Assembly (NCBI RefSeq): GCF_030412785.1
Contig: NZ_CP125296.1
Location: 868,001-932,000, forward strand
Length of the DNA: 64,000 nt
DNA from: Paraburkholderia sabiae
GTDB taxonomy: Bacteria; Pseudomonadota; Gammaproteobacteria; Burkholderiales; Burkholderiaceae
Direction of reading: 5' to 3'
Shown here piece after piece: positions 1 through 64,000 of this stretch; position 1 is the stretch's first letter, and each line of letters begins with the position of its first letter. Under the pieces are notes generated by a model. That model was not told the DNA's origin and did no database searches. It saw only the letters and a list, made by a program, of their open reading frames with translations. The position numbers and the translations under genes were made by a program.

Positions 1-13
1 GCCGGGCGACGCA

Positions 14-595
14 ATGGAACCCGTCCCTGTCGACGATAGCGCGCAAAAGCAAACCGCTTTTACGGCATCTCAGCCCAACATGGTCAGCGGGATGCAGCAG
101 GTCACGACGCGCACGGAAGGAACGGGCTACGGCTCGTCCGCAGGGCAGCGGCAGCAGCAATCGATGTCGGCCGTACCCGACGTCGGAATCGCACGTTCGA
201 CGGCAGGCGTGACTGACGACATGAAGTCCCGCAACGCCCGCCCGTCCGACAGCAACGAAGCCCGCGAAGCCATTGCAGCAGCAGAACCGACACCGCGTAC
301 CGGCCTCGTCGGCGATCCGATCATGGGCACGCCGCTGGAAGAATTTCCCTACGACGATGAATTTCGCAAGGACTACGACGCCCGCTATGCGAACACGGGT
401 TCTTCGTACGACGAGTACCGCCGCGCGTACACACATGGAACCACGCTCGGACAGGACGAGCGGTATCGCGAACAGGACTGGCAATCAGTGGAGCAGAGTG
501 CGCGCGAAAATTGGGAGTCGCGCTATCCGGAGAGCGGATGGGAACGGTTCAAGGCTGCCGTGCGGCACGGCTGGGAGCGCGTGAGGAGCCTCTGA
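14..595 (+). CDS. Hypothetical acidic/hydrophilic protein, possibly 5'-truncated by window edge
   Basis: Function not recognised. The frame is open back to base 2, so the true start may lie outside the window; ATG at 14 is the first start seen. The 193-residue product has a low-complexity, Gln/Ser/Thr-rich N-terminal half (about residues 1-100) and a compact charged, Tyr/Trp/Arg-rich C-terminal part (about 105-190) with a regular pattern of D-x-x-F/Y-R-x-x-Y and W-x-x-x-E/S-x-x-A-R. From memory, this C-terminal pattern resembles uncharacterised stress-associated proteins common in Burkholderiaceae. No signal peptide or membrane segment. It ends 22 bp before kup on the same strand. Confidence 0.6.
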   Translation: MEPVPVDDSAQKQTAFTASQPNMVSGMQQVTTRTEGTGYGSSAGQRQQQSMSAVPDVGIARSTAGVTDDMKSRNARPSDSNEAREAIAAAEPTPRTGLVGDPIMGTPLEEFPYDDEFRKDYDARYANTGSSYDEYRRAYTHGTTLGQDERYREQDWQSVEQSARENWESRYPESGWERFKAAVRHGWERVRSL

Positions 596-617
596 CGCGA
601 CGGGCCCGCCTTTGCCG

Positions 618-2534
618 ATGCTCAAAAAGCTAACCGATCGTCAGCACGCTTCGACGCCGCGCAGCGATACCCCCAGCGGCGCGCTGGTGCTCAGCGCCCT
701 GGGGGTCGTATTCGGAGACATCGGCACGAGCCCGATTTACGCGTTGCGACAAGCCGTCGTCGATGCGGGCTCGGTGAATGTGCAGATCGTGATGGGCGTG
801 CTGTCGACGATCGTGTGGGCCGTCGTGATCGTCGTGATGCTCAAGTACGGGCTGTATGTGATGCGCGCCGACAACGAAGGCGAGGGCGGCATCATCGCGT
901 TGACTGCACTGGTTCGCTCGGGCTACCAGAAGTCGCGGCGACACGTGCCGCGCAGCCTGCTTCTGGCCGGCTTGTTCGGCGCCGCGATGTTTTACGGCGA
1001 CTCGATGATCACGCCCGCCGTGTCGGTGTTGTCGGCGGTCGAAGGTCTGACGGAAATCAGTCCTGCGTTCGGTCCGTGGGTCGTACCCGTCGCGGCGGCG
1101 ATCCTGATCGCGCTGTTCGCGCTTCAGCATCGCGGCAGCACGGCGGTCGGCCATCTGTTCGGGCCCGTCATGGGCGTCTGGTTCGTGTCGCTCGCGGCGG
1201 TGGGCATCTACCGGATCGCGCAGCATCCCGCCGTTCTGAAAGCGCTGTCGCCGCAATGGGCTGTCTCGCTGGCGGTCGCTCGCCCCGGGATCGCGTTCAC
1301 GATTCTCGGCGCGGTGATTCTCGCGCTGACGGGCGCGGAAGCGCTCTATGCGGACATCGGCCACTTCGGACGCAAAGCGATCCGTATCGCGCTCGTCGCC
1401 ATTGTGTTTCCTTCCATCATCATTGGATATTTCGGGCAGGCGGCCACGTTGCTGTTCGTACCGGGCGCGGTCGCGCAGCCTTTCTTTCGCGCGCTGCCTT
1501 CTTGGGCGCTGATCCCCGGCGTGCTGATCACGGTGCTGGCGACGATCATCGCTTCGCAGGCCGTGATTTCAGGGGCATTCTCGATGACGAGTCAGGCGAT
1601 CGAACTCGGTTTCCTGCCCCGCATGCGGATCGTCGAAACATCGAAGGAGCAACGCGGCCAGGTCTATTCTCCCGCCGTCAACGCGATCCTGTTCGTGTCG
1701 GTGCTGTTCCTCGTGCTGGTCTTCCGGAGTTCGGCGCGACTGACTTCCGCCTACGGCATCGCCGTCGGACTCACGATGCTCGTCACGACGATCCAGATGG
1801 CGAGCGTAACGCGCAACGTGTGGGGCTGGTCGGCGTCGCGCGCGGCGCTCGTCGGCGTGCCGCTGCTCATCGTTGATCTGACGCTCGTCGCGGCGAACAT
1901 CCCGAAGATACCGGGCGGCGGCTGGTTCCCCGTCTCGGTCGGTCTGGTGCTGTTCGTGCTGATGTCGACGTGGAACCGCGGGCGAGAGCTTGCTGCCTCG
2001 CACGCGAAACGCTCGGAACCGCTGGACGCCTTTCTGCGCGACACGCTCAATTCTGAAACGCCTCCCGCGCGCGTGCGCGGCACGGCCGTCTATCCCGGGA
2101 ACCAGGTGGGTATGACGCCCGCTGCATTGAAGAGCAATGTCCGGCACAACGGCGTGATGCACGAGACGGCGATCTTCTTCGCGAACGTGTCGGAGTCCGC
2201 GCCGCGCATCGACGAAGAAACGCGCATTGAAACGCGCGATCTTGGCAACGGATGCTACGAGATCATCGCGCGCCACGGCTTCGTCGAGCGTATGAATCTG
2301 CCGAAGCTGCTCGAATCGCTGAGCGGCGAATTAGGCGCGTGGCGCTACGATCCTGCTCATACGACGTTCTTTCTGCCACGCGACGAAGTCGTGAAGGGCT
2401 GCGCGAAAGGCGAGATGATGCGCTGGCGCGAACGGCTGTTTGCAATGATGTCGTTCCATTCGGCGTCCAGCGCGGAATACTACGGACTCAAACCGGAAGA
2501 CGTCGTCGAACTGGGTGTGCAGATCGTGCTTTGA
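618..2534 (+). CDS. kup: KUP/HAK-type potassium uptake protein
   Basis: Low-affinity K+:H+ symporter of the inner membrane. The 638-residue product has the family start (about residues 19-45, [16 protein letters not shown]), some 12 hydrophobic segments up to about residue 455, and the usual soluble C-terminal domain (about 455-638). Length is normal for Kup. ATG 618 is preferred to an in-frame TTG at 612; no strong ribosome binding site is visible at either. The last 55 bp overlap the convergent GGDEF/EAL gene. Family assignment is secure. Confidence 0.95.
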
Positions 2535-5278
2535 ATGTCGCTGACATCACGCATGTCGTGGACGAGATACGCGTGCGCGGCCGCGGCATCCATCGGGCGA
2601 GCGAACCAGTAGCCTTGCACTTCGTCGCAGCCGTTGTCGAGCAGAAACTCGAGCTGGCAGGGCGTTTCGACGCCTTCTGCAACCACGCGCATGCCGAGCG
2701 TCCGGCCCATGGCGAGGACGGCCTTGACGATCACTTCATCGGCGTGAGAGCGCCCGATGCCGCGCACGAACGACATGTCCAGCTTGACGCGATCCGCAAG
2801 GAAGCTGCGGATATAGCCGAGGCTCGAATAGCCGGAACCGAAATCGTCGATGGCGATCGACAGTCCCATCTCTCGCAGCGCGCGTAACGTTCCCAGCGAG
2901 CCGGGCGCCATCAGCACGCCTTCGGTGATTTCCAGTTCGATATTGCGTGCGTCGACGCCCGTGCGCTCCAGCGTGGCGGCGATCATCGCGGGCAGATCGG
3001 AGCGTTCGAACTGCACGGGCGATACATTCACCGACACGACGATGTCGGGATACAGATCGGCCCATAGCCGCGTCTGTCGACAGGCGCGCTCGAGCACCGA
3101 TTGCCCGATCTGCACGATGAGGCCCGTTTCCTCGGCGATCGGCACGAACACGGACGGACTGATGTCGCCATGTTCCGCGTCGCGCCAGCGAACCAGCGCT
3201 TCGAATCCCGTCGCCTTGCCCGTCGCCGGATCGACTCTGGGCTGATAGGCGAGCGAGAAGGCGTCGGCGGCCACCGCATGTCGCAGCGCTTGCGCCAGCG
3301 TCGCGCGCCGGATGTCCTGGATGGCGATCTCATGGTTGAACAGCAAGATGCTGTTCGGTCCCGCCGACTTCGCGCGATACATCGCGGCGTCGGCATACTT
3401 CAGCAGCGTGTCGGGATCGGTGGAATGGTCAGGGAACACCGCAACGCCGACGCTCGCCTGCGGCACGATCAGCCGGTTGCCGACGGCAAGGCTGTGCGTC
3501 AGCGTTTCTTTCATCGCCGTTGCCGCTGCCATGAAGCTGTCGACGTCGCCGCGTCCGTAGAGCGCCGCGACGAATTCGTCGCCAGCATAGCGGACCACGA
3601 TTTCATTGTGCGACACAGTGCCCGACAGACGCCGCGCCACTTCGCACAGCACCTGATCGCCGGCCGTGTGTCCGAGCGTATCGTTGACTTCCTTGAAGTT
3701 GTCGAGATCGAGAAAAACGAGTGCAAGCTTGTTGCCTTCCGCGACCGCGCGCTCGAACAGGCTGGCGAGGGTCGCCTTCAGACCGAGCCGGTTTGGAAGA
3801 CGCGTCAGCGCATCTTCGTTTGCCTGGGTGCGCAATTGCTCCTGGTAAAGGACGCGTTCGGACACGTCGCTGAATATGGTCACGAAATGCGTCGGACGAT
3901 CCTGTTCGTCGAGCACGGGCGCGATGTGCAAATCGATCCAGTAGACGGAGCCGTCGAGCCTGCGGCACTGGAGCAGGCACGCGCCTTCGCATTCCGCGCG
4001 CATGGCCATGCGTATCGAGCGCGCGTCGGGCGTGGAACTGTCGCAGCCGATCAGATTCCATAGTTCGGCACCGATCGCTTCCGCCGCCGAACGTCCCGTG
4101 ATCCGTTCGAAGGCTGCGTTGACATACGTGATCGTGCTGTTGCCGTCGATCTTGTGCGAGATGATGACCGCGTTCTTCGACGCATCGAGCGCGCGGCTGC
4201 GGACTCGCAGGCTTTCCTTCGCGTGCTCGTGCGCGGTGACCTCATGCGCGGTGACGAAGCATGCTTCGCGTCCGGCAAAATCCAGCAGGTGATAGGTGAC
4301 GTCGACGAAAAAAATCTCGCCGTCTGCCCGCCGATGCCGTCGCACGCCCGCCGCGCCGCCGCGATTGCCCGACTCGATATGCCCTTGAAGATCACGGCGA
4401 AATTCATCGACATCCGCAGGCGGACGAAGCTGGTCGGCGGGCAGGGAGCGCAGTTGCTCCAGCGTGGCCCCGTATTGACGCTGGGCCGCTGCGTTGGCGG
4501 TCAGGATCTCGTAGGTGTGGACGTCGAAGATCAGCATCGAGACGGGATGCTGTTCGAAGTAATCGCGAAAGCGCCGTTGCGCCTCGCTGGCAACGATCTG
4601 CGACGTGATCTTCGTGAGCGATGCGCGCTGACGGGTGAACAACGCGAACAGCAGCAGGAGCGCGCCCGCTGCCGAGGCGACGGCCAGCGAAATTCTCTGC
4701 CGGACCAGTTGCGCCTGGGCGCGAAACTGCATGCCGGCGATCTGCGCGCGTTCCTCGCTTCGCAGGTCCGAGATGAGCGTCATGATGGAACTGAGCGTGC
4801 GGTTCGCGTGCTGCAGCAGCGTCGGCTGAACGACGGTGCCCGCACTGGCGAGCGCGAGATTTCGCGCGGCCGAGTCGAGTTCCTGCGGCCATGCCGCGCT
4901 CAGTCCACGCAATTGCCGGAGCTTCTGCAGCGCGCCCGCGCCTCCCGCGAGTTCGCGTTCCAGCCGGTCGTACGTACCGGCGACGGCGGCGGCGCGCCGG
5001 ATCGGCCATCCGCGCGAACTGTAGCCCGCTATGCCGACGCCTTCGAGAAAATCCGTGTTGGCTGCGACGTGAAGCGTGAGCAGTGTTTCGAGTTCAGACG
5101 TCACGGCCAGCGCGTCGCGCAGCCGCTGGTCATCCTCGCCGCGCGACGAGGTCGCGGCGATGGTTGCGCCGACGGCGAGGCAAACGACGAGCGCGGCGGC
5201 CAGCAAAATGGCCGCCGTCCTGGCGAAATGCCGGCTCAGCACCGGCGCTGTCTGATTGTGGGTTCCAGCTGCGTCCAT
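2480..5278 (-). CDS. Membrane PAS-PAS-GGDEF-EAL cyclic-di-GMP protein
   Basis: Bifunctional-looking c-di-GMP signalling protein of the inner membrane. Order, numbered from the ATG at 5278: TM helix about 17-40, periplasmic region about 41-195, TM helix about 196-215, two PAS-like domains (about 235-350 and 365-480), GGDEF domain with A-G-D-E-F at 565-569, EAL domain with E-A-L at 693-695. The EAL domain keeps the metal/catalytic set (E-A-L, N-V-S, E-I-T-E, D-D-F-G, V-K-L-D, A-E-G-V-E, Q-G-Y), so phosphodiesterase activity is expected. The five-residue-upstream RxxD inhibitory site of diguanylate cyclases is absent (S-H-N-E). Alternative starts: ATG 5308 and GTG 5323. It converges on kup and overlaps its 3' end by 55 bp. 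Confidence 0.9.
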
Positions 5279-5611
5279 GAAAGGGAAAGGCTCTAATGTG
5301 CATCGCATCTCACGCAGAGGCACGCCGGACGAGGAGACAGATAAACGGAGAATCCGAGTCGGTGCCGCGTGAGATCAGGGTGCCACGAGAGGCCCGGATG
5401 CAGACGGGAGCGGTGCCGTGCAACAGAAGAGCAGGTCGGCGATCGAGCTTCGCAATATGAATAACGGGCATTTTGAATGCACGTTTGATCGGGGTTTACA
5501 CCGACGCGGACACATCGACGCATGTCCGAAGGGAAGGCACAACGTTTGCGCGCCGCCTTGCGATAATGCGTTCGCCAATTCCATCATCCGCACTCATCCC
5601 TATCGATCGAC
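5279..5611. other. Intergenic region between divergent GGDEF/EAL and uvrA2-like genes
   Basis: About 330 bp with no convincing gene on either strand; short open frames here lack ribosome binding sites and family features. The region must hold promoters for both divergent genes, but I see no clear -35/-10 pair. Confidence 0.5.
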
Positions 5612-8275
5612 ATGGACGTCCGCCGCAGCAAGCCCCGTTCGACTACGCCGCCCTCCGACAACGCCACCGGTTTCGTACGCGTGCGCGGCGCGCGTGAGCA
5701 CAATCTGAAGAACGTCGACGTGCAGATTCCCCGCGACGCGCTCGTCGTGTTCACCGGCGTGTCGGGCTCGGGCAAGTCGTCGCTGGCGTTCGGCACGCTG
5801 TACGCGGAAGCGCAACGGCGCTACTTCGAATCGGTGGCGCCTTATGCGCGGCGTCTGATCGAGCAGGTCGGCGTGCCGGAGGTCGATGCGATCGAAGGAT
5901 TGCCGCCCGCAGTCGCGCTGCAACAGCAACGCGGCACGCCGAGCGCGCGGTCTTCGGTGGGCAGCGTCACGACGCTGTCGAGCCTCGTGCGCATGCTGTA
6001 TTCGCGCACGGGCACCTATCCGCCGAAGCAGCCGATGCTGTTCGCCGAAGACTTCTCGCCGAACACCGTGCAGGGCGCGTGTCCCGTCTGTCATGGACTG
6101 GGCCGCGTGTACGAGGTGACGGAACGGTCGATGGTGCCCGACGACACGCTGACCATCCGCGAGCGCGCGATCGCCGCGTGGCCGCCCGCGTGGCACGGTC
6201 AGAATCTGCGCGACATTCTGGTGACGCTCGGATACGACGTCGACACGCCGTGGCGCGATCTGCCGAAGAAAGACCGCGACTGGATCCTCTTCACCGACGA
6301 GCAGCCCACGGTGCCTGTCTACGCGGGCCTCACGCCGAAAGAGACGCGCGCCGCGCTCAAACGCAAGGACGAGCCGAGCTATCAGGGCACGTTCACGGGC
6401 GCGCGCCGCTACGTGCTGCACACCTTTGCGAACACCCAGAGTGCGCTGATGAAAAAGCGCGTGTCGCAATACATGGTCGGCAATGCGTGCACGGCTTGTC
6501 ACGGCAAGCGGCTGAAGAAAGAAGCGCTGTCGGTGAAATTCGCGGGTCTCGACATCGGCGAGTTTTCGCAGTTGCCGCTGTCGGAACTCGCTTCGATTCT
6601 CGAACCGATTGCGCGCGGCGAATGGGCAAGCGCGACGACGACGGACCATGCCGGCGTGCTCAGCAAAAGCGCGATGCGCGATGCCGTCGACAGGCGGGTT
6701 GCTGCGGGCGGTTCGATGCATAAAGCTTCGCCCGACGTGAGGCGTACGCCGAACCAGTCGGAAGAGAAGCGCCTCGCCGCGCAACGCATTGCGGACGAGC
6801 TGCTGGAGCGCCTGACGACGCTGATCGATCTCGGCCTGGGTTATCTGGCGCTCGATCGCAGTACGCCGACGCTGTCTTCGGGCGAATTGCAGCGTTTGCG
6901 GCTTGCCACACAACTGTCGTCGCAGCTGTTCGGCGTCGTGTATGTGCTCGACGAACCATCGGCCGGTCTGCATCCCGCCGATGGCGAAGCGCTCTTCAGC
7001 GCGCTGCAGGCACTGAAAGCAGCGGGCAATTCGCTGTTCGTCGTCGAACACGATCTGCAGATGATGCGTCGCGCCGACTGGCTGGTCGACGTCGGGCCAG
7101 CCGCCGGCGAAGCGGGCGGGCATGTGGTCTATAGCGGTCCGCCCGAAGGTCTCGCGACGGTCGAAGCGTCACACACGCGCCGTCATCTGTTCGCTGCGCC
7201 TGAGCGCGCCGATCACACGCCGCGCAATGCGGCAGGATGGCTGCGACTCGCGAATATCAGCCGCAACAACCTGCATGGATTGAGCGTGGCGTTTCCGCTC
7301 GGCTGTCTGACGACGGTCACGGGCGTCTCGGGTTCGGGCAAGTCGAGCCTCGTGAGCCAGGCGCTGCCGGAACTGGTCGCGAGCCGGCTGGGAAGGGTTA
7401 TCGACAGTCAGGACGACGACGAACAGGATCCGCTGCTGGCAACCGCGACGGCGCCTGCGAGCGGCCATATTGCCGAAGGGATGGAGACGATCCGGCGGCT
7501 CGTGCGCGTCGATCAGAAGCCGATCGGGCGCACGCCGCGTTCCAACCTGGCCACCTACACCGGTCTTTTCGATCACGTCCGCAAACTCTTCGCCGACACG
7601 CCCGGTGCACGCAAGCGTCGCTATGGCGCAGGCCGTTTCTCGTTCAACGTTGCGCAAGGGCGTTGTCCGACCTGCGAAGGCGAAGGGTTCGTCAGTGTCG
7701 AACTGCTGTTTTTGCCGAGCGTGTATGCGCCGTGCACGGTATGCAACGGCACGCGCTACAACCCGTCGACGCTCGAAATCACCTGGCGGGACAAGAACAT
7801 TGCCGAGGTGCTCGATATGACCGTCGACGCCGCGTGCGGTTTCTTCGCCGACGAGACCGGCGTGATGCGTTCGCTGACGGCGCTGCGTGACATCGGGCTC
7901 GGCTATCTTCGGCTTGGTCAGCCGGCGACCGAGCTGTCGGGCGGCGAAGCGCAACGTATCAAGCTCGCTACCGAATTGCAGCGCGCACAGCGTGGCGACA
8001 CGCTATACGTGCTCGACGAACCGACGACGGGACTTCATCCCGCCGACGTCGACCGGCTGATGGTGCAACTGCAAGGACTCGTCGATGCAGGCAACACGGT
8101 CGTGCTGGTCGAGCATGACATGCGGGTGGCCGCGCAAAGCGACTGGGTGATCGATGTCGGCCCGGGAGCCGGCGACGCAGGCGGCACACTCGTGGCGTGC
8201 GGCGTGCCGTCCGAAGTGGCAAGGGAGAAGGGCAGCCGCACGGCGGCGTATCTGCGGCAACAGTTCGCGGAGTGA
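5612..8275 (+). CDS. UvrA2-type (UvrB-binding-domain-less) ABC ATPase
   Basis: Paralogue of the excinuclease damage sensor UvrA with two ABC ATPase modules. Walker A motifs (G-V-S-G-S-G-K-S-S) lie at about residues 49-57 and 569-578; zinc-finger pairs C-P-V-C, C-T-A-C, C-P-T-C and C-T-V-C are visible. Between the end of the first ATPase sub-block (Y-S-R-T-G) and C-P-V-C-H-G-L-G there are only about 22 residues, where E. coli UvrA (recalled) carries over 100 residues including the UvrB-binding domain and the first Cys pair. That makes this a UvrA2/DrrC-like protein rather than the housekeeping UvrA; in known cases these assist DNA-damage or DNA-binding drug tolerance. The first signature is degenerate (L-S-S-G-E-L-Q-R), the second canonical. 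887 residues; ATG 5612. Confidence 0.88.
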
Positions 8276-8306
8276 AGCGCGTCGGGTGCGCGCTTCACGC
8301 GAAGTG

Positions 8307-9089
8307 TCAGTGCGCGACGCGATCCGTTCGCGCGAGGTGATCTTCGAGCTTGCGCAGACCGATCGTCAGCGCGAAGGTCATCAGCCAGTACGCCGCGGCG
8401 ATGGCAAGGTAAGGCTCCCAGTAACGGCCATAGGCGCCCGCGACCGTGCGTGCCGCGTAGGCCAGTTCAGCCAGGCCGATCGCCGACACCAGCGACGTGT
8501 CCTTGAGCAGCGAAATCATGTTGTTGCCAAGCGGCGGCAACATGCGGCGGAATGCCTGCGGAATCACCACGTAACGCATCATCTGTCCATGCGTGAGGCC
8601 TAGCGACAGGGCCGCCTGTCGCTGGCCGCGCTCGATCGACTGGATGCCCGCGCGAAACACTTCCGAAATATAGGCGCCCGAGTTCAGCGTCAGCGCCGCC
8701 ACGCCGGAGATCAGCGCGCCGTAATCCTGCTTCAGCATGCGAGCCAGGTCGCCCCTGATCAGAAGACCGTTCAGGGGATGGATGAACAACGGCATCACCG
8801 CAAAGTGCATCAGCAGAATCTGCACGAACAGCGGCGTGCCGCGAAAGAAGCTCACGTAGGCGGTCGACGGCCAGCGCAGCAGGTACTGGCAGACAGCCCG
8901 CCACGGCTGATGCCGCGTCTCGGCGAGACGCGCCAGCGCCAACAACAGGCCCAACGCGCAGCCCATCAGCACGCAGGCCACCGTCATGCCGACGGTGACC
9001 AGCGCGCCTTGCCAGAACAGTTGCTTGTACTCAACGAGGATGTCCGGGCGGAACCACCCGAACCAGACGATCGGATTGCTGTCTTCCAT
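8307..9089 (-). CDS. Polar amino-acid ABC transporter permease (HisM/GlnP type)
   Basis: Inner-membrane subunit of a PAAT-family amino-acid importer, about 260 residues with five hydrophobic segments and the EAA loop region (S-G-A-Y-I-S-E-V-F-R-A-G-I-Q-S-I...A-A-L-S-L-G). ATG 9089 (M-E-D-S-N-P-I) is chosen over an in-frame TTG at 9122. It follows the binding-protein gene by 89 bp on the same strand, so the two probably form one transcript. No ATPase gene is adjacent, so this permease must borrow an ATPase encoded elsewhere; substrate unknown. Confidence 0.9.
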   Translation of the reverse strand: MEDSNPIVWFGWFRPDILVEYKQLFWQGALVTVGMTVACVLMGCALGLLLALARLAETRHQPWRAVCQYLLRWPSTAYVSFFRGTPLFVQILLMHFAVMPLFIHPLNGLLIRGDLARMLKQDYGALISGVAALTLNSGAYISEVFRAGIQSIERGQRQAALSLGLTHGQMMRYVVIPQAFRRMLPPLGNNMISLLKDTSLVSAIGLAELAYAARTVAGAYGRYWEPYLAIAAAYWLMTFALTIGLRKLEDHLARTDRVAH

Positions 9090-9178
9090 GCTTGCTATCG
9101 AAAAAGGCCGTTGTGCCGGCAAAGATGATCGTGCGCCGCGCGCGGGCGATGCCCTGTGCGCGCGGCGGCATCAGTCGA

Positions 9179-9940
9179 TCACTGCGCCTTGAAGTCCTGA
9201 TTGAACCACTTCTTGTAGATCTGGTTGTAGGTGCCGTCGGCGCGGATCGCGGCGAGACCGGCATTGATCTTGTCGAGCAAGGCCTTGTCGCCCTTGCGCA
9301 CGACGATGCCGTAATACTCTTTGGGGAAGTTCGAGTCTTCGACGGTCTTGAGGCCGGGATTCTGCGACACGCGATAGGCGATCACGCCGTTGTCGCCGAT
9401 TGCCGCATCGACGCCGCCCGATGCCAGCTCGGAAATGATCAGCGGCGTGCTCTCGAAACGGCGGATATTCGGACTGGTCTTGCCGACTTCGCGGCTCATC
9501 ACATCGTCGGCAGTGGAACCGCTGACTACCGAAACCTTCTTGCTATCCAGATCCTTCAGCGACTTCACCGTGCTGTTCTTCGGCACGGCGATCAGCTGGC
9601 GTGCATCGAAATACGGTTGCGAGAAGTCGAAACTCTGCTTGCGCTTCTCGTTGATCGTGACGCCGGAGATCACGAAGTCGACGTCGCCGTTGTTGAGCGA
9701 TGCAAAGATGCTGGTGAACGGCGTATTCACGATGCGCAGTTTCATGTGCTGCTGTTTCGCGATCGCATTGACGATGTCGATGTCGAATCCGACGATCTGC
9801 TTGTCCTTGTTTTCGAATGCGAACGGCGTGTAGGTCGCGCTCGACGCCACGACCAGTTCGCGATCTTGCGCCTGCGCTCCAGCAGGACCAAACGCGCATA
9901 CGGCCACTGCGGCGGCCAGGGTGAGGAGGATCTTCTTCAT
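9179..9940 (-). CDS. Periplasmic amino-acid-binding protein (SBP_bac_3)
   Basis: Extracytoplasmic solute receptor for the permease just downstream. 253 residues: Sec signal peptide about 1-24 (M-K-K-I-L-L-T-L-A-A-A with A-Q-A cleavage), then the SBP_bac_3 fold with Y-T-P-F-A-F-E, G-F-D-I-D-I, G-V-T-I-N-E-K-R, and S-G-S-T-A-D-D. Closest in style to GlnH/HisJ/ArtJ proteins; the ligand cannot be read from the sequence. First gene of a two-gene unit. The 249 bp between its start and the divergent ubiD-like gene hold both promoters. Confidence 0.92.
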   Translation of the reverse strand: MKKILLTLAAAVAVCAFGPAGAQAQDRELVVASSATYTPFAFENKDKQIVGFDIDIVNAIAKQQHMKLRIVNTPFTSIFASLNNGDVDFVISGVTINEKRKQSFDFSQPYFDARQLIAVPKNSTVKSLKDLDSKKVSVVSGSTADDVMSREVGKTSPNIRRFESTPLIISELASGGVDAAIGDNGVIAYRVSQNPGLKTVEDSNFPKEYYGIVVRKGDKALLDKINAGLAAIRADGTYNQIYKKWFNQDFKAQ

Positions 9941-10189
9941 AGCTGCTTCGCCCGGTACGTGAAAAAGCTGGAATTATATGGCTAATCAAAAAGGAATCCT
10001 GGGTCGATAGCGGCTGAGGCTATATCGATGAGGTTGAGAAGGTTCCGGTAAGGAAGCCGTACGGCATGCGTAGGCATTCGCGAACGATGCCGCGAGTCCC
10101 TCAAACGTCGCCAGGAAAACATGCTCAATCGAACCGCGTGCGAGTACGATGGCTGATCGAGGGCTTCCCTTCCTCGACTGGAGGCGACG

Positions 10190-11683
10190 ATGTCGAACGT
10201 TTCTCCATGCATGAACTTCAGGTCGTTCGTCGATGAACTGCGCCAGAGACACGATCTGGTCGACATCCGGCAAACGGTCGACGCGAACCTGGAAATCGGC
10301 GCCATCACCAGAAAGGTCTACGAAGACCGGGCGCCTGCGCCGCTGTTCGCATCGATCAGAGACGCGCAACCAGGCTTCCGGGTCCTGGGCGCGCCTGCGG
10401 GACTCAACCGGCAGCCAGGAGAGGAATTCGGGCGGCTTGCGCTTCACTTCGGCTTGCCGAAGTCCGCGACGCCGAGAGACATCGTCGAACGGATCATCGC
10501 GGCCTCGCATGCATCGCCCGTCACGCCGCGAATCGTCGATACCGGGCCCTGCAAGGAAAACATCTGGCGCGGATCGCAAGTGGATCTGACCAGGTTTCCC
10601 GTTCCCTTGCTCCACGCAGCAGATGGCGGAAAGTACTTCGGTACTTACGGATTTCACATCGTTCAGAGTCCGGACCGTACATGGGACAGCTGGTCGGTCG
10701 CGCGCTCGATGCTGCACGACAGAAACACGCTCGTGGGCCCCGCCATGCCGCAGCAGCACCTCGGCATGATTCGTGAAATGTGGAAGCAGCGCGGCGAACC
10801 CACACCGTGGGCCATGGCGTTAGGTGCGCCGCCTGCGGCACTCGCCGTCGCGGGCATGCCGCTTCCCGAACACGTCAGCGAGAGTGGCTATGTCGGCGCG
10901 ATGGTCGGCGATCCCGTCGAAGTCGTCAAAGCCGAAACGAACGATCTGCTCGTGCCGGCCAACGCCGAAATCATTCTGGAGGGGACGATCAGTCTGTCGG
11001 AGAAAGCGATGGAAGGTCCGATGGGCGAATATCATGGCTACTCATTTCCGGTCGGGCGCGAACAGCCGCTTTTTCATGTCGAGGCCGTGACGTTCAGAAA
11101 CGAACCGATCCTGCCGATCTGCGCTGCTGGTCTTCCGCCCGAAGAGAATCACACCATCTGGGGCACCATGATTTCAGCACAGGCGCTCGATCTCTTGCGT
11201 CGCGCGAACATGCCGGTGGACATGGCATGGTGTTCCTATGAGGCCGCCACGTGCTGGATCGTTCTCTCCATCGACACAGCCAGATTGCAGACGATGCAAA
11301 CCGATGCGTCGCACTTCGTTCACCTCATCGCCGACATCCTGTTTTCGTCTCACGCGGGCTGGCTGGTACCGAAAGTGATTCTGGTCAGCAACGACATCGA
11401 CATCACGGATATCGACCAGGTGGTGTGGGCACTCGCGACGCGGCATCATCCCGCGCGCGATCACTTCGCTTTTCCCGAGGCAACGGGCATTCCTCTCGTT
11501 CCTTATCTGAGCCCGGAAGAAAAGGCAGCGGGTAGCGGCGGCAAAGCGATCATCAACTGTCTGTTCCCGGAGCAGTTTCGCGGCGACATGCGCGCAACGG
11601 TGGCGTCGTTCGATACGTCGTTTCCGGAAGAACTCAAGCGCTCCGTACTGGCGCACTGGACCGCTTACGGGTTTCCTGCGTGA
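10190..11683 (+). CDS. UbiD-family (prenylated-FMN) decarboxylase
   Basis: Non-oxidative (de)carboxylase of aromatic or alpha,beta-unsaturated acids, cytoplasmic, dependent on prenyl-FMN made by a UbiX partner not present here. 497 residues. The N-terminus M-N-F-R-S-F-V-D-E-L-R is typical of the family; the core motif E-I-I-L-E-G...E-G-P-M-G-E-Y-H-G-Y (residues about 263-285) carries the glutamates of the catalytic E-R-E triad. ATG 10190 has a GGAGG seven bases upstream. The next genes are two acyl-CoA-dehydrogenase-like proteins, convergent and overlapping its last 50 bp, so this is probably not the quinone-pathway UbiD but a catabolic decarboxylase; substrate unknown. Confidence 0.88.
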   Translation: MSNVSPCMNFRSFVDELRQRHDLVDIRQTVDANLEIGAITRKVYEDRAPAPLFASIRDAQPGFRVLGAPAGLNRQPGEEFGRLALHFGLPKSATPRDIVERIIAASHASPVTPRIVDTGPCKENIWRGSQVDLTRFPVPLLHAADGGKYFGTYGFHIVQSPDRTWDSWSVARSMLHDRNTLVGPAMPQQHLGMIREMWKQRGEPTPWAMALGAPPAALAVAGMPLPEHVSESGYVGAMVGDPVEVVKAETNDLLVPANAEIILEGTISLSEKAMEGPMGEYHGYSFPVGREQPLFHVEAVTFRNEPILPICAAGLPPEENHTIWGTMISAQALDLLRRANMPVDMAWCSYEAATCWIVLSIDTARLQTMQTDASHFVHLIADILFSSHAGWLVPKVILVSNDIDITDIDQVVWALATRHHPARDHFAFPEATGIPLVPYLSPEEKAAGSGGKAIINCLFPEQFRGDMRATVASFDTSFPEELKRSVLAHWTAYGFPA

Positions 11684-13028
11684 CGGCGTTGCGTACGTCC
11701 GGGCCGCTCGGCGTCTGCACGAGCGCGCCCGTGCTTTCCATCGACTTCTGAAAATCCATCCGGCGCGAATCGGCGATAGCGCGGGGATCGAAGTTCTCGT
11801 CGAGCATGACGCCCCAGATCTTGCGCATCTGCATGCCGATGTTGCCAGCGTCGTACAAAGGAAAGACAGCGGCTTCGCGCAGGAATTTTTCCATCGGATG
11901 CCGCTTGTCGAGCGCGTTCACGCCCATCACCTGAAGCGCGCGAAACACCGTCGTGAACAGCGTCTCTCCGCAGAAGACTTTCGCCATCGCGCCGACGGCA
12001 TGTCCTTCGGAATCGAACAGATCCAGATAGTGCGCGGCTTTCCATGAGAACGCGCGGCATGCTTCGATTTTCATCGCGATGTCGGCGAGCATGTAGCCGA
12101 CCGCCTGCTGATGGATCATCGGCAGGCCGCCGCCCGCTCTGCGCGTCTTCGCCCATTGGAGAACGAATTCATAGGCGGATCGCGCGACGCCGACGGCCGC
12201 AATGGCCGCAACCGGGCCCGACCACGTGAATGCCTTGCTGATGACGAGATCGCCGTCGCCGATCGCGAAGAGATTTTCTTCGGGCACGCGGCAGTCCGTG
12301 AAAGTGATCGCGTTGTTCTGGCACAGCCGATGCCCGAGCTTCGAGATCGGATCGCCATAACTGACACCCGCCGTGCCTCTCGGAACGATGATCGCGCTGA
12401 GTCCTTCGCGACCGCCTTTTGTCGGGTCGGTGCGGACGATGCACACGTTAACATCCGCGCCGCGCAGATCCCATCCGCCGGCGTTGCAAGGCCAGTACTT
12501 CTGGCCGTTCAGCACATATTCGCCGCGCGCCTTGTCATGCTTCGCGACGAGTCCGATGCCGGCCGGATGCGCGCCCGGATGATCGAAATTCGCCGTTCCA
12601 CCGACGTCGTCGACGGGCTCGCTCACGGTCCATCCGGCGATGTATTCGCCGCGCGGATCGCTCGTTGCCTGCACGAGCCACTTTTTCTTTTGCGCGTCCG
12701 AGCCGAACCACACGAGCGGCATGAGCGCGAGTCCGTTCACGAGCAGCACGGTCGCGAAGCCCGGATCGACGGCAGTGATTTCTTCGGCGACGATCTGCAG
12801 ATCGACATTGCTGACGCCGCCGCCACCATATTCGCGCGGCAGGAAACCCGTCGCGAAGCCCAGCTTGTAGCACTCGAGATAGGCGCCCTTCATCAGCACG
12901 AAGGCCTTTTGCGTGTCGGGTTCCTCGTCGGCTTTCTTGACCAGAGGCTGAAGAATCTCCAGTGAGAATTCGCGAGCGTTGCGCCGCAACTTTTGTTGCG
13001 CGGTAGTCAAAGTGAAATCGATCGACAT
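11634..13028 (-). CDS. Acyl-CoA-dehydrogenase-family flavoprotein 1
   Basis: Member of the acyl-CoA dehydrogenase superfamily (FAD, electron transfer to ETF or quinone in known members). 464 residues, longer than the usual 380-400 because of an extended C-terminus. Helical N-domain with L-P-R-E-Y-G-G-G-G-V and A-E-E-I-T-A-V-D-P-G-F, then Y-I-A-G-W-T-V-S-E-P in the beta-domain flavin region. The C-terminal segment where most members have Y-E-G-T reads Y-D-A-G-N-I-G-M-Q, so the classical catalytic Glu appears replaced by Asp (alignment needed). It is clearly paralogous to the gene upstream (13101-14396) and probably co-transcribed. Substrate may be the CoA ester in the same pathway as the UbiD protein (inference). 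Confidence 0.85.
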   Translation of the reverse strand: MSIDFTLTTAQQKLRRNAREFSLEILQPLVKKADEEPDTQKAFVLMKGAYLECYKLGFATGFLPREYGGGGVSNVDLQIVAEEITAVDPGFATVLLVNGLALMPLVWFGSDAQKKKWLVQATSDPRGEYIAGWTVSEPVDDVGGTANFDHPGAHPAGIGLVAKHDKARGEYVLNGQKYWPCNAGGWDLRGADVNVCIVRTDPTKGGREGLSAIIVPRGTAGVSYGDPISKLGHRLCQNNAITFTDCRVPEENLFAIGDGDLVISKAFTWSGPVAAIAAVGVARSAYEFVLQWAKTRRAGGGLPMIHQQAVGYMLADIAMKIEACRAFSWKAAHYLDLFDSEGHAVGAMAKVFCGETLFTTVFRALQVMGVNALDKRHPMEKFLREAAVFPLYDAGNIGMQMRKIWGVMLDENFDPRAIADSRRMDFQKSMESTGALVQTPSGPDVRNAVTQETRKRSSAPVRSA

Positions 13029-13045
13029 GTCGGAAGCTCGAAGTG

Positions 13046-13075
13046 TGAGGTTGCCCGAGGTTGCCTGAGGTTGCC
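13046..13075. repeat. Three tandem copies of a 10-bp repeat
   Basis: Three head-to-tail copies of (t/c)GAGGTTGCC, identical except for the first base, in the 72-bp gap between the two acyl-CoA-dehydrogenase genes. On the coding (minus) strand the unit reads GGCAACCTC(A/G) and sits 17-47 bp upstream of the downstream gene's start, so copy-number change could alter the leader of that gene. Confidence 0.85.
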
Positions 13076-13100
13076 AACGGCTGCGCGCGAAATATGAAAC

Positions 13101-14396
13101 CTAGCCTGTCGCCGCGACGGGTCCCTGAAAATAGATGGATTCGTCGTCCATGGCCGCGCGCGGGTTGAAATGTTCATGCGCCATGATCCCTTTCACGCGA
13201 CGTCGCTGGATCGCCATATTGCCGCCGTCGAAGATCGGCAGTAACGCGGCGTCATGGATATTGCGATTGAAGTCATACCGGTTGTCGGGGTTATGCACGC
13301 GGACGATCTGCATGCACTTGAACACGCAGTCGAACATCGTTTCCGTGACATTGATCTTGCACATCGCACCGAAGATATCCGCGTGGTGATCGTGCTTGTC
13401 GAGGTAATCGGCGGCGCGCCACGCAAAATAGCGCGCCGACTCGATCTTCCCTGCAACGTCGCACAGCATGTAGCCCACATTCTCGTACCGGCTGATGGGC
13501 GCAAGCATGCCGCCGGCGTGTCGCTTCGAAGAGTGCAGGGCGACTTCGTAGGCGGCGCGCGCGACGCCCGCTGCCGCGATTGCCGCGACGGGTCCGAACC
13601 ACGCGAAATTCCGGTTGATGACCAGATCGCCGCGGCTTTCGGTATCGCGCAGCAGGTTTTCGGCGGGCACGATGGCGTTGTCGAATTCGATGAGCGCATC
13701 CGTTGTCGTCCGATAGGCATTGTGCGGCGGGAAACCGTAGCTCACGCCGGCCGTGCCGCGCTCCACGACGATGGCCGACAGTCCTCGCATGAATCCGATC
13801 TCGCGGCCCGTGCGGACGATCACGATCTGCGAGTCCGATCCCTGGCCATCCCAGCCCGCCGCCGACGACCACATCTTTCGGCCATTCAGCAGATAGTGAT
13901 CGCCGCGCCGCGTCGCCGTCAGTCCGATTCCGGCCGCGCACAGCGGGTTATCGAAGCTTGCCGCCGGCCGCGTCGCGGGAGGCGGCTCGGCCGCCGTCCA
14001 TGCCGCGAGATATTGCTCATAGGGATCCGAGGTGGCCGCGCCGAGAAAGCGGCGCTTTTGCGCTTCGTCGCCGTACCAGATGATCGGCATCAGCCCGAGC
14101 CCGTTGCACAACAGCGTGCAGGCAAAGCCGGGATCGATCGCCGAGATCTCTTCCGTGGCGATCGTGAAGTCGAGGCAGGACAAGCCGCCGCCGCCGTACG
14201 CCGAAGGCAGCATGGCCGTGGCAATGCCCTGACGATACGCTTCGATATAAGCGGGTTTGCGCCTGGCAAATGCACTGATCAGATCGAGGTCCCGACCGGC
14301 GTCGGGAATCAACGGCCCGAGGACAGACTCGGAGAATTTGCGCGCCCTTTGCTGGACCGCTTTCTGAGCTGCCGACATCGTGAAATCGATGGTCAT
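13101..14396 (-). CDS. Acyl-CoA-dehydrogenase-family flavoprotein 2
   Basis: Second superfamily member, 431 residues from ATG 14396, which has GGAGG about seven bases upstream; the open frame extends further but without support. It shares with its neighbour the start pattern (M-T/S-I-D-F-T), A-Y-G-G-G-G-L, E-E-I-S-A-I-D-P-G-F-A, G-L-S-A-I-V-V-E-R-G-T-A-G-V-S-Y-G and F-x-W-x-G-P-V-A-A-I-A-A, so the pair arose by duplication. The usual Y-E-G-T region reads F-D-G-G-N-M-A-I-Q. Two such proteins may form a heteromer or catalyse successive oxidations; nothing in the sequence decides this. It is first in the probable operon, with a perfect inverted repeat (14485-14510) upstream. Confidence 0.85.
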   Translation of the reverse strand: MTIDFTMSAAQKAVQQRARKFSESVLGPLIPDAGRDLDLISAFARRKPAYIEAYRQGIATAMLPSAYGGGGLSCLDFTIATEEISAIDPGFACTLLCNGLGLMPIIWYGDEAQKRRFLGAATSDPYEQYLAAWTAAEPPPATRPAASFDNPLCAAGIGLTATRRGDHYLLNGRKMWSSAAGWDGQGSDSQIVIVRTGREIGFMRGLSAIVVERGTAGVSYGFPPHNAYRTTTDALIEFDNAIVPAENLLRDTESRGDLVINRNFAWFGPVAAIAAAGVARAAYEVALHSSKRHAGGMLAPISRYENVGYMLCDVAGKIESARYFAWRAADYLDKHDHHADIFGAMCKINVTETMFDCVFKCMQIVRVHNPDNRYDFNRNIHDAALLPIFDGGNMAIQRRRVKGIMAHEHFNPRAAMDDESIYFQGPVAATG

Positions 14397-14484
14397 CTGA
14401 AGCCTCCGTGACGGACCGCAGGCAACGATAACGATGCGTTGCTGCGCGACTCGAAGTGGGTCGGTGACATCAGCATAGGCAAGG

Positions 14485-14510
14485 CTTTTGACGTGAACAA
14501 TTGTCAAAAG
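14485..14510. promoter_or_regulatory. Perfect 8-bp inverted repeat, candidate operator of the dehydrogenase operon
   Basis: CTTTTGAC, 10-bp spacer, GTCAAAAG. It lies 89 bp upstream of the first dehydrogenase start and just downstream of the SufR-like regulator gene. On the minus strand the arm contains TTGACA, which could also serve as a -35 box, so a bound dimer could occlude the promoter. Candidate site for the neighbouring regulator (inference). Confidence 0.55.
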
Positions 14511-14583
14511 TGTCGAAAGTCTCGACTGTTACAAAATTGATTTCGAGCGGAAGCAGACGTCGAAGCGAGATGACGCTCAAACG

Positions 14584-15225
14584 CTACGCAAACGGTTTGA
14601 AGCGAAACCGGCAGGTGTCGCTGCCGCGGTGCATGCAGGTCTGGTGCTCCACCTCCGTTCCCATCAGGCCCGACAGAAATCCGATATCGAAGCGGCAAAC
14701 TTCAGGGTAATCCTTCGTCAGGTCGTGATACACGCAGTTCGTGCATTCCACGCGTGACAGCTTCGACGCGCCTTCCGGATCGATTTCCGACGCGCGAAAT
14801 CCCGCTTCGTTCATGATCTTGACGGTCTCGGTGATCCGCTCCGAGCGCGTCTTTCCCAGGAGGCGCGGAATCAGGCTGGCGGAGGTTTTCATGCCCAGGT
14901 CGAACATGTATCGATCGAGTCGCTCGGAACCGAGTTCGTCGCGCAGCGTGGACACCAGCAAGGCCGAAAACCACGAATACTGCTTGGGAAATTGATTCGT
15001 TCCTTCCTGAGTCAGAACGTAAGTCTGGACCGGCCGCCCGCCCGTCTTGCGCGGCGAACCCTTTTGAATGAAGTTCCGGCGTTCCAGCGCGATCAGATGC
15101 TGATTCACGGCAGTGCGGCTGATACCGACGGCCGCGATGATTTCATCGACGGTCATGCCGTTCTTGTGCTCGAGCAGCTGGTCGAGAATCCCTTGCCGGG
15201 TGCCGGAGATCGGATCGGTAGCCAT
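14584..15225 (-). CDS. HTH regulator with SufR-like Fe-S cysteine pattern
   Basis: Transcription regulator, 213 residues from ATG 15225 (M-A-T-D-P-I-S); an ATG at 15309 is an alternative. Winged helix-turn-helix about residues 10-75 (G-M-T-V-D-E-I-I...I-S-R-T-A-V-N-Q-H-L-I-A-L) followed by a basic turn G-G-R-P and a C-terminal sensory domain. Cysteines at 161, 164, 177, 197 and 205: the 164-177-205 spacing (13 and 28) equals that of Cys179-192-220 in mycobacterial SufR as I recall it, with 161 close to Cys175. A [Fe-S] cluster is therefore likely, making it a redox, oxygen or nitric-oxide sensor. It precedes the two dehydrogenase genes on the same strand, and its target is probably that operon. 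Confidence 0.8.
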   Translation of the reverse strand: MATDPISGTRQGILDQLLEHKNGMTVDEIIAAVGISRTAVNQHLIALERRNFIQKGSPRKTGGRPVQTYVLTQEGTNQFPKQYSWFSALLVSTLRDELGSERLDRYMFDLGMKTSASLIPRLLGKTRSERITETVKIMNEAGFRASEIDPEGASKLSRVECTNCVYHDLTKDYPEVCRFDIGFLSGLMGTEVEHQTCMHRGSDTCRFRFKPFA

Positions 15226-15423
15226 AAGGTTGGAGGTCGGGACGAAGGGCGTCCCAATGGCCTGAAACAAGAATACACCGCTGTCAGCGCGATACCAATC
15301 GGGATTCATGTCGAAAGGCGCTCACGCGCGCGGAATTCGGCCCTTTGCGGCGAAGATTTCGAACGTCAGCGGATTCCCGGAGATAATGTGGGGCAACCAA
15401 TCGACTTGAGACGCGGAGAAGGG

Positions 15424-16665
15424 ATGGACAAGCAAGGCTTCACCACAGGTATCGTTCACGGCGACCGGATCACGGGCACTGAGCACGGCGGCGTGCGTCA
15501 GCCGATTCATACATCCGTGCAGTATGGTTTCGAGCGCGTCGAGGATCTGATCGGCGTGTTCCAGGGCACGAAGAAGGGCGGCTTCAATTACGCACGGCAA
15601 GGCACGCCGACGACGGCCGCGCTGGAGCGCAAGATCACGAGTCTGGAAGAGGGCGCGGGCACGGTCTGCTTCAGCACCGGCATGGCTGCGATCACGGCGA
15701 CGTTCCTTACGCTCCTGCGCGCGGGCGATCACATCGTGTCGAGCCGCTACGTGTTCGGCAATACCAACAGCCTGTTCGGCACGTTGCGCACGCTCGGCGT
15801 CGAAGTCACGACCGTCGATGCCTGTGTCGCCGACAACGTGAAGAACGCGATCCAGCCGAACACGCGCATGGTGTTCGTCGAAACCGTCGCGAATCCGGGC
15901 ACGCAGATTCCGGACCTGAAGGGCATCGGCGACGTGTGCCGCGAGCGCGGCATCGTGTACGTCGTCGACAACACGATTACGTCGCCGGCACTGTTCAAGC
16001 CGAAGGCGGTTGGCGCGAGCCTCGTCATCAACTCGCTGACCAAGACCATCGCGGGTCATGGCGCCGCGCTCGGCGGCGCGGTGACGGATACGGGGCTGTT
16101 CGACTGGAGCGCGTACCCGAACATCGCCGACGACTATCGGCGTTCGCCGGCGAAAGAGCAGGGCCTCCTGCAGATCCGCAAGAAGGGCTTGCGCGACATG
16201 GGCGCGTCGTTGTCGTCGGAGCAGGCGCATTCGATCGCGATGGGCGCCGAAACGCTCGCGTTGCGCGTGAAGCAGAGCAGCGACAATGCGCTCGCGCTCG
16301 CGCAGTTTCTCGAAGGGCACAAGGCTGTCGGCAAGGTGTTCTATCCGGGACTGAAGAGCCACCCGCAGTACGACATCGCGCAGGCGCTGTTCAAGGGCGC
16401 ATCGTGGCTGCTGTCGTTCGAATTGCTCGACGCGCAGCGCATGATCGAAGTCGTCAACGCGCTCAAGCTGCCGATCAAGGCGACCGGGCTCGGCGACACG
16501 CGCACGCTGATCATTCCCGTCGCGCCGACGATCTTTTTCGAAGCCGGTGCGGAAACGCGCAAGGCGATGGGTATTTCGGACGGCATGCTGCGCCTGTCGG
16601 CAGGCATCGAAGATATCGACGATCTGATCGCGGACTTCGAGCAGGCGCTCAAGCTTGCGGCGTGA
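15424..16665 (+). CDS. PLP-dependent cystathionine gamma-synthase / O-acylhomoserine sulfhydrylase family protein
   Basis: Cys/Met-metabolism PLP enzyme (fold type I), 413 residues. ATG 15424 has GGAGAAGGG just upstream; the frame is open further back but that part overlaps the divergent regulator. Visible: substrate/phosphate region T-S-V-Q-Y-G-F, Y-A-R-Q-G-T-P-T, C-F-S-T-G-M-A-A-I, V-D-N-T-I-T-S-P, and the PLP lysine in S-L-T-K-T-I-A-G-H-G. Which reaction (gamma-synthase, sulfhydrylase or gamma-lyase) cannot be told by eye. Monocistronic, convergent with the flavin hydroxylase gene. Confidence 0.88.
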   Translation: MDKQGFTTGIVHGDRITGTEHGGVRQPIHTSVQYGFERVEDLIGVFQGTKKGGFNYARQGTPTTAALERKITSLEEGAGTVCFSTGMAAITATFLTLLRAGDHIVSSRYVFGNTNSLFGTLRTLGVEVTTVDACVADNVKNAIQPNTRMVFVETVANPGTQIPDLKGIGDVCRERGIVYVVDNTITSPALFKPKAVGASLVINSLTKTIAGHGAALGGAVTDTGLFDWSAYPNIADDYRRSPAKEQGLLQIRKKGLRDMGASLSSEQAHSIAMGAETLALRVKQSSDNALALAQFLEGHKAVGKVFYPGLKSHPQYDIAQALFKGASWLLSFELLDAQRMIEVVNALKLPIKATGLGDTRTLIIPVAPTIFFEAGAETRKAMGISDGMLRLSAGIEDIDDLIADFEQALKLAA

Positions 16666-16723
16666 GGTTGAAGGAGCGGCGGCGGAAGTTGCCGCCGCGT
16701 TCAGCGCTTCACGCGTTAAGGTT

Positions 16724-17947
16724 TCAAAGCCACGTGCCGCCCTGACGTTCGTTCGGCTCATCCGTGAGCGCGTCGAAACCGTGAATCCAGTGGAGGTGAT
16801 TTAGCACGCCGTCGCGGTCGCCGAGGCGGGCGTTGCGCGCCTGCGCGGCCGGTCCATCCGGCAGATGCAGCACGTCCGCCGTGGAGATCGACGCGTACTG
16901 CACCTTGCGCGTGCGGCCTCTGCGAAGACGTTCGTAGGCTTCCTGAGCCGCGCGCCAGTTGCCGGGGCCGGGGCCGGCCTTGCCTAACTGAGCCGCCAGC
17001 ACGACGGCATCTTCGATCGACTGATTCGCGCCCTGGCCGTGATGCGGCACGAGCGCATGCGCGGCATCGCCGATCAGCGTCACGCGGCCTTTGCTCCAGC
17101 GTCCGAGCGGCGGACGATGGAACAGCCCCCAGCGCTGGCTGATCGGCACTGCCGTGATCATCTGCACGACGGCGGGATGCCAGTCCTTGAACAGACGCAG
17201 TTGCTCGCCCTCGCTGGCGGGCATGACCCAGTCGCGCGAAGGCCACGGCGACGGATGACGCTCGACCAGCAGAAAATTCTGGTCGCCTTTGTCGCCGATC
17301 GGATAGTGCAGCAGGTGGCCGCCAGGTCCGACCCAGAACTGGATCGTCTCGGGATCGGGCAACAGATCCATGCTCTCTGCCGGCACCACGCCGCGAAAGC
17401 CCGAGCAACCCGAATACAGCGCGTCGTCATAGCCGAGCATCCAGCGTCGTGTGATCGAGCGCGCGCCGTCCGCGCCGATCACGAGATCGGCGTCGATCTG
17501 TTGACCGTTATCGAAGCTCAAACTCACGCGGTCGTCGTGCTGCACGAGATCGACGAGCCGATGACTGAGCTTGATGCGTTCGAGGCCGACAGCGTTCGAC
17601 AACACTGCCTGCAGATCGGCGCGATGAATGCCCCAGTACGAGCCGCCGAACTGCTCGCGATAGCTTGGCGCGCCGCGATGATGGCCGATGACTTCACCGC
17701 TGCGGCCATCGCGATAGATCAGGCCGGGCACTTCCGCGCAGACGCCTTCGAAAGCCGAACGCAGTCCCATACGATCGTAAAAGCGCGTCGCGTTGGCCGA
17801 GAGCGCGACGGCCGCGCCCACTTCTCGCAACTCGTCGGTCTGCTCGTAGAGTTGCGCATCGATGCCGTGTTCGCGCAGCGCAAGCGCAAGCGTCAGTCCG
17901 CCGATGCCGGCGCCGACGATAGCAATCTTCAGGTCCATCTTCCGCAT
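16724..17947 (-). CDS. FAD-dependent aromatic hydroxylase (salicylate/3-hydroxybenzoate hydroxylase type)
   Basis: Group A flavoprotein monooxygenase of 407 residues using NAD(P)H and O2 on a hydroxylated aromatic acid. Motifs: G-x-G-x-x-G (V-G-A-G-I-G-G-L-T) near residue 12, the D-G motif (I-G-A-D-G-A-R-S) near 160, and the G-D motif (L-I-G-D-A-A-H-A-L-V-P-H-H-G-Q-G) near 290. ATG 17947 is chosen for GGAG eight bases upstream. It is divergent from a LysR gene with a perfect inverted repeat between them, the usual arrangement for LysR-controlled aromatic catabolism. Exact substrate open. Confidence 0.88.
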   Translation of the reverse strand: MRKMDLKIAIVGAGIGGLTLALALREHGIDAQLYEQTDELREVGAAVALSANATRFYDRMGLRSAFEGVCAEVPGLIYRDGRSGEVIGHHRGAPSYREQFGGSYWGIHRADLQAVLSNAVGLERIKLSHRLVDLVQHDDRVSLSFDNGQQIDADLVIGADGARSITRRWMLGYDDALYSGCSGFRGVVPAESMDLLPDPETIQFWVGPGGHLLHYPIGDKGDQNFLLVERHPSPWPSRDWVMPASEGEQLRLFKDWHPAVVQMITAVPISQRWGLFHRPPLGRWSKGRVTLIGDAAHALVPHHGQGANQSIEDAVVLAAQLGKAGPGPGNWRAAQEAYERLRRGRTRKVQYASISTADVLHLPDGPAAQARNARLGDRDGVLNHLHWIHGFDALTDEPNERQGGTWL

Positions 17948-18040
17948 GAATGTGTCTCCGATATCCCGTTCGCGTTGTTCTCGCGCACACCGACCGTGTG
18001 TCGAATGCGTGAGCCATGTCGGTATTTTCAGCACTAGACC

Positions 18041-18066
18041 TTCATTCCTCAATAAGATGGAATGAA
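18041..18066. promoter_or_regulatory. Perfect inverted repeat, candidate LysR operator
   Basis: TTCATTCC, 10-bp spacer, GGAATGAA, in the 164-bp gap between the divergent hydroxylase and LysR genes. A related half-site (GGATTGAATGA) follows about 16 bp later. Position and symmetry fit a LysR recognition plus activation site controlling both promoters. Confidence 0.65.
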
Positions 18067-18111
18067 TGTGCTTCATCACTGGATTGAATGAGCCTTGGGT
18101 ATGATAGAGAC

Positions 18112-19053
18112 ATGGAACTGAGCGACATCGACCTCAATCTGCTGGTGCTGTTCCAGCGGCTGATGCAGGAACGGCGCGTGGCGACTGTCGCCGAACAGAT
18201 GAACATGAGCCAGCCCGGCGTCAGCAATGCGCTCGCCAAGCTTCGTCGTCGGCTTGGCGATCCGCTGTTCGTGCGCGGGCCGGGCGGCGTGGTCCCGACG
18301 CCGTTCGCGCTGCGTCTAGCGGAACCCGTCTCGCAGGCACTTGCCACGCTGCATGCGGCGCTCAATCCGATGTCGGGTTTCGATCCGCTACGCGCAATGC
18401 GAACGATGACGATCGGTATGACCGATATCGGCGAAGTCGTGTTTCTGCCTGCGTTGCTCGAACGGCTTTCGCGAGAAGCGCCGGGCGTCGCGCTCAACAC
18501 TGTGCGCAACTCGAGCGTCAATCTGAGCAACGAAATGGCCGATGGTCGAGTGGATCTGGCTATCGGCTTGCTGCCGCAACTCAAAGGTGGTTTCTATCAG
18601 CGTCGCCTGTTCGGTCAGCGCTATGTGTGTCTGTTCAGGCGTGGTCATCCGCTAGAGGACGTACCGCTCACGCTCGCTGCGTGGCGCGAGGCCGAGCATC
18701 TCGTCGTCGTGTCGGCAGGCACAGGTCACGGTCAGGTCGATGAACGGCTGAAGCGGCGCGGTGTACGTCGTCAGGTGCGACTGACGGTGCCGCACTTCAT
18801 GAGCGTCGGCTTCATCCTGCAACGCACGGATCTGATTGCTACTGTGCCGGAGCGATTGGCATTGCAACTGGCCGCTCCGTTCTCGCTCAGCATGCGCGCG
18901 TTGCCATTGTCGCTGCCCGCCGCGCCGATTCATCTGCTCTGGCACGCACGGGCTCATCAGGATGAGGCCAATCGATGGCTGCGCGGTGTGGTGGTCGATC
19001 TGTTCACGGACACGGGAACGCCTGCGCGCAAGGCAAAATCCGTCAAGATGTGA
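18112..19053 (+). CDS. LysR-family transcriptional regulator (hydroxylase-linked)
   Basis: 313 residues from ATG 18112 (M-E-L-S-D-I-D-L-N). N-terminal winged HTH about 5-65 (T-V-A-E-Q-M-N-M-S-Q-P-G-V-S-N-A-L-A-K-L-R) with L-F-V-R, then a type-2 periplasmic-binding-like effector domain. The D-L-N-L-L-x-x-F start is typical of the NodD/NahR/SyrM branch, which often responds to aromatic compounds. Divergent from the aromatic hydroxylase, so it is probably its activator, with an aromatic acid as inducer (inference). Confidence 0.9.
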   Translation: MELSDIDLNLLVLFQRLMQERRVATVAEQMNMSQPGVSNALAKLRRRLGDPLFVRGPGGVVPTPFALRLAEPVSQALATLHAALNPMSGFDPLRAMRTMTIGMTDIGEVVFLPALLERLSREAPGVALNTVRNSSVNLSNEMADGRVDLAIGLLPQLKGGFYQRRLFGQRYVCLFRRGHPLEDVPLTLAAWREAEHLVVVSAGTGHGQVDERLKRRGVRRQVRLTVPHFMSVGFILQRTDLIATVPERLALQLAAPFSLSMRALPLSLPAAPIHLLWHARAHQDEANRWLRGVVVDLFTDTGTPARKAKSVKM

Positions 19054-19506
19054 CACCCGCTGGCCGATCCGCTTCTTGACGCATGACCATGACAGCGCGA
19101 AGAACTGTTGTTATAGAGCGTGCACATGAACACCGGAAAGACGAGTAGCGATTGCAGGACGCCATAGTCACGCGCAAAAGGCAGTGCCGCCGTGCAGAGT
19201 ATGAGCAATGCCGCAACGTCCGAAATTGGTTTCTCCAGACTCCTAAGCGTTCGGTATTGCGTGTAAATGAACGCCGCGGCCGTGCCAAACAGGAGCCTCC
19301 GTCGCGCATGACTGCCGCTGCAGGGTAACAACGACCGCGCTGTCGATAGAAATGGCGTCGCGCGCCGGCGCTCCAGGGTTTGTACCTATTCCGACAACAT
19401 TCAATTGTTACGCGAGGGCTTAATCACCTCGTTCCTCCGGCCTAGACTGCAAGCACTGAAACGCAAACAGGTGTTTGCGAAGACATCAAACCTGGAGGTA
19501 AGGATC
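19054..19506. other. Gap between LysR gene and small secreted protein gene
   Basis: About 450 bp without an intact gene. It contains a hydrophobic minus-strand frame that looks like a gene remnant (see 19110-19298) and, at its right end, the promoter and GGAGG ribosome binding site of the small secreted protein gene. Confidence 0.5.
19110..19298 (-). pseudogene. Possible remnant of a membrane protein gene (acyltransferase-3-like?)
   Basis: A minus-strand frame encodes two strongly hydrophobic stretches (A-A-A-L-L-I-L-C-T-A-A-L-P and G-V-L-Q-S-L-L-V-F-P-V-F-M-C-T-L-Y-N-N) in the order and spacing of the last membrane helices of acyltransferase-3 proteins. There is no ATG or ribosome binding site, a stop lies just upstream at about 19387, and the frame runs into the back of the LysR gene. 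Weak call; it may be chance. Confidence 0.22.
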
Positions 19507-19770
19507 ATGAAACTCGTTCAATCGCTCGTCGTTGCAGCCGCTCTTGCTATCCCCGCCGTTTCGTCGTTCGCTCAATCGACGGACGCCGCCCAGGCTGCCA
19601 ACGCACAAATCACGCGTACGGATGTCGGCGGTGTTGCTGATGGCGCGTCGGCATCGGGTACGCAGCATCATGCTTTCCGTAACGCCGTCTCCCGCGTCGG
19701 TCACAAGATCGAAGGCTCGATCCGTCCGGATGCGAACTCGGGAATGAAGCCGATCTACTTCGGCAACTAA
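19507..19770 (+). CDS. Small exported DUF4148-like protein
   Basis: 87-residue protein with a clear Sec signal peptide (M-K-L-V-Q-S-L-V-V-A-A-A-L-A-I-P...S-F-A-Q, cleavage about residue 22). The mature part contains G-G-V-A-D-G-A-S-A-S-G, as in the small DUF4148-type periplasmic proteins that are numerous in Burkholderiaceae (recalled). ATG 19507 follows GGAGG at good spacing. Function unknown. A strong terminator closes the transcript. Confidence 0.8.
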   Translation: MKLVQSLVVAAALAIPAVSSFAQSTDAAQAANAQITRTDVGGVADGASASGTQHHAFRNAVSRVGHKIEGSIRPDANSGMKPIYFGN

Positions 19771-19819
19771 GCAACCGGGTTCAAGCTGCCTTCGACGCAA
19801 GTCTCAAGGCAGCGAAAAA

Positions 19820-19849
19820 GGCGAGCGCGCGTGGCGCTCGCCTTTTTTT
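19820..19849 (+). terminator. Rho-independent terminator
   Basis: Perfect 9-bp stem GGCGAGCGC / GCGCTCGCC with a 5-nt loop and seven T residues following, 50 bp after the small exported protein gene. An A-run on the left side means it may also work for argC arriving from the other strand. Confidence 0.92.
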
Positions 19850-19862
19850 GCATTGTGGTTCG

Positions 19863-20786
19863 CTACCTGAGCATCAGGTTCAGGTTCTGAACCGCAGCGC
19901 CCGATGCGCCCTTGCCCAGGTTATCGAAAACCGCGGACAACAGGACCTGCCCGTGTTCCATGTTGGGAAACACGCTCAGGCGCATGTCGTTCGTACCGTT
20001 CAGCGCTTGCGGATCAAGGTGCTTCAAGGCGGACGATTCATGCAGCGGCAACACTTGCACATGAGCCGCGTCCGCATAATGTTTTGCGAGGCATGCGTGC
20101 AAGGCGGCGCCATCGACGCCCGGTGCCAGCAGCCGCAATTCGATCGGCACCGTCAGCACGATGCCCTGACGAAACGCACCATACGCGGGCACGAAGATGG
20201 GACGCTGCCCGAGCCCGGCGTGCTGCTGGATCTCCGGAGTGTGTTTGTGCGCGAGTTCCAGTCCATATACCTGGAACAATGGCGCGTTGGCGGCGCCTTG
20301 CCCCTCGTGTTCCTCCACGCCCGCCCGCCCGCGTCCGGAATAGCCGGATACGGCATGAATGCTCACAGGGTAGTCGCCTGGTATGAGGCCAGCCTGCAAG
20401 AGCGGACGCAGCAAGCCTATCGCTCCCGTCGGATAACAGCCAGGATTGGTCACCCGACGCGCATTCGCGATGCGCTCAGCCTGTCCCGTCGACATTTCCG
20501 GAAAGCCGTACGTCCAGTCCGGTTGCGTGCGGTGGGCGGAGCTTGCGTCGATGACTCTGACAGCAGGATTCTCGATCGAACCCACGGCATCGCGCGCGGC
20601 TGCATCGGGCAAACAGAGAATCGCGATGTCGCACGCGTTGATGGCTTCCGCGCGACGCAGCGGATCTTTGCGCTCCGCATCCGCAAGCGTGAGCAAACTG
20701 AGGTCGGTCCGGTTGCGCAAGCGTTCGTGGATCTGTAATCCGGTGGTGCCTTGATCGCCGTCGATGAAAACAATGGGAGCGCTCAT
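19863..20786 (-). CDS. argC: N-acetyl-gamma-glutamyl-phosphate reductase, class 2
   Basis: Third step of arginine biosynthesis: NADPH reduction of N-acetylglutamyl phosphate to the semialdehyde. 307 residues, the short class 2 form. Dinucleotide-binding start ([11 protein letters not shown]), catalytic Cys117 in T-N-P-G-C-Y-P-T-G, and the [10 protein letters not shown] segment. Burkholderiaceae usually also carry a class 1 argC elsewhere. Divergent from a LysR gene with a palindrome between them; convergent with the small exported protein gene. Confidence 0.93.
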
Positions 20787-20886
20787 ACGGGGAATGCCTC
20801 GGTGACAGTAGGGTGTGACAGGCAGGACGAGCCTCTATGTTCCATGGAAGGCTAGAATAGGGAAAGTTGAATTTCATGACCTCGAC

Positions 20887-20903
20887 ATTCAGTTTTTCTG
20901 AAT
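20887..20903. promoter_or_regulatory. Palindrome in argC/LysR divergent gap
   Basis: ATTCAG, TTTTT, CTGAAT: a perfect 6-bp inverted repeat with a 5-bp centre, 12 bp before the LysR start. The close position suggests autoregulation; it contains the T-N11-A type of symmetry bound by LysR proteins. Confidence 0.5.
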
Positions 20904-20915
20904 CTGGAACCCGAC

Positions 20916-21800
20916 ATGCGAGAGATCAGCCTGGACCGTTTGCGCACGCTCGTCGCGATTGCCGAGCGTGGCTCGTTTGCCGATGCGGCGCGTGCATTGA
21001 ATCTGGCGCCGCCGACCGTCAGCCTGCATATCGCCGAACTCGAAGACCGCATCGGGGCGCCGCTCCTGTCACGCAAGCGCGGACAGGTCAGGCCGTCGGC
21101 GATAGGCGAGGTGCTGGTGGAGCGCGCGCGTCGGCTGCTGGCCGATACGGAGCAGGCGTTAGACGATATTCAACGTCAGGTGCAGGGGCTCGAAGGGCGC
21201 GTGCGGATCGGTGCGTCGACGGGCGTGATTGCGCATCTGCTGCCGCAGGCGCTCGAAGTGCTGCTTCAGGACCATCCCGCAATCGACGTTCAGGTTGCAG
21301 TGCTCACGTCGCATGAAACGCTGTCCAGACTGGCGGATGGAACGCTGGATGTCGGACTGGTCGCGTTGCCTCAGTCTCCTGTGGCCGGGCTCACGATCAA
21401 GCCCTGGCGTCGCGACCCCGTGATGGCCTTTTTGCCGGCGCATTGGCGTTGTCCTGCGCGCATTACGCCTGAATGGCTCGCGTCCCAACCGCTCATTCTC
21501 AACGACGCGACCACGCGCCTTTCGCGTCTGACGGTGGAGTGGTTCGCGACCGCAGGGCACCATCCCGTGCCGCGCATTCAGCTCAACTACAACGATGCGA
21601 TCAAGAGTCTGGTCGCGGCAGGTTATGGCGCAGCGCTGCTGCCGCATGAGGCGTCGACGCCAATACCCGACAGTCGCATCGTCATGCGTCCGCTGCGTCC
21701 GGCGTTGTGGCGTCGACTGGGCATTGCACATCGCTCCGGATACGTCGAGCGTTCCACGCAACACGTACTCGATGTCTTGTGGGATCTGCGATTGAAGTAG
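20916..21800 (+). CDS. LysR-family transcriptional regulator (argC-linked)
   Basis: 294 residues, ATG 20916. HTH about 4-62 (S-F-A-D-A-A-R-A-L-N-L-A-P-P-T-V-S-L-H-I-A-E-L-E), then the substrate-binding domain with I-G-A-S-T-G-V-I. Divergent from argC. Neighbourhood suggests argC or the downstream genes as targets; effector unknown. Confidence 0.9.
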   Translation: MREISLDRLRTLVAIAERGSFADAARALNLAPPTVSLHIAELEDRIGAPLLSRKRGQVRPSAIGEVLVERARRLLADTEQALDDIQRQVQGLEGRVRIGASTGVIAHLLPQALEVLLQDHPAIDVQVAVLTSHETLSRLADGTLDVGLVALPQSPVAGLTIKPWRRDPVMAFLPAHWRCPARITPEWLASQPLILNDATTRLSRLTVEWFATAGHHPVPRIQLNYNDAIKSLVAAGYGAALLPHEASTPIPDSRIVMRPLRPALWRRLGIAHRSGYVERSTQHVLDVLWDLRLK

Positions 21801-21834
21801 AGGTTGCTGCTTGCCGTTCAGGTTCGCTTGAGAA

Positions 21835-22560
21835 TCAAAGCAGCCGCAAACCCCCATCGCATTCGATGACGGCTCCTGTCATGAAGCCGTTTTCCATCAG
21901 AAACCGCAGCGCGTGCGCGACGTCTTCCGGCTTGCCGACGCGTCTGACGGGAAGCGTTTCAACTTGCTGCGCGAACAGTTCCGTCTTGACGCTCGCGGGC
22001 ATCTTGTCCCACCACGCCGTATCGATCACACCCGGCGAAACGGCGTTGACGCGCAGCGGCGCAAGTTCACGTGCAAGGGTGCCTATCATGCTTTCTAGCG
22101 CGCCGTTGATGGCGCCGAGGCCAGCCGTGCCGGGATTGGCAATGCGAGCGGAAATGGCAGTCACGAACGTCAGACTGCCGCCGCGGCGAAGGCTCGGCAA
22201 GCCGGCCTGCGCCGCTTCGAGTTGCGGCCAGAATTTGGCCTCGAAGCCGCGACGCAGGGCGGTCAGATCCAGTTCGCTGAACTGGCCGCCGCCTTCGCCA
22301 CCCGAGAGCGTCAGCACCAGATGATCGACCGGACCCACGCGCGAGAAGAAACGGTCGAGCGCGGCGCGGTCAGTGCAGTCGAGTGCTTCGCCGACCACAC
22401 GCCCATGTCCTTCGAGGCCGTCGAGCGCCTTGTCGAGCTTTTCCTGATTGCGCCCGACCGCGACGACGCTCGCGCCGGCAGCCGCCAGCCACGACACCGT
22501 TGCCAATCCAACGCCCGAAGAACCGCCCAGCACCACGACTTTCTGATCTTGCCAGTTCAT
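21835..22560 (-). CDS. Short-chain dehydrogenase/reductase
   Basis: Classical SDR of 241 residues. ATG 22560 (M-N-W-Q-D-Q-K-V-V-V-L-G-G) has AGGAG eight bases upstream. Cofactor motif G-G-S-S-G-V-G-L-A-T at about residues 12-21 with R38-like basic residue after strand 2 (V-A-V-G-R-N), suggesting NADP(H). The usual Y-x-x-x-K is not evident: the corresponding region reads A-G-L-G-A-I-N-G-A-L-E-S, so the catalytic Tyr and Lys appear missing and activity is uncertain. Divergent from the LysR gene at 22642. Substrate unknown. Confidence 0.82.
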   Translation of the reverse strand: MNWQDQKVVVLGGSSGVGLATVSWLAAAGASVVAVGRNQEKLDKALDGLEGHGRVVGEALDCTDRAALDRFFSRVGPVDHLVLTLSGGEGGGQFSELDLTALRRGFEAKFWPQLEAAQAGLPSLRRGGSLTFVTAISARIANPGTAGLGAINGALESMIGTLARELAPLRVNAVSPGVIDTAWWDKMPASVKTELFAQQVETLPVRRVGKPEDVAHALRFLMENGFMTGAVIECDGGLRLL

Positions 22561-22641
22561 ATCGCTGCTCCTGTGGATGTAAAGGTGGGGCAGGCTGTTC
22601 GCCATCGGATTCGCGTGTTGCCGTGCTCCCATGGAGATAGA

Positions 22642-23613
22642 ATGCGTGACGCGAACTTATCATTCAAATCGTTCATTGCGATGACCATCATCATTGAAAA
22701 TGATTTCAGGCATTTCGATCTGAACCTGCTGCTGACCTTTCGTGCACTGTTCGAGGAGCGCAGTGTCACGCGTGCGGCCCAGCGGCTCTTTCTCGGCCAG
22801 CCGGCCGTGAGCGGAGCGCTCAAACGGTTGCGTGAGGCGTTCGGCGACGAACTGTTCGTGCGCACGTCGCGCGGCATCGCGCCGACCGCGCGTGCGCTCG
22901 AACTCGCGCGGCAGATCGAGCCGTTTCTTCAAACGCTGCATCAGGTATTGACCCAGCCGTCCGTGTTCGATCCGGCAAGCGCGCAACGTGTGTTTCGCAT
23001 CGGCTTGAGCGATTCGCTGGAGGTGTTGATCACACCCGAAATCATGGATCGGCTGAGCACCCGTGCTCCGAATGTGAAGCTGATCGCGCGGCCCACCGAT
23101 TCGACGCGCGCGTCCGCCATGCTCGACGACGGAGAGATAGAACTCGCGGTCGGCGTGTTCCCGGAATGCGTGCAGTGGCAGCGCCAGAGAGCGCTATTCG
23201 AGTGGCGCTTTGTGAGCGTGTTTAATCCGCGCCTCGTCAAAACGCGCCGCAAGCGTCTGTCGATGGAAGAATTTCTGCGCTATCGGCATGTGCTGACGTC
23301 GTTCAGTGGCGGGCTGCATGGATTCGTCGATGAGCGGCTGGAACTGGAGGGACTCAAGCGCAATGTGGTGTTCTCCAGCGCGAGCTTCGCCACGAGTCCG
23401 TTTATCGTGCGGCGCACGCCTGCGATCGCGACAGTGCCGGATTTTATCGGCCGCGTGTGGCGCGACGCTTTGGGTCTTGCGATGAGTCCGTTGCCATTCG
23501 ATGTTCCTGCCTACGAGGTATCGCTGATGTGGTCCGCGGCGCGCGACCAGGACCCGGGACTCGCATGGCTGGCCGACATATTTGCAGAGGCGTTTCAGCA
23601 GGGTTTGGCGTAG
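22642..23613 (+). CDS. LysR-family transcriptional regulator (SDR-linked)
   Basis: 323 residues from ATG 22642, which is preceded by GGAGATAG; ATG 22681 (M-T-I-I-I-E-N-D-F) is an alternative giving 310 residues. HTH: S-V-T-R-A-A-Q-R-L-F-L-G-Q-P-A-V-S-G-A-L-K-R-L-R, then L-F-V-R-T-S-R-G. The D-L-N-L-L-L-T-F pattern places it with NodD/NahR-type regulators. It is divergent from the SDR gene by 81 bp. Confidence 0.9.
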   Translation: MRDANLSFKSFIAMTIIIENDFRHFDLNLLLTFRALFEERSVTRAAQRLFLGQPAVSGALKRLREAFGDELFVRTSRGIAPTARALELARQIEPFLQTLHQVLTQPSVFDPASAQRVFRIGLSDSLEVLITPEIMDRLSTRAPNVKLIARPTDSTRASAMLDDGEIELAVGVFPECVQWQRQRALFEWRFVSVFNPRLVKTRRKRLSMEEFLRYRHVLTSFSGGLHGFVDERLELEGLKRNVVFSSASFATSPFIVRRTPAIATVPDFIGRVWRDALGLAMSPLPFDVPAYEVSLMWSAARDQDPGLAWLADIFAEAFQQGLA

Positions 23614-23751
23614 CGGGCTGGAGCGTCGCGTACCGGCTGCAATCCATGCTGATCCGAACATAGACTCCATGCGTGCGATGGGACGACGACTCGAACAGCA
23701 CCATCGCGGACAAACCCGGCGGGATCTGGTTTCATAGCGTGGCAAACGCTG

Positions 23752-23773
23752 CCTTGTGCAAACCCGCACAAGG
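23752..23773. promoter_or_regulatory. Perfect 8-bp inverted repeat upstream of isochorismatase-like gene
   Basis: CCTTGTGC, AAACCC, GCACAAGG, about 90 bp upstream of the isochorismatase-like start and 140 bp after the LysR gene. No T-run follows, so an operator is likelier than a terminator. Confidence 0.45.
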
Positions 23774-23861
23774 CCCGATGGTCTTCCTGTGTGAACGGTG
23801 CACGGCTTTTCCCGCACGAGGAACTCGACGCGCGCCGTCTTTCCTGACCGGAGTGTGAACC

Positions 23862-24515
23862 ATGAAATGCGATCCCATCGACACCGCAGTCGTCTTTATC
23901 GATCCACAAATCGACGTGCTCAGCCCGCTGGGGAAGAACTGGGGCGCGGTCGGCGCCAGCGTGACGGAGAACCGGACCGTCGAAAACATGCTTCAGATCT
24001 TCAAGGCGGCGAAAGCGGCGAAGTTCAGCGTTTTCATCTCGCCACATTATTTCTATCCGACCGACCGCGCGTGGAAATTCAACGGCCCGCTCGAGGCGGA
24101 CGAGTTCTCAACGGGCACATTCGCGCGCACAGGTGCGCTGAATCTCAGCGGATTCGATAAATCGGGTGCTGACTGGCTGGAAGAGTTCAAGCCGTTTATC
24201 GACGATGGCGAAACCATTGTCGTGAGCCCGCACAAGGTCTTCGGTCCGCAGACCAACGACCTGACGCTGCAGCTTCGAAAGCGCAATGTGCAGAAAATCG
24301 TGCTGGGCGGCATGCTCGCCAATATGTGTGTCGAGTCGCATCTGCGCGATCTCGTCGAGCAGGGTTTCGAAGTCTGCGTGGTCGTCGATGCCACTGCCGG
24401 GCCGCGTCATCCCGTCTGGGGCGACGGCTATCAGGCTGCGTTGGTCAACTACGCGTTTCTCGCGCACGCCGTCGTCAAAACGCAAGACGTCGTGGCGGCG
24501 ATGACGCAACGATAA
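23862..24515 (+). CDS. Isochorismatase-family cysteine hydrolase
   Basis: Cytoplasmic hydrolase of the isochorismatase-like fold, 217 residues. The catalytic triad is visible: Asp14 (F-I-D-P-Q), Lys125 (S-P-H-K-V-F-G) and Cys156 (L-A-N-M-C-V-E-S-H). With a Cys nucleophile, the likely reactions are amide or related hydrolyses (nicotinamidase, N-carbamoyl hydrolase and similar), not isochorismate cleavage. 42 bp upstream of the FAD oxidoreductase on the same strand, so probably co-transcribed. ATG 23862 follows GGAGTGTGAACC. Confidence 0.88.
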   Translation: MKCDPIDTAVVFIDPQIDVLSPLGKNWGAVGASVTENRTVENMLQIFKAAKAAKFSVFISPHYFYPTDRAWKFNGPLEADEFSTGTFARTGALNLSGFDKSGADWLEEFKPFIDDGETIVVSPHKVFGPQTNDLTLQLRKRNVQKIVLGGMLANMCVESHLRDLVEQGFEVCVVVDATAGPRHPVWGDGYQAALVNYAFLAHAVVKTQDVVAAMTQR

Positions 24516-24557
24516 GTTTCAACAAGCTTCTTCCTGTACATCAAAGGGAATCTGGAA

Positions 24558-25928
24558 ATGGCGACAGTCGAACACTACGAACACGTTTTTCTCGGTGGCG
24601 GAAAGGGCGGCAAGAGTCTTGCGATGGAACTCGCGCAAGCGGGACACAAGGTTGCGGTGATCGAGCGCGGCATGATCGGCGGATCGTGCATCAACGTCGC
24701 GTGCATTCCGACGAAAACGCTGATTCAGAACGCTCGCATCGCACACATCCGACACCAGCAGGACGGCGCCGCCACCGACATGGCGGCCGTGTCGCAGCGG
24801 GTGAAAGCTGTCGTCGATGGCATGGTGGAACTCAACCATGACGCGTTTCGCAAGTCGGGCCTCGAACTCGTGCTCGGCACGGGGCGTTTTGTCGGACCGC
24901 GCAGGATCGAGGTGAAAACGAATGATGGTGCGCTGCGTGTGATCGAAGGCGATCATGCGTACATCAATACGGGTACGACAGCCGCGATCCCCGACCTGCC
25001 CGGACTGAGAGCCGCCGAACCGCTGACCCATGTCGAAGCGCTCGTTCTGACGACATTGCCTGAACATCTGATCGTGATCGGCGGAGGCTATATCGGACTG
25101 GAAATGGCGCAGGCGTTCCGAAGACTCGGCAGCAAGGTCACGTTGCTGCAAAACGCGCCGCGTGTTGCCACGCGAGAAGACGAAGACGTCAGCGATGCCA
25201 TCGAAGCGGCCCTCAAGGAAGACGGCATCGACATTCGAACGGGTGCGAAGCCGACCGGCGTCACCGGCACGTCGGGCAGATCGGTGACGGTTGCGCTGGA
25301 GGGCGGCGATTCGATAACGGGCACGCACATTCTCGTCGCGGCGGGACGCACGCCTGTCACATCGGGAATCGGACTCGATGCGGCTGGCGTCGAGCTGGAC
25401 GCGCGCGGCTTCATCAAGACGGACGAACGTCTCGCCACGACGGCCGAACGTACGTGGGCTATCGGCGAAGTCGCGGGTACGCCGATGTTCACTCATGCAT
25501 CGTTCGACGACTACCGCGTGCTGCGCTCGCAACTCGCGGGCGGCAATGTGACGACCAAGGACCGCATCATTCCCTACGCGCTCTTTATCGAACCGGAACT
25601 CGGACGCATCGGGTTGAACGAGTCGGAAGCCAGGGCAAAAGGGATCGCGGTACGCGTCGTCAAACTGCCGATGGCGGCGGTGCCGCGTGCGCGCACGAAC
25701 GGCGCGACGAAGGGCTTCATGAAGATGTTGATCGATGCGCAGTCGGACGCGATTCTCGGCTTCACGATGCTCGGCACCAATGCCGGCGACGTCGTGACGG
25801 CCGTGCAGATGGCAATGCTCGGCGGACTGCCGTATCAGCGCGTGCGGGATGCCATCATCGCGCATCCGTTGATTTCAGAAGGGCTCAACATTCTGCTGGC
25901 GAAGGTTCCGGAGCGAACCGCTTCCTGA
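24558..25928 (+). CDS. FAD-dependent disulfide oxidoreductase (mercuric reductase/RclA-like)
   Basis: Class I pyridine-nucleotide disulfide oxidoreductase of 456 residues. FAD motif G-G-G-K-G-G near residue 13, redox-active pair Cys44-Cys49 (C-I-N-V-A-C), NAD(P) motif G-G-G-Y-I-G-L-E near 175, and C-terminal dimerisation domain. The normal C-terminal H-x-x-P-E is present in altered form as H-P-L-I-S-E. It lacks an N-terminal heavy-metal domain and a C-terminal Cys pair, so mercury reduction is unlikely; an RclA-type or lipoamide-like quinone/disulfide role is possible. Neighbour of the isochorismatase-like gene; joint role unknown. Confidence 0.85.
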   Translation: MATVEHYEHVFLGGGKGGKSLAMELAQAGHKVAVIERGMIGGSCINVACIPTKTLIQNARIAHIRHQQDGAATDMAAVSQRVKAVVDGMVELNHDAFRKSGLELVLGTGRFVGPRRIEVKTNDGALRVIEGDHAYINTGTTAAIPDLPGLRAAEPLTHVEALVLTTLPEHLIVIGGGYIGLEMAQAFRRLGSKVTLLQNAPRVATREDEDVSDAIEAALKEDGIDIRTGAKPTGVTGTSGRSVTVALEGGDSITGTHILVAAGRTPVTSGIGLDAAGVELDARGFIKTDERLATTAERTWAIGEVAGTPMFTHASFDDYRVLRSQLAGGNVTTKDRIIPYALFIEPELGRIGLNESEARAKGIAVRVVKLPMAAVPRARTNGATKGFMKMLIDAQSDAILGFTMLGTNAGDVVTAVQMAMLGGLPYQRVRDAIIAHPLISEGLNILLAKVPERTAS

Positions 25929-25992
25929 CGCGCAGTGTCATGTCCAGGTCGTCGAATCGCGAAGGCGCGATGCGCCAGGCCGATTGATCTGC

Positions 25993-26026
25993 GTTGAACG
26001 ACGGCCGCTTGCGGCTTTCGTTCAAC
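25993..26026 (+). terminator. Strong hairpin after FAD oxidoreductase, terminator-like
   Basis: GTTGAACG paired with CGTTCAAC, with an inner GCCGC/GCGGC stem. It lies 65 bp after the oxidoreductase stop and before the next operon. There is no T-run directly after, so termination would be weak or Rho-assisted. Confidence 0.5.
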
Positions 26027-26098
26027 CCTCTAGCGACCGATTCTCCTTTTTCTAGGGGTTAACCCGTTTTGCAAGCCGAATTGCGCGCGACCCTATTG

Positions 26099-26114
26099 CG
26101 CAAATTAATTTGCG
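26099..26114. promoter_or_regulatory. Perfect 16-bp palindrome, candidate RpiR operator 1
   Basis: CGCAAATTAATTTGCG, self-complementary over all 16 bases, 64 bp upstream of the binding-protein start. Its AT-rich centre in palindromic arms resembles sites of RpiR-family regulators such as HexR (recalled), and an rpiR-type gene ends this operon. Confidence 0.65.
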
Positions 26115-26127
26115 AACAGATACTCAG

Positions 26128-26143
26128 CGCAAATCGGTTTGCT
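26128..26143. promoter_or_regulatory. Imperfect second copy of the palindrome, candidate operator 2
   Basis: CGCAAATCGGTTTGCT, matching the palindrome form in 6 of 8 arm positions. Its centre is 29 bp from that of the first, close to three helical turns, so two dimers could bind the same DNA face. Confidence 0.5.
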
Positions 26144-26177
26144 GTCGTTCGATCAACCCCACCCCGAAGAGGTCGTC

Positions 26178-26924
26178 ATGAAACTCGTAGCAAAGCTCGT
26201 CGCGGCTGCACTTGTCGCCGTTTCCGTCCTCGGTCACGCCGCGCGGGCCGAGACCTTGCTGGTCGCCTGCGACACGGCGTTCGTGCCGTTCGAATTCAAG
26301 CAGGGCGACAAGTACGTCGGCTTCGACATCGATCTGTGGGAAGCCATCGCGAAAGATCTGAAGCTCGACTACAAGCTGCAGCCGATGGACTTCAGCGGCA
26401 TCCTGCCTGCGCTTCAGACACACAACGTCGATGTCGCGCTTGCAGGCATCACGATCAAGGACGAGCGCAAGAAAGTGATCGATTTCTCCGACGGCTACTA
26501 CGACAGCGGCTTTCTGCTGATGGTGCCGGCCACGAGCGCAATCAAGGGACCGGACGACCTGAAGGGCAAGTCGCTCGCGATCAAGACGGGTACGTCCGCT
26601 GCGGATTACGCGAAGGCGCACTTCGCGGGCACCGAATTGCGCCAGTTCCCGAATATCGACAACGCCTATCTGGAACTGCAGACGGGGCGCGTCGATGCGG
26701 CGATGCACGATACGCCGAACGTCCTCTACTACATCAACACGGCCGGCAAGGGACGCGTGAAGGCAGTCGGTCCGCAAATGATGGCGCAGCAATACGGCAT
26801 CGGCTTCCCGAAGGGTAGTGCGCTGGTGCCCAAGGTCAACGCGGCGATCGCGAAGATCAAGGCCGACGGACGCTATGCGGCGATCTACAAGAAGTGGTTC
26901 GGCGTCGAACCGACGAAGTCCTGA
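26178..26924 (+). CDS. Periplasmic amino-acid-type solute-binding protein
   Basis: 248 residues: signal peptide about 1-23 ([11 protein letters not shown]...A-R-A), then SBP_bac_3 fold with [25 protein letters not shown] and [15 protein letters not shown] 26178 has AGAGG upstream. The general form is GlnH-like, but the ligand is unknown; the co-transcribed C45 hydrolase suggests an amide- or N-acyl-containing compound (inference). First gene of a five-gene operon. Confidence 0.92.
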
Positions 26925-26950
26925 TACGCATCGACAGCGGGAGAGAAGTC

Positions 26951-27607
26951 ATGCAGTTCGATCTGTCTGTCATCGTCGATGCGCTGCCCGCGCTGCTGCA
27001 GGGCGCACGGCTCACGGTGCTGATTACCATCGCGGGCCTTGCTGGAGGGCTGGCCGTCGGTTTTCTGTTCGGCCTGATGCGCGCCTACGGCAATGCGTTC
27101 ATGCAAAAGATCGCCTTCGCGTACGTGGAATTCGTGCGCGGCACGCCGATCGTCGTGCAGGTGATGTTCATCTATTTCGCGCTACCCGTGCTGCTGAATG
27201 TACGCGTCGATGCGTTGACGGCGGCCGTCGTGTCGATCGTCGTCAACTCGGGCGCCTACATTGCCGAGATCGTGCGCGGCTCGTTCCTGTCGGTGCCGCG
27301 CGGTCTGAAGGAAGCAGGACTCGCGCTCGGCATGCCGATGTGGCGCGTACTCGCGTTCGTCATCGGACCGATCGCCATTCGCCGCATGACGCCGTCGCTG
27401 GGCAACCAGTTCATCGTGAGCCTGAAGGACACGTCGCTCTTCATCGTGATCGGCGTCGGCGAACTGACGCGCCAGGGCCAGGAAATCATGGCCTCGAATT
27501 TCAGGGCGGTTGAAATCTGGACAGCAGTGGCCGCGATCTATCTGTGCATGATCGGCGTGCTCACGTTCTGCCTGCGCACGATGGAAAGGAGGATGCGGAT
27601 ACTATGA
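26951..27607 (+). CDS. Amino-acid-type ABC transporter permease
   Basis: Inner-membrane permease of 218 residues (GlnP/HisM family) with five hydrophobic segments, [11 protein letters not shown] and the EAA loop ([26 protein letters not shown]). ATG 26951 follows GGGAGAGAAGTC. As the only permease gene here it probably works as a homodimer. Its stop overlaps the ATPase start (ATGA). Confidence 0.93.
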
Positions 27608-28341
27608 GCGCACTCGACATGGTTCAATTCAGGCAGGTTACGAAACGCTTCGGACAGACTACCGTGCTCGATAGCGTCGATCTGAACATCGGTACCGGCG
27701 AGGTCGTGGTGCTGATCGGTCCGTCGGGTTCGGGCAAATCGACGCTGCTGCGATGTATCAATGCGCTGGAGCATATCGACGGCGGCGATCTGATCGTCGA
27801 CGGCATCAGCGTGCTGGGCGGCACGAAGAAGGTCCGTGAGATCCGCCGGGAAGCGGGCATGGTGTTCCAGCAGTTCAATCTGTTTCCGCAACTGACGGCG
27901 CTCGAAAATGTCGCGTTCGGTCCGCGTCAGGTACGCGGCATGAGCAAGGACGAAGCTGAAGCTTTGGCGCGTGAACTGCTCGCGAAAGTCGGCCTCGCGG
28001 AGCGCGTCGGACACTACGCGAGCGAGTTGTCGGGCGGACAGCAGCAACGTGTGGCGATCGCACGCGCGCTCGCCGTCAAGCCGAAGCTGATGCTGTTCGA
28101 CGAGCCGACGTCCGCACTCGATCCTGAACTGCGTCAGGAGGTGCTGCGCGTGATGCAGTCGCTGGCGGAAGAGGGTATGACGATGGTCGTCGTGACGCAC
28201 GAGATGGCGTTCGCGCGCAGGGTCGGCACGCGGCTCATCTTCATGGAACATGGTCATATCGCCGTCGACGGCCCGCCTGCGGCGCTGCTCGATAACCCGC
28301 CTAATCAGCGGCTGCGCGATTTCCTTCAACACGTCGAGTGA
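27604..28341 (+). CDS. Amino-acid-type ABC transporter ATPase (GlnQ type)
   Basis: 245 residues with Walker A (G-P-S-G-S-G-K-S-T), Q-loop (M-V-F-Q-Q-F-N-L-F), signature L-S-G-G-Q-Q-Q-R-V, Walker B ([12 protein letters not shown]) and the H-loop (V-V-T-H-E-M). Overlaps the permease gene by four bases, indicating translational coupling. Powers the importer encoded immediately upstream. Confidence 0.95.
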
Positions 28342-28351
28342 TTCCGTTCAC

Positions 28352-29437
28352 ATGCCTGCACTTGGTTATATAGAAGTTTCCGGTTCGCCCTTCGAGGCGG
28401 GCCAGGCGTTGGGGCGCTTCGGCGCCGCTGCCGTACATCGTCATCTCGTGCAGTCGGCTGCCTGGCACGATGTCATGCGATCGCGCGGTACCCCGCTTGC
28501 CGCCGCGCTCGCCACGCAGGCGCAGCAGTGTTTCCCGCGCGTCTGGTCGGAGTTGCAGGGGCTCGCCGAGGGCCTCGCTTTGCCGTTCGAGGACGTCTTC
28601 CTGTGGAACTGCCGGGGGGACGTCTGGGCGTCGGCGCCTGACGGCTGCACGACGGTCCAGTTGCCTGCAGCTGACCATAAGCGCATCACTCACAACGAAG
28701 ACGGCGATCCCGGTTTCGCGGGACATTGCGCGATCGCGCAATGCCATATCGACGGCAGCCCCGGCTTCGCCGCGTTCGTTTATCCGGGCTCGTTGCCGGG
28801 TCATACATTCGCCGTCACGGATGCAGGTCTTGCCGTCACCGTCAACAATCTCCGGCAACTCGAAGCGCAGGCAGGCGTGCCGCGTATGGTGCTCACACGC
28901 GCCGTGCTGGATGCGCGCGATCTCGATGCCGCGGTCAGCGTGTTGCGCGACCATCCGCGCGCAGGCGGTTTTCATCTGACGCTCGCGCACCGTGCGAGCG
29001 CCGCGTTGTTGAGCGTGGAGTTCAGCGCGCACGGTTGCTCGGTGCAGGAGGTGACACGCCCGTCGCTGCATGCGAATCATGCGATCCATCCCGCGATGAG
29101 CGGATTTGCGCAGCGCGTGACGGATTCGTCGCGTCATCGGCAGGCACGCGGCAACGCGCTGCTGCATGAAGCGGATCGTTCCGGGTACGAACCCGACCCG
29201 CTCGCGATCCTCGCCGACACGCACGATGCGTCGCTGCCGATCTATCGCGCGGATCCCGCCGATCCCGACGACGAAAACACGCTTGCAACCGCCGATATCA
29301 TGATCAGGGCGTCTCACATAGAATGGGACGTTTATGAACAGCCGGGGACGCCGCCCCGATATCGAATGATCGATGGACACAGACAAACGAACGACACGCC
29401 GCAAGGCTACGAGCAGCGACGACGCGAAGGCGCCTGA
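28352..29437 (+). CDS. C45-type autoproteolytic Ntn hydrolase/acyltransferase
   Basis: 361 residues related to acyl-CoA:6-aminopenicillanate acyltransferase (peptidase family C45), Ntn fold that self-cleaves to expose a catalytic Cys. Seen: the N-terminal G-S-P-F-E-A-G-Q-A-L-G-R, the E-G-L-A-L-P-F-E-D-V-F-L-W-N region, and the cleavage site at D-G-C99-T-T, followed by H-N-E-D (H113) and N-N-L-R at about 168. Bacterial homologues usually hydrolyse amide bonds of N-acyl amino acids or similar. No signal peptide, so it acts in the cytoplasm on what the upstream ABC transporter imports (inference). Starts 10 bp after the ATPase stop and overlaps the regulator by 65 bp. Confidence 0.85.
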   Translation: MPALGYIEVSGSPFEAGQALGRFGAAAVHRHLVQSAAWHDVMRSRGTPLAAALATQAQQCFPRVWSELQGLAEGLALPFEDVFLWNCRGDVWASAPDGCTTVQLPAADHKRITHNEDGDPGFAGHCAIAQCHIDGSPGFAAFVYPGSLPGHTFAVTDAGLAVTVNNLRQLEAQAGVPRMVLTRAVLDARDLDAAVSVLRDHPRAGGFHLTLAHRASAALLSVEFSAHGCSVQEVTRPSLHANHAIHPAMSGFAQRVTDSSRHRQARGNALLHEADRSGYEPDPLAILADTHDASLPIYRADPADPDDENTLATADIMIRASHIEWDVYEQPGTPPRYRMIDGHRQTNDTPQGYEQRRREGA

Positions 29438-30371
29438 CGCGATCGGCACTGCACCGCGCAGTGTCGACGGACTGCGCGAGCTGATTGTGCGCATCGGCCG
29501 CGACGAGGCGGGCGTTTCGCTCGGCGGCAAGGCGCATACCGTGCTGGCCAGGCTGCTCGAACGGCCCGAGGAAGTGGCCGTGCGCACCATTACGGATCTG
29601 GCGACTTCGCTCGACGTCAACGCGTCGACGCTGACGCGTCTGAGCACGAAACTCGGCTACACCGGCTTCGCGGATTTTCAGAGCGTGTTCCGCGATTCAC
29701 TTGCGCAACGGCATCGGCATTTCTATACGCATCAGGCGGAACGGCTCGTGTCCGGGCAGAAGACGCGCGAACACGGCGGCGCGCGTCCAGAGGGAGCGCC
29801 TGAAGTCGATGTCGTCGCGCAACTCGCGCGTGAATCGATCGGCAATGTCGAGACGTTTCTTTCGCGACTGTCTCCCGTCGATCTGCGCGGCGCGGCAACC
29901 TTGCTCGCCGACACACCGCGCGTGCGCGTGCACGGGTTGCGGCAGTTCAGCGCGTTGGCCAGCTTCCTGTGCTATGGGCTAGGCATGATCCGCACGGATG
30001 TCGCCTTGCTCGATGCGCAAGGTCTCGGTGTCGCGGAAGGTCTCGCCCAGTTGCAACCCGGCGATGTCGTCGTCGTGACGAGCGTCGCGCCCTATACGCG
30101 CAGCGTCGCCGAAGCGGCCGTAGCAGCCGCAGAGGCCGGCATGATCGTCATCGCGATCACCGATACGCTCGCATCGCCGCTCGTGCCGCCCGCCCGTCAC
30201 GCCTTTCTGATTCCGCACGACAGCAGCTTCTTCAGCAACAGCATGGGTGCGTATCTGATTTTTTGCGAAGGCTTGCTCAATCTCGTCGCGACACATCTTG
30301 GCGAACGCTCGCTGGAGGCGCTGTCGCGGCGTGAGCGCCTGATTACGGCGTTGGGGATCGAGCGGGACTGA
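29373..30371 (+). CDS. RpiR/MurR-family regulator (HTH + SIS)
   Basis: 332 residues: basic disordered N-terminus, HTH_6 domain about 30-110 (V-R-T-I-T-D-L-A-T-S-L-D-V-N-A-S-T-L-T-R), SIS domain about 165-300 (R-V-H-G-L-R-Q-F-S; G-D-V-V-V-V-T-S; M-I-V-I-A-I-T-D). Such regulators usually bind phosphosugars, but members linked to amino-acid use also exist. Its first 65 bp lie inside the hydrolase gene, so it belongs to the operon and probably regulates it through the palindromes at 26099-26143. Confidence 0.9.
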   Translation: MDTDKRTTRRKATSSDDAKAPDAIGTAPRSVDGLRELIVRIGRDEAGVSLGGKAHTVLARLLERPEEVAVRTITDLATSLDVNASTLTRLSTKLGYTGFADFQSVFRDSLAQRHRHFYTHQAERLVSGQKTREHGGARPEGAPEVDVVAQLARESIGNVETFLSRLSPVDLRGAATLLADTPRVRVHGLRQFSALASFLCYGLGMIRTDVALLDAQGLGVAEGLAQLQPGDVVVVTSVAPYTRSVAEAAVAAAEAGMIVIAITDTLASPLVPPARHAFLIPHDSSFFSNSMGAYLIFCEGLLNLVATHLGERSLEALSRRERLITALGIERD

Positions 30372-30551
30372 CGCTATCGGCGCCGCGCGAAATTGCGAAG
30401 ACGTAAGCAGCGCAGGCATTCGGCGAAAGTGAAGGCGTTCGCCGGGCACGTCGCGAGGGAAATGGGACAATGACGGACATCCGCCAGGACCGATTCCGTC
30501 CTACGAATCAGGGCGCGGCGTGGTCAATGTTCCATCGACGGGGAGTGCATC

Positions 30552-30953
30552 ATGGCAAGCGAGTGGACACGCCGGTTCAAGCTGTTCGTTCAGCGTTTCT
30601 GGCAACCCACCAGCGCATGCATGACCTGTATGCCGGGCAGTTGGGGCAACATTTTGAGCGCGGTGCACTGGGCCATTGCAATCAGGACGGGATTGCTGAC
30701 GGGCCTGCTGGCTGTGCTGCTCACGTTCACGCCGGCCGCAAAGCTCTTTACGCATCGATACGGCAATGCGCTGATCGTCGCCTGTCTGACGGCCCTGGGC
30801 GACGCCTACTCGCATAAGAGCCACTACCGTATTCCTGCTGTCGAGCACATCGCGACGGGCGTTGTCTCCGGTCTGATCGCGCTGGTCGCGTCATACCTTC
30901 TCGAAGATCGCGCGCGGCGGATTCGCGCGGTGTGGACGCGCGTCTTCGGTTAG
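30552..30953 (+). CDS. Hypothetical inner-membrane protein
   Basis: 133 residues, function not recognised. Three to four hydrophobic segments (about 36-60, 75-88, 100-118) with C-M-T-C-M near residue 23-27 in the N-terminal part and a basic C-terminus. ATG 30552 has GGGAG seven bases upstream. It stands alone between the RpiR operon and the convergent sugar transporter. Confidence 0.72.
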   Translation: MASEWTRRFKLFVQRFWQPTSACMTCMPGSWGNILSAVHWAIAIRTGLLTGLLAVLLTFTPAAKLFTHRYGNALIVACLTALGDAYSHKSHYRIPAVEHIATGVVSGLIALVASYLLEDRARRIRAVWTRVFG

Positions 30954-30965
30954 TGTCAGTCGACG

Positions 30966-31739
30966 CTACGAGGTCTGCCCACGCATCGCCCGATACTCGC
31001 GCCGGACGATATCCATCAACTCGGCAACGGATGTGCTGACCGACTCCCGTTCGTACGTCACGCGTCCACGCTGCATGAGCATCACGCGATCGGCGATGTC
31101 GAGCGTCTGCGCGTAGTTGTGCATGATCATGATGATCGAAAGATCGCCTTTTTCCTTGAGCCGCAGGATCAGGTCGATGATCAATCCCGCCTCGCGCGCG
31201 CCCATCGCGGCCAGCGGTTCGTCGAGCAACAGGATCTTCGCGTTCGAATTGACCGCGCGCGCCACCGCAATCGCCTGACGTTGACCACCCGAAAGCTGCT
31301 CGACGGGCAGATCCACGGAAGGCACGTGCACGCCGATTTCTTCGAGGCATTCCGCCGCGCGCCGACGCATCGCCTTATGGTTGAGCAGGCGGAACGGACC
31401 GGGCCGAATGATCTCCCGGTTGAGAAACATGTTGTGGTAAATGCTCAGCGAATTGGCGAGCGCGAGATCCTGATACACACATTCGATACCGAGCGCGCGC
31501 GCATGATCGACCGAGCGCAGCAAGGTTTCCTCGCCGCCGAGATACAGCCTGCCGCTCGTCTGCTGATGAAAGCCGGTGAGAATCTTGATGAGCGTTGATT
31601 TGCCCGCGCCGTTGTCGCCGAGAATGCCGAGAATCTCGCCCTGGCGCAAAGTTAGCGACACGCCGTCGAGCGCCGTCACCGCGCCAAAACGCTTGACGAT
31701 ATCTTCTCCGCGCAGCGCCTCCGACGGCACCGAGGACAT
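30966..31739 (-). CDS. Sugar ABC transporter ATPase, single-domain FrcA type
   Basis: 257 residues. Walker A (G-D-N-G-A-G-K-S-T), signature L-S-G-G-Q-R-Q and Walker B (I-L-L-L-D-E-P-L-A-A-M). Only one ABC domain, unlike two-domain RbsA/XylG, so it resembles FrcA of the fructose system. Its ATG overlaps the permease TGA (ATGA), so the three-gene unit is translationally coupled. Confidence 0.92.
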   Translation of the reverse strand: MSSVPSEALRGEDIVKRFGAVTALDGVSLTLRQGEILGILGDNGAGKSTLIKILTGFHQQTSGRLYLGGEETLLRSVDHARALGIECVYQDLALANSLSIYHNMFLNREIIRPGPFRLLNHKAMRRRAAECLEEIGVHVPSVDLPVEQLSGGQRQAIAVARAVNSNAKILLLDEPLAAMGAREAGLIIDLILRLKEKGDLSIIMIMHNYAQTLDIADRVMLMQRGRVTYERESVSTSVAELMDIVRREYRAMRGQTS

Positions 31740-32737
31740 CACGATCCTCCTTTGCGCGCGAGACGGACGACGTGGATGTTGAAGATCATCGCCGCGAGAA
31801 TGGCCGCGCCGAGAATCATGTTGAACGTGAAGGCGTTGATGCCGATCAGCGTGAAGCCGTCGTTCAGGATGCCGAGCACGGCCGCGCCGATCAGCCCGCC
31901 GATGATCGTCCCCGAGCCGCCCGCGAGCGGCGTGCCGCCTATCACCGCGGCCGCCACGGCGAGGAACATGATCTGGTTGCCGCCCGCTTGCGGATCGATC
32001 GACGAAATGCGGAAGCCTTCGAGAATGCCCGTGAAGCCCGCGAGCACGGCTGCCAGGATGAAGTTGCCGAGCTTCAGACGCCGGACCTGAATCCCTGCCT
32101 CGCTTGCGCCGAGCGGATTCGCGCCCGACGCGATCGTATGCAGCCCCCAGCGCGTGTGACGCAGCGTGATGTGCATGATCGCGGCCAGCGCGATCGCCCA
32201 GAGGATTTCGCTGTATCCCCATGCGCCCATGAATTCGGCGAACATGCCGTCTTCGGGCGGCGAGACGGGCGTGCCGCGCGAGATCGTCAGCGTGAAGCCG
32301 TTCACGAAGAACAGCGTGCCGAGCGTGGTGACGAACGACGGTATGCGCAGATACACCGACACCGCGCCATTCACGAGCCCGATCAGGCCTGCCGCCACGA
32401 TCCCGGCGATCACGGCGAGCCACGCCGGCGCGCCCGCCTCGTGCGCGAAATGCATGACGAACGGCGCGAACGCGAACACCATCCCGGCGGAAAGATCGAT
32501 CTCGCCGCCGATCATCAACATGATTTCGCCGAACGCGATGATGGCGACGGGCGCGATGAACTGCGACAGGTTCTTGAGACTCGCGTCCGTCAGCAGGAAG
32601 TCGTGGTTGGCCGTTTCGAAGTAGGCGCACAGAATGACCGCAACCAGCAGGATGCGAATCTCGCTCGAGCGCACGATCGACCGCGACCACAGTCGCGGCC
32701 GTTGCGCCTTGCTCGTATCCGTCACGGAAGACGTCAC
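31739..32737 (-). CDS. Sugar ABC transporter permease (RbsC/FrcC type)
   Basis: 332-residue permease of the CUT2 family with 8-10 hydrophobic segments and the conserved G-E-I-D-L-S-A-G and R-I-P-S-F-V-T-T-L-G-T-L motifs. GTG start at 32737 overlaps the binding-protein stop by four bases. Middle gene of binding protein, permease, ATPase. Confidence 0.92.
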   Translation of the reverse strand: MTSSVTDTSKAQRPRLWSRSIVRSSEIRILLVAVILCAYFETANHDFLLTDASLKNLSQFIAPVAIIAFGEIMLMIGGEIDLSAGMVFAFAPFVMHFAHEAGAPAWLAVIAGIVAAGLIGLVNGAVSVYLRIPSFVTTLGTLFFVNGFTLTISRGTPVSPPEDGMFAEFMGAWGYSEILWAIALAAIMHITLRHTRWGLHTIASGANPLGASEAGIQVRRLKLGNFILAAVLAGFTGILEGFRISSIDPQAGGNQIMFLAVAAAVIGGTPLAGGSGTIIGGLIGAAVLGILNDGFTLIGINAFTFNMILGAAILAAMIFNIHVVRLARKGGS

Positions 32738-33813
32738 CCCTTGATCGCTCCCGAGCGCGGCACGATTTCAGGCTTCGTGCTCTTGCCTTCGTAGCGTGTC
32801 GACGTGTTCAGATAAGGATCGACCGAACCCTTCGTCACGAACTTCAGGCCGGTGTTCACGTTGGCCGGCCCGACGAGACCGCCCGACGCAAGATACACGA
32901 ACGCCTGCACCACGGTATAGAAACCTTGCACGTAAGGCTGCTGATCGATCGTGAAGTCGAGAAAACCGTCGTGGATCAACTGGACCGTGCGCGGCAGCAG
33001 ATCGAAGCCGCCGCCATGCACGCCTTTCGACGGCAGGTTGTTTTCCTTCATCACCTCGGCGACGCCTTGCGTGCTGCCTGCATCGACGGCAAACATGCCT
33101 TTTAGATCCTGGTGACCGAGATAGAACGACTTGATCTTCGACAGCTCTTCGTTGACCGTCGCGCCCGTCGCGATGGTCTGCACGTCGATCTTCTTGCCCG
33201 ACTTCTTGATCGCGGCCGTGGCGCCGTCGAGGCGCGGCTGGATGTTGAGCTGACCCGGCGTCGCGATGAACAGGCCGACCGTGCCGCTGTCGATCAGGCT
33301 CGCGATGCGTTCGCCCATCTGATAGCCGGACAGATACAGATCCTGGCCGATGTAGCTCAGCCGCGGATTCGTCGAACCCTGCGGCGCGTCGGCGTTGTAA
33401 GCGAACACGGGAATCCCGGCGTCGAGCGCGGCCTGGATCGGTTTGTCGAACGCTTTCGGATCGACGATCGGCACGGCGATCGCGTCGGCTTTCCCGGCGA
33501 TCGCGGCGTTGACGGCGTTGACCATCTCGGCGATATCGGCGTTGGCCGAACCCGACCACTGATAGTCCATGCCGAGCAGGGCCGTGGCGTCCTGGATGCC
33601 GTATTGCGTCGGAACAAAAAACGGATTCGTCGTCACGTGATTGACGAAGACGATTTTCCAGCGCTTGTGCGCGGGAAACGGACCGCCTTCGGCTGCCATT
33701 GCCGGGGTGACCACGCCACCCAGCAGCGCCATCGCCGCGCTCAGGGCGGCGCCTTGCAGCATGCCGCGACGCATACTTTGAACTTCGCCTTTCGATTCTT
33801 GCTCACTGGCCAT
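32734..33813 (-). CDS. Periplasmic sugar-binding protein (CUT2 family)
   Basis: 359 residues of the periplasmic binding protein-1 type (RbsB/FrcB). The N-terminal signal contains a twin-arginine (S-M-R-R-G-M-L-Q) before a hydrophobic run ending A-M-A, so Tat export is possible. Core: N-H-V-T-T-N-P-F-F, A-D-A-I-A-V-P-I-V-D-P, V-F-A-Y-N-A-D-A-P. ATG 33813 has GGAGG five bases upstream. Ligand probably a monosaccharide or related polyol. No catabolic gene adjoins it. Confidence 0.92.
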   Translation of the reverse strand: MASEQESKGEVQSMRRGMLQGAALSAAMALLGGVVTPAMAAEGGPFPAHKRWKIVFVNHVTTNPFFVPTQYGIQDATALLGMDYQWSGSANADIAEMVNAVNAAIAGKADAIAVPIVDPKAFDKPIQAALDAGIPVFAYNADAPQGSTNPRLSYIGQDLYLSGYQMGERIASLIDSGTVGLFIATPGQLNIQPRLDGATAAIKKSGKKIDVQTIATGATVNEELSKIKSFYLGHQDLKGMFAVDAGSTQGVAEVMKENNLPSKGVHGGGFDLLPRTVQLIHDGFLDFTIDQQPYVQGFYTVVQAFVYLASGGLVGPANVNTGLKFVTKGSVDPYLNTSTRYEGKSTKPEIVPRSGAIKG

Positions 33814-33989
33814 GTCATCCTCCGGACTTCGAGTTATCAAATGACTAGCTGCGCATGACGACGCGGTGCGAGAAAGCATCAATACCGGGCAAATTCATCG
33901 TACACAATTCCATGCGCACGCTCCTCACCGCCCCGCAGAAAATGCTATATCACGCCCTTCGCGTGAATAATCAACGTATACCCTAGAAG

Positions 33990-34000
33990 TAGTCAGACTA
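33990..34000. promoter_or_regulatory. TNGTNNNACNA palindrome, GntR/FadR-type site
   Basis: TAGTC-A-GACTA, a perfect 11-bp palindrome that matches the TNGTNNNACNA form bound by FadR-subfamily GntR regulators (recalled consensus). It lies 176 bp upstream of the sugar-binding protein start. No gntR gene is seen in the window, so the regulator would be encoded elsewhere. Confidence 0.4.
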
Positions 34001-34112
34001 TTAGTGCGTGGCGATACCGCCGGTTGATTGACCTTTCAGCCTCGAGATTTCCGGTGGTTGAATCGGAGGATGACGGTTAGGGATCCGATGCGACGCCCGC
34101 CGCGCGACTAGT

Positions 34113-34197
34113 GGTTTTCCCCTCCTATGCGAGCGCCGCATACGGGCATGCACACCCGGCATCATCGTCTTTTTCTTCGTGCCTACCATCCGTTCTG
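34113..34197 (+). promoter_or_regulatory. Conserved promoter block, copy A (asparaginase)
   Basis: Aligns without gaps to 36503-36587 (63 of 85 identical by hand count). Key elements: GGTTTTCC, the inverted repeat TATGCG-N5-CGCATA (34126-34142), GCATGC (34146-34151), CCGGCAT (34156-34162), CGTCTTTTT and TACCATCCGTTCTG at the right end. The inverted repeats suit a LysR protein, and one is encoded between the two copies. TACCAT may act as the -10 box. Confidence 0.75.
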
Positions 34198-34294
34198 GCG
34201 CGTGTGGCGGCCGTGATCCACCGTATCGAACGCGCACACGCCAATCAGATTCGCCCCTGCGTCCACACGATTCTTTACCGGTGCACATGCCATC

Positions 34295-35422
34295 ATGAAT
34301 ACCATGCCACGACTCGTCACATCGTCCTGCCTCACCGTCAGTGCTTTACTGATCGCCGCATGTATCGCGCTTCCCCTTTGTTCGACGGCGGCCCAGGCTG
34401 CCGACACGGCGACAACTTCGAACAGTCGACAGAGCCTTCCCCGTGTAATCGTCCTCGCAACGGGCGGAACGATATCGGGAACCGCGGACGCCCGGTCTGC
34501 GATCGGCTACAACTCGGGCGAACGGACCGGGAAGCAGTTGATCAAGGACGTCCCGGACATCGGGAAATTCGCGACGATCAGCGCGGAACAGATTTCGAAT
34601 GTCGGCTCGCAAGACATGAGCGACGGCATCTGGTTCCAGCTGGCGAAGCGTATCGATGAGATCTTCGCCAGGGGCGAGGCAGAGGGTGTCGTGATCACCC
34701 ACGGTACCGATACGATGGAGGAGACGGCCTTCTTCCTGAAAAACGTATTGCACTCCCGTCAGCCAGTGGTCCTGGTCGGATCGATGCGGCCGGGCGGGGT
34801 GGTCGGTGCCGATGGCCCGAACAATCTTCTGGAGGCGGTGGAGGTTGCTGCCAGCCCGCAATCGAAAGGACGTGGAGTCATGGTCGTCATGAACGACACG
34901 ATTCATGACCCACGCTGGATCACGAAGACGAATACGACTTCGGTTCAGACTTTCATGTCCCCGAACGCCGGTCCGATCGGTTACGTGGACCCGGCATCCG
35001 TCCGCTACGTCGCGCCTGCCACGGAAGCTCGCCCGTCAGGCTTCACGCTGCCTGCAGCCGGCCAGTTGCCTCGCGTGGACATCGTCTATGCGCACAGCAA
35101 TATGGATGCATCGCAGATCGATCATGCCGTCGCTGACAACGCGAAAGGCATCATCGTTGCCGGTGTCGGCGATGGCGACGTCTCCAAGGCTGCATTGTCT
35201 GCGATGGAGCGTGCGGCAAAGATGGGAATCGTCGTGGTTCGCGCTTCCCGCGTTGGGACAGGATTCGTGAACCGGAACGTCGAGATCGACGATGACAAGA
35301 GCGGCTTCGTTGCATCGCTCGATCTCAATCCGCAGAAGGCCCGCCTGTTGACGCAATTGCTGATCGCAAACGGTGTCACCACGCCTGCGAAAGTGCAGGA
35401 TGCGTTTTCGACTACGTATTGA
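34295..35422 (+). CDS. ansB: Exported type II L-asparaginase (asparaginase/glutaminase)
   Basis: Hydrolyses L-asparagine (often glutamine too) to aspartate and ammonia in the periplasm. 375 residues with an N-terminal signal peptide (about 1-36, hydrophobic C-L-T-V-S-A-L-L-I-A-A-C, ending A-Q-A-A), then the two catalytic-threonine signatures: A-T-G-G-T-I-S-G near 55 and T-H-G-T-D-T-M-E-E-T near 135, plus the S-M-R-P-G segment. Length normal for the periplasmic class. ATG 34295 or 34304. First gene of the Asn/Asp island; aspartate released outside can be taken up by the symporter downstream. Confidence 0.93.
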   Translation: MNTMPRLVTSSCLTVSALLIAACIALPLCSTAAQAADTATTSNSRQSLPRVIVLATGGTISGTADARSAIGYNSGERTGKQLIKDVPDIGKFATISAEQISNVGSQDMSDGIWFQLAKRIDEIFARGEAEGVVITHGTDTMEETAFFLKNVLHSRQPVVLVGSMRPGGVVGADGPNNLLEAVEVAASPQSKGRGVMVVMNDTIHDPRWITKTNTTSVQTFMSPNAGPIGYVDPASVRYVAPATEARPSGFTLPAAGQLPRVDIVYAHSNMDASQIDHAVADNAKGIIVAGVGDGDVSKAALSAMERAAKMGIVVVRASRVGTGFVNRNVEIDDDKSGFVASLDLNPQKARLLTQLLIANGVTTPAKVQDAFSTTY

Positions 35423-35445
35423 TTTCAGGTGTGCCGTGCTATCCG

Positions 35446-35469
35446 AACCGCGTCCCTTGGGACGCGGTT
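35446..35469 (+). terminator. Hairpin terminator after asparaginase
   Basis: AACCGCGTCCC / GGGACGCGGTT, an 11-bp perfect stem (central pairs probably open as loop), 24 bp after the asparaginase stop, followed by a short T-rich GCTTTCGTTT. Confidence 0.75.
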
Positions 35470-35587
35470 GCTTTCGTTTACGGCGTAAGCACGGCCTGGG
35501 CAGCGCATGACGGCGGGCGGGCGCGGTTAGAATGCTGGCGTCGCCGCCGGGCGCGACGTTCGTTCCACACAAGGCTAGCCGCGCGTC

Positions 35588-36502
35588 ATGGAAATCAAGT
35601 GGATTGAGGACTTCGTTGCCCTCGCTCAATACAAAAGCTTCTCTCGCGCAGCGGAATTCCGGAATGTGACCCAATCGGGATTCAGCAGGCGCATCCAGTC
35701 GTTGGAGCAATGGGTCGGCGCCGAACTGATCGACCGCAGCAGTTTTCCGCCCGTGTTGACGCCGGCGGGTCAACTGTTCAGAGAGGTGGCTGACGACGTC
35801 CTGAACAAGCTCTACGACACGCGCGCGATCATCCGTACCGAGCAACGGATCGCCGGCAAGAGTCTGCAGATTGCGGCCGGACATACCATCGCGCTCAATT
35901 TCCTGCCCGCATGGCTAAAAGCCCTTGCCACGCACTTCGGCGAAGTCCGCGCGCGGGTTGTGCCGACCAACGTACATGACTCGATCCTGATGCTCGTGAA
36001 CGGCAATTGCGAGTTGATGTTTGCGTACCACCATCCCGAGCTTCCCCTGCATCTCGACCCCGTGAAGTATGAGCACGTCACGGTAGGCATCGACACGCTC
36101 ATGCCGGCGAGCAGGCCGAATCAACGCTCCGCGCCGATGTATCGTCTGCCCGGAACAGCGAAACAGCCGCTATTGCATATCTCTTACACGGAGACGAGCT
36201 ACTTCGGACGGTGTCTTTCGCTTCTGCTGGGTCGAGCTTCGAGTACACCCGCATTGAGCCTTCACTACGAATCGGACATGGCAGAAGTCCTCAAGAAGCT
36301 GGTGATGGAAGGTGAGGGAATCGCCTGGCTTCCGAGGAGCGCAATCGCAGCGGAACTCGATAGCGGAGAACTCGTTCCCGCCGGACCGTCCATGTGGAAT
36401 CTCGAGATAGAGTTGCGTGTCTATCGCGACGCATCCAATCGCAATGAGTTTCTCGACTCGCTGTGGCAGCACCTTCGAGCGGTTTCTCCCGTTGCCGGCT
36501 AG
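35588..36502 (+). CDS. LysR-family regulator of the Asn/Asp island
   Basis: 304 residues, ATG 35588. HTH: S-F-S-R-A-A-E-F-R-N-V-T-Q-S-G-F-S-R-R-I-Q-S-L-E-Q-W-V-G; effector domain from about 90. The E-F-R-N-V-T-Q-S-x-F-S-R-R start is like the HypT/YjiE-related branch. It sits exactly between the two copies of the conserved promoter block, and its stop codon abuts copy B, so it is the natural candidate to control both the asparaginase and the symporter-racemase-aspartase genes. Confidence 0.9.
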   Translation: MEIKWIEDFVALAQYKSFSRAAEFRNVTQSGFSRRIQSLEQWVGAELIDRSSFPPVLTPAGQLFREVADDVLNKLYDTRAIIRTEQRIAGKSLQIAAGHTIALNFLPAWLKALATHFGEVRARVVPTNVHDSILMLVNGNCELMFAYHHPELPLHLDPVKYEHVTVGIDTLMPASRPNQRSAPMYRLPGTAKQPLLHISYTETSYFGRCLSLLLGRASSTPALSLHYESDMAEVLKKLVMEGEGIAWLPRSAIAAELDSGELVPAGPSMWNLEIELRVYRDASNRNEFLDSLWQHLRAVSPVAG

Positions 36503-36587
36503 GGTTTTCCCGGCTTATGCGAAAACAGCATGGCCGCATGCAGCACCGGCATTCACGTCTTTTTGATCATCTCTACCATCCGTTCTG
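36503..36587 (+). promoter_or_regulatory. Conserved promoter block, copy B (symporter operon)
   Basis: Begins at the base after the LysR stop codon and matches copy A position by position (offset 2390). TATGCG-N5-AGCAT (36516-36531), GCATGC (36536-36541), CCGGCAT (36546-36552) and TACCATCCGTTCTG are all kept. It ends 96 bp before the symporter start. Confidence 0.75.
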
Positions 36588-36683
36588 ACTCTGGCGCGAC
36601 GTGTGACGGGCGCCGTGCGGAACCTCTTCCCGCGCATGACGATCGCGCCGCGACCGGCATGCGTCACTCAAGGACGGATGGAA

Positions 36684-37964
36684 ATGAAAAATCGCCTCAC
36701 TCTGAATATCGCGGCCGGGATGGTGCTCGGCGTGATCGCGGGCTATGTGTGTCACACGAGCCTGTCCGACCCTGCAACCGTGAAGGCCGTGGCCGGGTAC
36801 TTCTCTATCGTCACGGACATCTTCCTGCGGCTCATCAAGATGATCATCGCGCCGCTGGTCTTTGCGACGCTCGTGTCCGGGCTTGCGGGCATGGACAGCG
36901 GCCAGGATGTCGGGCGGATCGGTCTGCGCTCGGTTGGCTGGTTCGTCTGCGCGTCGCTGCTGTCGCTGAGTCTCGGCCTCGTTCTCGCGAATCTTCTGCA
37001 GCCGGGCGCAGGATTGCATCTGGTCGAGAGTGCGGCAGAGGTCAACACGGGGTTGAACACATCGGCGTTGAACGTCAAGGATGTCATTACCCACGCGTTT
37101 CCGACCAGCTTGCTGGACGCAATGGCACGCAACGACATCCTCCAGATTCTCGTTTTCTCAGTGTTCCTCGGGCTTGCACTCAGTGCACTGAAGCGTGACG
37201 AGCGCGTGAAGATCGTCGTGCACGCGATCGACGGAATGGTGCCCGTCATGCTGCGTCTGACGAACTATGTGATGCGTGCCGCACCGCTGGGTGTGTTCGG
37301 TGCGATCGCATCGGCTGTCACGTTGCGCGGCGTGGACGTGCTATACACGTACGGCAAACTGATTGGCTCGTTCTATCTGGGGTTGGCGCTTCTGTGGACG
37401 ATTCTCATCGCGATCGGCTATGTGTTCCTCGGACGTCGCGTCGGAACGTTGCTCAAGGCCGTGCGTGAACCCGCGATGATTGCGTTTTCCACTGCGAGCA
37501 GCGAAGCAGCCTATCCGCGGCTTACTGAACAACTGGAGCGGTTCGGCGTGGACAAGAAGGTGGTCGGCTTCACGCTGCCGCTGGGCTACGCGTTCAATCT
37601 CGACGGTTCGATGATGTATCAGGCGTTCGCGGCGATCTTCATTGCGCAGGCTTTCGGTGTCGACATGCCCGTCTCGCAGCAGATCTTCATGCTGCTGGTG
37701 TTGATGCTGAGCAGCAAGGGCATGGCCAGCGTGCCGCGCGGCTCGGTCGTCGTGGTTGCGGCAGTGGCGCCGATGTTCCACCTGCCGGCTGCCGGCGTGG
37801 CGATGGTGCTGGCAATCGATCAGATCCTGGACATGGGACGGACCATGACCAATGTCATCGGCAACAGCGTCGCGACGGCGGTCATTGCGAAATGGGAGGG
37901 CGCGCGCCAGCCGCAATCCGACGATGCACCTTTGTTCGACCAGGCGGAGGTCGGAGCAAAATGA
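36684..37964 (+). CDS. Dicarboxylate/amino-acid:cation symporter (DAACS family)
   Basis: Secondary importer of C4-dicarboxylates or aspartate/glutamate (DctA/GltP type), 426 residues with about eight membrane helices plus re-entrant loops. Motifs: L-I-K-M-I-I-A-P-L-V-F, F-S-T-A-S-S-E-A-A-Y-P (serine-rich tip of HP1), D-G-S-M-M-Y-Q-A in TM7, and D-x-x-x-D-M-G-R-T-M-T-N-V near the end. ATG 36684 has AAGGA nine bases upstream; 36678 is an alternative. The R-T-M-T-N-V end and the neighbours favour aspartate or fumarate. Overlaps the racemase start by ATGA. Confidence 0.92.
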   Translation: MKNRLTLNIAAGMVLGVIAGYVCHTSLSDPATVKAVAGYFSIVTDIFLRLIKMIIAPLVFATLVSGLAGMDSGQDVGRIGLRSVGWFVCASLLSLSLGLVLANLLQPGAGLHLVESAAEVNTGLNTSALNVKDVITHAFPTSLLDAMARNDILQILVFSVFLGLALSALKRDERVKIVVHAIDGMVPVMLRLTNYVMRAAPLGVFGAIASAVTLRGVDVLYTYGKLIGSFYLGLALLWTILIAIGYVFLGRRVGTLLKAVREPAMIAFSTASSEAAYPRLTEQLERFGVDKKVVGFTLPLGYAFNLDGSMMYQAFAAIFIAQAFGVDMPVSQQIFMLLVLMLSSKGMASVPRGSVVVVAAVAPMFHLPAAGVAMVLAIDQILDMGRTMTNVIGNSVATAVIAKWEGARQPQSDDAPLFDQAEVGAK

Positions 37965-39460
37965 CGCCGGTGATCAACGAACACAGGCGCAAGTACGGGA
38001 TCGTGGGCGGCCTCGGACCGTTGGCAAGCGCAGATGTGTTCTTCAAGCTCGTGAAGGCGTTGCCGCCGTCGACGGATTCGGAACACGCCGATCTGATTTT
38101 CCAGCAGCATCCGTTTCGCAGCGGCGGATCGGGTAGTGCGGCAACGACGGAACGCAAGCTGTATATCTTCGAGATGATTCGCGACTTCGAGAAGCAGGGC
38201 GTGACGACGGTCGTGCTTCCGTGTTTCCTCAGTCATACGTTCATCGACGAACTGAAGACGAACACGAGTCTGCAGATCGTGGATATGGTCGATGCCGTGC
38301 GGCAGCACATTCGCAAACGCATGCACGGTGCGAGACGGATCGGAATCCTTGCGTCCGACTTCACGCGAGAGAAGCGGCTGTTCGAGCGTTATTTCGAGTC
38401 GCCCGAGTTCGAGGTCGTGTATCCGCGTCTGCACGATGGCGTCGATCTGGTGACGGAAGCGGTGTACGGGCAGGAGGGTATCAAGCGCGGCAATCTGCGC
38501 GGCCGTCCCGTCGAATTGCTGCACAGGGCGTGTGCCGATCTGATCGAACAGGGCGTCGATGTCATCGTGCCCGGCATGACGGAAATCGCACTCGTCGCGG
38601 ACGAAATTCGCGTGTTGAGTGTGCCGCTGGTCGATTCCAACCTGGTCTACGCACAACAGGTCGTGTCCGGCCAGTATGACTCGCCTTCGAGCGTCTTCAA
38701 GGTAGGGGTCGTGGGCGGCGTGGGTCCGGCCGCGACCATCGACTTTCTCGACAAGGTCGTGCGCAATACACCCGCAAAACGCGACCAGGATCACATCAGG
38801 CTGATCGTCGAACAGAATCCGCAGATTCCAGATCGCACCGAAAATCTGATCGGCGACGGGGCGGATCCCACCGTCTCGCTGTATGCGACGTGCAAGCGGC
38901 TGGAAGAGGGCGACGCCGACATCATCGCGATACCCTGCAATACCGCGCATGCGTTCGTCGAAAGGATTCAGCCGTATCTCGGCATACCCATCGTCAACAT
39001 GCTGACGGAGACCGTGCGCTACGTGCGCGAGTCCTGGCCGGATCATCGCGACATTGGCGTGCTCGCGACATCGGGAACGATTGCGAGCGGCGTATATGAA
39101 AAAGCGCTCGAATCACAGGGTCTTCGTCAGATTGCGCCCAACGCGATGCTACAGGGACGCGTGATGGAAGCGATCTACGGCAAGCGCGGCGTAAAAGCGG
39201 GATTCACCACGGGAAGATGTCAGGAAGATATCGCCGATGCAGTCGAAGGACTGGTCGCCCAAGGCGTGGAAATCATCATTCTTGGCTGCACCGAACTGCC
39301 GCTTCTTCTTCCGCTCGCCGAATACATCGGCAGGAGCGGCACGCATGCAAGACTCGTCGATCCGACCGACGTGCTTGCCCGGCGATGTATCGCCTATGCG
39401 ACTACAGCAAGCGAAACCGCGCGCGCCGCCACCACGCCGCTCCCGATCCTGCAGACCTGA
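37961..39460 (+). CDS. Double-domain aspartate/glutamate racemase-family protein
   Basis: 499 residues, twice the usual family size, made of two tandem Asp/Glu racemase modules (about 10-235 and 245-485), each beginning with G-V/I-V-G-G-x-G-P. The C-terminal module has both catalytic cysteines (Cys326 in I-P-C-N-T-A-H and Cys443 in L-G-C-T-E-L-P). The N-terminal module keeps the first (Cys88 in L-P-C-F-L-S-H) but has Met206 where the second should be (P-G-M-T-E-I). So one module should be a normal two-base racemase and the other changed. Coupled to the symporter (ATGA overlap) and followed by aspartase, suggesting interconversion of D- and L-aspartate so that both feed aspartase. Confidence 0.88.
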   Translation: MTPVINEHRRKYGIVGGLGPLASADVFFKLVKALPPSTDSEHADLIFQQHPFRSGGSGSAATTERKLYIFEMIRDFEKQGVTTVVLPCFLSHTFIDELKTNTSLQIVDMVDAVRQHIRKRMHGARRIGILASDFTREKRLFERYFESPEFEVVYPRLHDGVDLVTEAVYGQEGIKRGNLRGRPVELLHRACADLIEQGVDVIVPGMTEIALVADEIRVLSVPLVDSNLVYAQQVVSGQYDSPSSVFKVGVVGGVGPAATIDFLDKVVRNTPAKRDQDHIRLIVEQNPQIPDRTENLIGDGADPTVSLYATCKRLEEGDADIIAIPCNTAHAFVERIQPYLGIPIVNMLTETVRYVRESWPDHRDIGVLATSGTIASGVYEKALESQGLRQIAPNAMLQGRVMEAIYGKRGVKAGFTTGRCQEDIADAVEGLVAQGVEIIILGCTELPLLLPLAEYIGRSGTHARLVDPTDVLARRCIAYATTASETARAATTPLPILQT

Positions 39461-39532
39461 CGATTCCTCCGCCGTTGCTTCCGCGACGGCGGCGTCATCC
39501 GCGTATTCCCACATATCCGAATGGAGCCGTAC

Positions 39533-40981
39533 ATGTTCAATACCACCGAGCGCACCGAGCGTATCGAGCACGACCTTCTTGGCGATCTCGCCGTACCCGA
39601 TGCTGCCTACTACGGCGTCCACACGCTGCGTGCACTCGCCAACTTTCCTATCACAGGGATTCCAATCTCGACGTATCCGAACCTCGTCAACGCGTTGGCG
39701 AGCGTGAAAGAAGCCGCAGCGATGGCGAACCATGACCTCGGTTTGCTTGCCGGGCACAAGATGAACGCGATCGTCCACGCATGTCGTGAGATTCGCGCCG
39801 GTGTCGCGCATGACCAGTTTGTGGTGGATGTCATTCAGGGCGGCGCGGGTACTTCGACCAACATGAACGCAAATGAAGTGATCGCGAATCTGGCGCTGGA
39901 ACATCTTGGTCACCGGCGCGGCGACTACTCGATGTTGCATCCCAACGAGGACGTCAATCTCGGTCAAAGCACGAATGATGTGTATCCGACTGCCCTGAAG
40001 ATCGCGACCTACATGGGGATCGTTCAGCTGGTGCACGCGATGGGCGTATTGCGTCACGCGTTCGAGCGCAAGGCGGAAGAATTCCGCGACGACCTCAAAA
40101 TGGGGCGCACGCAGCTGCAGGATGCCGTTCCCATGACACTCGGGCAGGAGTTCAGCACGTTCGCTGTCATGCTGGGAGAAGACGAAGAGCGGCTCCTGGA
40201 AGCATCGAAGCTGATCTGCGAGATCAACCTCGGCGCAACGGCCATTGGAACGGGCATCAACACGTCGCCGGACTATGCGCCCCTCGCGTGCCGGCACCTT
40301 GCCAGCATCACGGGCATACCCGTTACCACATCGCCCAATCTCGTCGAGGCGACCCAGGACGTCGGCTCATTCGTCCAGTTGTCGGGCGTGCTCAAGCGCG
40401 TCGCGATCAAACTCTCCAAAACGTGCAACGACCTTCGTCTTCTTTCGAGCGGTCCGCGAGCGGGTTTTGGCGAGATCAACCTTCCGCCTGTTCAGGCAGG
40501 TTCGAGCATCATGCCGGGCAAGGTTAATCCGGTCATCCCGGAAGTCGTCAACCAGATTGCATTCGAAGTCATCGGCAACGATGTCACGGTCAGCTTCGCG
40601 GCAGAAGCCGGTCAGTTGCAGCTGAATGCTTTCGAGCCGCTTATCGCGCACAGCATCTTCAAGAGCGTCGCCCATCTGCGGGCGGGATGCCTCACGCTTG
40701 CATCGAGATGTGTCGATGGCATTACTGCGAACCGCGATCGACTTCATTCGCTGGTTGAGAACTCGATCGGTATCGTGACTGCGCTCAACCCCTACATCGG
40801 CTATACCAACGCGACGCAGGTTGCGCAGCAAGCGTTGCTGTCGGGGAAGAGCGTTGCTGAGATCGTCATCGAAACGGGCCTGCTCAGCCGGGCGCAACTC
40901 GATGAGATCCTTCAACCCGCGATGCTGACCGAGCCGAGAAGGGCACTCGCCTTCGACAGTGGCGCGCTGGAGCAGGGTTGA
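39533..40981 (+). CDS. aspA: Aspartate ammonia-lyase
   Basis: Deaminates L-aspartate to fumarate and ammonium. 482 residues, normal for aspartase. Fumarase/aspartase superfamily signature G-S-S-I-M-P-G-K-V-N at about 325, G-G-A-G-T-S-T-N-M-N-A-N-E at about 100, and N-D-V-Y-P-T-A-L near 145. ATG 39533 has GGAG six bases upstream; ATG 39521 is less well placed. Last gene of the symporter-racemase-aspartase unit, delivering carbon to the TCA cycle. Confidence 0.94.
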   Translation: MFNTTERTERIEHDLLGDLAVPDAAYYGVHTLRALANFPITGIPISTYPNLVNALASVKEAAAMANHDLGLLAGHKMNAIVHACREIRAGVAHDQFVVDVIQGGAGTSTNMNANEVIANLALEHLGHRRGDYSMLHPNEDVNLGQSTNDVYPTALKIATYMGIVQLVHAMGVLRHAFERKAEEFRDDLKMGRTQLQDAVPMTLGQEFSTFAVMLGEDEERLLEASKLICEINLGATAIGTGINTSPDYAPLACRHLASITGIPVTTSPNLVEATQDVGSFVQLSGVLKRVAIKLSKTCNDLRLLSSGPRAGFGEINLPPVQAGSSIMPGKVNPVIPEVVNQIAFEVIGNDVTVSFAAEAGQLQLNAFEPLIAHSIFKSVAHLRAGCLTLASRCVDGITANRDRLHSLVENSIGIVTALNPYIGYTNATQVAQQALLSGKSVAEIVIETGLLSRAQLDEILQPAMLTEPRRALAFDSGALEQG

Positions 40982-40990
40982 TAGACGGCT

Positions 40991-41752
40991 TCACGTACGC
41001 ATGGACGGCTGCGACAACGCCTTCGCCGAGGCAATCAGATCGTCGAGCATCGCGGCGCGCTTGGCGGGATCGGTGTCGCGCCCCGTCATGAAGCACAGCG
41101 CCGCGATGGGCAGGCCGGTCCGATCGCGCACGGGCGCGGCCATGCAGAGCCGGAAGGACATCGAAAGACCCTCCGTGCAGCAATAGCCTCGCGCTGCCGC
41201 GTCGCGAACGTCCTGCATGAAGGCGTCGAATCCGATGCGGCGACCGTCGTCCAGAACGTAGTCTTCGTCGGGAATCAGCGCGTGGACGTCATCGTCGGTC
41301 AGATGTCCGAGCAGCAGGCGGCCCGTCGCTGTCCACGGAATCGGCACCCTCACGCCGATATCGGAGGTGATGTTGAACGGGCGCGCGCTGTTCTCCGACA
41401 GCACCACCGTGTACTTGTTGCCTTCGAGCATGCACAGCTGCGTGGTCTCGTCGTACTTGCGCACGAGACCGAGTATGGTCTGATGCGCGCGGCTGATGAG
41501 ATCGTTGTGCATCGCGTAATCGGCGCCGTAGTAGTGCATCTCGCGCCCGAAAAACACGCTGCCGTCGGCGGCCGTTTCGAGCCAGCCCGCCTCCGTGAGT
41601 ATCGTGACCAGCTCATAGACGCTCGAACGCGGTGCACGCGTCGCCTCGATCAGCTCGCGCATCGTCAGCGGACGCCGCGCAACATGCAGTTCTTTGAAAA
41701 TGCCGATCACGCGGTCCACGCCCCGGGCCCGTGACGATTCTGGTGCAGACAT
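40991..41752 (-). CDS. IclR-family transcriptional regulator
   Basis: 253 residues: HTH about 10-70 (L-T-M-R-E-L-I-E-A-T-R-A-P-R-S-S-V-Y-E-L-V) and IclR effector domain about 80-245 (T-A-T-G-R-L-L-L, R-G-Y-C-C-T-E-G). It follows the ABC transporter genes on the same strand by 88 bp and is convergent with aspA. Likely regulator of that transporter. An unusual U-free leader (41784-41824) lies upstream. Confidence 0.9.
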   Translation of the reverse strand: MSAPESSRARGVDRVIGIFKELHVARRPLTMRELIEATRAPRSSVYELVTILTEAGWLETAADGSVFFGREMHYYGADYAMHNDLISRAHQTILGLVRKYDETTQLCMLEGNKYTVVLSENSARPFNITSDIGVRVPIPWTATGRLLLGHLTDDDVHALIPDEDYVLDDGRRIGFDAFMQDVRDAAARGYCCTEGLSMSFRLCMAAPVRDRTGLPIAALCFMTGRDTDPAKRAAMLDDLIASAKALSQPSMRT

Positions 41753-41840
41753 TACGTAGACTCCGTCGGCGATAGAGATCGCGCGTTTCGTTCTTGTGTT
41801 GTTGTCGTTCGTTCTTTCTTTCGCGATGGATCCGATGCGA

Positions 41841-42593
41841 TCAGTGATCGAGCACGCGATGCAGGAACTGTTTCGTCCGTTCGTTCTGCGGCGTGACGAA
41901 GATTTCCTCCGGCACGCCCTGTTCGGCGATCACACCTTTGTCCATGAACACGACGCGGTCGGCCGTCTTGCGCGCGAAGCCCATCTCGTGCGTGACGACG
42001 ACCATCGTCATGCCGTCGCGCGCGAGGCCGCGCATGACTTCCGTCACTTCGCCGACCAGTTCCGGGTCCAGCGCAGAGGTCGCTTCGTCGAAGAACATGA
42101 TGCCGGGCTCGACCGCGAGCGCCCGCGCAATCGCGACACGCTGCTGCTGACCGCCCGACAACTGGCTCGGATAATGTTCGGCGCGATCGGCGAGGCCCAC
42201 GCGGTCGAGCACGTCCATTGCGCGTTTGCGGGCGTCGGCGGGACTCATCTTGCGCGCCTTGATCAGCGCGAGCGTCACGTTGCCGAGCGCCGTCTTGTGC
42301 GGAAACAGATTGAACTGCTGGAACACCATGCCGACGTGACCGCGAATCTCCTTCGCGCGGCGCACATCGTGAAGCGGTACTTCGTTGACCCAGACTTCGC
42401 CCGAATCGGCCGTTTCGAGACCGGCCATGATGCGCAGCACCGTGCTCTTGCCCGACCCGGATGCGCCGATCAGCACGAGCACTTCGCCGGGGCGCACTTC
42501 GAGATTGATCTCTTTCAGCACCTTCGTCGCGCCGAACGATTTGCTGACGCCGTTCAGATTGATGACGGGCTTCGACCCGATGGATGTGGTCAT
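41841..42593 (-). CDS. Polar amino-acid ABC transporter ATPase
   Basis: 250 residues of the GlnQ/GltL type: Walker [11 protein letters not shown]-loop [17 protein letters not shown], Walker [13 protein letters not shown] (Ala instead of the usual Pro after D-E). ATG 42593 overlaps the preceding permease stop (ATGA). Last transport gene of the operon before iclR. Confidence 0.94.
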
Positions 42594-43237
42594 GACAACA
42601 CGCTCCTACGATCATGGTGGCGCACCCACTGCGACAGCGGGAAACACACGACGAAATACAGCACGGCGACGAGTCCATAGATTTCGACCGGCTTGCCGAC
42701 GCGATCGACGATGGCCTGGCCGCCATGCATCAGTTCCGACATGCCGATCATGCTGACGATCGACGTGTCCTTGATCAGCGACAGGTACTGGCCGATCAGT
42801 GGCGGCAAGACGATCTTGCCCGTCTGCGGCAACACGACCGAAAAGAACGTCTGCGTCTTGCTGAGACCGAGAATCTGCGAGACTTCCCATTGGCCTTTGG
42901 GCACGGCCTCGATGCCCGAGCGGAACACTTCGGCGATATACGCGCCCTGGTACACGCTCAGGCCGACGACACCCGCCGCGAACACATCGATCGCATAGCC
43001 GAAGTACGACACGCCGAAGTAGATAAACATCAGCGTGATGAGCACGGGCGTGCCGCGAAAGAGTTCGGTGTAGAGCTTTGCGACGCGCGCGCTGCCCCAC
43101 GGTCCGAACGAGCGCAACACGGCGGCGAGCAGACCGATCAGCGTGCCGCCGACAATCGATGCCGCGGAAAGCAGCAAGGTCGCGACCAGTCCCTGCAGCA
43201 GGATCGACAGGCTGGTCGTCAGCAGTTCGGTTGACAT
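42590..43237 (-). CDS. Polar amino-acid ABC transporter permease (second)
   Basis: 215 residues with five hydrophobic segments and [10 protein letters not shown] plus the EAA loop ([19 protein letters not shown]). With the permease at 43260 it should form the heterodimeric channel, as in GltJK. Coupled to the ATPase gene. Confidence 0.92.
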
Positions 43238-43259
43238 GGACGGTTTCCCCTTCGATGGT

Positions 43260-43979
43260 TCAGGTGCGGTTCGCCTGACGCGGAATCAGCAGAAGCCGCC
43301 GGCGCGTGTGCTGCTTGAGCATGAGGGGCGGGTGGAACACGCGCGCGCCGATCTGTTCCGCGATCCATGACAGGCAGTTGCTCAGGATCAGATACGCGAT
43401 CAGCGTCACCGAGAACGTCTGGATGTAGAGGAGGGTGCGCGCATTGATCACGGTCGCCGTGCCCGTCAGTTCAGGCAACGCGATCGCAGACAGCAGCGAC
43501 GTGCCGAGCAGCAACTGGATCAGGTTGTTGACGATGGCGGGATAGACGGCTCGCGCCGCTTGCGGCAAGACGACTTCGATGAAGACCTGCGAACGGCCCA
43601 GGCCCAGAATGCCGGCTGCTTCGATCTGTCCGCGCGGCACCGACTGAATGCCGGCGCGAAAGACTTCCGCCATATACGCGCCCACATTCACGCCGAGCGC
43701 GATCACGCCCGCCGTGTACGCACTCAGGTTCAAACCCAGCGACGGCAGACCGAAGAACACGATGAATATCTGTAGCAGCACAGGCGTATTGCGGATCAGC
43801 TCGATATAGCCGCGCGCGATGATGCGCAGCGGCACGAGATGCGAAGCGCCCGCGAGCGCCGTCAGCAAACCGAGAATCAGCGCGACGCAAAATGCGAGCA
43901 GCGTGACCTGCAACGTGAGCCACGCGGCCTGAAAGAACTCGGGCACATAGCCCCACAGGGTCAGCCATTGATAACTCAT
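43260..43979 (-). CDS. Polar amino-acid ABC transporter permease (first)
   Basis: 239 residues (M-S-Y-Q-W-L-T). ATG 43979 is favoured because AAGGA stands six bases upstream; ATG 43985 would leave no spacer. Motifs I-E-L-I-R-N-T-P-V-L-L-Q and Y-M-A-E-V-F-R-A-G-I-Q-S-V-P-R-G-Q. Heteromeric partner of the next permease gene, 22 bp away. Confidence 0.92.
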   Translation of the reverse strand: MSYQWLTLWGYVPEFFQAAWLTLQVTLLAFCVALILGLLTALAGASHLVPLRIIARGYIELIRNTPVLLQIFIVFFGLPSLGLNLSAYTAGVIALGVNVGAYMAEVFRAGIQSVPRGQIEAAGILGLGRSQVFIEVVLPQAARAVYPAIVNNLIQLLLGTSLLSAIALPELTGTATVINARTLLYIQTFSVTLIAYLILSNCLSWIAEQIGARVFHPPLMLKQHTRRRLLLIPRQANRT

Positions 43980-44028
43980 CGCCATTCCTTCGCAAAGTCG
44001 TGCCGGTGCATGCGCCGCGCGTTCGTGT

Positions 44029-44862
44029 TCAGAACTGCGGGTTGAGCGGATAGCGGGGCGGCGTGCCGAACCACTTCGTGTACAGCTGCGCGTTCTGCTT
44101 CGATGCGTTGATGTTGAACAGGAACAGGTTCAGGTAGTTGAGCCAGACCTGATCGCCCGACTTCACACCGAACGCGTTGTATTCGAGCGGCACGAGGGCT
44201 TCGTTGGTGACGGTCAGTTCGGGGTCCAGCTTCGCCTGATAGGCGAGGAAGTTGTTGTCCTCGATCATAGCGTCGGCCTGGCCCTGCTTGACGGCGAGAA
44301 TCGCGGCTTCCGAGCTGTCGAATTCCTGGATCTTCACGGGGATGCCCAGCGCGCGCACTTCGTCGCCGTTCGTCGAGCCCTTGACGGTCGCGATCGTATG
44401 GCCCGACATGTCCTTCACCGACTGAATGCCGCTGCTCTTCTTGACGAGCAGCGCCTCGCTCGCGACGACGTACGGCGTCGTGAACGCGATTTCCTTCGCA
44501 CGTTCGAGGTTGCGCGTGAAGTTGCAGAAGACCACGTCGACCTTGGCGGTCTGCAGATTCGGAATGCGGTTTGCGCTCGTCGTGTTGACCATTTCGAGCT
44601 TCACGCCCATCTGTTTCGCGAGTTCTTTCGCAAGGTCGACGTCGTAGCCGTCCGGTTGTCCGGCCTTGTCGTAGAAGCCGAATGGCGCGAAGGTCAGACA
44701 GTCGCCGACACGCAGCGTGCCGCGTTGCAGGACGGCCTGCAGGGTCGAGCCCGTCGCGGCATCCTGGCCTGTCGTCGCGACCTTGGTGCAACCGGTGAGT
44801 GCCAGCAGGCCGACTACGGCGGACAAACAGGCGAACCTTACGCTTTCTTTGAACAGTCTCAT
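44029..44862 (-). CDS. Amino-acid-binding lipoprotein of ABC transporter
   Basis: 277 residues. Lipoprotein signal with lipobox L-A-L-T-G-C at about residue 24, so the receptor is membrane-anchored rather than free. SBP_bac_3 fold: G-D-C-L-T-F-A-P-F-G-F, G-Y-D-V-D-L-A-K-E-L, F-C-N-F-T-R-N, V-K-G-S-T-N-G-D-E. The position next to the Asn/Asp island and the two-permease design suggest an acidic amino acid or its amide (inference). First gene of the operon SBP-permease-permease-ATPase-iclR. Confidence 0.9.
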   Translation of the reverse strand: MRLFKESVRFACLSAVVGLLALTGCTKVATTGQDAATGSTLQAVLQRGTLRVGDCLTFAPFGFYDKAGQPDGYDVDLAKELAKQMGVKLEMVNTTSANRIPNLQTAKVDVVFCNFTRNLERAKEIAFTTPYVVASEALLVKKSSGIQSVKDMSGHTIATVKGSTNGDEVRALGIPVKIQEFDSSEAAILAVKQGQADAMIEDNNFLAYQAKLDPELTVTNEALVPLEYNAFGVKSGDQVWLNYLNLFLFNINASKQNAQLYTKWFGTPPRYPLNPQF

Positions 44863-44905
44863 TTTCGACCCTGTGAAAGGAATCCCATGCTGGACGGAAC
44901 TCGCG

Positions 44906-44940
44906 ACCGTAACGGTTTTAAGGCTGCACGCAGGCGTGCA
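44906..44940. promoter_or_regulatory. Two adjacent palindromes upstream of the amino-acid ABC operon
   Basis: ACCGT-A-ACGGT (44906-44916) and TGCACGC-AG-GCGTGCA (44925-44940), both perfect, 44-78 bp upstream of the binding-protein start. Candidate sites for the IclR protein encoded at the operon end. Confidence 0.5.
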
Positions 44941-45051
44941 AACCGGCAGATCGCGCACCTCGCTGTGTGTCCGGTATATCGGAATCGAATCCGGCACAGC
45001 AGATGCGACCCAGTGTTTCATGGAAAAAAACGGATGACAAGCGGGTATACG

Positions 45052-45079
45052 CGCGCCTTCAATGTCGATTGAAGGCGCG
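45052..45079 (-). terminator. Perfect 12-bp hairpin downstream of the polyol operon
   Basis: CGCGCCTTCAAT, loop GTCG, ATTGAAGGCGCG, 56 bp after the last gene of the minus-strand polyol operon. The T-run on that strand comes only about 25 nt later, so intrinsic termination is possible but not textbook; it may stabilise the transcript end. Confidence 0.55.
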
Positions 45080-45134
45080 GCGAAAGTTGAAGAAGGACAG
45101 GTATGAAGGGAGTAGAGCGGAGAGTGTGGCGCGA

Positions 45135-46223
45135 TCAGCGCGGCTTCATCAACACCTTGATCGAGTCCAGCGAATTCGCGACCCTGATCGCCTCGTCCCA
45201 TTCTTCGAGCGAGAAGCCATGCGTGACGATGCCTTTCGACGTGACGAGCCCACGCGCGAGCAGATCGATCGCAATCGGATAGCAATATGGGCCGAGATGC
45301 GCGCCGCGCACGTCGAGTTCCTTTCGATCGCCGATGATCGACCAGTCCGTCGTCGTGTCGCTGCCGAACACCGAAAACTCCACGAAGCGTCCGAGCTTCC
45401 TGATGAGATCGAGCCCTTGCGTGACGCCCGAAGGCGAGCCGGTCGTCTCGATGTACACGTCGCAGCCATACTGATCCGTCAATGACTTCACGATAGCGAG
45501 CGCGTCGTCCTGCTTCGGATTGATCGTCACGTCCGCGCCGTATTCGCGCGCCAGTGCGAGACGTTCGTCGACGAGATCGATGACGACGAGTTTCTTCGGC
45601 GTCTTCAGATGCGCGACCTGCACCATCATCAGACCCAGTGGCCCCGCGCCTGCAATCACGACGACGTCGTCAAGCTGGATGTCGCCGCGGTTCACGGTGT
45701 GAATGGAACACGCCAGCGGTTCGATGATGGCGGCATCTTCCAGCGACACACCCAACGGAATCTTGTGCACGATCGCTGTGGGCGGAAAGCGCATGTACTC
45801 GGCCATGCCGCCATCGGCGACTTCGCGCTGGAAGCCGAAGATGTTGTGTACCTCGCACATCCAGTACTGGCCCGATCGGCAATAACGGCACTTCTCGCAT
45901 GGCACGATCTGCTCGGCGATCACGCGATCACCCTGTTGCACGCCGAAATGTTCGGCGGCGCCTTCGCCGAGCTCTTCCACGTAACCGAAGAACTCGTGAC
46001 CGGGAATGACGGGCGCCTTGACCCACGGGTTCGGGCCGCCCCAGAACATCTTCGCGCCCGACCAGCATTTGCAGTCGCTCGCGCAAATGCCGCAGGCGGC
46101 GATACGTATCACGAGTTCGTTGCGCCCGGCGCGCGGCCGCGCGACCTGCTCGACGCGATAATCCTTCGGTGCGCGGCAGACGATCGCCGTCATCTGTGAC
46201 GCTGCTGGTTCGGTGGCGCTCAT
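45135..46223 (-). CDS. Zinc-dependent MDR alcohol dehydrogenase, erythritol/L-threitol dehydrogenase-like
   Basis: NAD(P)-dependent polyol oxidation. 362 residues from ATG 46223 (GAGG six bases upstream). GroES-like N-domain with catalytic zinc residues in C-G-I-C-A-S-D and P-G-H-E-F-F-G; structural zinc cysteines in C-E-K-C-R-Y-C...M-C-E; Rossmann G-A-G-P-L-G-L near 195. The segment C-W-S-G-A-K-M-F-W-G is one I associate with tetritol (erythritol/L-threitol) dehydrogenases; that substrate call is from memory and only moderate. Last gene of the polyol operon. Confidence 0.85.
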   Translation of the reverse strand: MSATEPAASQMTAIVCRAPKDYRVEQVARPRAGRNELVIRIAACGICASDCKCWSGAKMFWGGPNPWVKAPVIPGHEFFGYVEELGEGAAEHFGVQQGDRVIAEQIVPCEKCRYCRSGQYWMCEVHNIFGFQREVADGGMAEYMRFPPTAIVHKIPLGVSLEDAAIIEPLACSIHTVNRGDIQLDDVVVIAGAGPLGLMMVQVAHLKTPKKLVVIDLVDERLALAREYGADVTINPKQDDALAIVKSLTDQYGCDVYIETTGSPSGVTQGLDLIRKLGRFVEFSVFGSDTTTDWSIIGDRKELDVRGAHLGPYCYPIAIDLLARGLVTSKGIVTHGFSLEEWDEAIRVANSLDSIKVLMKPR

Positions 46224-46308
46224 GATCGACCTCGCCTTCATTGTGTTGCGAGTCTTTCGGGGCGAAGCGCGCGGGCGCTTCGCCGGCCTGTTTGCCTGTT
46301 CCTGCTTG

Positions 46309-47349
46309 CTATTCCTGTTCCAATACGATCTGCACTTTCACGTCGGTCGGCTTGCCGCTCGCCGCTTCTTCGAATGCCTTGATGCCGTCCGCGAAGGCGA
46401 ACGAACGCGAGATGAACGGCTTGACGTCGATGCGGCCCGACGCGATCAACTGGATCGCGCGCGGGAAAATATTCGCGTAGCGGAACACGGACTCGACGCG
46501 CGCTTCCTTGATCTGCAACGCGACGACATCGAGCGGCACAGGATGCTGCGGCATGCCGACGAGCACGAGACAGCCACCGGGGCAGAGCAGATCGACGATG
46601 CCGTCGAACGCCTTCTCGCTGCCGCTCGCTTCGAACACGATGTTGGCGCCCCAGTCGTCGGTCACGCGCTTCACGACGTCGCGCACAGGCGTTTCGCGGA
46701 TATTCACGGCCGTCACGCCCGGCGTGCCGCCGATCAGTTCGAGCTTCTCCGGCACCATGTCGCAGACGATCACGCGGCTGCAACCGCCCGCGAGCGCCGC
46801 GAGCACGCACATCATGCCGATCGTGCCCGCGCCCAATACGACGGCCACATCGCCCGGCTTGATGGCCGCCTTCTTCGCGGCCTGAAGCCCGATCGACAGC
46901 GGCTCGACGATCGCGCCTTCTGCAAAACTCACGTTGTCCGGCAGCTTGTAGGTAAACGCGGCAGGATGAACGACGAATGGCGCGAGGCAGCCGTGCACGG
47001 GCGGCGTGGCCCAGAAGCGCACTTTCGGATCGAGGTTGTAGTAGCCCTCGCGCGACGCGCGCGATTCCATGTCGGGCACGCCGGGCTCCATGCAGACGCG
47101 GTCGCCGGGTTTCAGATGCTGCACTTCATCACCGACCTGCACGACGGTGCCCGCCGCTTCATGGCCGAGCACCATCGGCTCGTTGACGACGAATGGTCCG
47201 ATGCGTCCATGCTGATAGTAGTGAATATCGCTGCCGCAGATGCCGACCGTATGGATGCGGATGCGCACGTCGCGCGGGCCGACCGTCTGCGGCAGGCTGA
47301 ACGGCCGCAGGCTGATGCGCTGTGTGCCTTCGAGTACCAGTGCGTCCAT
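46309..47349 (-). CDS. Xylitol/sorbitol dehydrogenase-like MDR enzyme
   Basis: Zinc-dependent polyol dehydrogenase, 346 residues. ATG 47349 has AAGGA six bases upstream; ATG 47355 is less likely. [11 protein letters not shown] (catalytic zinc Cys), G-H-E-A-A-G, E-P-G-V-P, V-E-P-L-S-I-G, and G-A-G-T-I-G in the Rossmann fold. The structural-zinc Cys cluster is missing (the loop reads [16 protein letters not shown]), as in bacterial xylitol dehydrogenases. Expected reaction: xylitol to D-xylulose. Confidence 0.87.
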
Positions 47350-47431
47350 CTTCATTCCTTTCGCAAGAGATGTTGAGCTGCCGAATTCGATCTGTTTTTC
47401 AGTCTCTCTGACTGCGCGCGCCGCCGCGCGC

Positions 47432-48178
47432 TCAACCTGCCTGGAAGCCACCATCCACGGCGAGGCTGACGCCGCTCACCATCGCGGCGTCGTCGCTGAG
47501 CAGGTACGCAATCGTGCGCGCCGCTTCGAGCGGCTGCACGAAGCGGTTGAGCGGAATGCGCGCGAGCATCGGCGCGGATTTCGCGGGATCGCTCCACGCT
47601 TTCTCGGCCATCGGCGTCAGCGTGACGACCGGGTTGACCGTGTTCACGCGGATGCCATGCGGCCCGAGTTCGACGGCCATCACGCGCGTGAGTCCGTCAA
47701 GCGCGGCTTTCGACGCGCAATAGGCGGCATGCAGCGGCAAGCCGACCGTCGCCGACAGGCTCGACACGTTGACGATGGAGCCATGTACGCCGCGCGCGAT
47801 CATGCTGCGCGCGCATTGCTGCGCGACGATCATCGCGGCCTTTACGTTGACGGCCATGAGCGCGTCGAAGGCTTCGACGGTCGTGTCCAGAAACGGCTGT
47901 AATTCGACGATGCCCGCGCAATTGACGAGCAGGTCGACGGGCTGCGCGGCCTCGGCGGCCTTGAGCGTGGCGACGGGATCGGCGAGATTCACGCAGACTG
48001 TTTCGCAGCCGGTTTCTTCGGCGAGCGTGTGCAGATCGTCGGCCGTGCGGCTCAGTGCGATGACGCGCGCGCCGCGCTGCGCCAGAAGCTGCACGGTGGC
48101 GCGTCCAATGCCTTTGCCCGCGCCCGTGACGAGCGCGGTCTTGCTTTCGAATTCGCGATTGCGATCGGGCGTGAACAT
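47432..48178 (-). CDS. SDR similar to L-xylulose reductase
   Basis: 248 residues from ATG 48178 (AGGAG six bases upstream). Cofactor motif [14 protein letters not shown] after strand 2 (NADPH-type), N-C-A-G, active-site Ser in N-V-S-S-L-S-A, Tyr/Lys in A-Y-C-A-S-K. The [17 protein letters not shown] and W-S-D-P-x-K-x-x-x-M-L-x-R-I-P-L segments closely follow mammalian L-xylulose reductase as I recall it. With the xylitol dehydrogenase this would link L-xylulose, xylitol and D-xylulose. Confidence 0.88.
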
Positions 48179-48186
48179 CGCGGCTC

Positions 48187-49167
48187 CTAGGGTTCCTCGC
48201 ACAGACGGCGTGCCGTATCTTCGTCCGTCACGAGCACGGATGCATAGCGGCCGCGCAACGCGGCGCGCGTCACGTGAAATTTCTTCGCGCCGCCTGAAAC
48301 GAGCACCACGTCGTCGATCTTGCGCAGATCGTCGAGCGAAATTGCGACCGTGCGGCGATTCAACGGATGATCGATCGGCTCGCCGTTCGCATCCATGAAA
48401 TGGCCGAGCATGTCGCCGACGGCGCCTGCCTTGCGCAAGGTCCGCAGATCATCGGGCTTCGAAATCCCGTACGTGACCACCAGCGATTCCGTCAGGTCGC
48501 CGCAGGTCAGCAGCGCGACGTCGGCATTGCGCGCGAGTTCGTAGGTGGAGCGGACAGTCTCTTCCTGCAGGATCATGTCGCGCGCTTTCTGGCTCCCGAC
48601 ATAGATGGGCGCGGCGAACAGATAGCCGTCCGCATGACAGAGGTTCGCGAAATCGGAGACGATATCGAACGTGTTGATGCTCGGGCAATGCGACAGCCCG
48701 CCTTGCAGCGACACGGCGTTGATCGCGCCGTACGAGCGTTGCGGCATCGCGCGCAGCACCGCGCGGATCGTGCGCCCCCAGCCGATGCCGATCGTGCCGC
48801 CCGGCTCGATGTGTTTCGCGAGACAACCCGCTGCGCCGATGCCGAGCGCCGTCATGTTCGCTTCGGGATTCGCGCCCGTCGGCACGACGACGGCGGATTC
48901 GAGTTCGAAGCGTTCGGCGAGCTGTTCTTCGAGCGCGATGCACGGCGCGATCTTGCTGTTGATCGTGATCTGCACGAGGCCCGATTCGCGGCTCGCCGCG
49001 AGCAGCCGGTTCACGCGCACGCGGTTACTGCCGATACGATGCGCGATCTCCTGCTGCGTCAGATTGCCGATGTAGTAATGCCACGCGACGCGCGCCTGCA
49101 ACTCCTCTTCGGCGTCGATCGCGGTGTCGGGTTCGGACAGCATCACGGGTGGGGCGGTCTTGTTCAT
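48187..49167 (-). CDS. SorC/DeoR-type sugar-binding transcriptional regulator
   Basis: 326 residues: N-terminal HTH about 30-70 (N-L-T-Q-Q-E-I-A-H-R-I-G-S-N-R-V-R-V-N-R-L-L) and a C-terminal sugar-phosphate-binding domain (I-G-I-G-W-G-R-T, S-L-Q-G-G, V-S-G-G-A-K-K). Encoded inside the operon it should control, between the permease and the reductase genes. The likely site is the palindrome at 52535-52560. Confidence 0.9.
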   Translation of the reverse strand: MNKTAPPVMLSEPDTAIDAEEELQARVAWHYYIGNLTQQEIAHRIGSNRVRVNRLLAASRESGLVQITINSKIAPCIALEEQLAERFELESAVVVPTGANPEANMTALGIGAAGCLAKHIEPGGTIGIGWGRTIRAVLRAMPQRSYGAINAVSLQGGLSHCPSINTFDIVSDFANLCHADGYLFAAPIYVGSQKARDMILQEETVRSTYELARNADVALLTCGDLTESLVVTYGISKPDDLRTLRKAGAVGDMLGHFMDANGEPIDHPLNRRTVAISLDDLRKIDDVVLVSGGAKKFHVTRAALRGRYASVLVTDEDTARRLCEEP

Positions 49168-49216
49168 GTACGGTCTTGTGTTTCGGTGAAAAGCAACGCG
49201 CCGTTATACCAGAGCG

Positions 49217-50113
49217 TTACTTCACCGCGCCCATCGTCAGCCCTTGCACGAGCCGGCCCGAAACGAGCAACGCGAACACCACCATCGGCAGCACGATCAG
49301 CGTGCCTGTCGCCATGATTTCGCCCCACGGCAGTTCATAGCCGCTCATGTAGCTGGTGGCCGCGACGGGCGACGTGATCGCGTCCGTGCGCGTCAGCACC
49401 AGCGCGTAGAGCAGGTCGTTCCACGAGAAGATGAAGGCGAAGATCGCCGACACGACGATGCCCGGCATCGCGAGCGGCAGATTGATACGCCAGAAGATCC
49501 GCCACGGCGACGCACCATCGAGCCGCGCCGCTTCGTCGAGTTCGACGGGAATGTTGCGGAACTGGTCCGTGCAGATCCAGATGACGATAGGCAGCGAGAA
49601 CGTGATGTAGAGCAGGATCAGCACGATATGCGTATCGACGATATCGAGCTTCGTCGCGATCAGGAAGAACGGTACGGCGAGCACGACAGGGCTCACCATG
49701 CGGTTCGAGATGAACCAGAACCACAGGTCTTCCTTGCCGCGAAATTCGTAGCGCGCGAGGGCGTAGGCGGCGGGCGTGCCGAGCAGAATCGACAGGACGG
49801 TCGTGCTGCTGGCGATGATCAGCGAATTGATCAGACTGCCGCCCACTTCATGCGTGAAGAGCGCTTCCGCGTAATGCGCGAAGGTCGGTTTGAAGAGCCA
49901 CACGGGCGGATAAGCGAGTGCCTGCGCCTGGCTCTTGAGGCTCGTCGTCACCATCCAGTAGAACGGAAACACGGACGACAGGAACACCACCAGCAGGCCG
50001 AGGAAATGCCATGCGGTCGCGTTGCGCCGCGCGGTGCGTGCGCGTCGGGCACGCGCCGTCAGTGTGCCGTTGCCGGTGAGCGCGGCTGAGGGTTGCGTCG
50101 AAGGTGCGTTCAC
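49217..50113 (-). CDS. Polyol/sugar ABC transporter permease (MalG type)
   Basis: 298 residues, six hydrophobic segments, EAA loop (E-L-D-E-A-A-R-L-D-G-A-S-P-W-R-I-F). CUT1-family inner permease. The GTG start at 50113 overlaps the upstream permease stop by four bases. The frame is open far upstream but that part lies inside the other permease gene. Confidence 0.92.
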   Translation of the reverse strand: MNAPSTQPSAALTGNGTLTARARRARTARRNATAWHFLGLLVVFLSSVFPFYWMVTTSLKSQAQALAYPPVWLFKPTFAHYAEALFTHEVGGSLINSLIIASSTTVLSILLGTPAAYALARYEFRGKEDLWFWFISNRMVSPVVLAVPFFLIATKLDIVDTHIVLILLYITFSLPIVIWICTDQFRNIPVELDEAARLDGASPWRIFWRINLPLAMPGIVVSAIFAFIFSWNDLLYALVLTRTDAITSPVAATSYMSGYELPWGEIMATGTLIVLPMVVFALLVSGRLVQGLTMGAVK

Positions 50114-51045
50114 GCAGCCTCCCGATAAACGAAGCGGATATAGAGCCGCGACAGCACGATGGTCAGGATCAGCAACAGGATTGCCTGTGCCGACGCCATG
50201 CCCTGATCGAACAGACGGAAACCGACGCGCTGGATGTACACGCTGATGAACTCCGTCGCGGTGCCAGGACCGCCGCGCGTCATCGTGAAGACGGCGTCGA
50301 ACATCTTGAGCATGTCGGCGGAACGCAGAATCAGGATCGCGGTGAGGCCGGGCAGCAGATAAGGCCTCTGCAGATGCCACAGAATCTTGCTCCACCTCGG
50401 CGTTTCGAGGCGCGCGGCTTCTTCGGCTTCTTTCGGCACCATCGTCAGGCCGGCGAGCAGAATGAGCGCGCAGAACGGCGTCCATTGCCAGATGTCCATG
50501 ATCATCACCGACACGAAAGCGAGCGTCGGATCGGCGAGCCAGTCTTGCGGCGGCATGCCGAAAAAGCCGGCGATGTAGTTCGCCACACCGAACTGCCGGT
50601 TGAAAATGAGCCGGCCGATCAGTCCCACCACGGCATACGTGGTCGCCATCGGAATCACGAGACTGACGCGCGCGACGGCGCGCATCCACGGCAACGTCGT
50701 GCGATGGAGCATCAGCGCGGCGAACAGTCCGAGCGCGACTTCGATCGGCAGCGTGACGCACAGAAACAGCGCCGTGCGTCCGAGCGCGCCCCAGAACGAC
50801 GGGTCCGTGAGCGTCGCCGTGTAGTTGTCGAACCAGATGAACGGCGTGCCCGACGCCAGATCCGCGAGCTTGTACTGATGAAACGAGTTGTACAACGCCA
50901 GCAGCAGCGGATAAATGCCAATGGCCGCCAGCGTGAAGATCGCGGGAATCAGAAACCAGAACGCGGCCGAGCCAGGCAGACGGACCCGCGAGCGGGGCCG
51001 TCCTCGTGTCACGCCGTTGTCCGGTTGCACGGTGCCGTTCAACAT
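50110..51045 (-). CDS. Polyol/sugar ABC transporter permease (MalF type)
   Basis: 311 residues from ATG 51045 (AGGAG six bases upstream). Six hydrophobic segments and EAA loop (E-A-E-E-A-A-R-L-E-T-P-R-W-S-K-I). Forms the heterodimeric channel with the MalG-type partner. 25 bp after the binding-protein gene. Confidence 0.92.
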   Translation of the reverse strand: MLNGTVQPDNGVTRGRPRSRVRLPGSAAFWFLIPAIFTLAAIGIYPLLLALYNSFHQYKLADLASGTPFIWFDNYTATLTDPSFWGALGRTALFLCVTLPIEVALGLFAALMLHRTTLPWMRAVARVSLVIPMATTYAVVGLIGRLIFNRQFGVANYIAGFFGMPPQDWLADPTLAFVSVMIMDIWQWTPFCALILLAGLTMVPKEAEEAARLETPRWSKILWHLQRPYLLPGLTAILILRSADMLKMFDAVFTMTRGGPGTATEFISVYIQRVGFRLFDQGMASAQAILLLILTIVLSRLYIRFVYREAA

Positions 51046-51070
51046 CGGTTCTCCTGTCAATGCGAGGCCG

Positions 51071-52423
51071 TTACTTGAGCAAAGGCTTCTTGCCGCTGTA
51101 GTAGCCCGCCTTGTTGAGGATTTCTTCCGTCTTCGAGCCGATGGTCTGCGCGCCGTCCTTCACCGACACCTGGCCGAGCATGATCTTCGTGCCCCATTCG
51201 CCGATCACTTCGGAAACAGCCGGCCATTCCGGGAAGCGCGGACGATAATCCGGCACGCCGCCTTGCCACGATTCGACCATCGGCTTCACGAACGGATACT
51301 TGTCCTGCACAGCCTTGTCCTGATACACGGCTGTGCGCGCGGGCACGCCGCCCGCTTCGAGATACGGCTTGGCCATCTCTTCGGACGTGATCCACTGGAT
51401 GAAGAGCCACGCGGCCGCCTGCTTCTTCGCATTCGACTTCGCGTTGACGGCCAGCGAGAATCCGCCCAGCGCGGGCTTCAGTCCCGCCGGTCCCTTCGGT
51501 TCCGTGGTGATTGCGAGGCAGTTGCCGATCTTCGATTTACTCGGATCGGTGAGCGTCGGATAGAACGCGGACCATTCGGTGATCATCGCGACCTGTCCTT
51601 GCGCGAGCGCGTTTACGGCTTCCGCGTGATCGAAGTCGACGATGCCGGGCGGCATGTATTTCATCAGTTTTTGCCGGTATTCGAGGCCCGCCTGCGATTG
51701 CGGCGACATCAGATTCGACTTGAACTTGGCGTCGAGCAGCGAACCGCCGTTCGGCCACAGCACGCGCATGAAGCTATCCGCCGACTGCGTTTCGCCGCGC
51801 CGCGACTGCAACGCGAAAGCGAACTGGTTCTTGCTGGGCTGCGTGAGTTTCGGCGCATACGTGTTCAGCAGTTCGTCCCAGGTCTTCGGCGGCTCGTTGA
51901 AGCCCGCATCCTTCAGCATGCACTTGTTGTAGAACATCAGGCCCGAGTAGTTATCGAACGGCAGGCCGTACGTGACCTTGTCCCACGAGCCGAACGAGTC
52001 GAGCAGGATCGGGAAAAAGCCGGGCAGATTCAGCTTCGGATCGGCGAGCTTGGGGTTGTCCGTGAACGTCTTGATCGGCACGAGCCACTTGTTGCTCGCG
52101 AATTCGCCGATCCACACGACGTCGACGAGCACCACGTCCTGATCGCCGCCGCCCACGAAGTTGAGCACTTCCTTTTCGCGGGTGTTCTCGTACGGAATCA
52201 CTTCCCACTTGACGTTGATGCCCGTTTCTTTTTCGAACTGCGGAATCAGTTTTTGCGCGGCCTTGTAGCCGGGGCGATCGAGAAAGATCGCCTTGATCGT
52301 AGTGCCCGAATACGGCTGCGCGGCCTCTTTCAATGTCCACGCACCCGCATTGGCAGCGCAGAGCAGCGACGCCGCGGCAATCGAGAACGCAATGGCGGTG
52401 GGCTGCAAAAAGCGCTTCTTCAT
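51071..52423 (-). CDS. Periplasmic polyol/sugar-binding protein (CUT1, SBP_bac_1)
   Basis: 450 residues with signal peptide about 1-28 ([16 protein letters not shown]). Core motifs: [38 protein letters not shown] 52423 has AAGGAG eight bases upstream. First gene of the seven-gene minus-strand operon; ligand probably a sugar alcohol, judging from the three dehydrogenases downstream. Confidence 0.92.
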
Positions 52424-52534
52424 CGTTCGTCTCCTTGATTGTTCTTGAGCTATCGATAGATTCCGCGGCGCGCATTCCGGCTTCAGCGACCCGGCATGAA
52501 CGCGTGCAAAGGGTAAGGCGTGCCCTCGTCGTTT

Positions 52535-52560
52535 CACTTGTAATTTGCATTTTACAAATG
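52535..52560. promoter_or_regulatory. 26-bp imperfect palindrome in the polyol divergent promoter
   Basis: CACTTGTAATTTG / CATTTTACAAATG, symmetric in 10 of 13 positions. It lies in the 272-bp gap between the divergent binding-protein and ATPase genes, in the only AT-rich stretch there. Candidate operator of the SorC-type regulator for both transcripts. Confidence 0.6.
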
Positions 52561-52695
52561 TATATTTTGGCGCACACCTGTTGTCAAGAAGAAAATCGTC
52601 AAGTTCTGCATGGTGCGTCGCGACAGCGTGCCCGAGCGGCCTGCTGCGCGATGTCGTGCACCCGTCACGGAGCAAGACATGGGCAGGAGACACGC

Positions 52696-53820
52696 ATGAG
52701 TGCCGTACATCTGCAGCAGATCCGCAAAGCGTTCGCAGGTACCGAGGTGCTGAAGGGCGTCGATATCGACGTGAAAGAACACGAATTTCTCGTGTTCGTC
52801 GGGCCGTCGGGTTGCGGGAAATCCACGCTGTTGCGCAGCATTGCCGGACTCGAGCGGATCGATTCAGGTCACGTCGTGATAGAAGGCGAAGACGTGACGG
52901 AACTGGAGCCGTCGCAGCGCGGCGTCGCGATGGTGTTCCAGTCTTATGCGCTGTATCCGCATATGTCGGTGTACGAGAACATTGCATTCGGGCTGCGCAT
53001 GATCAAATTGCCCGAAGCGCAGATCAAGGAGCGCGTGCATCGCGCGGCGGAGATTCTTCAGATCGGGCAATTGCTGGAGCGGCGGCCGCGCGCGCTGTCG
53101 GGCGGGCAGCGGCAGCGCGTGGCGATCGGGCGCTCGATCGTGCGCGAACCGAAAGTGTTTCTGTTCGACGAGCCGCTGTCGAATCTCGACGCCGCATTAC
53201 GCGTGCAGATGCGTCTCGAACTGATCAAACTGCACAAGCAGCTCAACGCCACGATGATCTACGTCACGCACGACCAGACGGAAGCGATGACGATGGCCGA
53301 TCGCATCGTGGTACTCAATTATGGTCAGGTGGAACAGATCGGTTCGCCGCTGGAGTTGTATCGCACGCCGCGCAATCGCTTTGTCGCGGGTTTTATCGGC
53401 TCGCCGAAGATGAATTTTCTCGATGTGCTTGTGCAGAAGAAAGACGCACAGCGCCTGACGATCGAACTGCCTGGCGGCGCGCCGCTCGACGTGCCGTGCA
53501 ATGGCGATGGCGTCGAAGCGGGGCAGACGCTTGTGCTCGGCATTCGGCCCGAGCATTTCATCGAATCGGCGAATGGGAATGCGGATAGCGCGCTGACGGG
53601 CGAGGTGATGGTCATCGAGCATCTGGGCAGCGAAACGTTGCTGCATGTGCGTCTCGCGGATGAGCGCGTGATTCAGGTCAAGGGTTCAGGCGAATCGACT
53701 GCGGAGGAAGGACAGCGTCTGCAGGCGGGGTTTTCGGTGCGGCATGTGCATCTGTTTCGGGAGGATGGGTTGGCGCTTGAGCCGGGGTCGGTTGTTCGTG
53801 AGGAGTTGCGGGTGGGTTGA
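52696..53820 (+). CDS. Polyol/sugar ABC transporter ATPase (MalK/UgpC type)
   Basis: 374 residues: Walker [10 protein letters not shown], signature L-S-G-G-Q-R-Q-R-V, Walker [22 protein letters not shown], then C-terminal TOBE domain (I-R-P-E-H-F). ATG 52696 follows GGAGA. Divergent from the transporter operon it energises. Confidence 0.94.
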
Positions 53821-53834
53821 GCGTTCCGCTCACC

Positions 53835-54584
53835 TCAAGCATCGCCGGCTGCCTTGTGGGATACACGCTTGTCGAAACCATTTCGCAGCTGACCTGCCGC
53901 GAAAGCAGTGGCAATCAGCAACAGATACGCAATCAGGAAATCATGCCGCCAACCGTCCAGCGCGGCTCGATACTGGACCAGACTCGCATCAGGTACAAGC
54001 CCGGCTAGATTGGCGGCGATAATCGCACGCTTCATCTGGAAGAACCCCGCCGCTGACAGCAGGGGCAAAGTAACAAACACAGCTATCAGCACGCGTTTTG
54101 CCCGATATACGGGCGCATAGCCGCGCAAACCGAGCCACAATCCGAGGCAACCGTGCACCCAGCCCGGCGCAAGCAGTGCGATCTGCAGGCCTTGCGTCCC
54201 ACTGAGGAGCAGCGACACGATCACCCGTTCGTAGTTCGGTTCGAATCCATAGAGCGAAGCAGCGAGCCGGGTTCCGACCGCATGGCGGATCAACAGCAGC
54301 GGCAGGCTCAGGCCCGCCCAGAGGCGGACCCACTCGCTTAACGGCAGCGCCCAGTGACGTCGGTTGTAAATGGTGCGTAACGCCAGGGCAAAATGCACGC
54401 CGACCGAACCGTAGAGCAGGATCGTGCCTGGCACGCTGTGCCACATCAGCATCGCCAGCATGAGTCCGCGCTCGGCGAGATGCAGCGACCAGATTCCGAG
54501 CGCGTGATTGACCAGATGAAGTGAAATGTATGCCAGCAGCACGATGCCCGAACCTCGCTGCATGGCATGTGGATTCAACCGCAT
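53835..54584 (-). CDS. Haem-b-like membrane anchor protein (adenylate-cyclase CyaC N-terminus-like, no catalytic domain)
   Basis: 249 residues, six hydrophobic segments with conserved-looking histidines (H-L-V-N-H-A-L-G, V-G-V-H-F-A-L-A, L-I-R-H-A-V-G-T-R, W-V-H-G-C-L-G-L). As I recall, this pattern is the succinate-dehydrogenase-like membrane domain at the start of CyaC-type bacterial adenylate cyclases, which continue into a ferredoxin and a cyclase domain. Here the protein stops right after the last helix, 15 bp from the convergent ATPase gene. So it is either truncated or a stand-alone haem protein. ATG 54584 has AAGGGG seven bases upstream; ATG 54650 is an alternative. Confidence 0.7.
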   Translation of the reverse strand: MRLNPHAMQRGSGIVLLAYISLHLVNHALGIWSLHLAERGLMLAMLMWHSVPGTILLYGSVGVHFALALRTIYNRRHWALPLSEWVRLWAGLSLPLLLIRHAVGTRLAASLYGFEPNYERVIVSLLLSGTQGLQIALLAPGWVHGCLGLWLGLRGYAPVYRAKRVLIAVFVTLPLLSAAGFFQMKRAIIAANLAGLVPDASLVQYRAALDGWRHDFLIAYLLLIATAFAAGQLRNGFDKRVSHKAAGDA

Positions 54585-54646
54585 CTCAATCCCCTTGATA
54601 CCCGTTTCCGCAAATATTGCATCGCCACCGATGAGTTTCAGGGACG

Positions 54647-54856
54647 TCAACGACGCCTTTGGTGAGAGAAGGCGATCTCCTCGTCGTCGCGATCGCTTCG
54701 CGTGACGTTTTCACTCGCCGTCACCATGCGTAACGCGTTGGCAAACTGCTCGAACGCTGCGAGCGAGCCGCAGACGCTGTGGTATTCCTCGCGGCCGATC
54801 CTGCCGTCGAGAATCACCGTCATGCCTGATTCACGGGCCATTTCCAGGAGGTTCAT
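54647..54856 (-). CDS. Small hypothetical protein (69 aa)
   Basis: Not recognised. Starts M-N-L-L-E-M-A-R-E-S-G-M with GGAG eight bases upstream; charged C-terminus. It lies 62 bp upstream of the membrane anchor gene on the same strand and may be co-transcribed with it. Preceded by a terminator that isolates it from the gene further upstream. Confidence 0.6.
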   Translation of the reverse strand: MNLLEMARESGMTVILDGRIGREEYHSVCGSLAAFEQFANALRMVTASENVTRSDRDDEEIAFSHQRRR

Positions 54857-54948
54857 CGCAAGTCTCCGGTTTCGTCGAGTCTTGCTGTGTATGACCGACA
54901 ACCGTGCGGCTCTATTCCAGGGATCGTCACTCACCGTAGCGCATACGC

Positions 54949-54985
54949 AAAAAAAAAGCCTCGACTTCCTGAACAAGTCGAGGCT
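54949..54985 (-). terminator. Rho-independent terminator (minus strand)
   Basis: On the minus strand: AGCCTCGACTT, 7-nt loop, AAGTCGAGGCT followed by nine T residues (the A-run at 54949-54957). Perfect 11-bp stem. It implies a transcript from the right, supporting a real minus-strand gene at 55106-55405. Confidence 0.92.
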
Positions 54986-55105
54986 ACAAACATCGCCACA
55001 CTGACCGACCGTCGCGGAGACAGCCCATCTCCGACGGTTGATGACGATGACCCTTGGTTCCCGATGAACCCACCGGCATCCGATAACGCGGCAGTTCAAC
55101 CGTAT

Positions 55106-55405
55106 TCAGGCGATCTCATCGGCATGGATCTTCGAGGCTGTGCGCTGCCGCTGTCTGCTGCGGTCCACGGCCTGGCCGAGAATGCGTTCGATGTCCGTGG
55201 CCGTCAGCGACGAAGCAACCTTCTCGGCATAGTCATGATGAGCTTGCGTGAGCGGTGCTGCCAGGTCTCTCGCGTCCATGTATCGCAGCAGAGCAACGTG
55301 TCTGTGTCCATGCCGGATGCTGCGGTCATACAGCGCCAGTGCCGCCGTCGCGTCGCGCTTCATACGGACATTCGCGTTCAGGCCTCGCGTCTCGGATCGT
55401 CTCAT
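55106..55405 (-). CDS. Hypothetical protein (99 aa)
   Basis: Not recognised. Helical, Arg- and Ala-rich, soluble sequence with A-T-A-A-L-A-L-Y-D-R and L-T-A-T-D-I-E-R-I-L-G-Q-A. Starts possible at 55405 or 55363; neither has a good ribosome binding site. The strong terminator 120 bp downstream on the same strand is the main support. The 280 bp upstream (55406-55689) holds nothing I can assign beyond possible promoters. Confidence 0.5.
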   Translation of the reverse strand: MRRSETRGLNANVRMKRDATAALALYDRSIRHGHRHVALLRYMDARDLAAPLTQAHHDYAEKVASSLTATDIERILGQAVDRSRQRQRTASKIHADEIA

Positions 55406-55689
55406 CTCGAATGGCCACTATGGTGAATACGTCGGAACACAGTGTCTGTTCAGGCCACGAATATGGCAATGCGCACGGGGAGATACCACCTGGTGGGTAG
55501 TTCGCCATGCGTGCCATGACCCGGAGACTTCGCGATGTCGCTGGATCGACTGGTTCGCCCGGCCGACTCATCCACACGCACACCGTCCACTACCCCCAAA
55601 GAGGGAGCCCCCTCTGGCGGATTGCAAGGCATCGCGGACCGACCATACTGGAGTCACGAATCGTCAATGCGTTGCAGCGGAGCAGCATC

Positions 55690-56118
55690 ATGAAGAGCCG
55701 AAATTTCCTGACCCATCAGCAGATTTTCGATCACGCAGTCGAGCATCTTTTCGGGCAGGGCCGCGCCGCGCTGCTTCCGCACGGAGGCGGCGCCTATCGC
55801 GGCTACTGCGGCGGGTGTCCCGTCGGCAGCTTCATCCGGCCGCGCGATTACATGACGGCAATGGAAGGCGTGCCCGTCCGTTACATCGGCAACAACGCGT
55901 CGGATGCGATCCCTGCATATATGGACGTCGGCATCGCGGCGCTCAGAAAGGCGCTGCTGCGCGCCAACATCAACGTCTACGATCCCGTGACGATCGAGTT
56001 GCTCAGCTGTCTGCAGAACGTGCACGACGTGTTCGGCAAGTGGGAGTGGCGCGAACGGCTTCATTCGATCGCGCGGCAGTTCGCGCTGTCGTCAGAGCTG
56101 GTGAAGGCGGCAGCGTGA
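55690..56118 (+). CDS. Hypothetical protein (142 aa)
   Basis: Not recognised. ATG 55690 has GGAG eight bases upstream. Soluble, mixed alpha sequence with G-G-G-A-Y-R-G-Y-C-G-G-C-P-V-G near residues 32-46 and F-L-T-H-Q-Q-I-F-D-H at the start. The paired Cys in C-G-G-C could bind metal. The gene is followed after 57 bp by another small gene and then the NarL-like regulator, all on the plus strand. Confidence 0.65.
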   Translation: MKSRNFLTHQQIFDHAVEHLFGQGRAALLPHGGGAYRGYCGGCPVGSFIRPRDYMTAMEGVPVRYIGNNASDAIPAYMDVGIAALRKALLRANINVYDPVTIELLSCLQNVHDVFGKWEWRERLHSIARQFALSSELVKAAA

Positions 56119-56175
56119 TGGCCGCATTTGCGTGCATTCGACGTGTTTCAGGAACGGGTGTGTGAGGGGACGATC

Positions 56176-56421
56176 ATGAACAGCCATCAGCAGACGTTGC
56201 GCCAACTCATCGAGAAATGGTTGTCGCCGACTCCGGCAAATCCCGTTCGCGTGACGCGTTTCAGCCGCACGCGCGACAGCAACCGGCGCTACGTGTGCGT
56301 GGAAGTGGCGCGTCCCGCGTGCCCCGTCGCCATCGTGTTCTTCCGGCACGGCGACGGCGTGTGGCGCGTGTTTCCGCCCGATCGCGAGCGTCCGGCGATG
56401 GCCTGCCCGAAAGCCGCATGA
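56176..56421 (+). CDS. Hypothetical protein (81 aa)
   Basis: Not recognised. ATG 56176 is preceded by GAGGGG. Basic protein with a predicted beta-rich middle (R-Y-V-C-V-E-V-A-R-P-A-C-P-V-A-I-V-F-F) and W-R-V-F-P-P near the end. Lies between the 142-residue hypothetical gene and the response regulator. Confidence 0.6.
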   Translation: MNSHQQTLRQLIEKWLSPTPANPVRVTRFSRTRDSNRRYVCVEVARPACPVAIVFFRHGDGVWRVFPPDRERPAMACPKAA

Positions 56422-56504
56422 CAGGTACAGCGCCGCGGGGATTGGCCTATGATGAAAGCATCGGCGGGTCGTCTGCCAGCCGATACAGGTATGAGGATTC
56501 GGAC

Positions 56505-57164
56505 GTGGAGCCTGTCAATACCGTACTGCTTATCGACGATCACGCGCTGTTCCGCAAGGGCGTCGCACAGCTGATCCAGATGAACCCCGAGTTTCGCGTC
56601 GTAGGGGAGGCTTCGTCGGGGCGCGTGGGCGTCGACCTCGCGGTTCGGCTCAAGCCGGACGTCGTGCTGATCGATCTGAACATGCCGGACATGAACGGGA
56701 TCGAAACGCTCGAAATGATGCGCGAACATGGCGTCGATGCCCGCTTCCTGATGTTGACGGTTTCGGACAACGAACGCGACGTGGTCGCCGCGCTGCGCGC
56801 CGGCGCAAGCGGCTATCTGCTGAAGGACATGGAGCCGGAAGAATTGTGCCTCAATCTGCAGAAGGCGCTGCAGGGCACGGCCGTGCTCAGCGAGGCCGTG
56901 ACGGGCAAACTCTTTCACGCGCTGTCGGCCGGGCAGCCGCTGCCCGCCAATCAGTCGAACCTTTCCGCGCGCGAGCAGGAAGTGCTCGACTATCTCGTCG
57001 AAGGGATGTGCAACAAGGAGATTGCGCGCAAGCTCGACATCAGCGTCGGAACCGTCAAGGTTCACGTCAAGCATCTGCTGCATAAGCTCGATCTGCATTC
57101 GCGGGTCGAAGCCGTCGTGTGGCATCACGAGCATCTCGCGCGCCGCAATCCGCCGGGTGCGTGA
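56505..57164 (+). CDS. NarL-like two-component response regulator
   Basis: 219 residues from GTG 56505 (V-E-P-V-N-T-V-L-L-I-D-D-H); an in-frame ATG at 56418 would add 29 residues. Receiver domain about 1-120 with D-D-H acidic pocket, phospho-acceptor in L-I-D-L-N-M-P-D-M-N-G, Thr/Ser and Lys (G-Y-L-L-K-D-M-E-P-E-E), then a LuxR-type HTH about 150-210 (N-K-E-I-A-R-K-L-D-I-S-V-G-T-V-K-V-H-V-K-H-L-L). The L-L-K-D-M-E-P-E and T-V-K-V-H-V-K-H stretches are very close to E. coli NarL/NarP. No sensor kinase gene adjoins it. Confidence 0.88.
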   Translation: MEPVNTVLLIDDHALFRKGVAQLIQMNPEFRVVGEASSGRVGVDLAVRLKPDVVLIDLNMPDMNGIETLEMMREHGVDARFLMLTVSDNERDVVAALRAGASGYLLKDMEPEELCLNLQKALQGTAVLSEAVTGKLFHALSAGQPLPANQSNLSAREQEVLDYLVEGMCNKEIARKLDISVGTVKVHVKHLLHKLDLHSRVEAVVWHHEHLARRNPPGA

Positions 57165-57286
57165 GCGCGCGCGGCGGGTGCACGTCGTCTTCCCGATTCG
57201 CCACTGGTACTATTCGCTCTACGGTACGCCGCGCGCAGCGGCGGCACCGTCATCCAATTGCCGATAGCCACGTGTAGAGCCAAGCG

Positions 57287-57928
57287 ATGAAGAGCGAAAA
57301 AGAACCCGACCTGACCACCCAGCTGGAAGAAACGGGCGACGGAAGATCGATTGAGTCGTTCCTCGGCAAGGTCGTCAAGGAGCACCGCACGAACCAGGGT
57401 CTCACGATCGCCGACCTTGCCGAGCAAAGCGGTCTGTCGCGCAGCATGGTGTCGAAGATCGAGAACGGCCAGGTGTCGACCAGTCTCGATTCGATCGTGA
57501 GCCTTGCGCGCGCATTGGGCATTTCCATTTCCGCGCTGTTCAAGAACTTCGAGCACAGCGAAGGCAACGCGCAGCACGTGAAGGCCGGCAAGGGCATGGA
57601 GGTCGTGCGGCGGGGGACCACCAAGGGGCATACCTATCATCTGCTCGCGTACGATCAGGGGCCCGTCAAGCTGTTCGAGCCGTTCCTCATCACGATGGAC
57701 GACGAGGCCGAAGTGTTCCCCACCTTCGAACATCCCGGCACTGAGTTCATCTATATGCTCCAGGGCAAGATGGAGTATCGCCACGGCAATCGCAGCTATC
57801 TGCTGCAACCGGGCGATGCGCTGACCTTCCGCGGCTCGGTCGCGCACGGTCCCGAGCGTCTGATCAAGCTTCCCATCCGCTTCATCACCGTCATCATGTA
57901 CGGCCAGTCGCCCGAACTGGATACCTGA
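57287..57928 (+). CDS. XRE-cupin transcriptional regulator
   Basis: 213 residues: Cro/CI-type HTH about 28-85 (L-T-I-A-D-L-A-E-Q-S-G-L-S-R-S-M-V-S-K-I-E-N-G) and a C-terminal cupin about 135-205 (H-P-G-T-E-F-I-Y-M-L-Q-G, L-Q-P-G-D-A-L-T-F). Such regulators often sense small amino-acid-like ligands. It precedes purU and the sox genes on the same strand and may regulate one-carbon or sarcosine metabolism (inference). Confidence 0.9.
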   Translation: MKSEKEPDLTTQLEETGDGRSIESFLGKVVKEHRTNQGLTIADLAEQSGLSRSMVSKIENGQVSTSLDSIVSLARALGISISALFKNFEHSEGNAQHVKAGKGMEVVRRGTTKGHTYHLLAYDQGPVKLFEPFLITMDDEAEVFPTFEHPGTEFIYMLQGKMEYRHGNRSYLLQPGDALTFRGSVAHGPERLIKLPIRFITVIMYGQSPELDT

Positions 57929-57934
57929 ACGCCC

Positions 57935-57959
57935 TGCGCCCGTCACGCTGACGGGCGCA
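57935..57959 (+). terminator. GC-rich hairpin after XRE-cupin gene
   Basis: TGCGCCCGTCA, CGC, TGACGGGCGCA: a perfect 11-bp stem directly after the stop codon, with only a weak pyrimidine tail. Probably terminates or protects the transcript. The rest of the gap to purU (57960-58254) shows no gene. Confidence 0.6.
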
Positions 57960-58254
57960 ACCTGTTTCCCCCTCTCCCGATACGCCAGCCGTTCCACTGG
58001 AACGCACGCTGCGCGCCTTCACTCGTCTCTCCGCAGCCATCCTGCCTCGAACAGCCACACGTTCGGAATACCTACGCAGCTAGTGCCGATGCGCGCGGGC
58101 GTACGCGTCTGGCGATACTCCCGCGTGGGTAGTTCGGCAAACACGAAAGTCGTACGGGTGTTTCCTGACAGGAAAAAAAGTTGATTCACATTGACACCCG
58201 GATTTGGCCTGGCTACTGTTGTGCTCAATGATTCCTCTTCGAATCGACTACACC

Positions 58255-59118
58255 ATGTCCTCCAATACGCACCGCTTCACGCTGACTCTGTCCTGTCCCG
58301 ACCGCATCGGCATCGTGTCGGCTGTAAGCACGTTCCTTGCCGAGCATCGCGGGTGGATCATCGAGGCCACTCATCACGCGGACGAAGTCGAGAAGCGCTT
58401 CTTCATGCGCCACGAGATCGTGGCCGACTCGCTGCCGTTCGGCATCGGCGGCTTTCGCGAGCGCTTCGCTCACATCGCGAAGGAGTTCGCGATGGACTGG
58501 AAGATCTCCGACAACTCGGTGAAGAAGCGCGTCGTCATCCTCGTGTCGAAGCTCGAACACTGTCTCTACGATCTGCTGGCGCGCTGGAAAGCGGGCGAGC
58601 TGGACATCGAGATTCCGTGCGTGATCTCGAACCACGAGACCTGGCGCAGCTTCGTCGAGTGGCACGGCATTCCGTTCCATTACGTGCCCGTCACGCCCGA
58701 CAACAAGGCGCAGGCCTACGACCAGGTGCAGCGCCTGTTCGAAGACGCGCGCGCCGACACGATGGTGCTCGCGCGCTACATGCAGGTGCTGTCGCCGAAG
58801 CTGTGCGCGGACTATCCCGGCCGGATCATCAACATCCATCATTCGTTCCTGCCGAGTTTCGTCGGCGCGAAGCCGTATCACCAGGCTTATGGCCGGGGCG
58901 TGAAGCTGACAGGCGCCACGTGCCACTACGTGACGGAAGAACTCGATCAGGGGCCGATCATCGAGCAGGATGTGATTCGCGTGAGTCACTCGGACCGGCC
59001 CGACGATCTCGTGCGCCTTGGCCGCGACATCGAGAAGACCGTGTTGGCAAGAGGCTTGCGTTATCACATCGAGGACCGCGTGCTGATTCACGGCAACAAG
59101 ACCATCGTGTTGCGCTGA
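58255..59118 (+). CDS. purU: Formyltetrahydrofolate deformylase
   Basis: Hydrolyses 10-formyl-THF to THF and formate. 287 residues: N-terminal ACT domain (S-C-P-D-R-I-G-I-V-S) and C-terminal formyltransferase-like domain with N-I-H-H-S-F-L-P-S-F, G-A-T-C-H-Y-V and D-Q-G-P-I-I-E-Q-D. ATG 58255 gives the usual length; ATG 58228 is an alternative. Placed before soxBDAG, where it can recycle the folate one-carbon units made by sarcosine oxidase. Confidence 0.95.
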   Translation: MSSNTHRFTLTLSCPDRIGIVSAVSTFLAEHRGWIIEATHHADEVEKRFFMRHEIVADSLPFGIGGFRERFAHIAKEFAMDWKISDNSVKKRVVILVSKLEHCLYDLLARWKAGELDIEIPCVISNHETWRSFVEWHGIPFHYVPVTPDNKAQAYDQVQRLFEDARADTMVLARYMQVLSPKLCADYPGRIINIHHSFLPSFVGAKPYHQAYGRGVKLTGATCHYVTEELDQGPIIEQDVIRVSHSDRPDDLVRLGRDIEKTVLARGLRYHIEDRVLIHGNKTIVLR

Positions 59119-59190
59119 CACGCGAGCCGCTTCCCCCACCCGAACACGTCGCACAGCCGCCCCGCGCGGGGCTGGATAAAGGAGTGTTTT

Positions 59191-60432
59191 ATGCCTTGGC
59201 GTCTCGTCCGCTTCGCTCTCTCGAAGAAACATCCGGAACCGAGGATGTTCACGAGACACGACACTTTGCGTCGTTCATATGACGTTGTGATCATCGGCGC
59301 GGGCGGCCACGGTCTTGCGTCCGCCTACTATCTCGCGAAAGAGCACGGCATCACGAACGTCGCCGTGCTGGAGAAGGGGTATATCGGAGGAGGTAATACC
59401 GGGCGTAACACCACGATCATCCGCTCGAACTATCTGACGCCCGAAGGCGTGCAGTTCTACGACGAGTCGGTGAAGCTGTGGCAGGACCTGTCGCAGGACT
59501 TCGATCTCAACCTGTTCTATTCGACGCGCGGGCACTACACGCTCGCTCACACCGATTCGGCGATGCGCACGATGCGCTGGCGCGCCGAGGTCAACAAGCA
59601 CTACGGGGTGGACTCGGAAGTCGTGGGTCCGAACGAGGTGAAGAAGGCCGCACCGATGATCGACATCTCGTGTGGCGGCGTCGCGCCCATCATGGGCGCG
59701 CTGTATCACGCACCGGGCGCCGTCGCGCGGCACGATGCCGTTGCGTGGGGTTACGGACGCGGCGCCGATCAGCGCGGCGTCGAGATCCATCAGCAGACGG
59801 AAGTGCTCGGTATCGACGTGGTGGGCGGCAAGGTCAAGGGCGTGAAAACGTCACGCGGCTACATCTCGACGAACAAGGTGCTGTGCGCCGTGGCGGGCTC
59901 GACGCCGCGCTTGACGGATATGGTCGGCGTGCGCACGCCCATCTTCATTCATCCGCTGCAGGCGATGGTGAGCGAGCCGCTCAAGCCGTGGCTCGATCCC
60001 ATTCTCGTGTCGGGCAGCCTGCACGTGTACATCAGCCAGTCGGCGCGCGGCGAACTCGTGATGGGCGCATCGCTCGATCCGTACGAACTGCACTCGACCC
60101 GCTCGACGCTCGATTTCGTCGAAGGGCTCACCGCGCACATGCTCGAAATGTTCCCGTTCCTGTCGCAGGCGAAGGTGATGCGGCAATGGGCGGGGATGGC
60201 CGACATGACGCCGGACTTCGCGCCGATCATGGGCAAGACGCCCGTCGAAGGTTTCTATCTCGATGCAGGCTGGGGCACATGGGGCTTCAAGGCCACGCCC
60301 GTGTGCGGCAAGACGATGTCCCACACGGTCGCGAACGACGCCACGCATCCGCTGATCGAGGGCTTCTCGCTCGACCGTTTCCGCCAGTTCTCGCTCACAG
60401 GCGAGAAGGGCGCGGCATCCGTCGGTCACTGA
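59191..60432 (+). CDS. soxB: Sarcosine oxidase beta subunit
   Basis: FAD/FMN-binding catalytic subunit of heterotetrameric sarcosine oxidase (sarcosine + O2 + THF to glycine, H2O2 and methylene-THF). 413 residues; G-A-G-G-H-G-L-A-S-A near residue 36, G-N-T-G-R-N-T-T-I-I-R-S-N-Y-L near 68, and D-M-T-P-D-F-A-P-I-M-G in the C-terminal part. ATG 59191 has AAGGAG six bases upstream. First of four sox genes. Confidence 0.95.
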   Translation: MPWRLVRFALSKKHPEPRMFTRHDTLRRSYDVVIIGAGGHGLASAYYLAKEHGITNVAVLEKGYIGGGNTGRNTTIIRSNYLTPEGVQFYDESVKLWQDLSQDFDLNLFYSTRGHYTLAHTDSAMRTMRWRAEVNKHYGVDSEVVGPNEVKKAAPMIDISCGGVAPIMGALYHAPGAVARHDAVAWGYGRGADQRGVEIHQQTEVLGIDVVGGKVKGVKTSRGYISTNKVLCAVAGSTPRLTDMVGVRTPIFIHPLQAMVSEPLKPWLDPILVSGSLHVYISQSARGELVMGASLDPYELHSTRSTLDFVEGLTAHMLEMFPFLSQAKVMRQWAGMADMTPDFAPIMGKTPVEGFYLDAGWGTWGFKATPVCGKTMSHTVANDATHPLIEGFSLDRFRQFSLTGEKGAASVGH

Positions 60433-60446
60433 CCTGGAGAATCACG

Positions 60447-60704
60447 ATGAAGATCATGACCTGTCCGGTGAATGGCGCGCGGCCGGTATCGGAATTCGCA
60501 TACTGGGGCGAGCTTCGCCCGATGCCCGACCCGGAGACGGCCAGCGACGCGCAATGGGCCGACTACGTGTTCTGCCGCAACGGCGCAGCGGGCGTCAAGC
60601 AGGAATGGTGGTGCCACACGCCGAGCAACACGTGGTTCATCGCCGAACGCGATACCGCGAAAGATCTCGTGCTGCGCACGTGGCTCGCGAGCGGGGAGGC
60701 CTGA
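60447..60704 (+). CDS. soxD: Sarcosine oxidase delta subunit
   Basis: 85 residues, the small zinc-binding subunit. Metal ligands are visible: C-P near residue 6, and C-R-N...W-W-C-H-T-P in the middle. Lies 14 bp after soxB, and its stop touches the soxA start (TGA/ATG adjacent). Confidence 0.94.
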   Translation: MKIMTCPVNGARPVSEFAYWGELRPMPDPETASDAQWADYVFCRNGAAGVKQEWWCHTPSNTWFIAERDTAKDLVLRTWLASGEA

Positions 60705-63671
60705 ATGCGTCTCACACCTCATCGCGGCGAATGGATCGAGCGCAACACGCGCATCGACTTCTCATACGAAGGCAGGCAATACGCGGGCCTCGCGGGCGAC
60801 ACGATCACGAGCGCGCTGTGGGCGTCGGACGTGCGCGTGCTCGGCCGCAGCTTCAAGTATCACCGGCCGCGCGGCGTGCTCTCGCTCGCCAATCACGATG
60901 TCAACGTGATGCTTCAGGACGGCGCGCGGCTGAACGTGCGCGCCGACGTGACGGCACTGACGGCGGGCTGCAACTGGCATTCCGTGAATACGTTCGGCGG
61001 CGTCGAAGCGGATCGCGCGCGGATCGTCGGCAAGATGTCGGCGTTCCTGCCTGTCGGCTTTTACTACAAGGCGTTTTATAGCAAGCGCTGGTTCCCGCGC
61101 TGGGAACGCATGTTCCGCGCGATGACGGGTCTCGGCACGGTCGACTTCAACGCGCCGCATATCCGCACGCCGAAGCGCTACGGTTTCTGCGACGTGCTCG
61201 TGATCGGCGCGGGGCCTTCGGGCCTGTCGGCGGCGCTGGCGGCCGCGGATGCGGGCGCGGATGTCGTCGTCGCCGATGAGAACGCACGCATCGGCGGCAG
61301 CGGCGGCTATCAGTTGGGCGGCGACGAGCAGCGCTTCGACGCGAGCCGCACGCTGGAAATGCGCGTGCTTGCGCATCCGCGTATCCGCGTGATGACGAAC
61401 ACGCTCGCGGCAGCCTATTACGCGGATCTGTGGGTGCCGCTGGTGGACACGAAGCGCATCACGAAGATGCGCGCGAAAGCGGTGATCGTCGCGAGCGGCG
61501 CGTTCGAGCAGCCCGCCGTGTTTCGCAACAACGATCTGCCCGGCGTGATGCTGGCGTCGGCGGCGCAACGGCTCGCTTATCGCTATGCCGTCGCGCCCGG
61601 CAAGCGCGCCGTGGTGCTGGCTGCGAATGCCGACGGCTATCGCGCGGCGCTCGACATGCTCGCGCGCGGCATCGAAGTCATGGCCGTGGTCGATCTGCGC
61701 GCATCGCACACTAGCGGCGATCTCGAACGCGACGTCAGAGCGAAAGGCGTCGACGTGCTGGCGTCGAGCTGTGTCGTCGAGGCCGTGGCGGACAAGACGG
61801 GCGGGCGGCTCGCGGGCGTGCGCGTCGGTGCGTTCTCGATGCAGAGCGGCTTGCGCGAATCGACGTCGAACACGCGCCTGATCGAATGCGACACGCTGCT
61901 GATGAGCGTCGGCTGGGCGCCTGCCGCGAATCTGCTGTATCAGGCAGGCACGAAGATGCACTTCGATCACGGCGTCGAGCAGTTCGTGCCGGAGCAGCTG
62001 CCGCCCGGTGTGTTCGCGTGCGGCCGCGTCAACGGCGTGTACACGCTCGGCCACAAGTTGCAGGACGGCGAGCGCGCCGGCATGCAGGCCGCGGCGCACT
62101 GCGGTCTGGGCCCGGACGGCGAGGTCAGCGCGATGCAGACGCGCATCGAGGAACGCGAATCGCCGTCGCATCCGTGGCCGATCGTCGGCCATACGTCGGG
62201 CAAGAATTTCGTCGATTTCGACGAAGACCTGCAACTGAAGGATTTCGAAAACGCCGTGCAGGAAGGCTTCGACAACATCGAACTGCTGAAGCGTTTTTCG
62301 ACCAACGGCATGGGCCCGAGCCAGGGCAAGCATTCGAACATGAACGGCTTGCGCATCCTCGCGCGGCTGACGGGCAAGGAGCCGCAGCAGGTCGGCACGA
62401 CGACGGCGCGGCCGTTCTTCCATCCCGTGCCGATGTCGCATCTCGCCGGACGTGGCTTCAACCCGGAACGGCGCACGCCGCTGCATGCACAGCACCAGTT
62501 GCTGAACGCAGTGTGGATGCCGGCGGGCGTCTGGCAGCGTCCCGAGTATTACGCGATCGCGGGCAAGGCGCGCGCGACGTGCATCGAAGAAGAAGCGCTC
62601 GCCGTGCGCAACGGCGTGGGCATCATCGACGTGGGCACGCTCGGCAAGATCGAAGTGCGCGGACCGCAGGCCGCCGAGTTTCTCGAGCGCGTGTACGTGT
62701 CGAAGTACGCGGGCCTGAAGGCGGGCATGACGCGCTACGCGGTGATGTGCGACGAGTCCGGTGTCGTGATCGACGACGGCGTGATCGCGCGTCTCGCCGA
62801 CGATCACTTCTACTTCACGACCACGACGTCGGGCGCGGCCGCCATCTATCGCGAGCTGTCCCGCCTCAACACGATCTGGCAGCTCGACTGCGGCATCGTC
62901 AACGTGACAGGCGCATTCGCCGCCGTGAATCTGGCGGGACCGGCGTCGCGCGCGGTGCTCAGCAAGCTCGTCGATCTCGATCTGTCGTCTACAGCCTTTC
63001 CGTATCTCGGCGTGCGCGTGACGGGCGTCGCGCTCGGGCAGAACCGCGTGCCCGCGCGTCTGATGCGAGTGGGTTTCGTCGGCGAATGGGGTTACGAAAT
63101 CCATATTCCCGCCGAGTACGGCGCGGCGCTCTGGCGCGCGCTGCTCGAAACGGGCAAGGAGTACGGCGTGCGGCCGTTCGGCGTCGAAGCGCAGCGTCTG
63201 CTGCGGCTGGAGAAAGGTCACGTGATCGTGAGCCAGGACACCGACGGTCTGACGACGCCGCGCGACGCCGGCATGGCCTGGGCCGTGAAGATGGACAAGC
63301 CGTTCTTCGTCGGCAAGCGCAGTTTGCAGATCATCGACAAGGCGCCGGCCAAACAGTGTCTCGTCGGCTTCGCGCTCGATGCAGGTGTACGCGACAGCAC
63401 TCTGCGCGAGTGTCATCTCGTGATCGAAGGTGGCGAGATCGCGGGGCGCGTCACGAGCGTCGCGTGGAGCGCGACGCTGCAAAAGACCATCGGCCTCGCG
63501 TTCGTGCGTCCCGCGCAGGCCGAGCCCGGCTCCCGCATCACATTCCGTTCGGGCGGCGGCCGCATGGTGTCCGCGACCGTCGTCCCGACACCGTTCTACG
63601 ACCCTGAGAGCGAGCGTCAGAAAGACGCCGTAACGATACAAGCTGCTGCGCCGAGGAAGGAGACAGCATGA
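60705..63671 (+). CDS. soxA: Sarcosine oxidase alpha subunit
   Basis: 988 residues. N-terminal ferredoxin-like fold without cluster cysteines, NAD-binding domain (V-I-G-A-G-P-S-G-L-S near 166), and C-terminal aminomethyltransferase-like (GcvT) THF-binding region from about 610 (V-G-I-I-D-V-G-T-L-G-K-I-E). Length normal for SoxA. Overlaps soxG by ATGA. Confidence 0.95.
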   Translation: MRLTPHRGEWIERNTRIDFSYEGRQYAGLAGDTITSALWASDVRVLGRSFKYHRPRGVLSLANHDVNVMLQDGARLNVRADVTALTAGCNWHSVNTFGGVEADRARIVGKMSAFLPVGFYYKAFYSKRWFPRWERMFRAMTGLGTVDFNAPHIRTPKRYGFCDVLVIGAGPSGLSAALAAADAGADVVVADENARIGGSGGYQLGGDEQRFDASRTLEMRVLAHPRIRVMTNTLAAAYYADLWVPLVDTKRITKMRAKAVIVASGAFEQPAVFRNNDLPGVMLASAAQRLAYRYAVAPGKRAVVLAANADGYRAALDMLARGIEVMAVVDLRASHTSGDLERDVRAKGVDVLASSCVVEAVADKTGGRLAGVRVGAFSMQSGLRESTSNTRLIECDTLLMSVGWAPAANLLYQAGTKMHFDHGVEQFVPEQLPPGVFACGRVNGVYTLGHKLQDGERAGMQAAAHCGLGPDGEVSAMQTRIEERESPSHPWPIVGHTSGKNFVDFDEDLQLKDFENAVQEGFDNIELLKRFSTNGMGPSQGKHSNMNGLRILARLTGKEPQQVGTTTARPFFHPVPMSHLAGRGFNPERRTPLHAQHQLLNAVWMPAGVWQRPEYYAIAGKARATCIEEEALAVRNGVGIIDVGTLGKIEVRGPQAAEFLERVYVSKYAGLKAGMTRYAVMCDESGVVIDDGVIARLADDHFYFTTTTSGAAAIYRELSRLNTIWQLDCGIVNVTGAFAAVNLAGPASRAVLSKLVDLDLSSTAFPYLGVRVTGVALGQNRVPARLMRVGFVGEWGYEIHIPAEYGAALWRALLETGKEYGVRPFGVEAQRLLRLEKGHVIVSQDTDGLTTPRDAGMAWAVKMDKPFFVGKRSLQIIDKAPAKQCLVGFALDAGVRDSTLRECHLVIEGGEIAGRVTSVAWSATLQKTIGLAFVRPAQAEPGSRITFRSGGGRMVSATVVPTPFYDPESERQKDAVTIQAAAPRKETA

Positions 63672-64000
63672 ACGCGCCACTTCGAATGAGCCCGGTGTGC
63701 GATGCATGGAAAGCGCCCAGCCTGCGATCGGGCGTGCGCGAAGGCATGCGCGTCGAGGAGCAGGTCGATGCCGCCGACAGCATGCGCGCCGCGACGCTCG
63801 GCATCGCCGATGTGTCCTTCCTGTCTCGCACCGGCTTCAAGGGCAAGGGCGCGGCAGCGTGGCTGCAGGCGCAGGACATTCCCGTGCCGGAACTGCCGAA
63901 CAGCTGGGCGCCGCTTGCGGGCGGCGGCGCGGTGCTGCGGCTCGGCATTTCCGAGTACCTGATCGAAGACGGTCTTACGCAAGGCAGTTCGGCAACGGTG
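63668..64000 (+). CDS. soxG: Sarcosine oxidase gamma subunit (3' end beyond window)
   Basis: The first 111 residues are present; the gene is cut by the window end. Starts with ATGA overlap on soxA after AAGGAGACAGC. Sequence S-P-V-C-D-A-W-K and L-G-I-A-D-V-S-F-L-S-R-T-G-F-K-G-K-G match the SoxG start. Completes the soxBDAG order. Confidence 0.92.
   Translation, partial: MNAPLRMSPVCDAWKAPSLRSGVREGMRVEEQVDAADSMRAATLGIADVSFLSRTGFKGKGAAAWLQAQDIPVPELPNSWAPLAGGGAVLRLGISEYLIEDGLTQGSSATV

Follow-up and report, generated by a model that had tools for sequence, protein, structure and literature searches.

A repeated 85-bp block flanking a HypT-like LysR gene in Paraburkholderia sabiae: two predicted operator-promoters for aspartate and asparagine catabolism

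LysR regulators usually stand divergent from their target, an arrangement that is common but not obligatory, and BenM and CatM are examples of regulators with two-site promoters. Acinetobacter AalR is a LysR regulator for aspartate use, and DarR of Vibrio fischeri, reportedly the subject of work by Jones et al. in J Bacteriol in 2018 (e00773-17), is said to be linked to a racemase gene, racD. The HypT (YjiE) protein of E. coli and Salmonella is hypochlorite-responsive. Its activation has been ascribed to methionine oxidation (PMC3792123). Two-site LysR promoters are presented as holding a recognition and an activation site (PMC11739112).

Here, we describe a LysR gene that lies between two similar non-coding blocks in a 64,000-nucleotide stretch of the P. 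sabiae genome, hereafter the window. By its domains, the protein is a LysR-type regulator (PF00126, 61.9 bits against a cut-off of 26.6; PF03466, 69.9 bits against 28). Its best NCBIfam model is HypT, but the score of 147.8 bits falls below the curated cut-off of 301, and its gene neighbours differ from those of E. coli and Salmonella HypT. PDB entry 5ydw (named cell density-dependent motility repressor), which we take to be HypT, matches it over residues 2-299, and its best solved match is the pair of chains 7dwn/7dwo, presumably DarR.

The linked aspartate racemase gene of the DarR group has its counterpart in a racemase-like gene, of predicted substrate, in 90 of the 91 loci counted. Compared with V. 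fischeri DarR, the predicted regulon takes in a symporter, an aspartase, and an asparaginase as well, and its racemase is a two-domain protein. Like the two-site promoters, each block combines a T-N11-A dyad with a weaker second dyad beside the predicted promoter, in an inferred -63/-42 geometry; unlike them, the regulator is co-directional with both of its presumptive targets, not divergent, and one layout is common to two predicted promoters. The mechanism is of a known kind, and no account of the regulon turned up in the literature searched. That search, which covered few subscription papers, returned nothing on a Burkholderiaceae regulator of the LysR type associated with D-aspartate or with aspartate racemase, aspartase, or asparaginase, nor did it return AalR.

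Genes and repeated block at the locus

All features described here lie on the forward strand. The type II asparaginase gene ansB (34295..35422; 375 aa; TIGR00520, 376 bits against a cut-off of 314; PF00710, PF17763) encodes an N-terminus that, judged by eye, resembles a signal peptide. In the gap before lysR is a terminator-like hairpin (35446..35469; a 10-pair stem, then GCTTTCGTTT) of a kind no rarer in shuffled sequence. The HypT-like lysR (35588..36502; 304 aa) is followed by a gene for a sodium:dicarboxylate symporter of the DctA/GltP family (36684..37964, with an alternative longer reading from 36603; SDF domain PF00375, 370 bits), one for a two-domain Asp/Glu-type racemase of 499 aa (37961..39460), and aspA, for aspartate ammonia-lyase (39521..40981; TIGR00839, 689 bits against a cut-off of 681). 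The racemase carries PF01177 in two stretches, scores above the NCBIfam cut-offs for both asp_race and CuyB, and in its C half matches the aspartate racemase 1jfl.

Copy A of the block (34113..34197) is predicted to serve ansB as a LysR-dependent promoter, and copy B (36503..36587) to do the same for the symporter-racemase-aspartase genes. As the sequence-only reading had described, lysR lies between them and its stop codon, TAG at 36500-36502, touches copy B. The hand count made in that reading, 63 of 85 positions identical without a gap at a constant offset of 2390 bp, proved exact on recount; the motifs it named recur in both copies at identical spacing, and the flanks are indeed dissimilar. 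Two of these motifs, GCATGC and CCGGCAT, are not separate elements, since both are parts of the second dyad (ATGC-N7-GCAT; block positions 36-50). The next-best ungapped match to copy A in the window reaches 42/85 on the forward and 39/85 on the reverse strand, and a binomial estimate from base composition puts the chance of at least 63/85 at P ~1e-19. The likeness spans all 85 bp and takes in GGTTTTCCC, which lies 5' to the dyads, and CCGTTCTG, which lies beyond the -10. In addition, the core pattern TATGC-N7-GCAT-N6-ATG-N8-GCAT, with 0 mismatches, has exactly two matches in the 9.9-Mb genome, which are copies A and B.

Each copy holds a TATGCG-N5-CGCATA-like dyad (T-N11-A) and an ATGC-N7-GCAT element, their centres separated by 21 bp, and these are followed by a T-run and then by a -10-like TANNAT; as far as sequence can tell, this order is the layout of a LysR-activated promoter. 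In copy A, the predicted recognition site is TATGCGAGCGCCGCATA (34126..34142), a perfect TATGC-N7-GCATA with TGCG-N5-CGCA, the T-N11-A dyad typical of LysR regulators, inside TATGCG-N5-CGCATA. The predicted activation site is the second dyad (34148..34162), and the hexamer TACCAT (34184..34189), of the TANNAT form conserved in B blocks, would place the start near 34197. The counterparts in copy B are TATGCGAAAACAGCATG (36516..36532), assigned by alignment with copy A, ATGCAGCACCGGCAT (36538..36552), assigned by alignment with copy A and the B blocks of relatives, and TACCAT (36574..36579), with a putative start near 36587. With starts predicted from sequence, the second dyad, 21 bp on from the first, adjoins the expected -35 place. 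A scan of 33850-41100 gave no sigma-70 -35/-10 pair, against a mean of 2.3 in shuffles, which fits an activator-dependent promoter.

Conservation of the block and its association with LysR

Copy B was called where at least 38 of the 63 positions shared by A and B were present. One search for loci was capped at the 80 highest-scoring of its 102 matches, which gave 79 loci. Copy B follows lysR at a distance of no more than 250 bp in 97 of 108 sequences (the window and 107 loci), or in 86 of 97 without 11 twice-fetched genomes, and the distinct blocks number 85. The sequence-only reading had named a block unconserved in orthologous loci as the outcome that would speak against it, and these counts show the reverse. 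In the 85 distinct B blocks, TATGC (14-18), G26, A28, and T29 of the first GCAT, AT (36-37), GCAT (47-50), and TANNAT (72-77) are invariant, and C27 has one exception. The first-dyad pairs 15-29, 16-28, 17-27, and 18-26 are complementary in 85, 85, 84, and 85 of them, and the loops between the dyads are variable across relatives. Blocks picked by a dyad-containing pattern, the set used in comparing A with B, were excluded as evidence for the dyads.

Relatives carry the same block upstream of ansB, and copy A is seen only where an asparaginase gene, or its deletion remnant, precedes lysR. Racemase and symporter genes are each present in 90 of the 91 loci of the gene-content count, and ansB lies upstream in 12, with the partial genes of L045 and L071 included and L068 excluded. 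This count is made without 12 loci taken as duplicates (among them L082, which is no duplicate), L194 (strand), loci with a LysR below 60%, and those with less than 6.5 kb beyond the lysR start. The symporters behind copy B are mostly 73-96% identical in a frame-checked search, which showed the symporter to be conserved and an apparent swapping of transporters there to be an artefact.

Among 144 congeneric genomes, the site and the LysR each occur in 60 (the reversed control pattern in none); 59 genomes have both, one the site only, one the LysR only, and 83 neither (Fisher p 2.5e-38, with genomes treated as independent of kinship). The block had been expected before ansB or symporter orthologues only in the company of this LysR, and in the genus this was borne out with few exceptions. 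In the wider family (n=249), 33 genomes have both, 6 the LysR only, 14 the site only, and 196 neither. The link is strong, not one to one, and looser in the wider family than in the genus. Twelve of the 14 site-only family genomes come from a single genus, coded g334. The site departs from the pattern by one mismatch in the 15 genomes of g334 that carry it, and 12 of these have no LysR ortholog; in the three of the 15 that were inspected, the site precedes a 58-59% identical symporter. Elsewhere in the class, beyond the family, the exact core occurs in 3 of 368 genomes (control, 0).

The genus holds 76 sites, of which 57 sit 15-47 bp past the lysR match, 12 sit 416-1599 bp upstream, and 7 lie elsewhere. 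Two of these seven precede symporter-racemase genes with lysR convergent (G119) or split (G154). The other five are away from lysR: three before aspA (G131, G170, G042), one before symporter-aspA (G019), and one, intact, before symporter-aspA-ansB in G030, yet with no LysR at E<=1e-100. Where aspA lies outside the operon, it has a 16/16 core in G109, weak matches only (14-15 of 20) at a 75-76% identical aspA in five genomes, and 12 of 20 in G004. One set of 27 genomes was chosen as probably lacking aspA within the operon. G169 has a LysR (61%) without a site, and Caballeronia megalochromosomata has a LysR (75%) with no block in the 210 bp of sequence available.

Age of the copies and rival explanations

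The sequence-only reading left a choice between functional constraint and promoter duplication, and the data fit both, as an old copy now constrained. Copy A, at 63/85 with its own B and 64/85 with the best B of another species, is no closer to the former, which argues for an old copy now under constraint; across 13 A blocks, scores run from 46 to 64 against the own B and from 52 to 65 against the best-matching B of any species. A recent duplication or gene conversion, with A copied from B in this lineage and undiverged without special constraint, would explain why the likeness covers the outermost segments too. However, it predicts that A is nearest to its own B, which failed, and the loops between the dyads have diverged freely. 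In the LysR tree, a single group of 16 rows (support 81, unstarred) takes in those that have ansB or its remnant upstream, which make up 13 of the 16; this suggests an old copy, and we regard a recent event as quite improbable. The comparison of A with B omitted 21 loci, mostly twice-fetched, with L186, L187, L194, L195, and L196 restored, and was finally made without L082, L109, L141, L188, and L189. The tree omits 27 loci (duplicates, distant or broken LysR, and also L082) and L194 (lysR on the other strand), and scores L068 as ansB-upstream from its remnant. A LysR remnant upstream of A, as from a tandem lysR-promoter duplication, was sought in 10 loci, and the matches listed (L068 and the window) are at chance level (best E 0.15).

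Because copy B begins right at the lysR stop codon and holds a dyad and a T-run, the block could be thought a transcription terminator or RNA element ending lysR. This is very hard to uphold, since copy A lies behind no evident gene end on its strand, the sites before aspA and in G119 are not behind lysR, and the conserved TANNAT and 21-bp dyad spacing are not terminator features; a search of 33800-37000 against Rfam, run to E=1, also gave no match. Two similar non-coding copies close together might also recall a REP-like repeat family or mobile element that flanks lysR by chance, but a core with only two exact genome copies, and genus sites found only beside lysR or before aspA or symporter genes, leave that idea with almost no credibility. 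Another regulator could read the operator, alone or with the window LysR, such as the HypT-like paralogue near glutamate dehydrogenase (43% identical to the window LysR), which has a related dyad with the same spacing in its own downstream region, both in this genome and in all 20 relatives fetched. G030 and the 12 of 15 site-bearing g334 genomes that have sites without a LysR ortholog point the same way. However, paralogues of this kind (~43% identical) occur in genus genomes without the site, and the site follows the window LysR in 59 of the 61 genomes having either, so we judge a different reader unlikely. The best reading of the block is that of an old promoter copy which selection would have held in place.

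Predicted regulon and its possible reach

Copies A and B are very probably the two operator-promoters of the intervening LysR, which would be an activator of asparagine and aspartate (perhaps D-aspartate) catabolism with two target promoters. The earlier proposal that the shared block ties asparaginase to the symporter-racemase-aspartase genes is supported as a prediction. A LysR tetramer would hold the strong dyad TATGCG-N5-CGCATA, centred near -63, and, two helical turns away, the weaker ATGC-N7-GCAT, centred near -42 beside the -35 place; inducer binding would then lead to transcription from the -10-like TANNAT. Copy A would drive the asparaginase, probably exported, and copy B the symporter, racemase, and aspartase. 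The pathway would run from asparagine to aspartate, which after import and conversion to the L form would yield fumarate and ammonia. Since the regulon has its fixed core in the symporter and racemase, the inducer is likely to be an aspartate, quite possibly D-aspartate.

The genes aspA and ansB are optional members, which in several genomes have their own promoter copy when outside the operon. One regulon thus comes in three layouts, with ansB upstream under its own promoter copy, ansB at the operon end, or aspA elsewhere with its own copy, and these form a natural test of how moved genes keep their regulator. In addition, a regulator that we found unnamed, and that occurs in many Burkholderiaceae, gains a predicted operator, two predicted target promoters, and a short list of candidate inducers.

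A wider reading is tentative, and we would sooner doubt than assert it: the HypT/DarR-like LysR branch may share an operator plan (TATGC-N7-GCAT, with ATG-N8-GCAT 21 bp on) and govern acidic and D-amino acid use. Its span might then include glutamate dehydrogenase, aspartase/racemase, asparaginase, D-cysteate lyase, D-amino acid dehydrogenase, and perhaps wall-derived D-amino acids, with the 85-bp promoter cassette travelling along with the genes that join or leave the regulon. If this were true, the basic job of E. coli HypT would be isoaspartyl-dipeptide use. A metabolic rather than stress reading of the HypT-like subfamily is brought within simple experimental reach.

In E. coli, a perfect TATGC-N7-GCATA dyad lies upstream of yjiH-yjiG-iadA-hypT. 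The neighbours of cuyA (D-cysteate sulfo-lyase) in G618 and G596 include a 59-60% identical LysR that is followed by partial dyads matching 13-15 of 16 core positions; as is predicted for the window LysR, it neighbours the gene for an acidic D-amino acid enzyme, but the pathway is different and the site weaker. An exception to the predicted regulon is seen in three Burkholderia genomes, in which an additional, perfect site precedes a gene from outside the pathway, for a D-Ala-D-Ala carboxypeptidase.

The two copies and the genes behind them

Judged by sequence comparison, copies A (34113-34197, +) and B (36503-36587, +) are a real, strongly conserved pair of predicted LysR-type operator-promoters, and their predicted mechanism is of an already known kind; no description of the regulator and its aspartate/asparagine regulon was found in the literature searched. 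The sequence-only reading had proposed an 85-bp block standing on either side of the LysR gene, with unlike flanks, and this holds in full: the copies align ungapped at an offset of 2390 with 63/85 positions identical, the sequence around them is dissimilar, and copy B starts, as also claimed, right where lysR (35588-36502) ends. Such identity has a chance probability of ~1e-19 (binomial, base composition); the runner-up for copy A within the window reaches 42/85 on the + strand and 39/85 on the - strand.

Copy A is followed by ansB, which encodes a type II asparaginase (34295-35422; over the TIGR00520 cut-off). Behind copy B lie, in order, the genes of a DctA/GltP-family symporter (36684-37964) and a two-domain Asp/Glu-type racemase (37961-39460), and then aspA, encoding aspartase (39521-40981; TIGR00839 above cut-off). 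A terminator-like hairpin (35446-35469) separates the asparaginase gene from lysR, such hairpins being no commoner in our scan than in shuffled sequence, and scanning the region around both copies found no TTGACA/TATAAT-type promoter.

The search for copy B covered the 250 bp that follow lysR in the window and in 107 loci, 108 sequences in all, with a threshold of 38 of the 63 shared positions. This was reached by 97, or 86 without 11 twice-fetched genomes, giving 85 distinct blocks. Numbering the block 1-85, TATGC (14-18), G26, A28, T29, AT (36-37), GCAT (47-50) and TA..AT (72-73, 76-77) are invariant in these 85 and C27 (84), T61 (83) and G38 (82) nearly so, with variable stretches between the conserved elements. 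The first dyad, complete in copy A as TATGCG-N5-CGCATA, is a LysR box of the T-N11-A type. ATGC-N7-GCAT makes up the second, and the centres of the two, at 22 and 43, are 21 bp apart. A transcription start near block position 85, as predicted, would put the dyads at -63 and -42, the usual recognition- and activation-site places of LysR activators. In L134 and L136, two distant loci related to each other, ATTC-N7-GAAT takes the place of ATGC-N7-GCAT, with both arms altered and the symmetry kept. LysR tetramers are described (PMC11739112) as using a recognition and activation site pair.

The 11 sequences below threshold are L062-L067 (six loci selected for distant LysR relatives), the Azoarcus locus L146, L123, L134, L136, and L137. 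L134, L136, and L137 still match 18-19 of 20 positions of the pattern that joins TANNAT to the 16-position core (TATGC-N7-GCAT-N6-ATG-N8-GCAT); at L123 the block is genuinely absent from the 210 bp available past lysR.

Occurrence of site and regulator

Across 144 genomes of the genus, TATGC-N7-GCAT-N6-ATG-N8-GCAT-N21-TANNAT (≤1 mismatch) occurs in 60 and a control pattern in 0, and the LysR (E≤1e-100) is likewise present in 60. Both are found in 59 genomes, neither in 83, the site only in G030, and the LysR only in G169 (Fisher p 2.5e-38, kinship ignored). G030 has an intact site (L195 7098) before symporter-aspA-ansB, but the genome yields no ortholog of the LysR at E≤1e-100, and the locus lacks a racemase gene.

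The 76 genus sites comprise 57 at 15-47 bp past the lysR match (gene content behind them was checked in fetched loci only), 12 at 416-1599 bp upstream, and 7 elsewhere. The 12 upstream sites precede ansB or its remnant; three of these genomes (G124, G161, G177) were examined via L069, L071, and L074, with matching coordinates. The seven sites elsewhere are one in a site-symporter-racemase row with lysR convergent (G119), one where lysR is split by a ~3 kb insert (G154), one before symporter-aspA (G019), three before aspA (G131, G170, G042), and the G030 site described above.

We also sampled 27 LysR-bearing genomes, chosen because aspA was probably missing from their operon; 10 aspA loci were found in nine of them. 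The core is present at four: immediately upstream of aspA in G131 and G170, as a 16/16 match in G109 with the -10 apparently shifted downstream by one base, and before the symporter-aspA pair in G019, where aspA has one internal stop. Five loci (75-76% identical) give weak matches, 14-15 of 20, and one more 12 of 20. Among 25 genomes without LysR at E≤1e-100, six have aspA; five of these loci reach at most 13 of 20, and the sixth, in G030, has the full site upstream of the symporter gene.

In 249 family genomes the site is present in 47 and the LysR in 39, with both in 33, site only in 14, and LysR only in six, where it is 54-60% identical. Genus g334 (perhaps Pandoraea, at a guess) has a 1-mismatch site in 15 genomes, 12 of which lack the LysR at the threshold used. 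Three g334 sites inspected (L241, L242, L243) each precede a symporter gene 58-59% identical, and no such LysR was found within the fetched stretches. Two LysR-bearing g334 genomes were inspected, G639 and G591; both show the row lysR-symporter-racemase-aspA (the racemase match is weak in G591, 28%), a 15/16 core between lysR and the symporter gene, and, on the opposite strand, a further 16/16 core on the upstream side of lysR. Elsewhere the site stands before aspA without LysR (G746) or before symporter-aspA in 13 kb of sequence that contains no LysR and no racemase gene (G683), and in G563 a 16/16 core precedes racemase-lysR. In three Burkholderia genomes an additional site, matching the pattern perfectly, stands ahead of the gene for a D-Ala-D-Ala carboxypeptidase (S11), ~4 kb away from the site that belongs to the lysR operon (L238 6452, -; L239 4998, +; L240 4391, +). 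This does not fit a simple pathway reading, though it has a D-amino acid connection.

Descent of the two promoters

Thirteen A blocks match their own B at 46-64 of 85 positions and the best B of any species at 52-65. An A block thus resembles the B of its own locus no more closely than it resembles Bs from elsewhere, and the likeness of A and B in the window is that of any two functional copies. A further clue is GGTTTTCCC, just 5' of the first dyad (34113-34121 and 36503-36511), which is in register in the window's A and in 6/6 nodosa-group A blocks, exact in 29/85 distinct B blocks, and missing from the A blocks of G042 and G001. Its distribution favours, without proving, common descent from one promoter over convergence. 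Variants such as GTTTACCC occur in several Caballeronia and g334 loci.

In a LysR tree of 92 rows (quick method), the rows that carry ansB upstream, whole or as a remnant, cluster in a single group of 16, of which 13 have it and 3 do not (support 81, unstarred). The tree shows 4 changes, most naturally a single gain with three losses. Such losses are visible as deletion scars in Paraburkholderia sp. Tr-20389 (L068 7786-8001) and P. nodosa CNPSo 1341 (L045 3067-3376; L045/L145), where copy A stands directly 5' of what remains of the ansB 3' end and now leads on to lysR.

Signal and relatives of the regulator

Of 91 loci whose LysR is ≥60% identical and whose sequence extends far enough, 90 have the symporter gene, 90 the racemase gene, 45 aspA, 14 ansB downstream, and 12 ansB upstream. 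The fixed core is therefore uptake and racemisation, which suggests that the signal is an aspartate, perhaps the D form. It could also be another acidic amino acid, since the racemase also passes the NCBIfam cut-off of cysteate racemase CuyB and regulators 59-60% identical precede cuyA. The C half of the racemase has both PCNTAH and GCTEL, presumably the catalytic Cys motifs; in the N half PGLTE or PGMTE replaces the second in 90/103 orthologous stretches (13 undetermined; duplicates included), and the protein is a fusion of a racemase with a seemingly degenerate copy.

The window LysR scores 148 bits against NCBIfam HypT, under the cut-off of 301, and its top PDB matches are 7dwo/7dwn and 5ydw. 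A HypT-like paralogue in the same genome, 43% identical (L065 3276-6949, C1), has downstream of it an operator-like dyad built to the same layout, then a glutamate dehydrogenase gene and a GltI-type binding protein; the dyad, scored by itself, recurs in 20/20 fetched relatives, where it matches 14-16 of 16 positions. In E. coli MG1655, where the gene row is yjiH-yjiG-iadA-hypT, the 16 kb surrounding hypT contain a single TATGC-N7-GCATA, ~115 bp ahead of yjiH (L214 10796-10812); it was seen after the fact, the motif is present in 4/200 shuffles of that region, and we treat it as only a lead. In L250 and L254 the gene of a LysR relative precedes cuyA (D-cysteate sulfo-lyase), and in L251 one precedes a D-amino acid dehydrogenase gene; these regulators are 57-60% identical, and all three loci have partial dyads between the regulator gene and the next gene.
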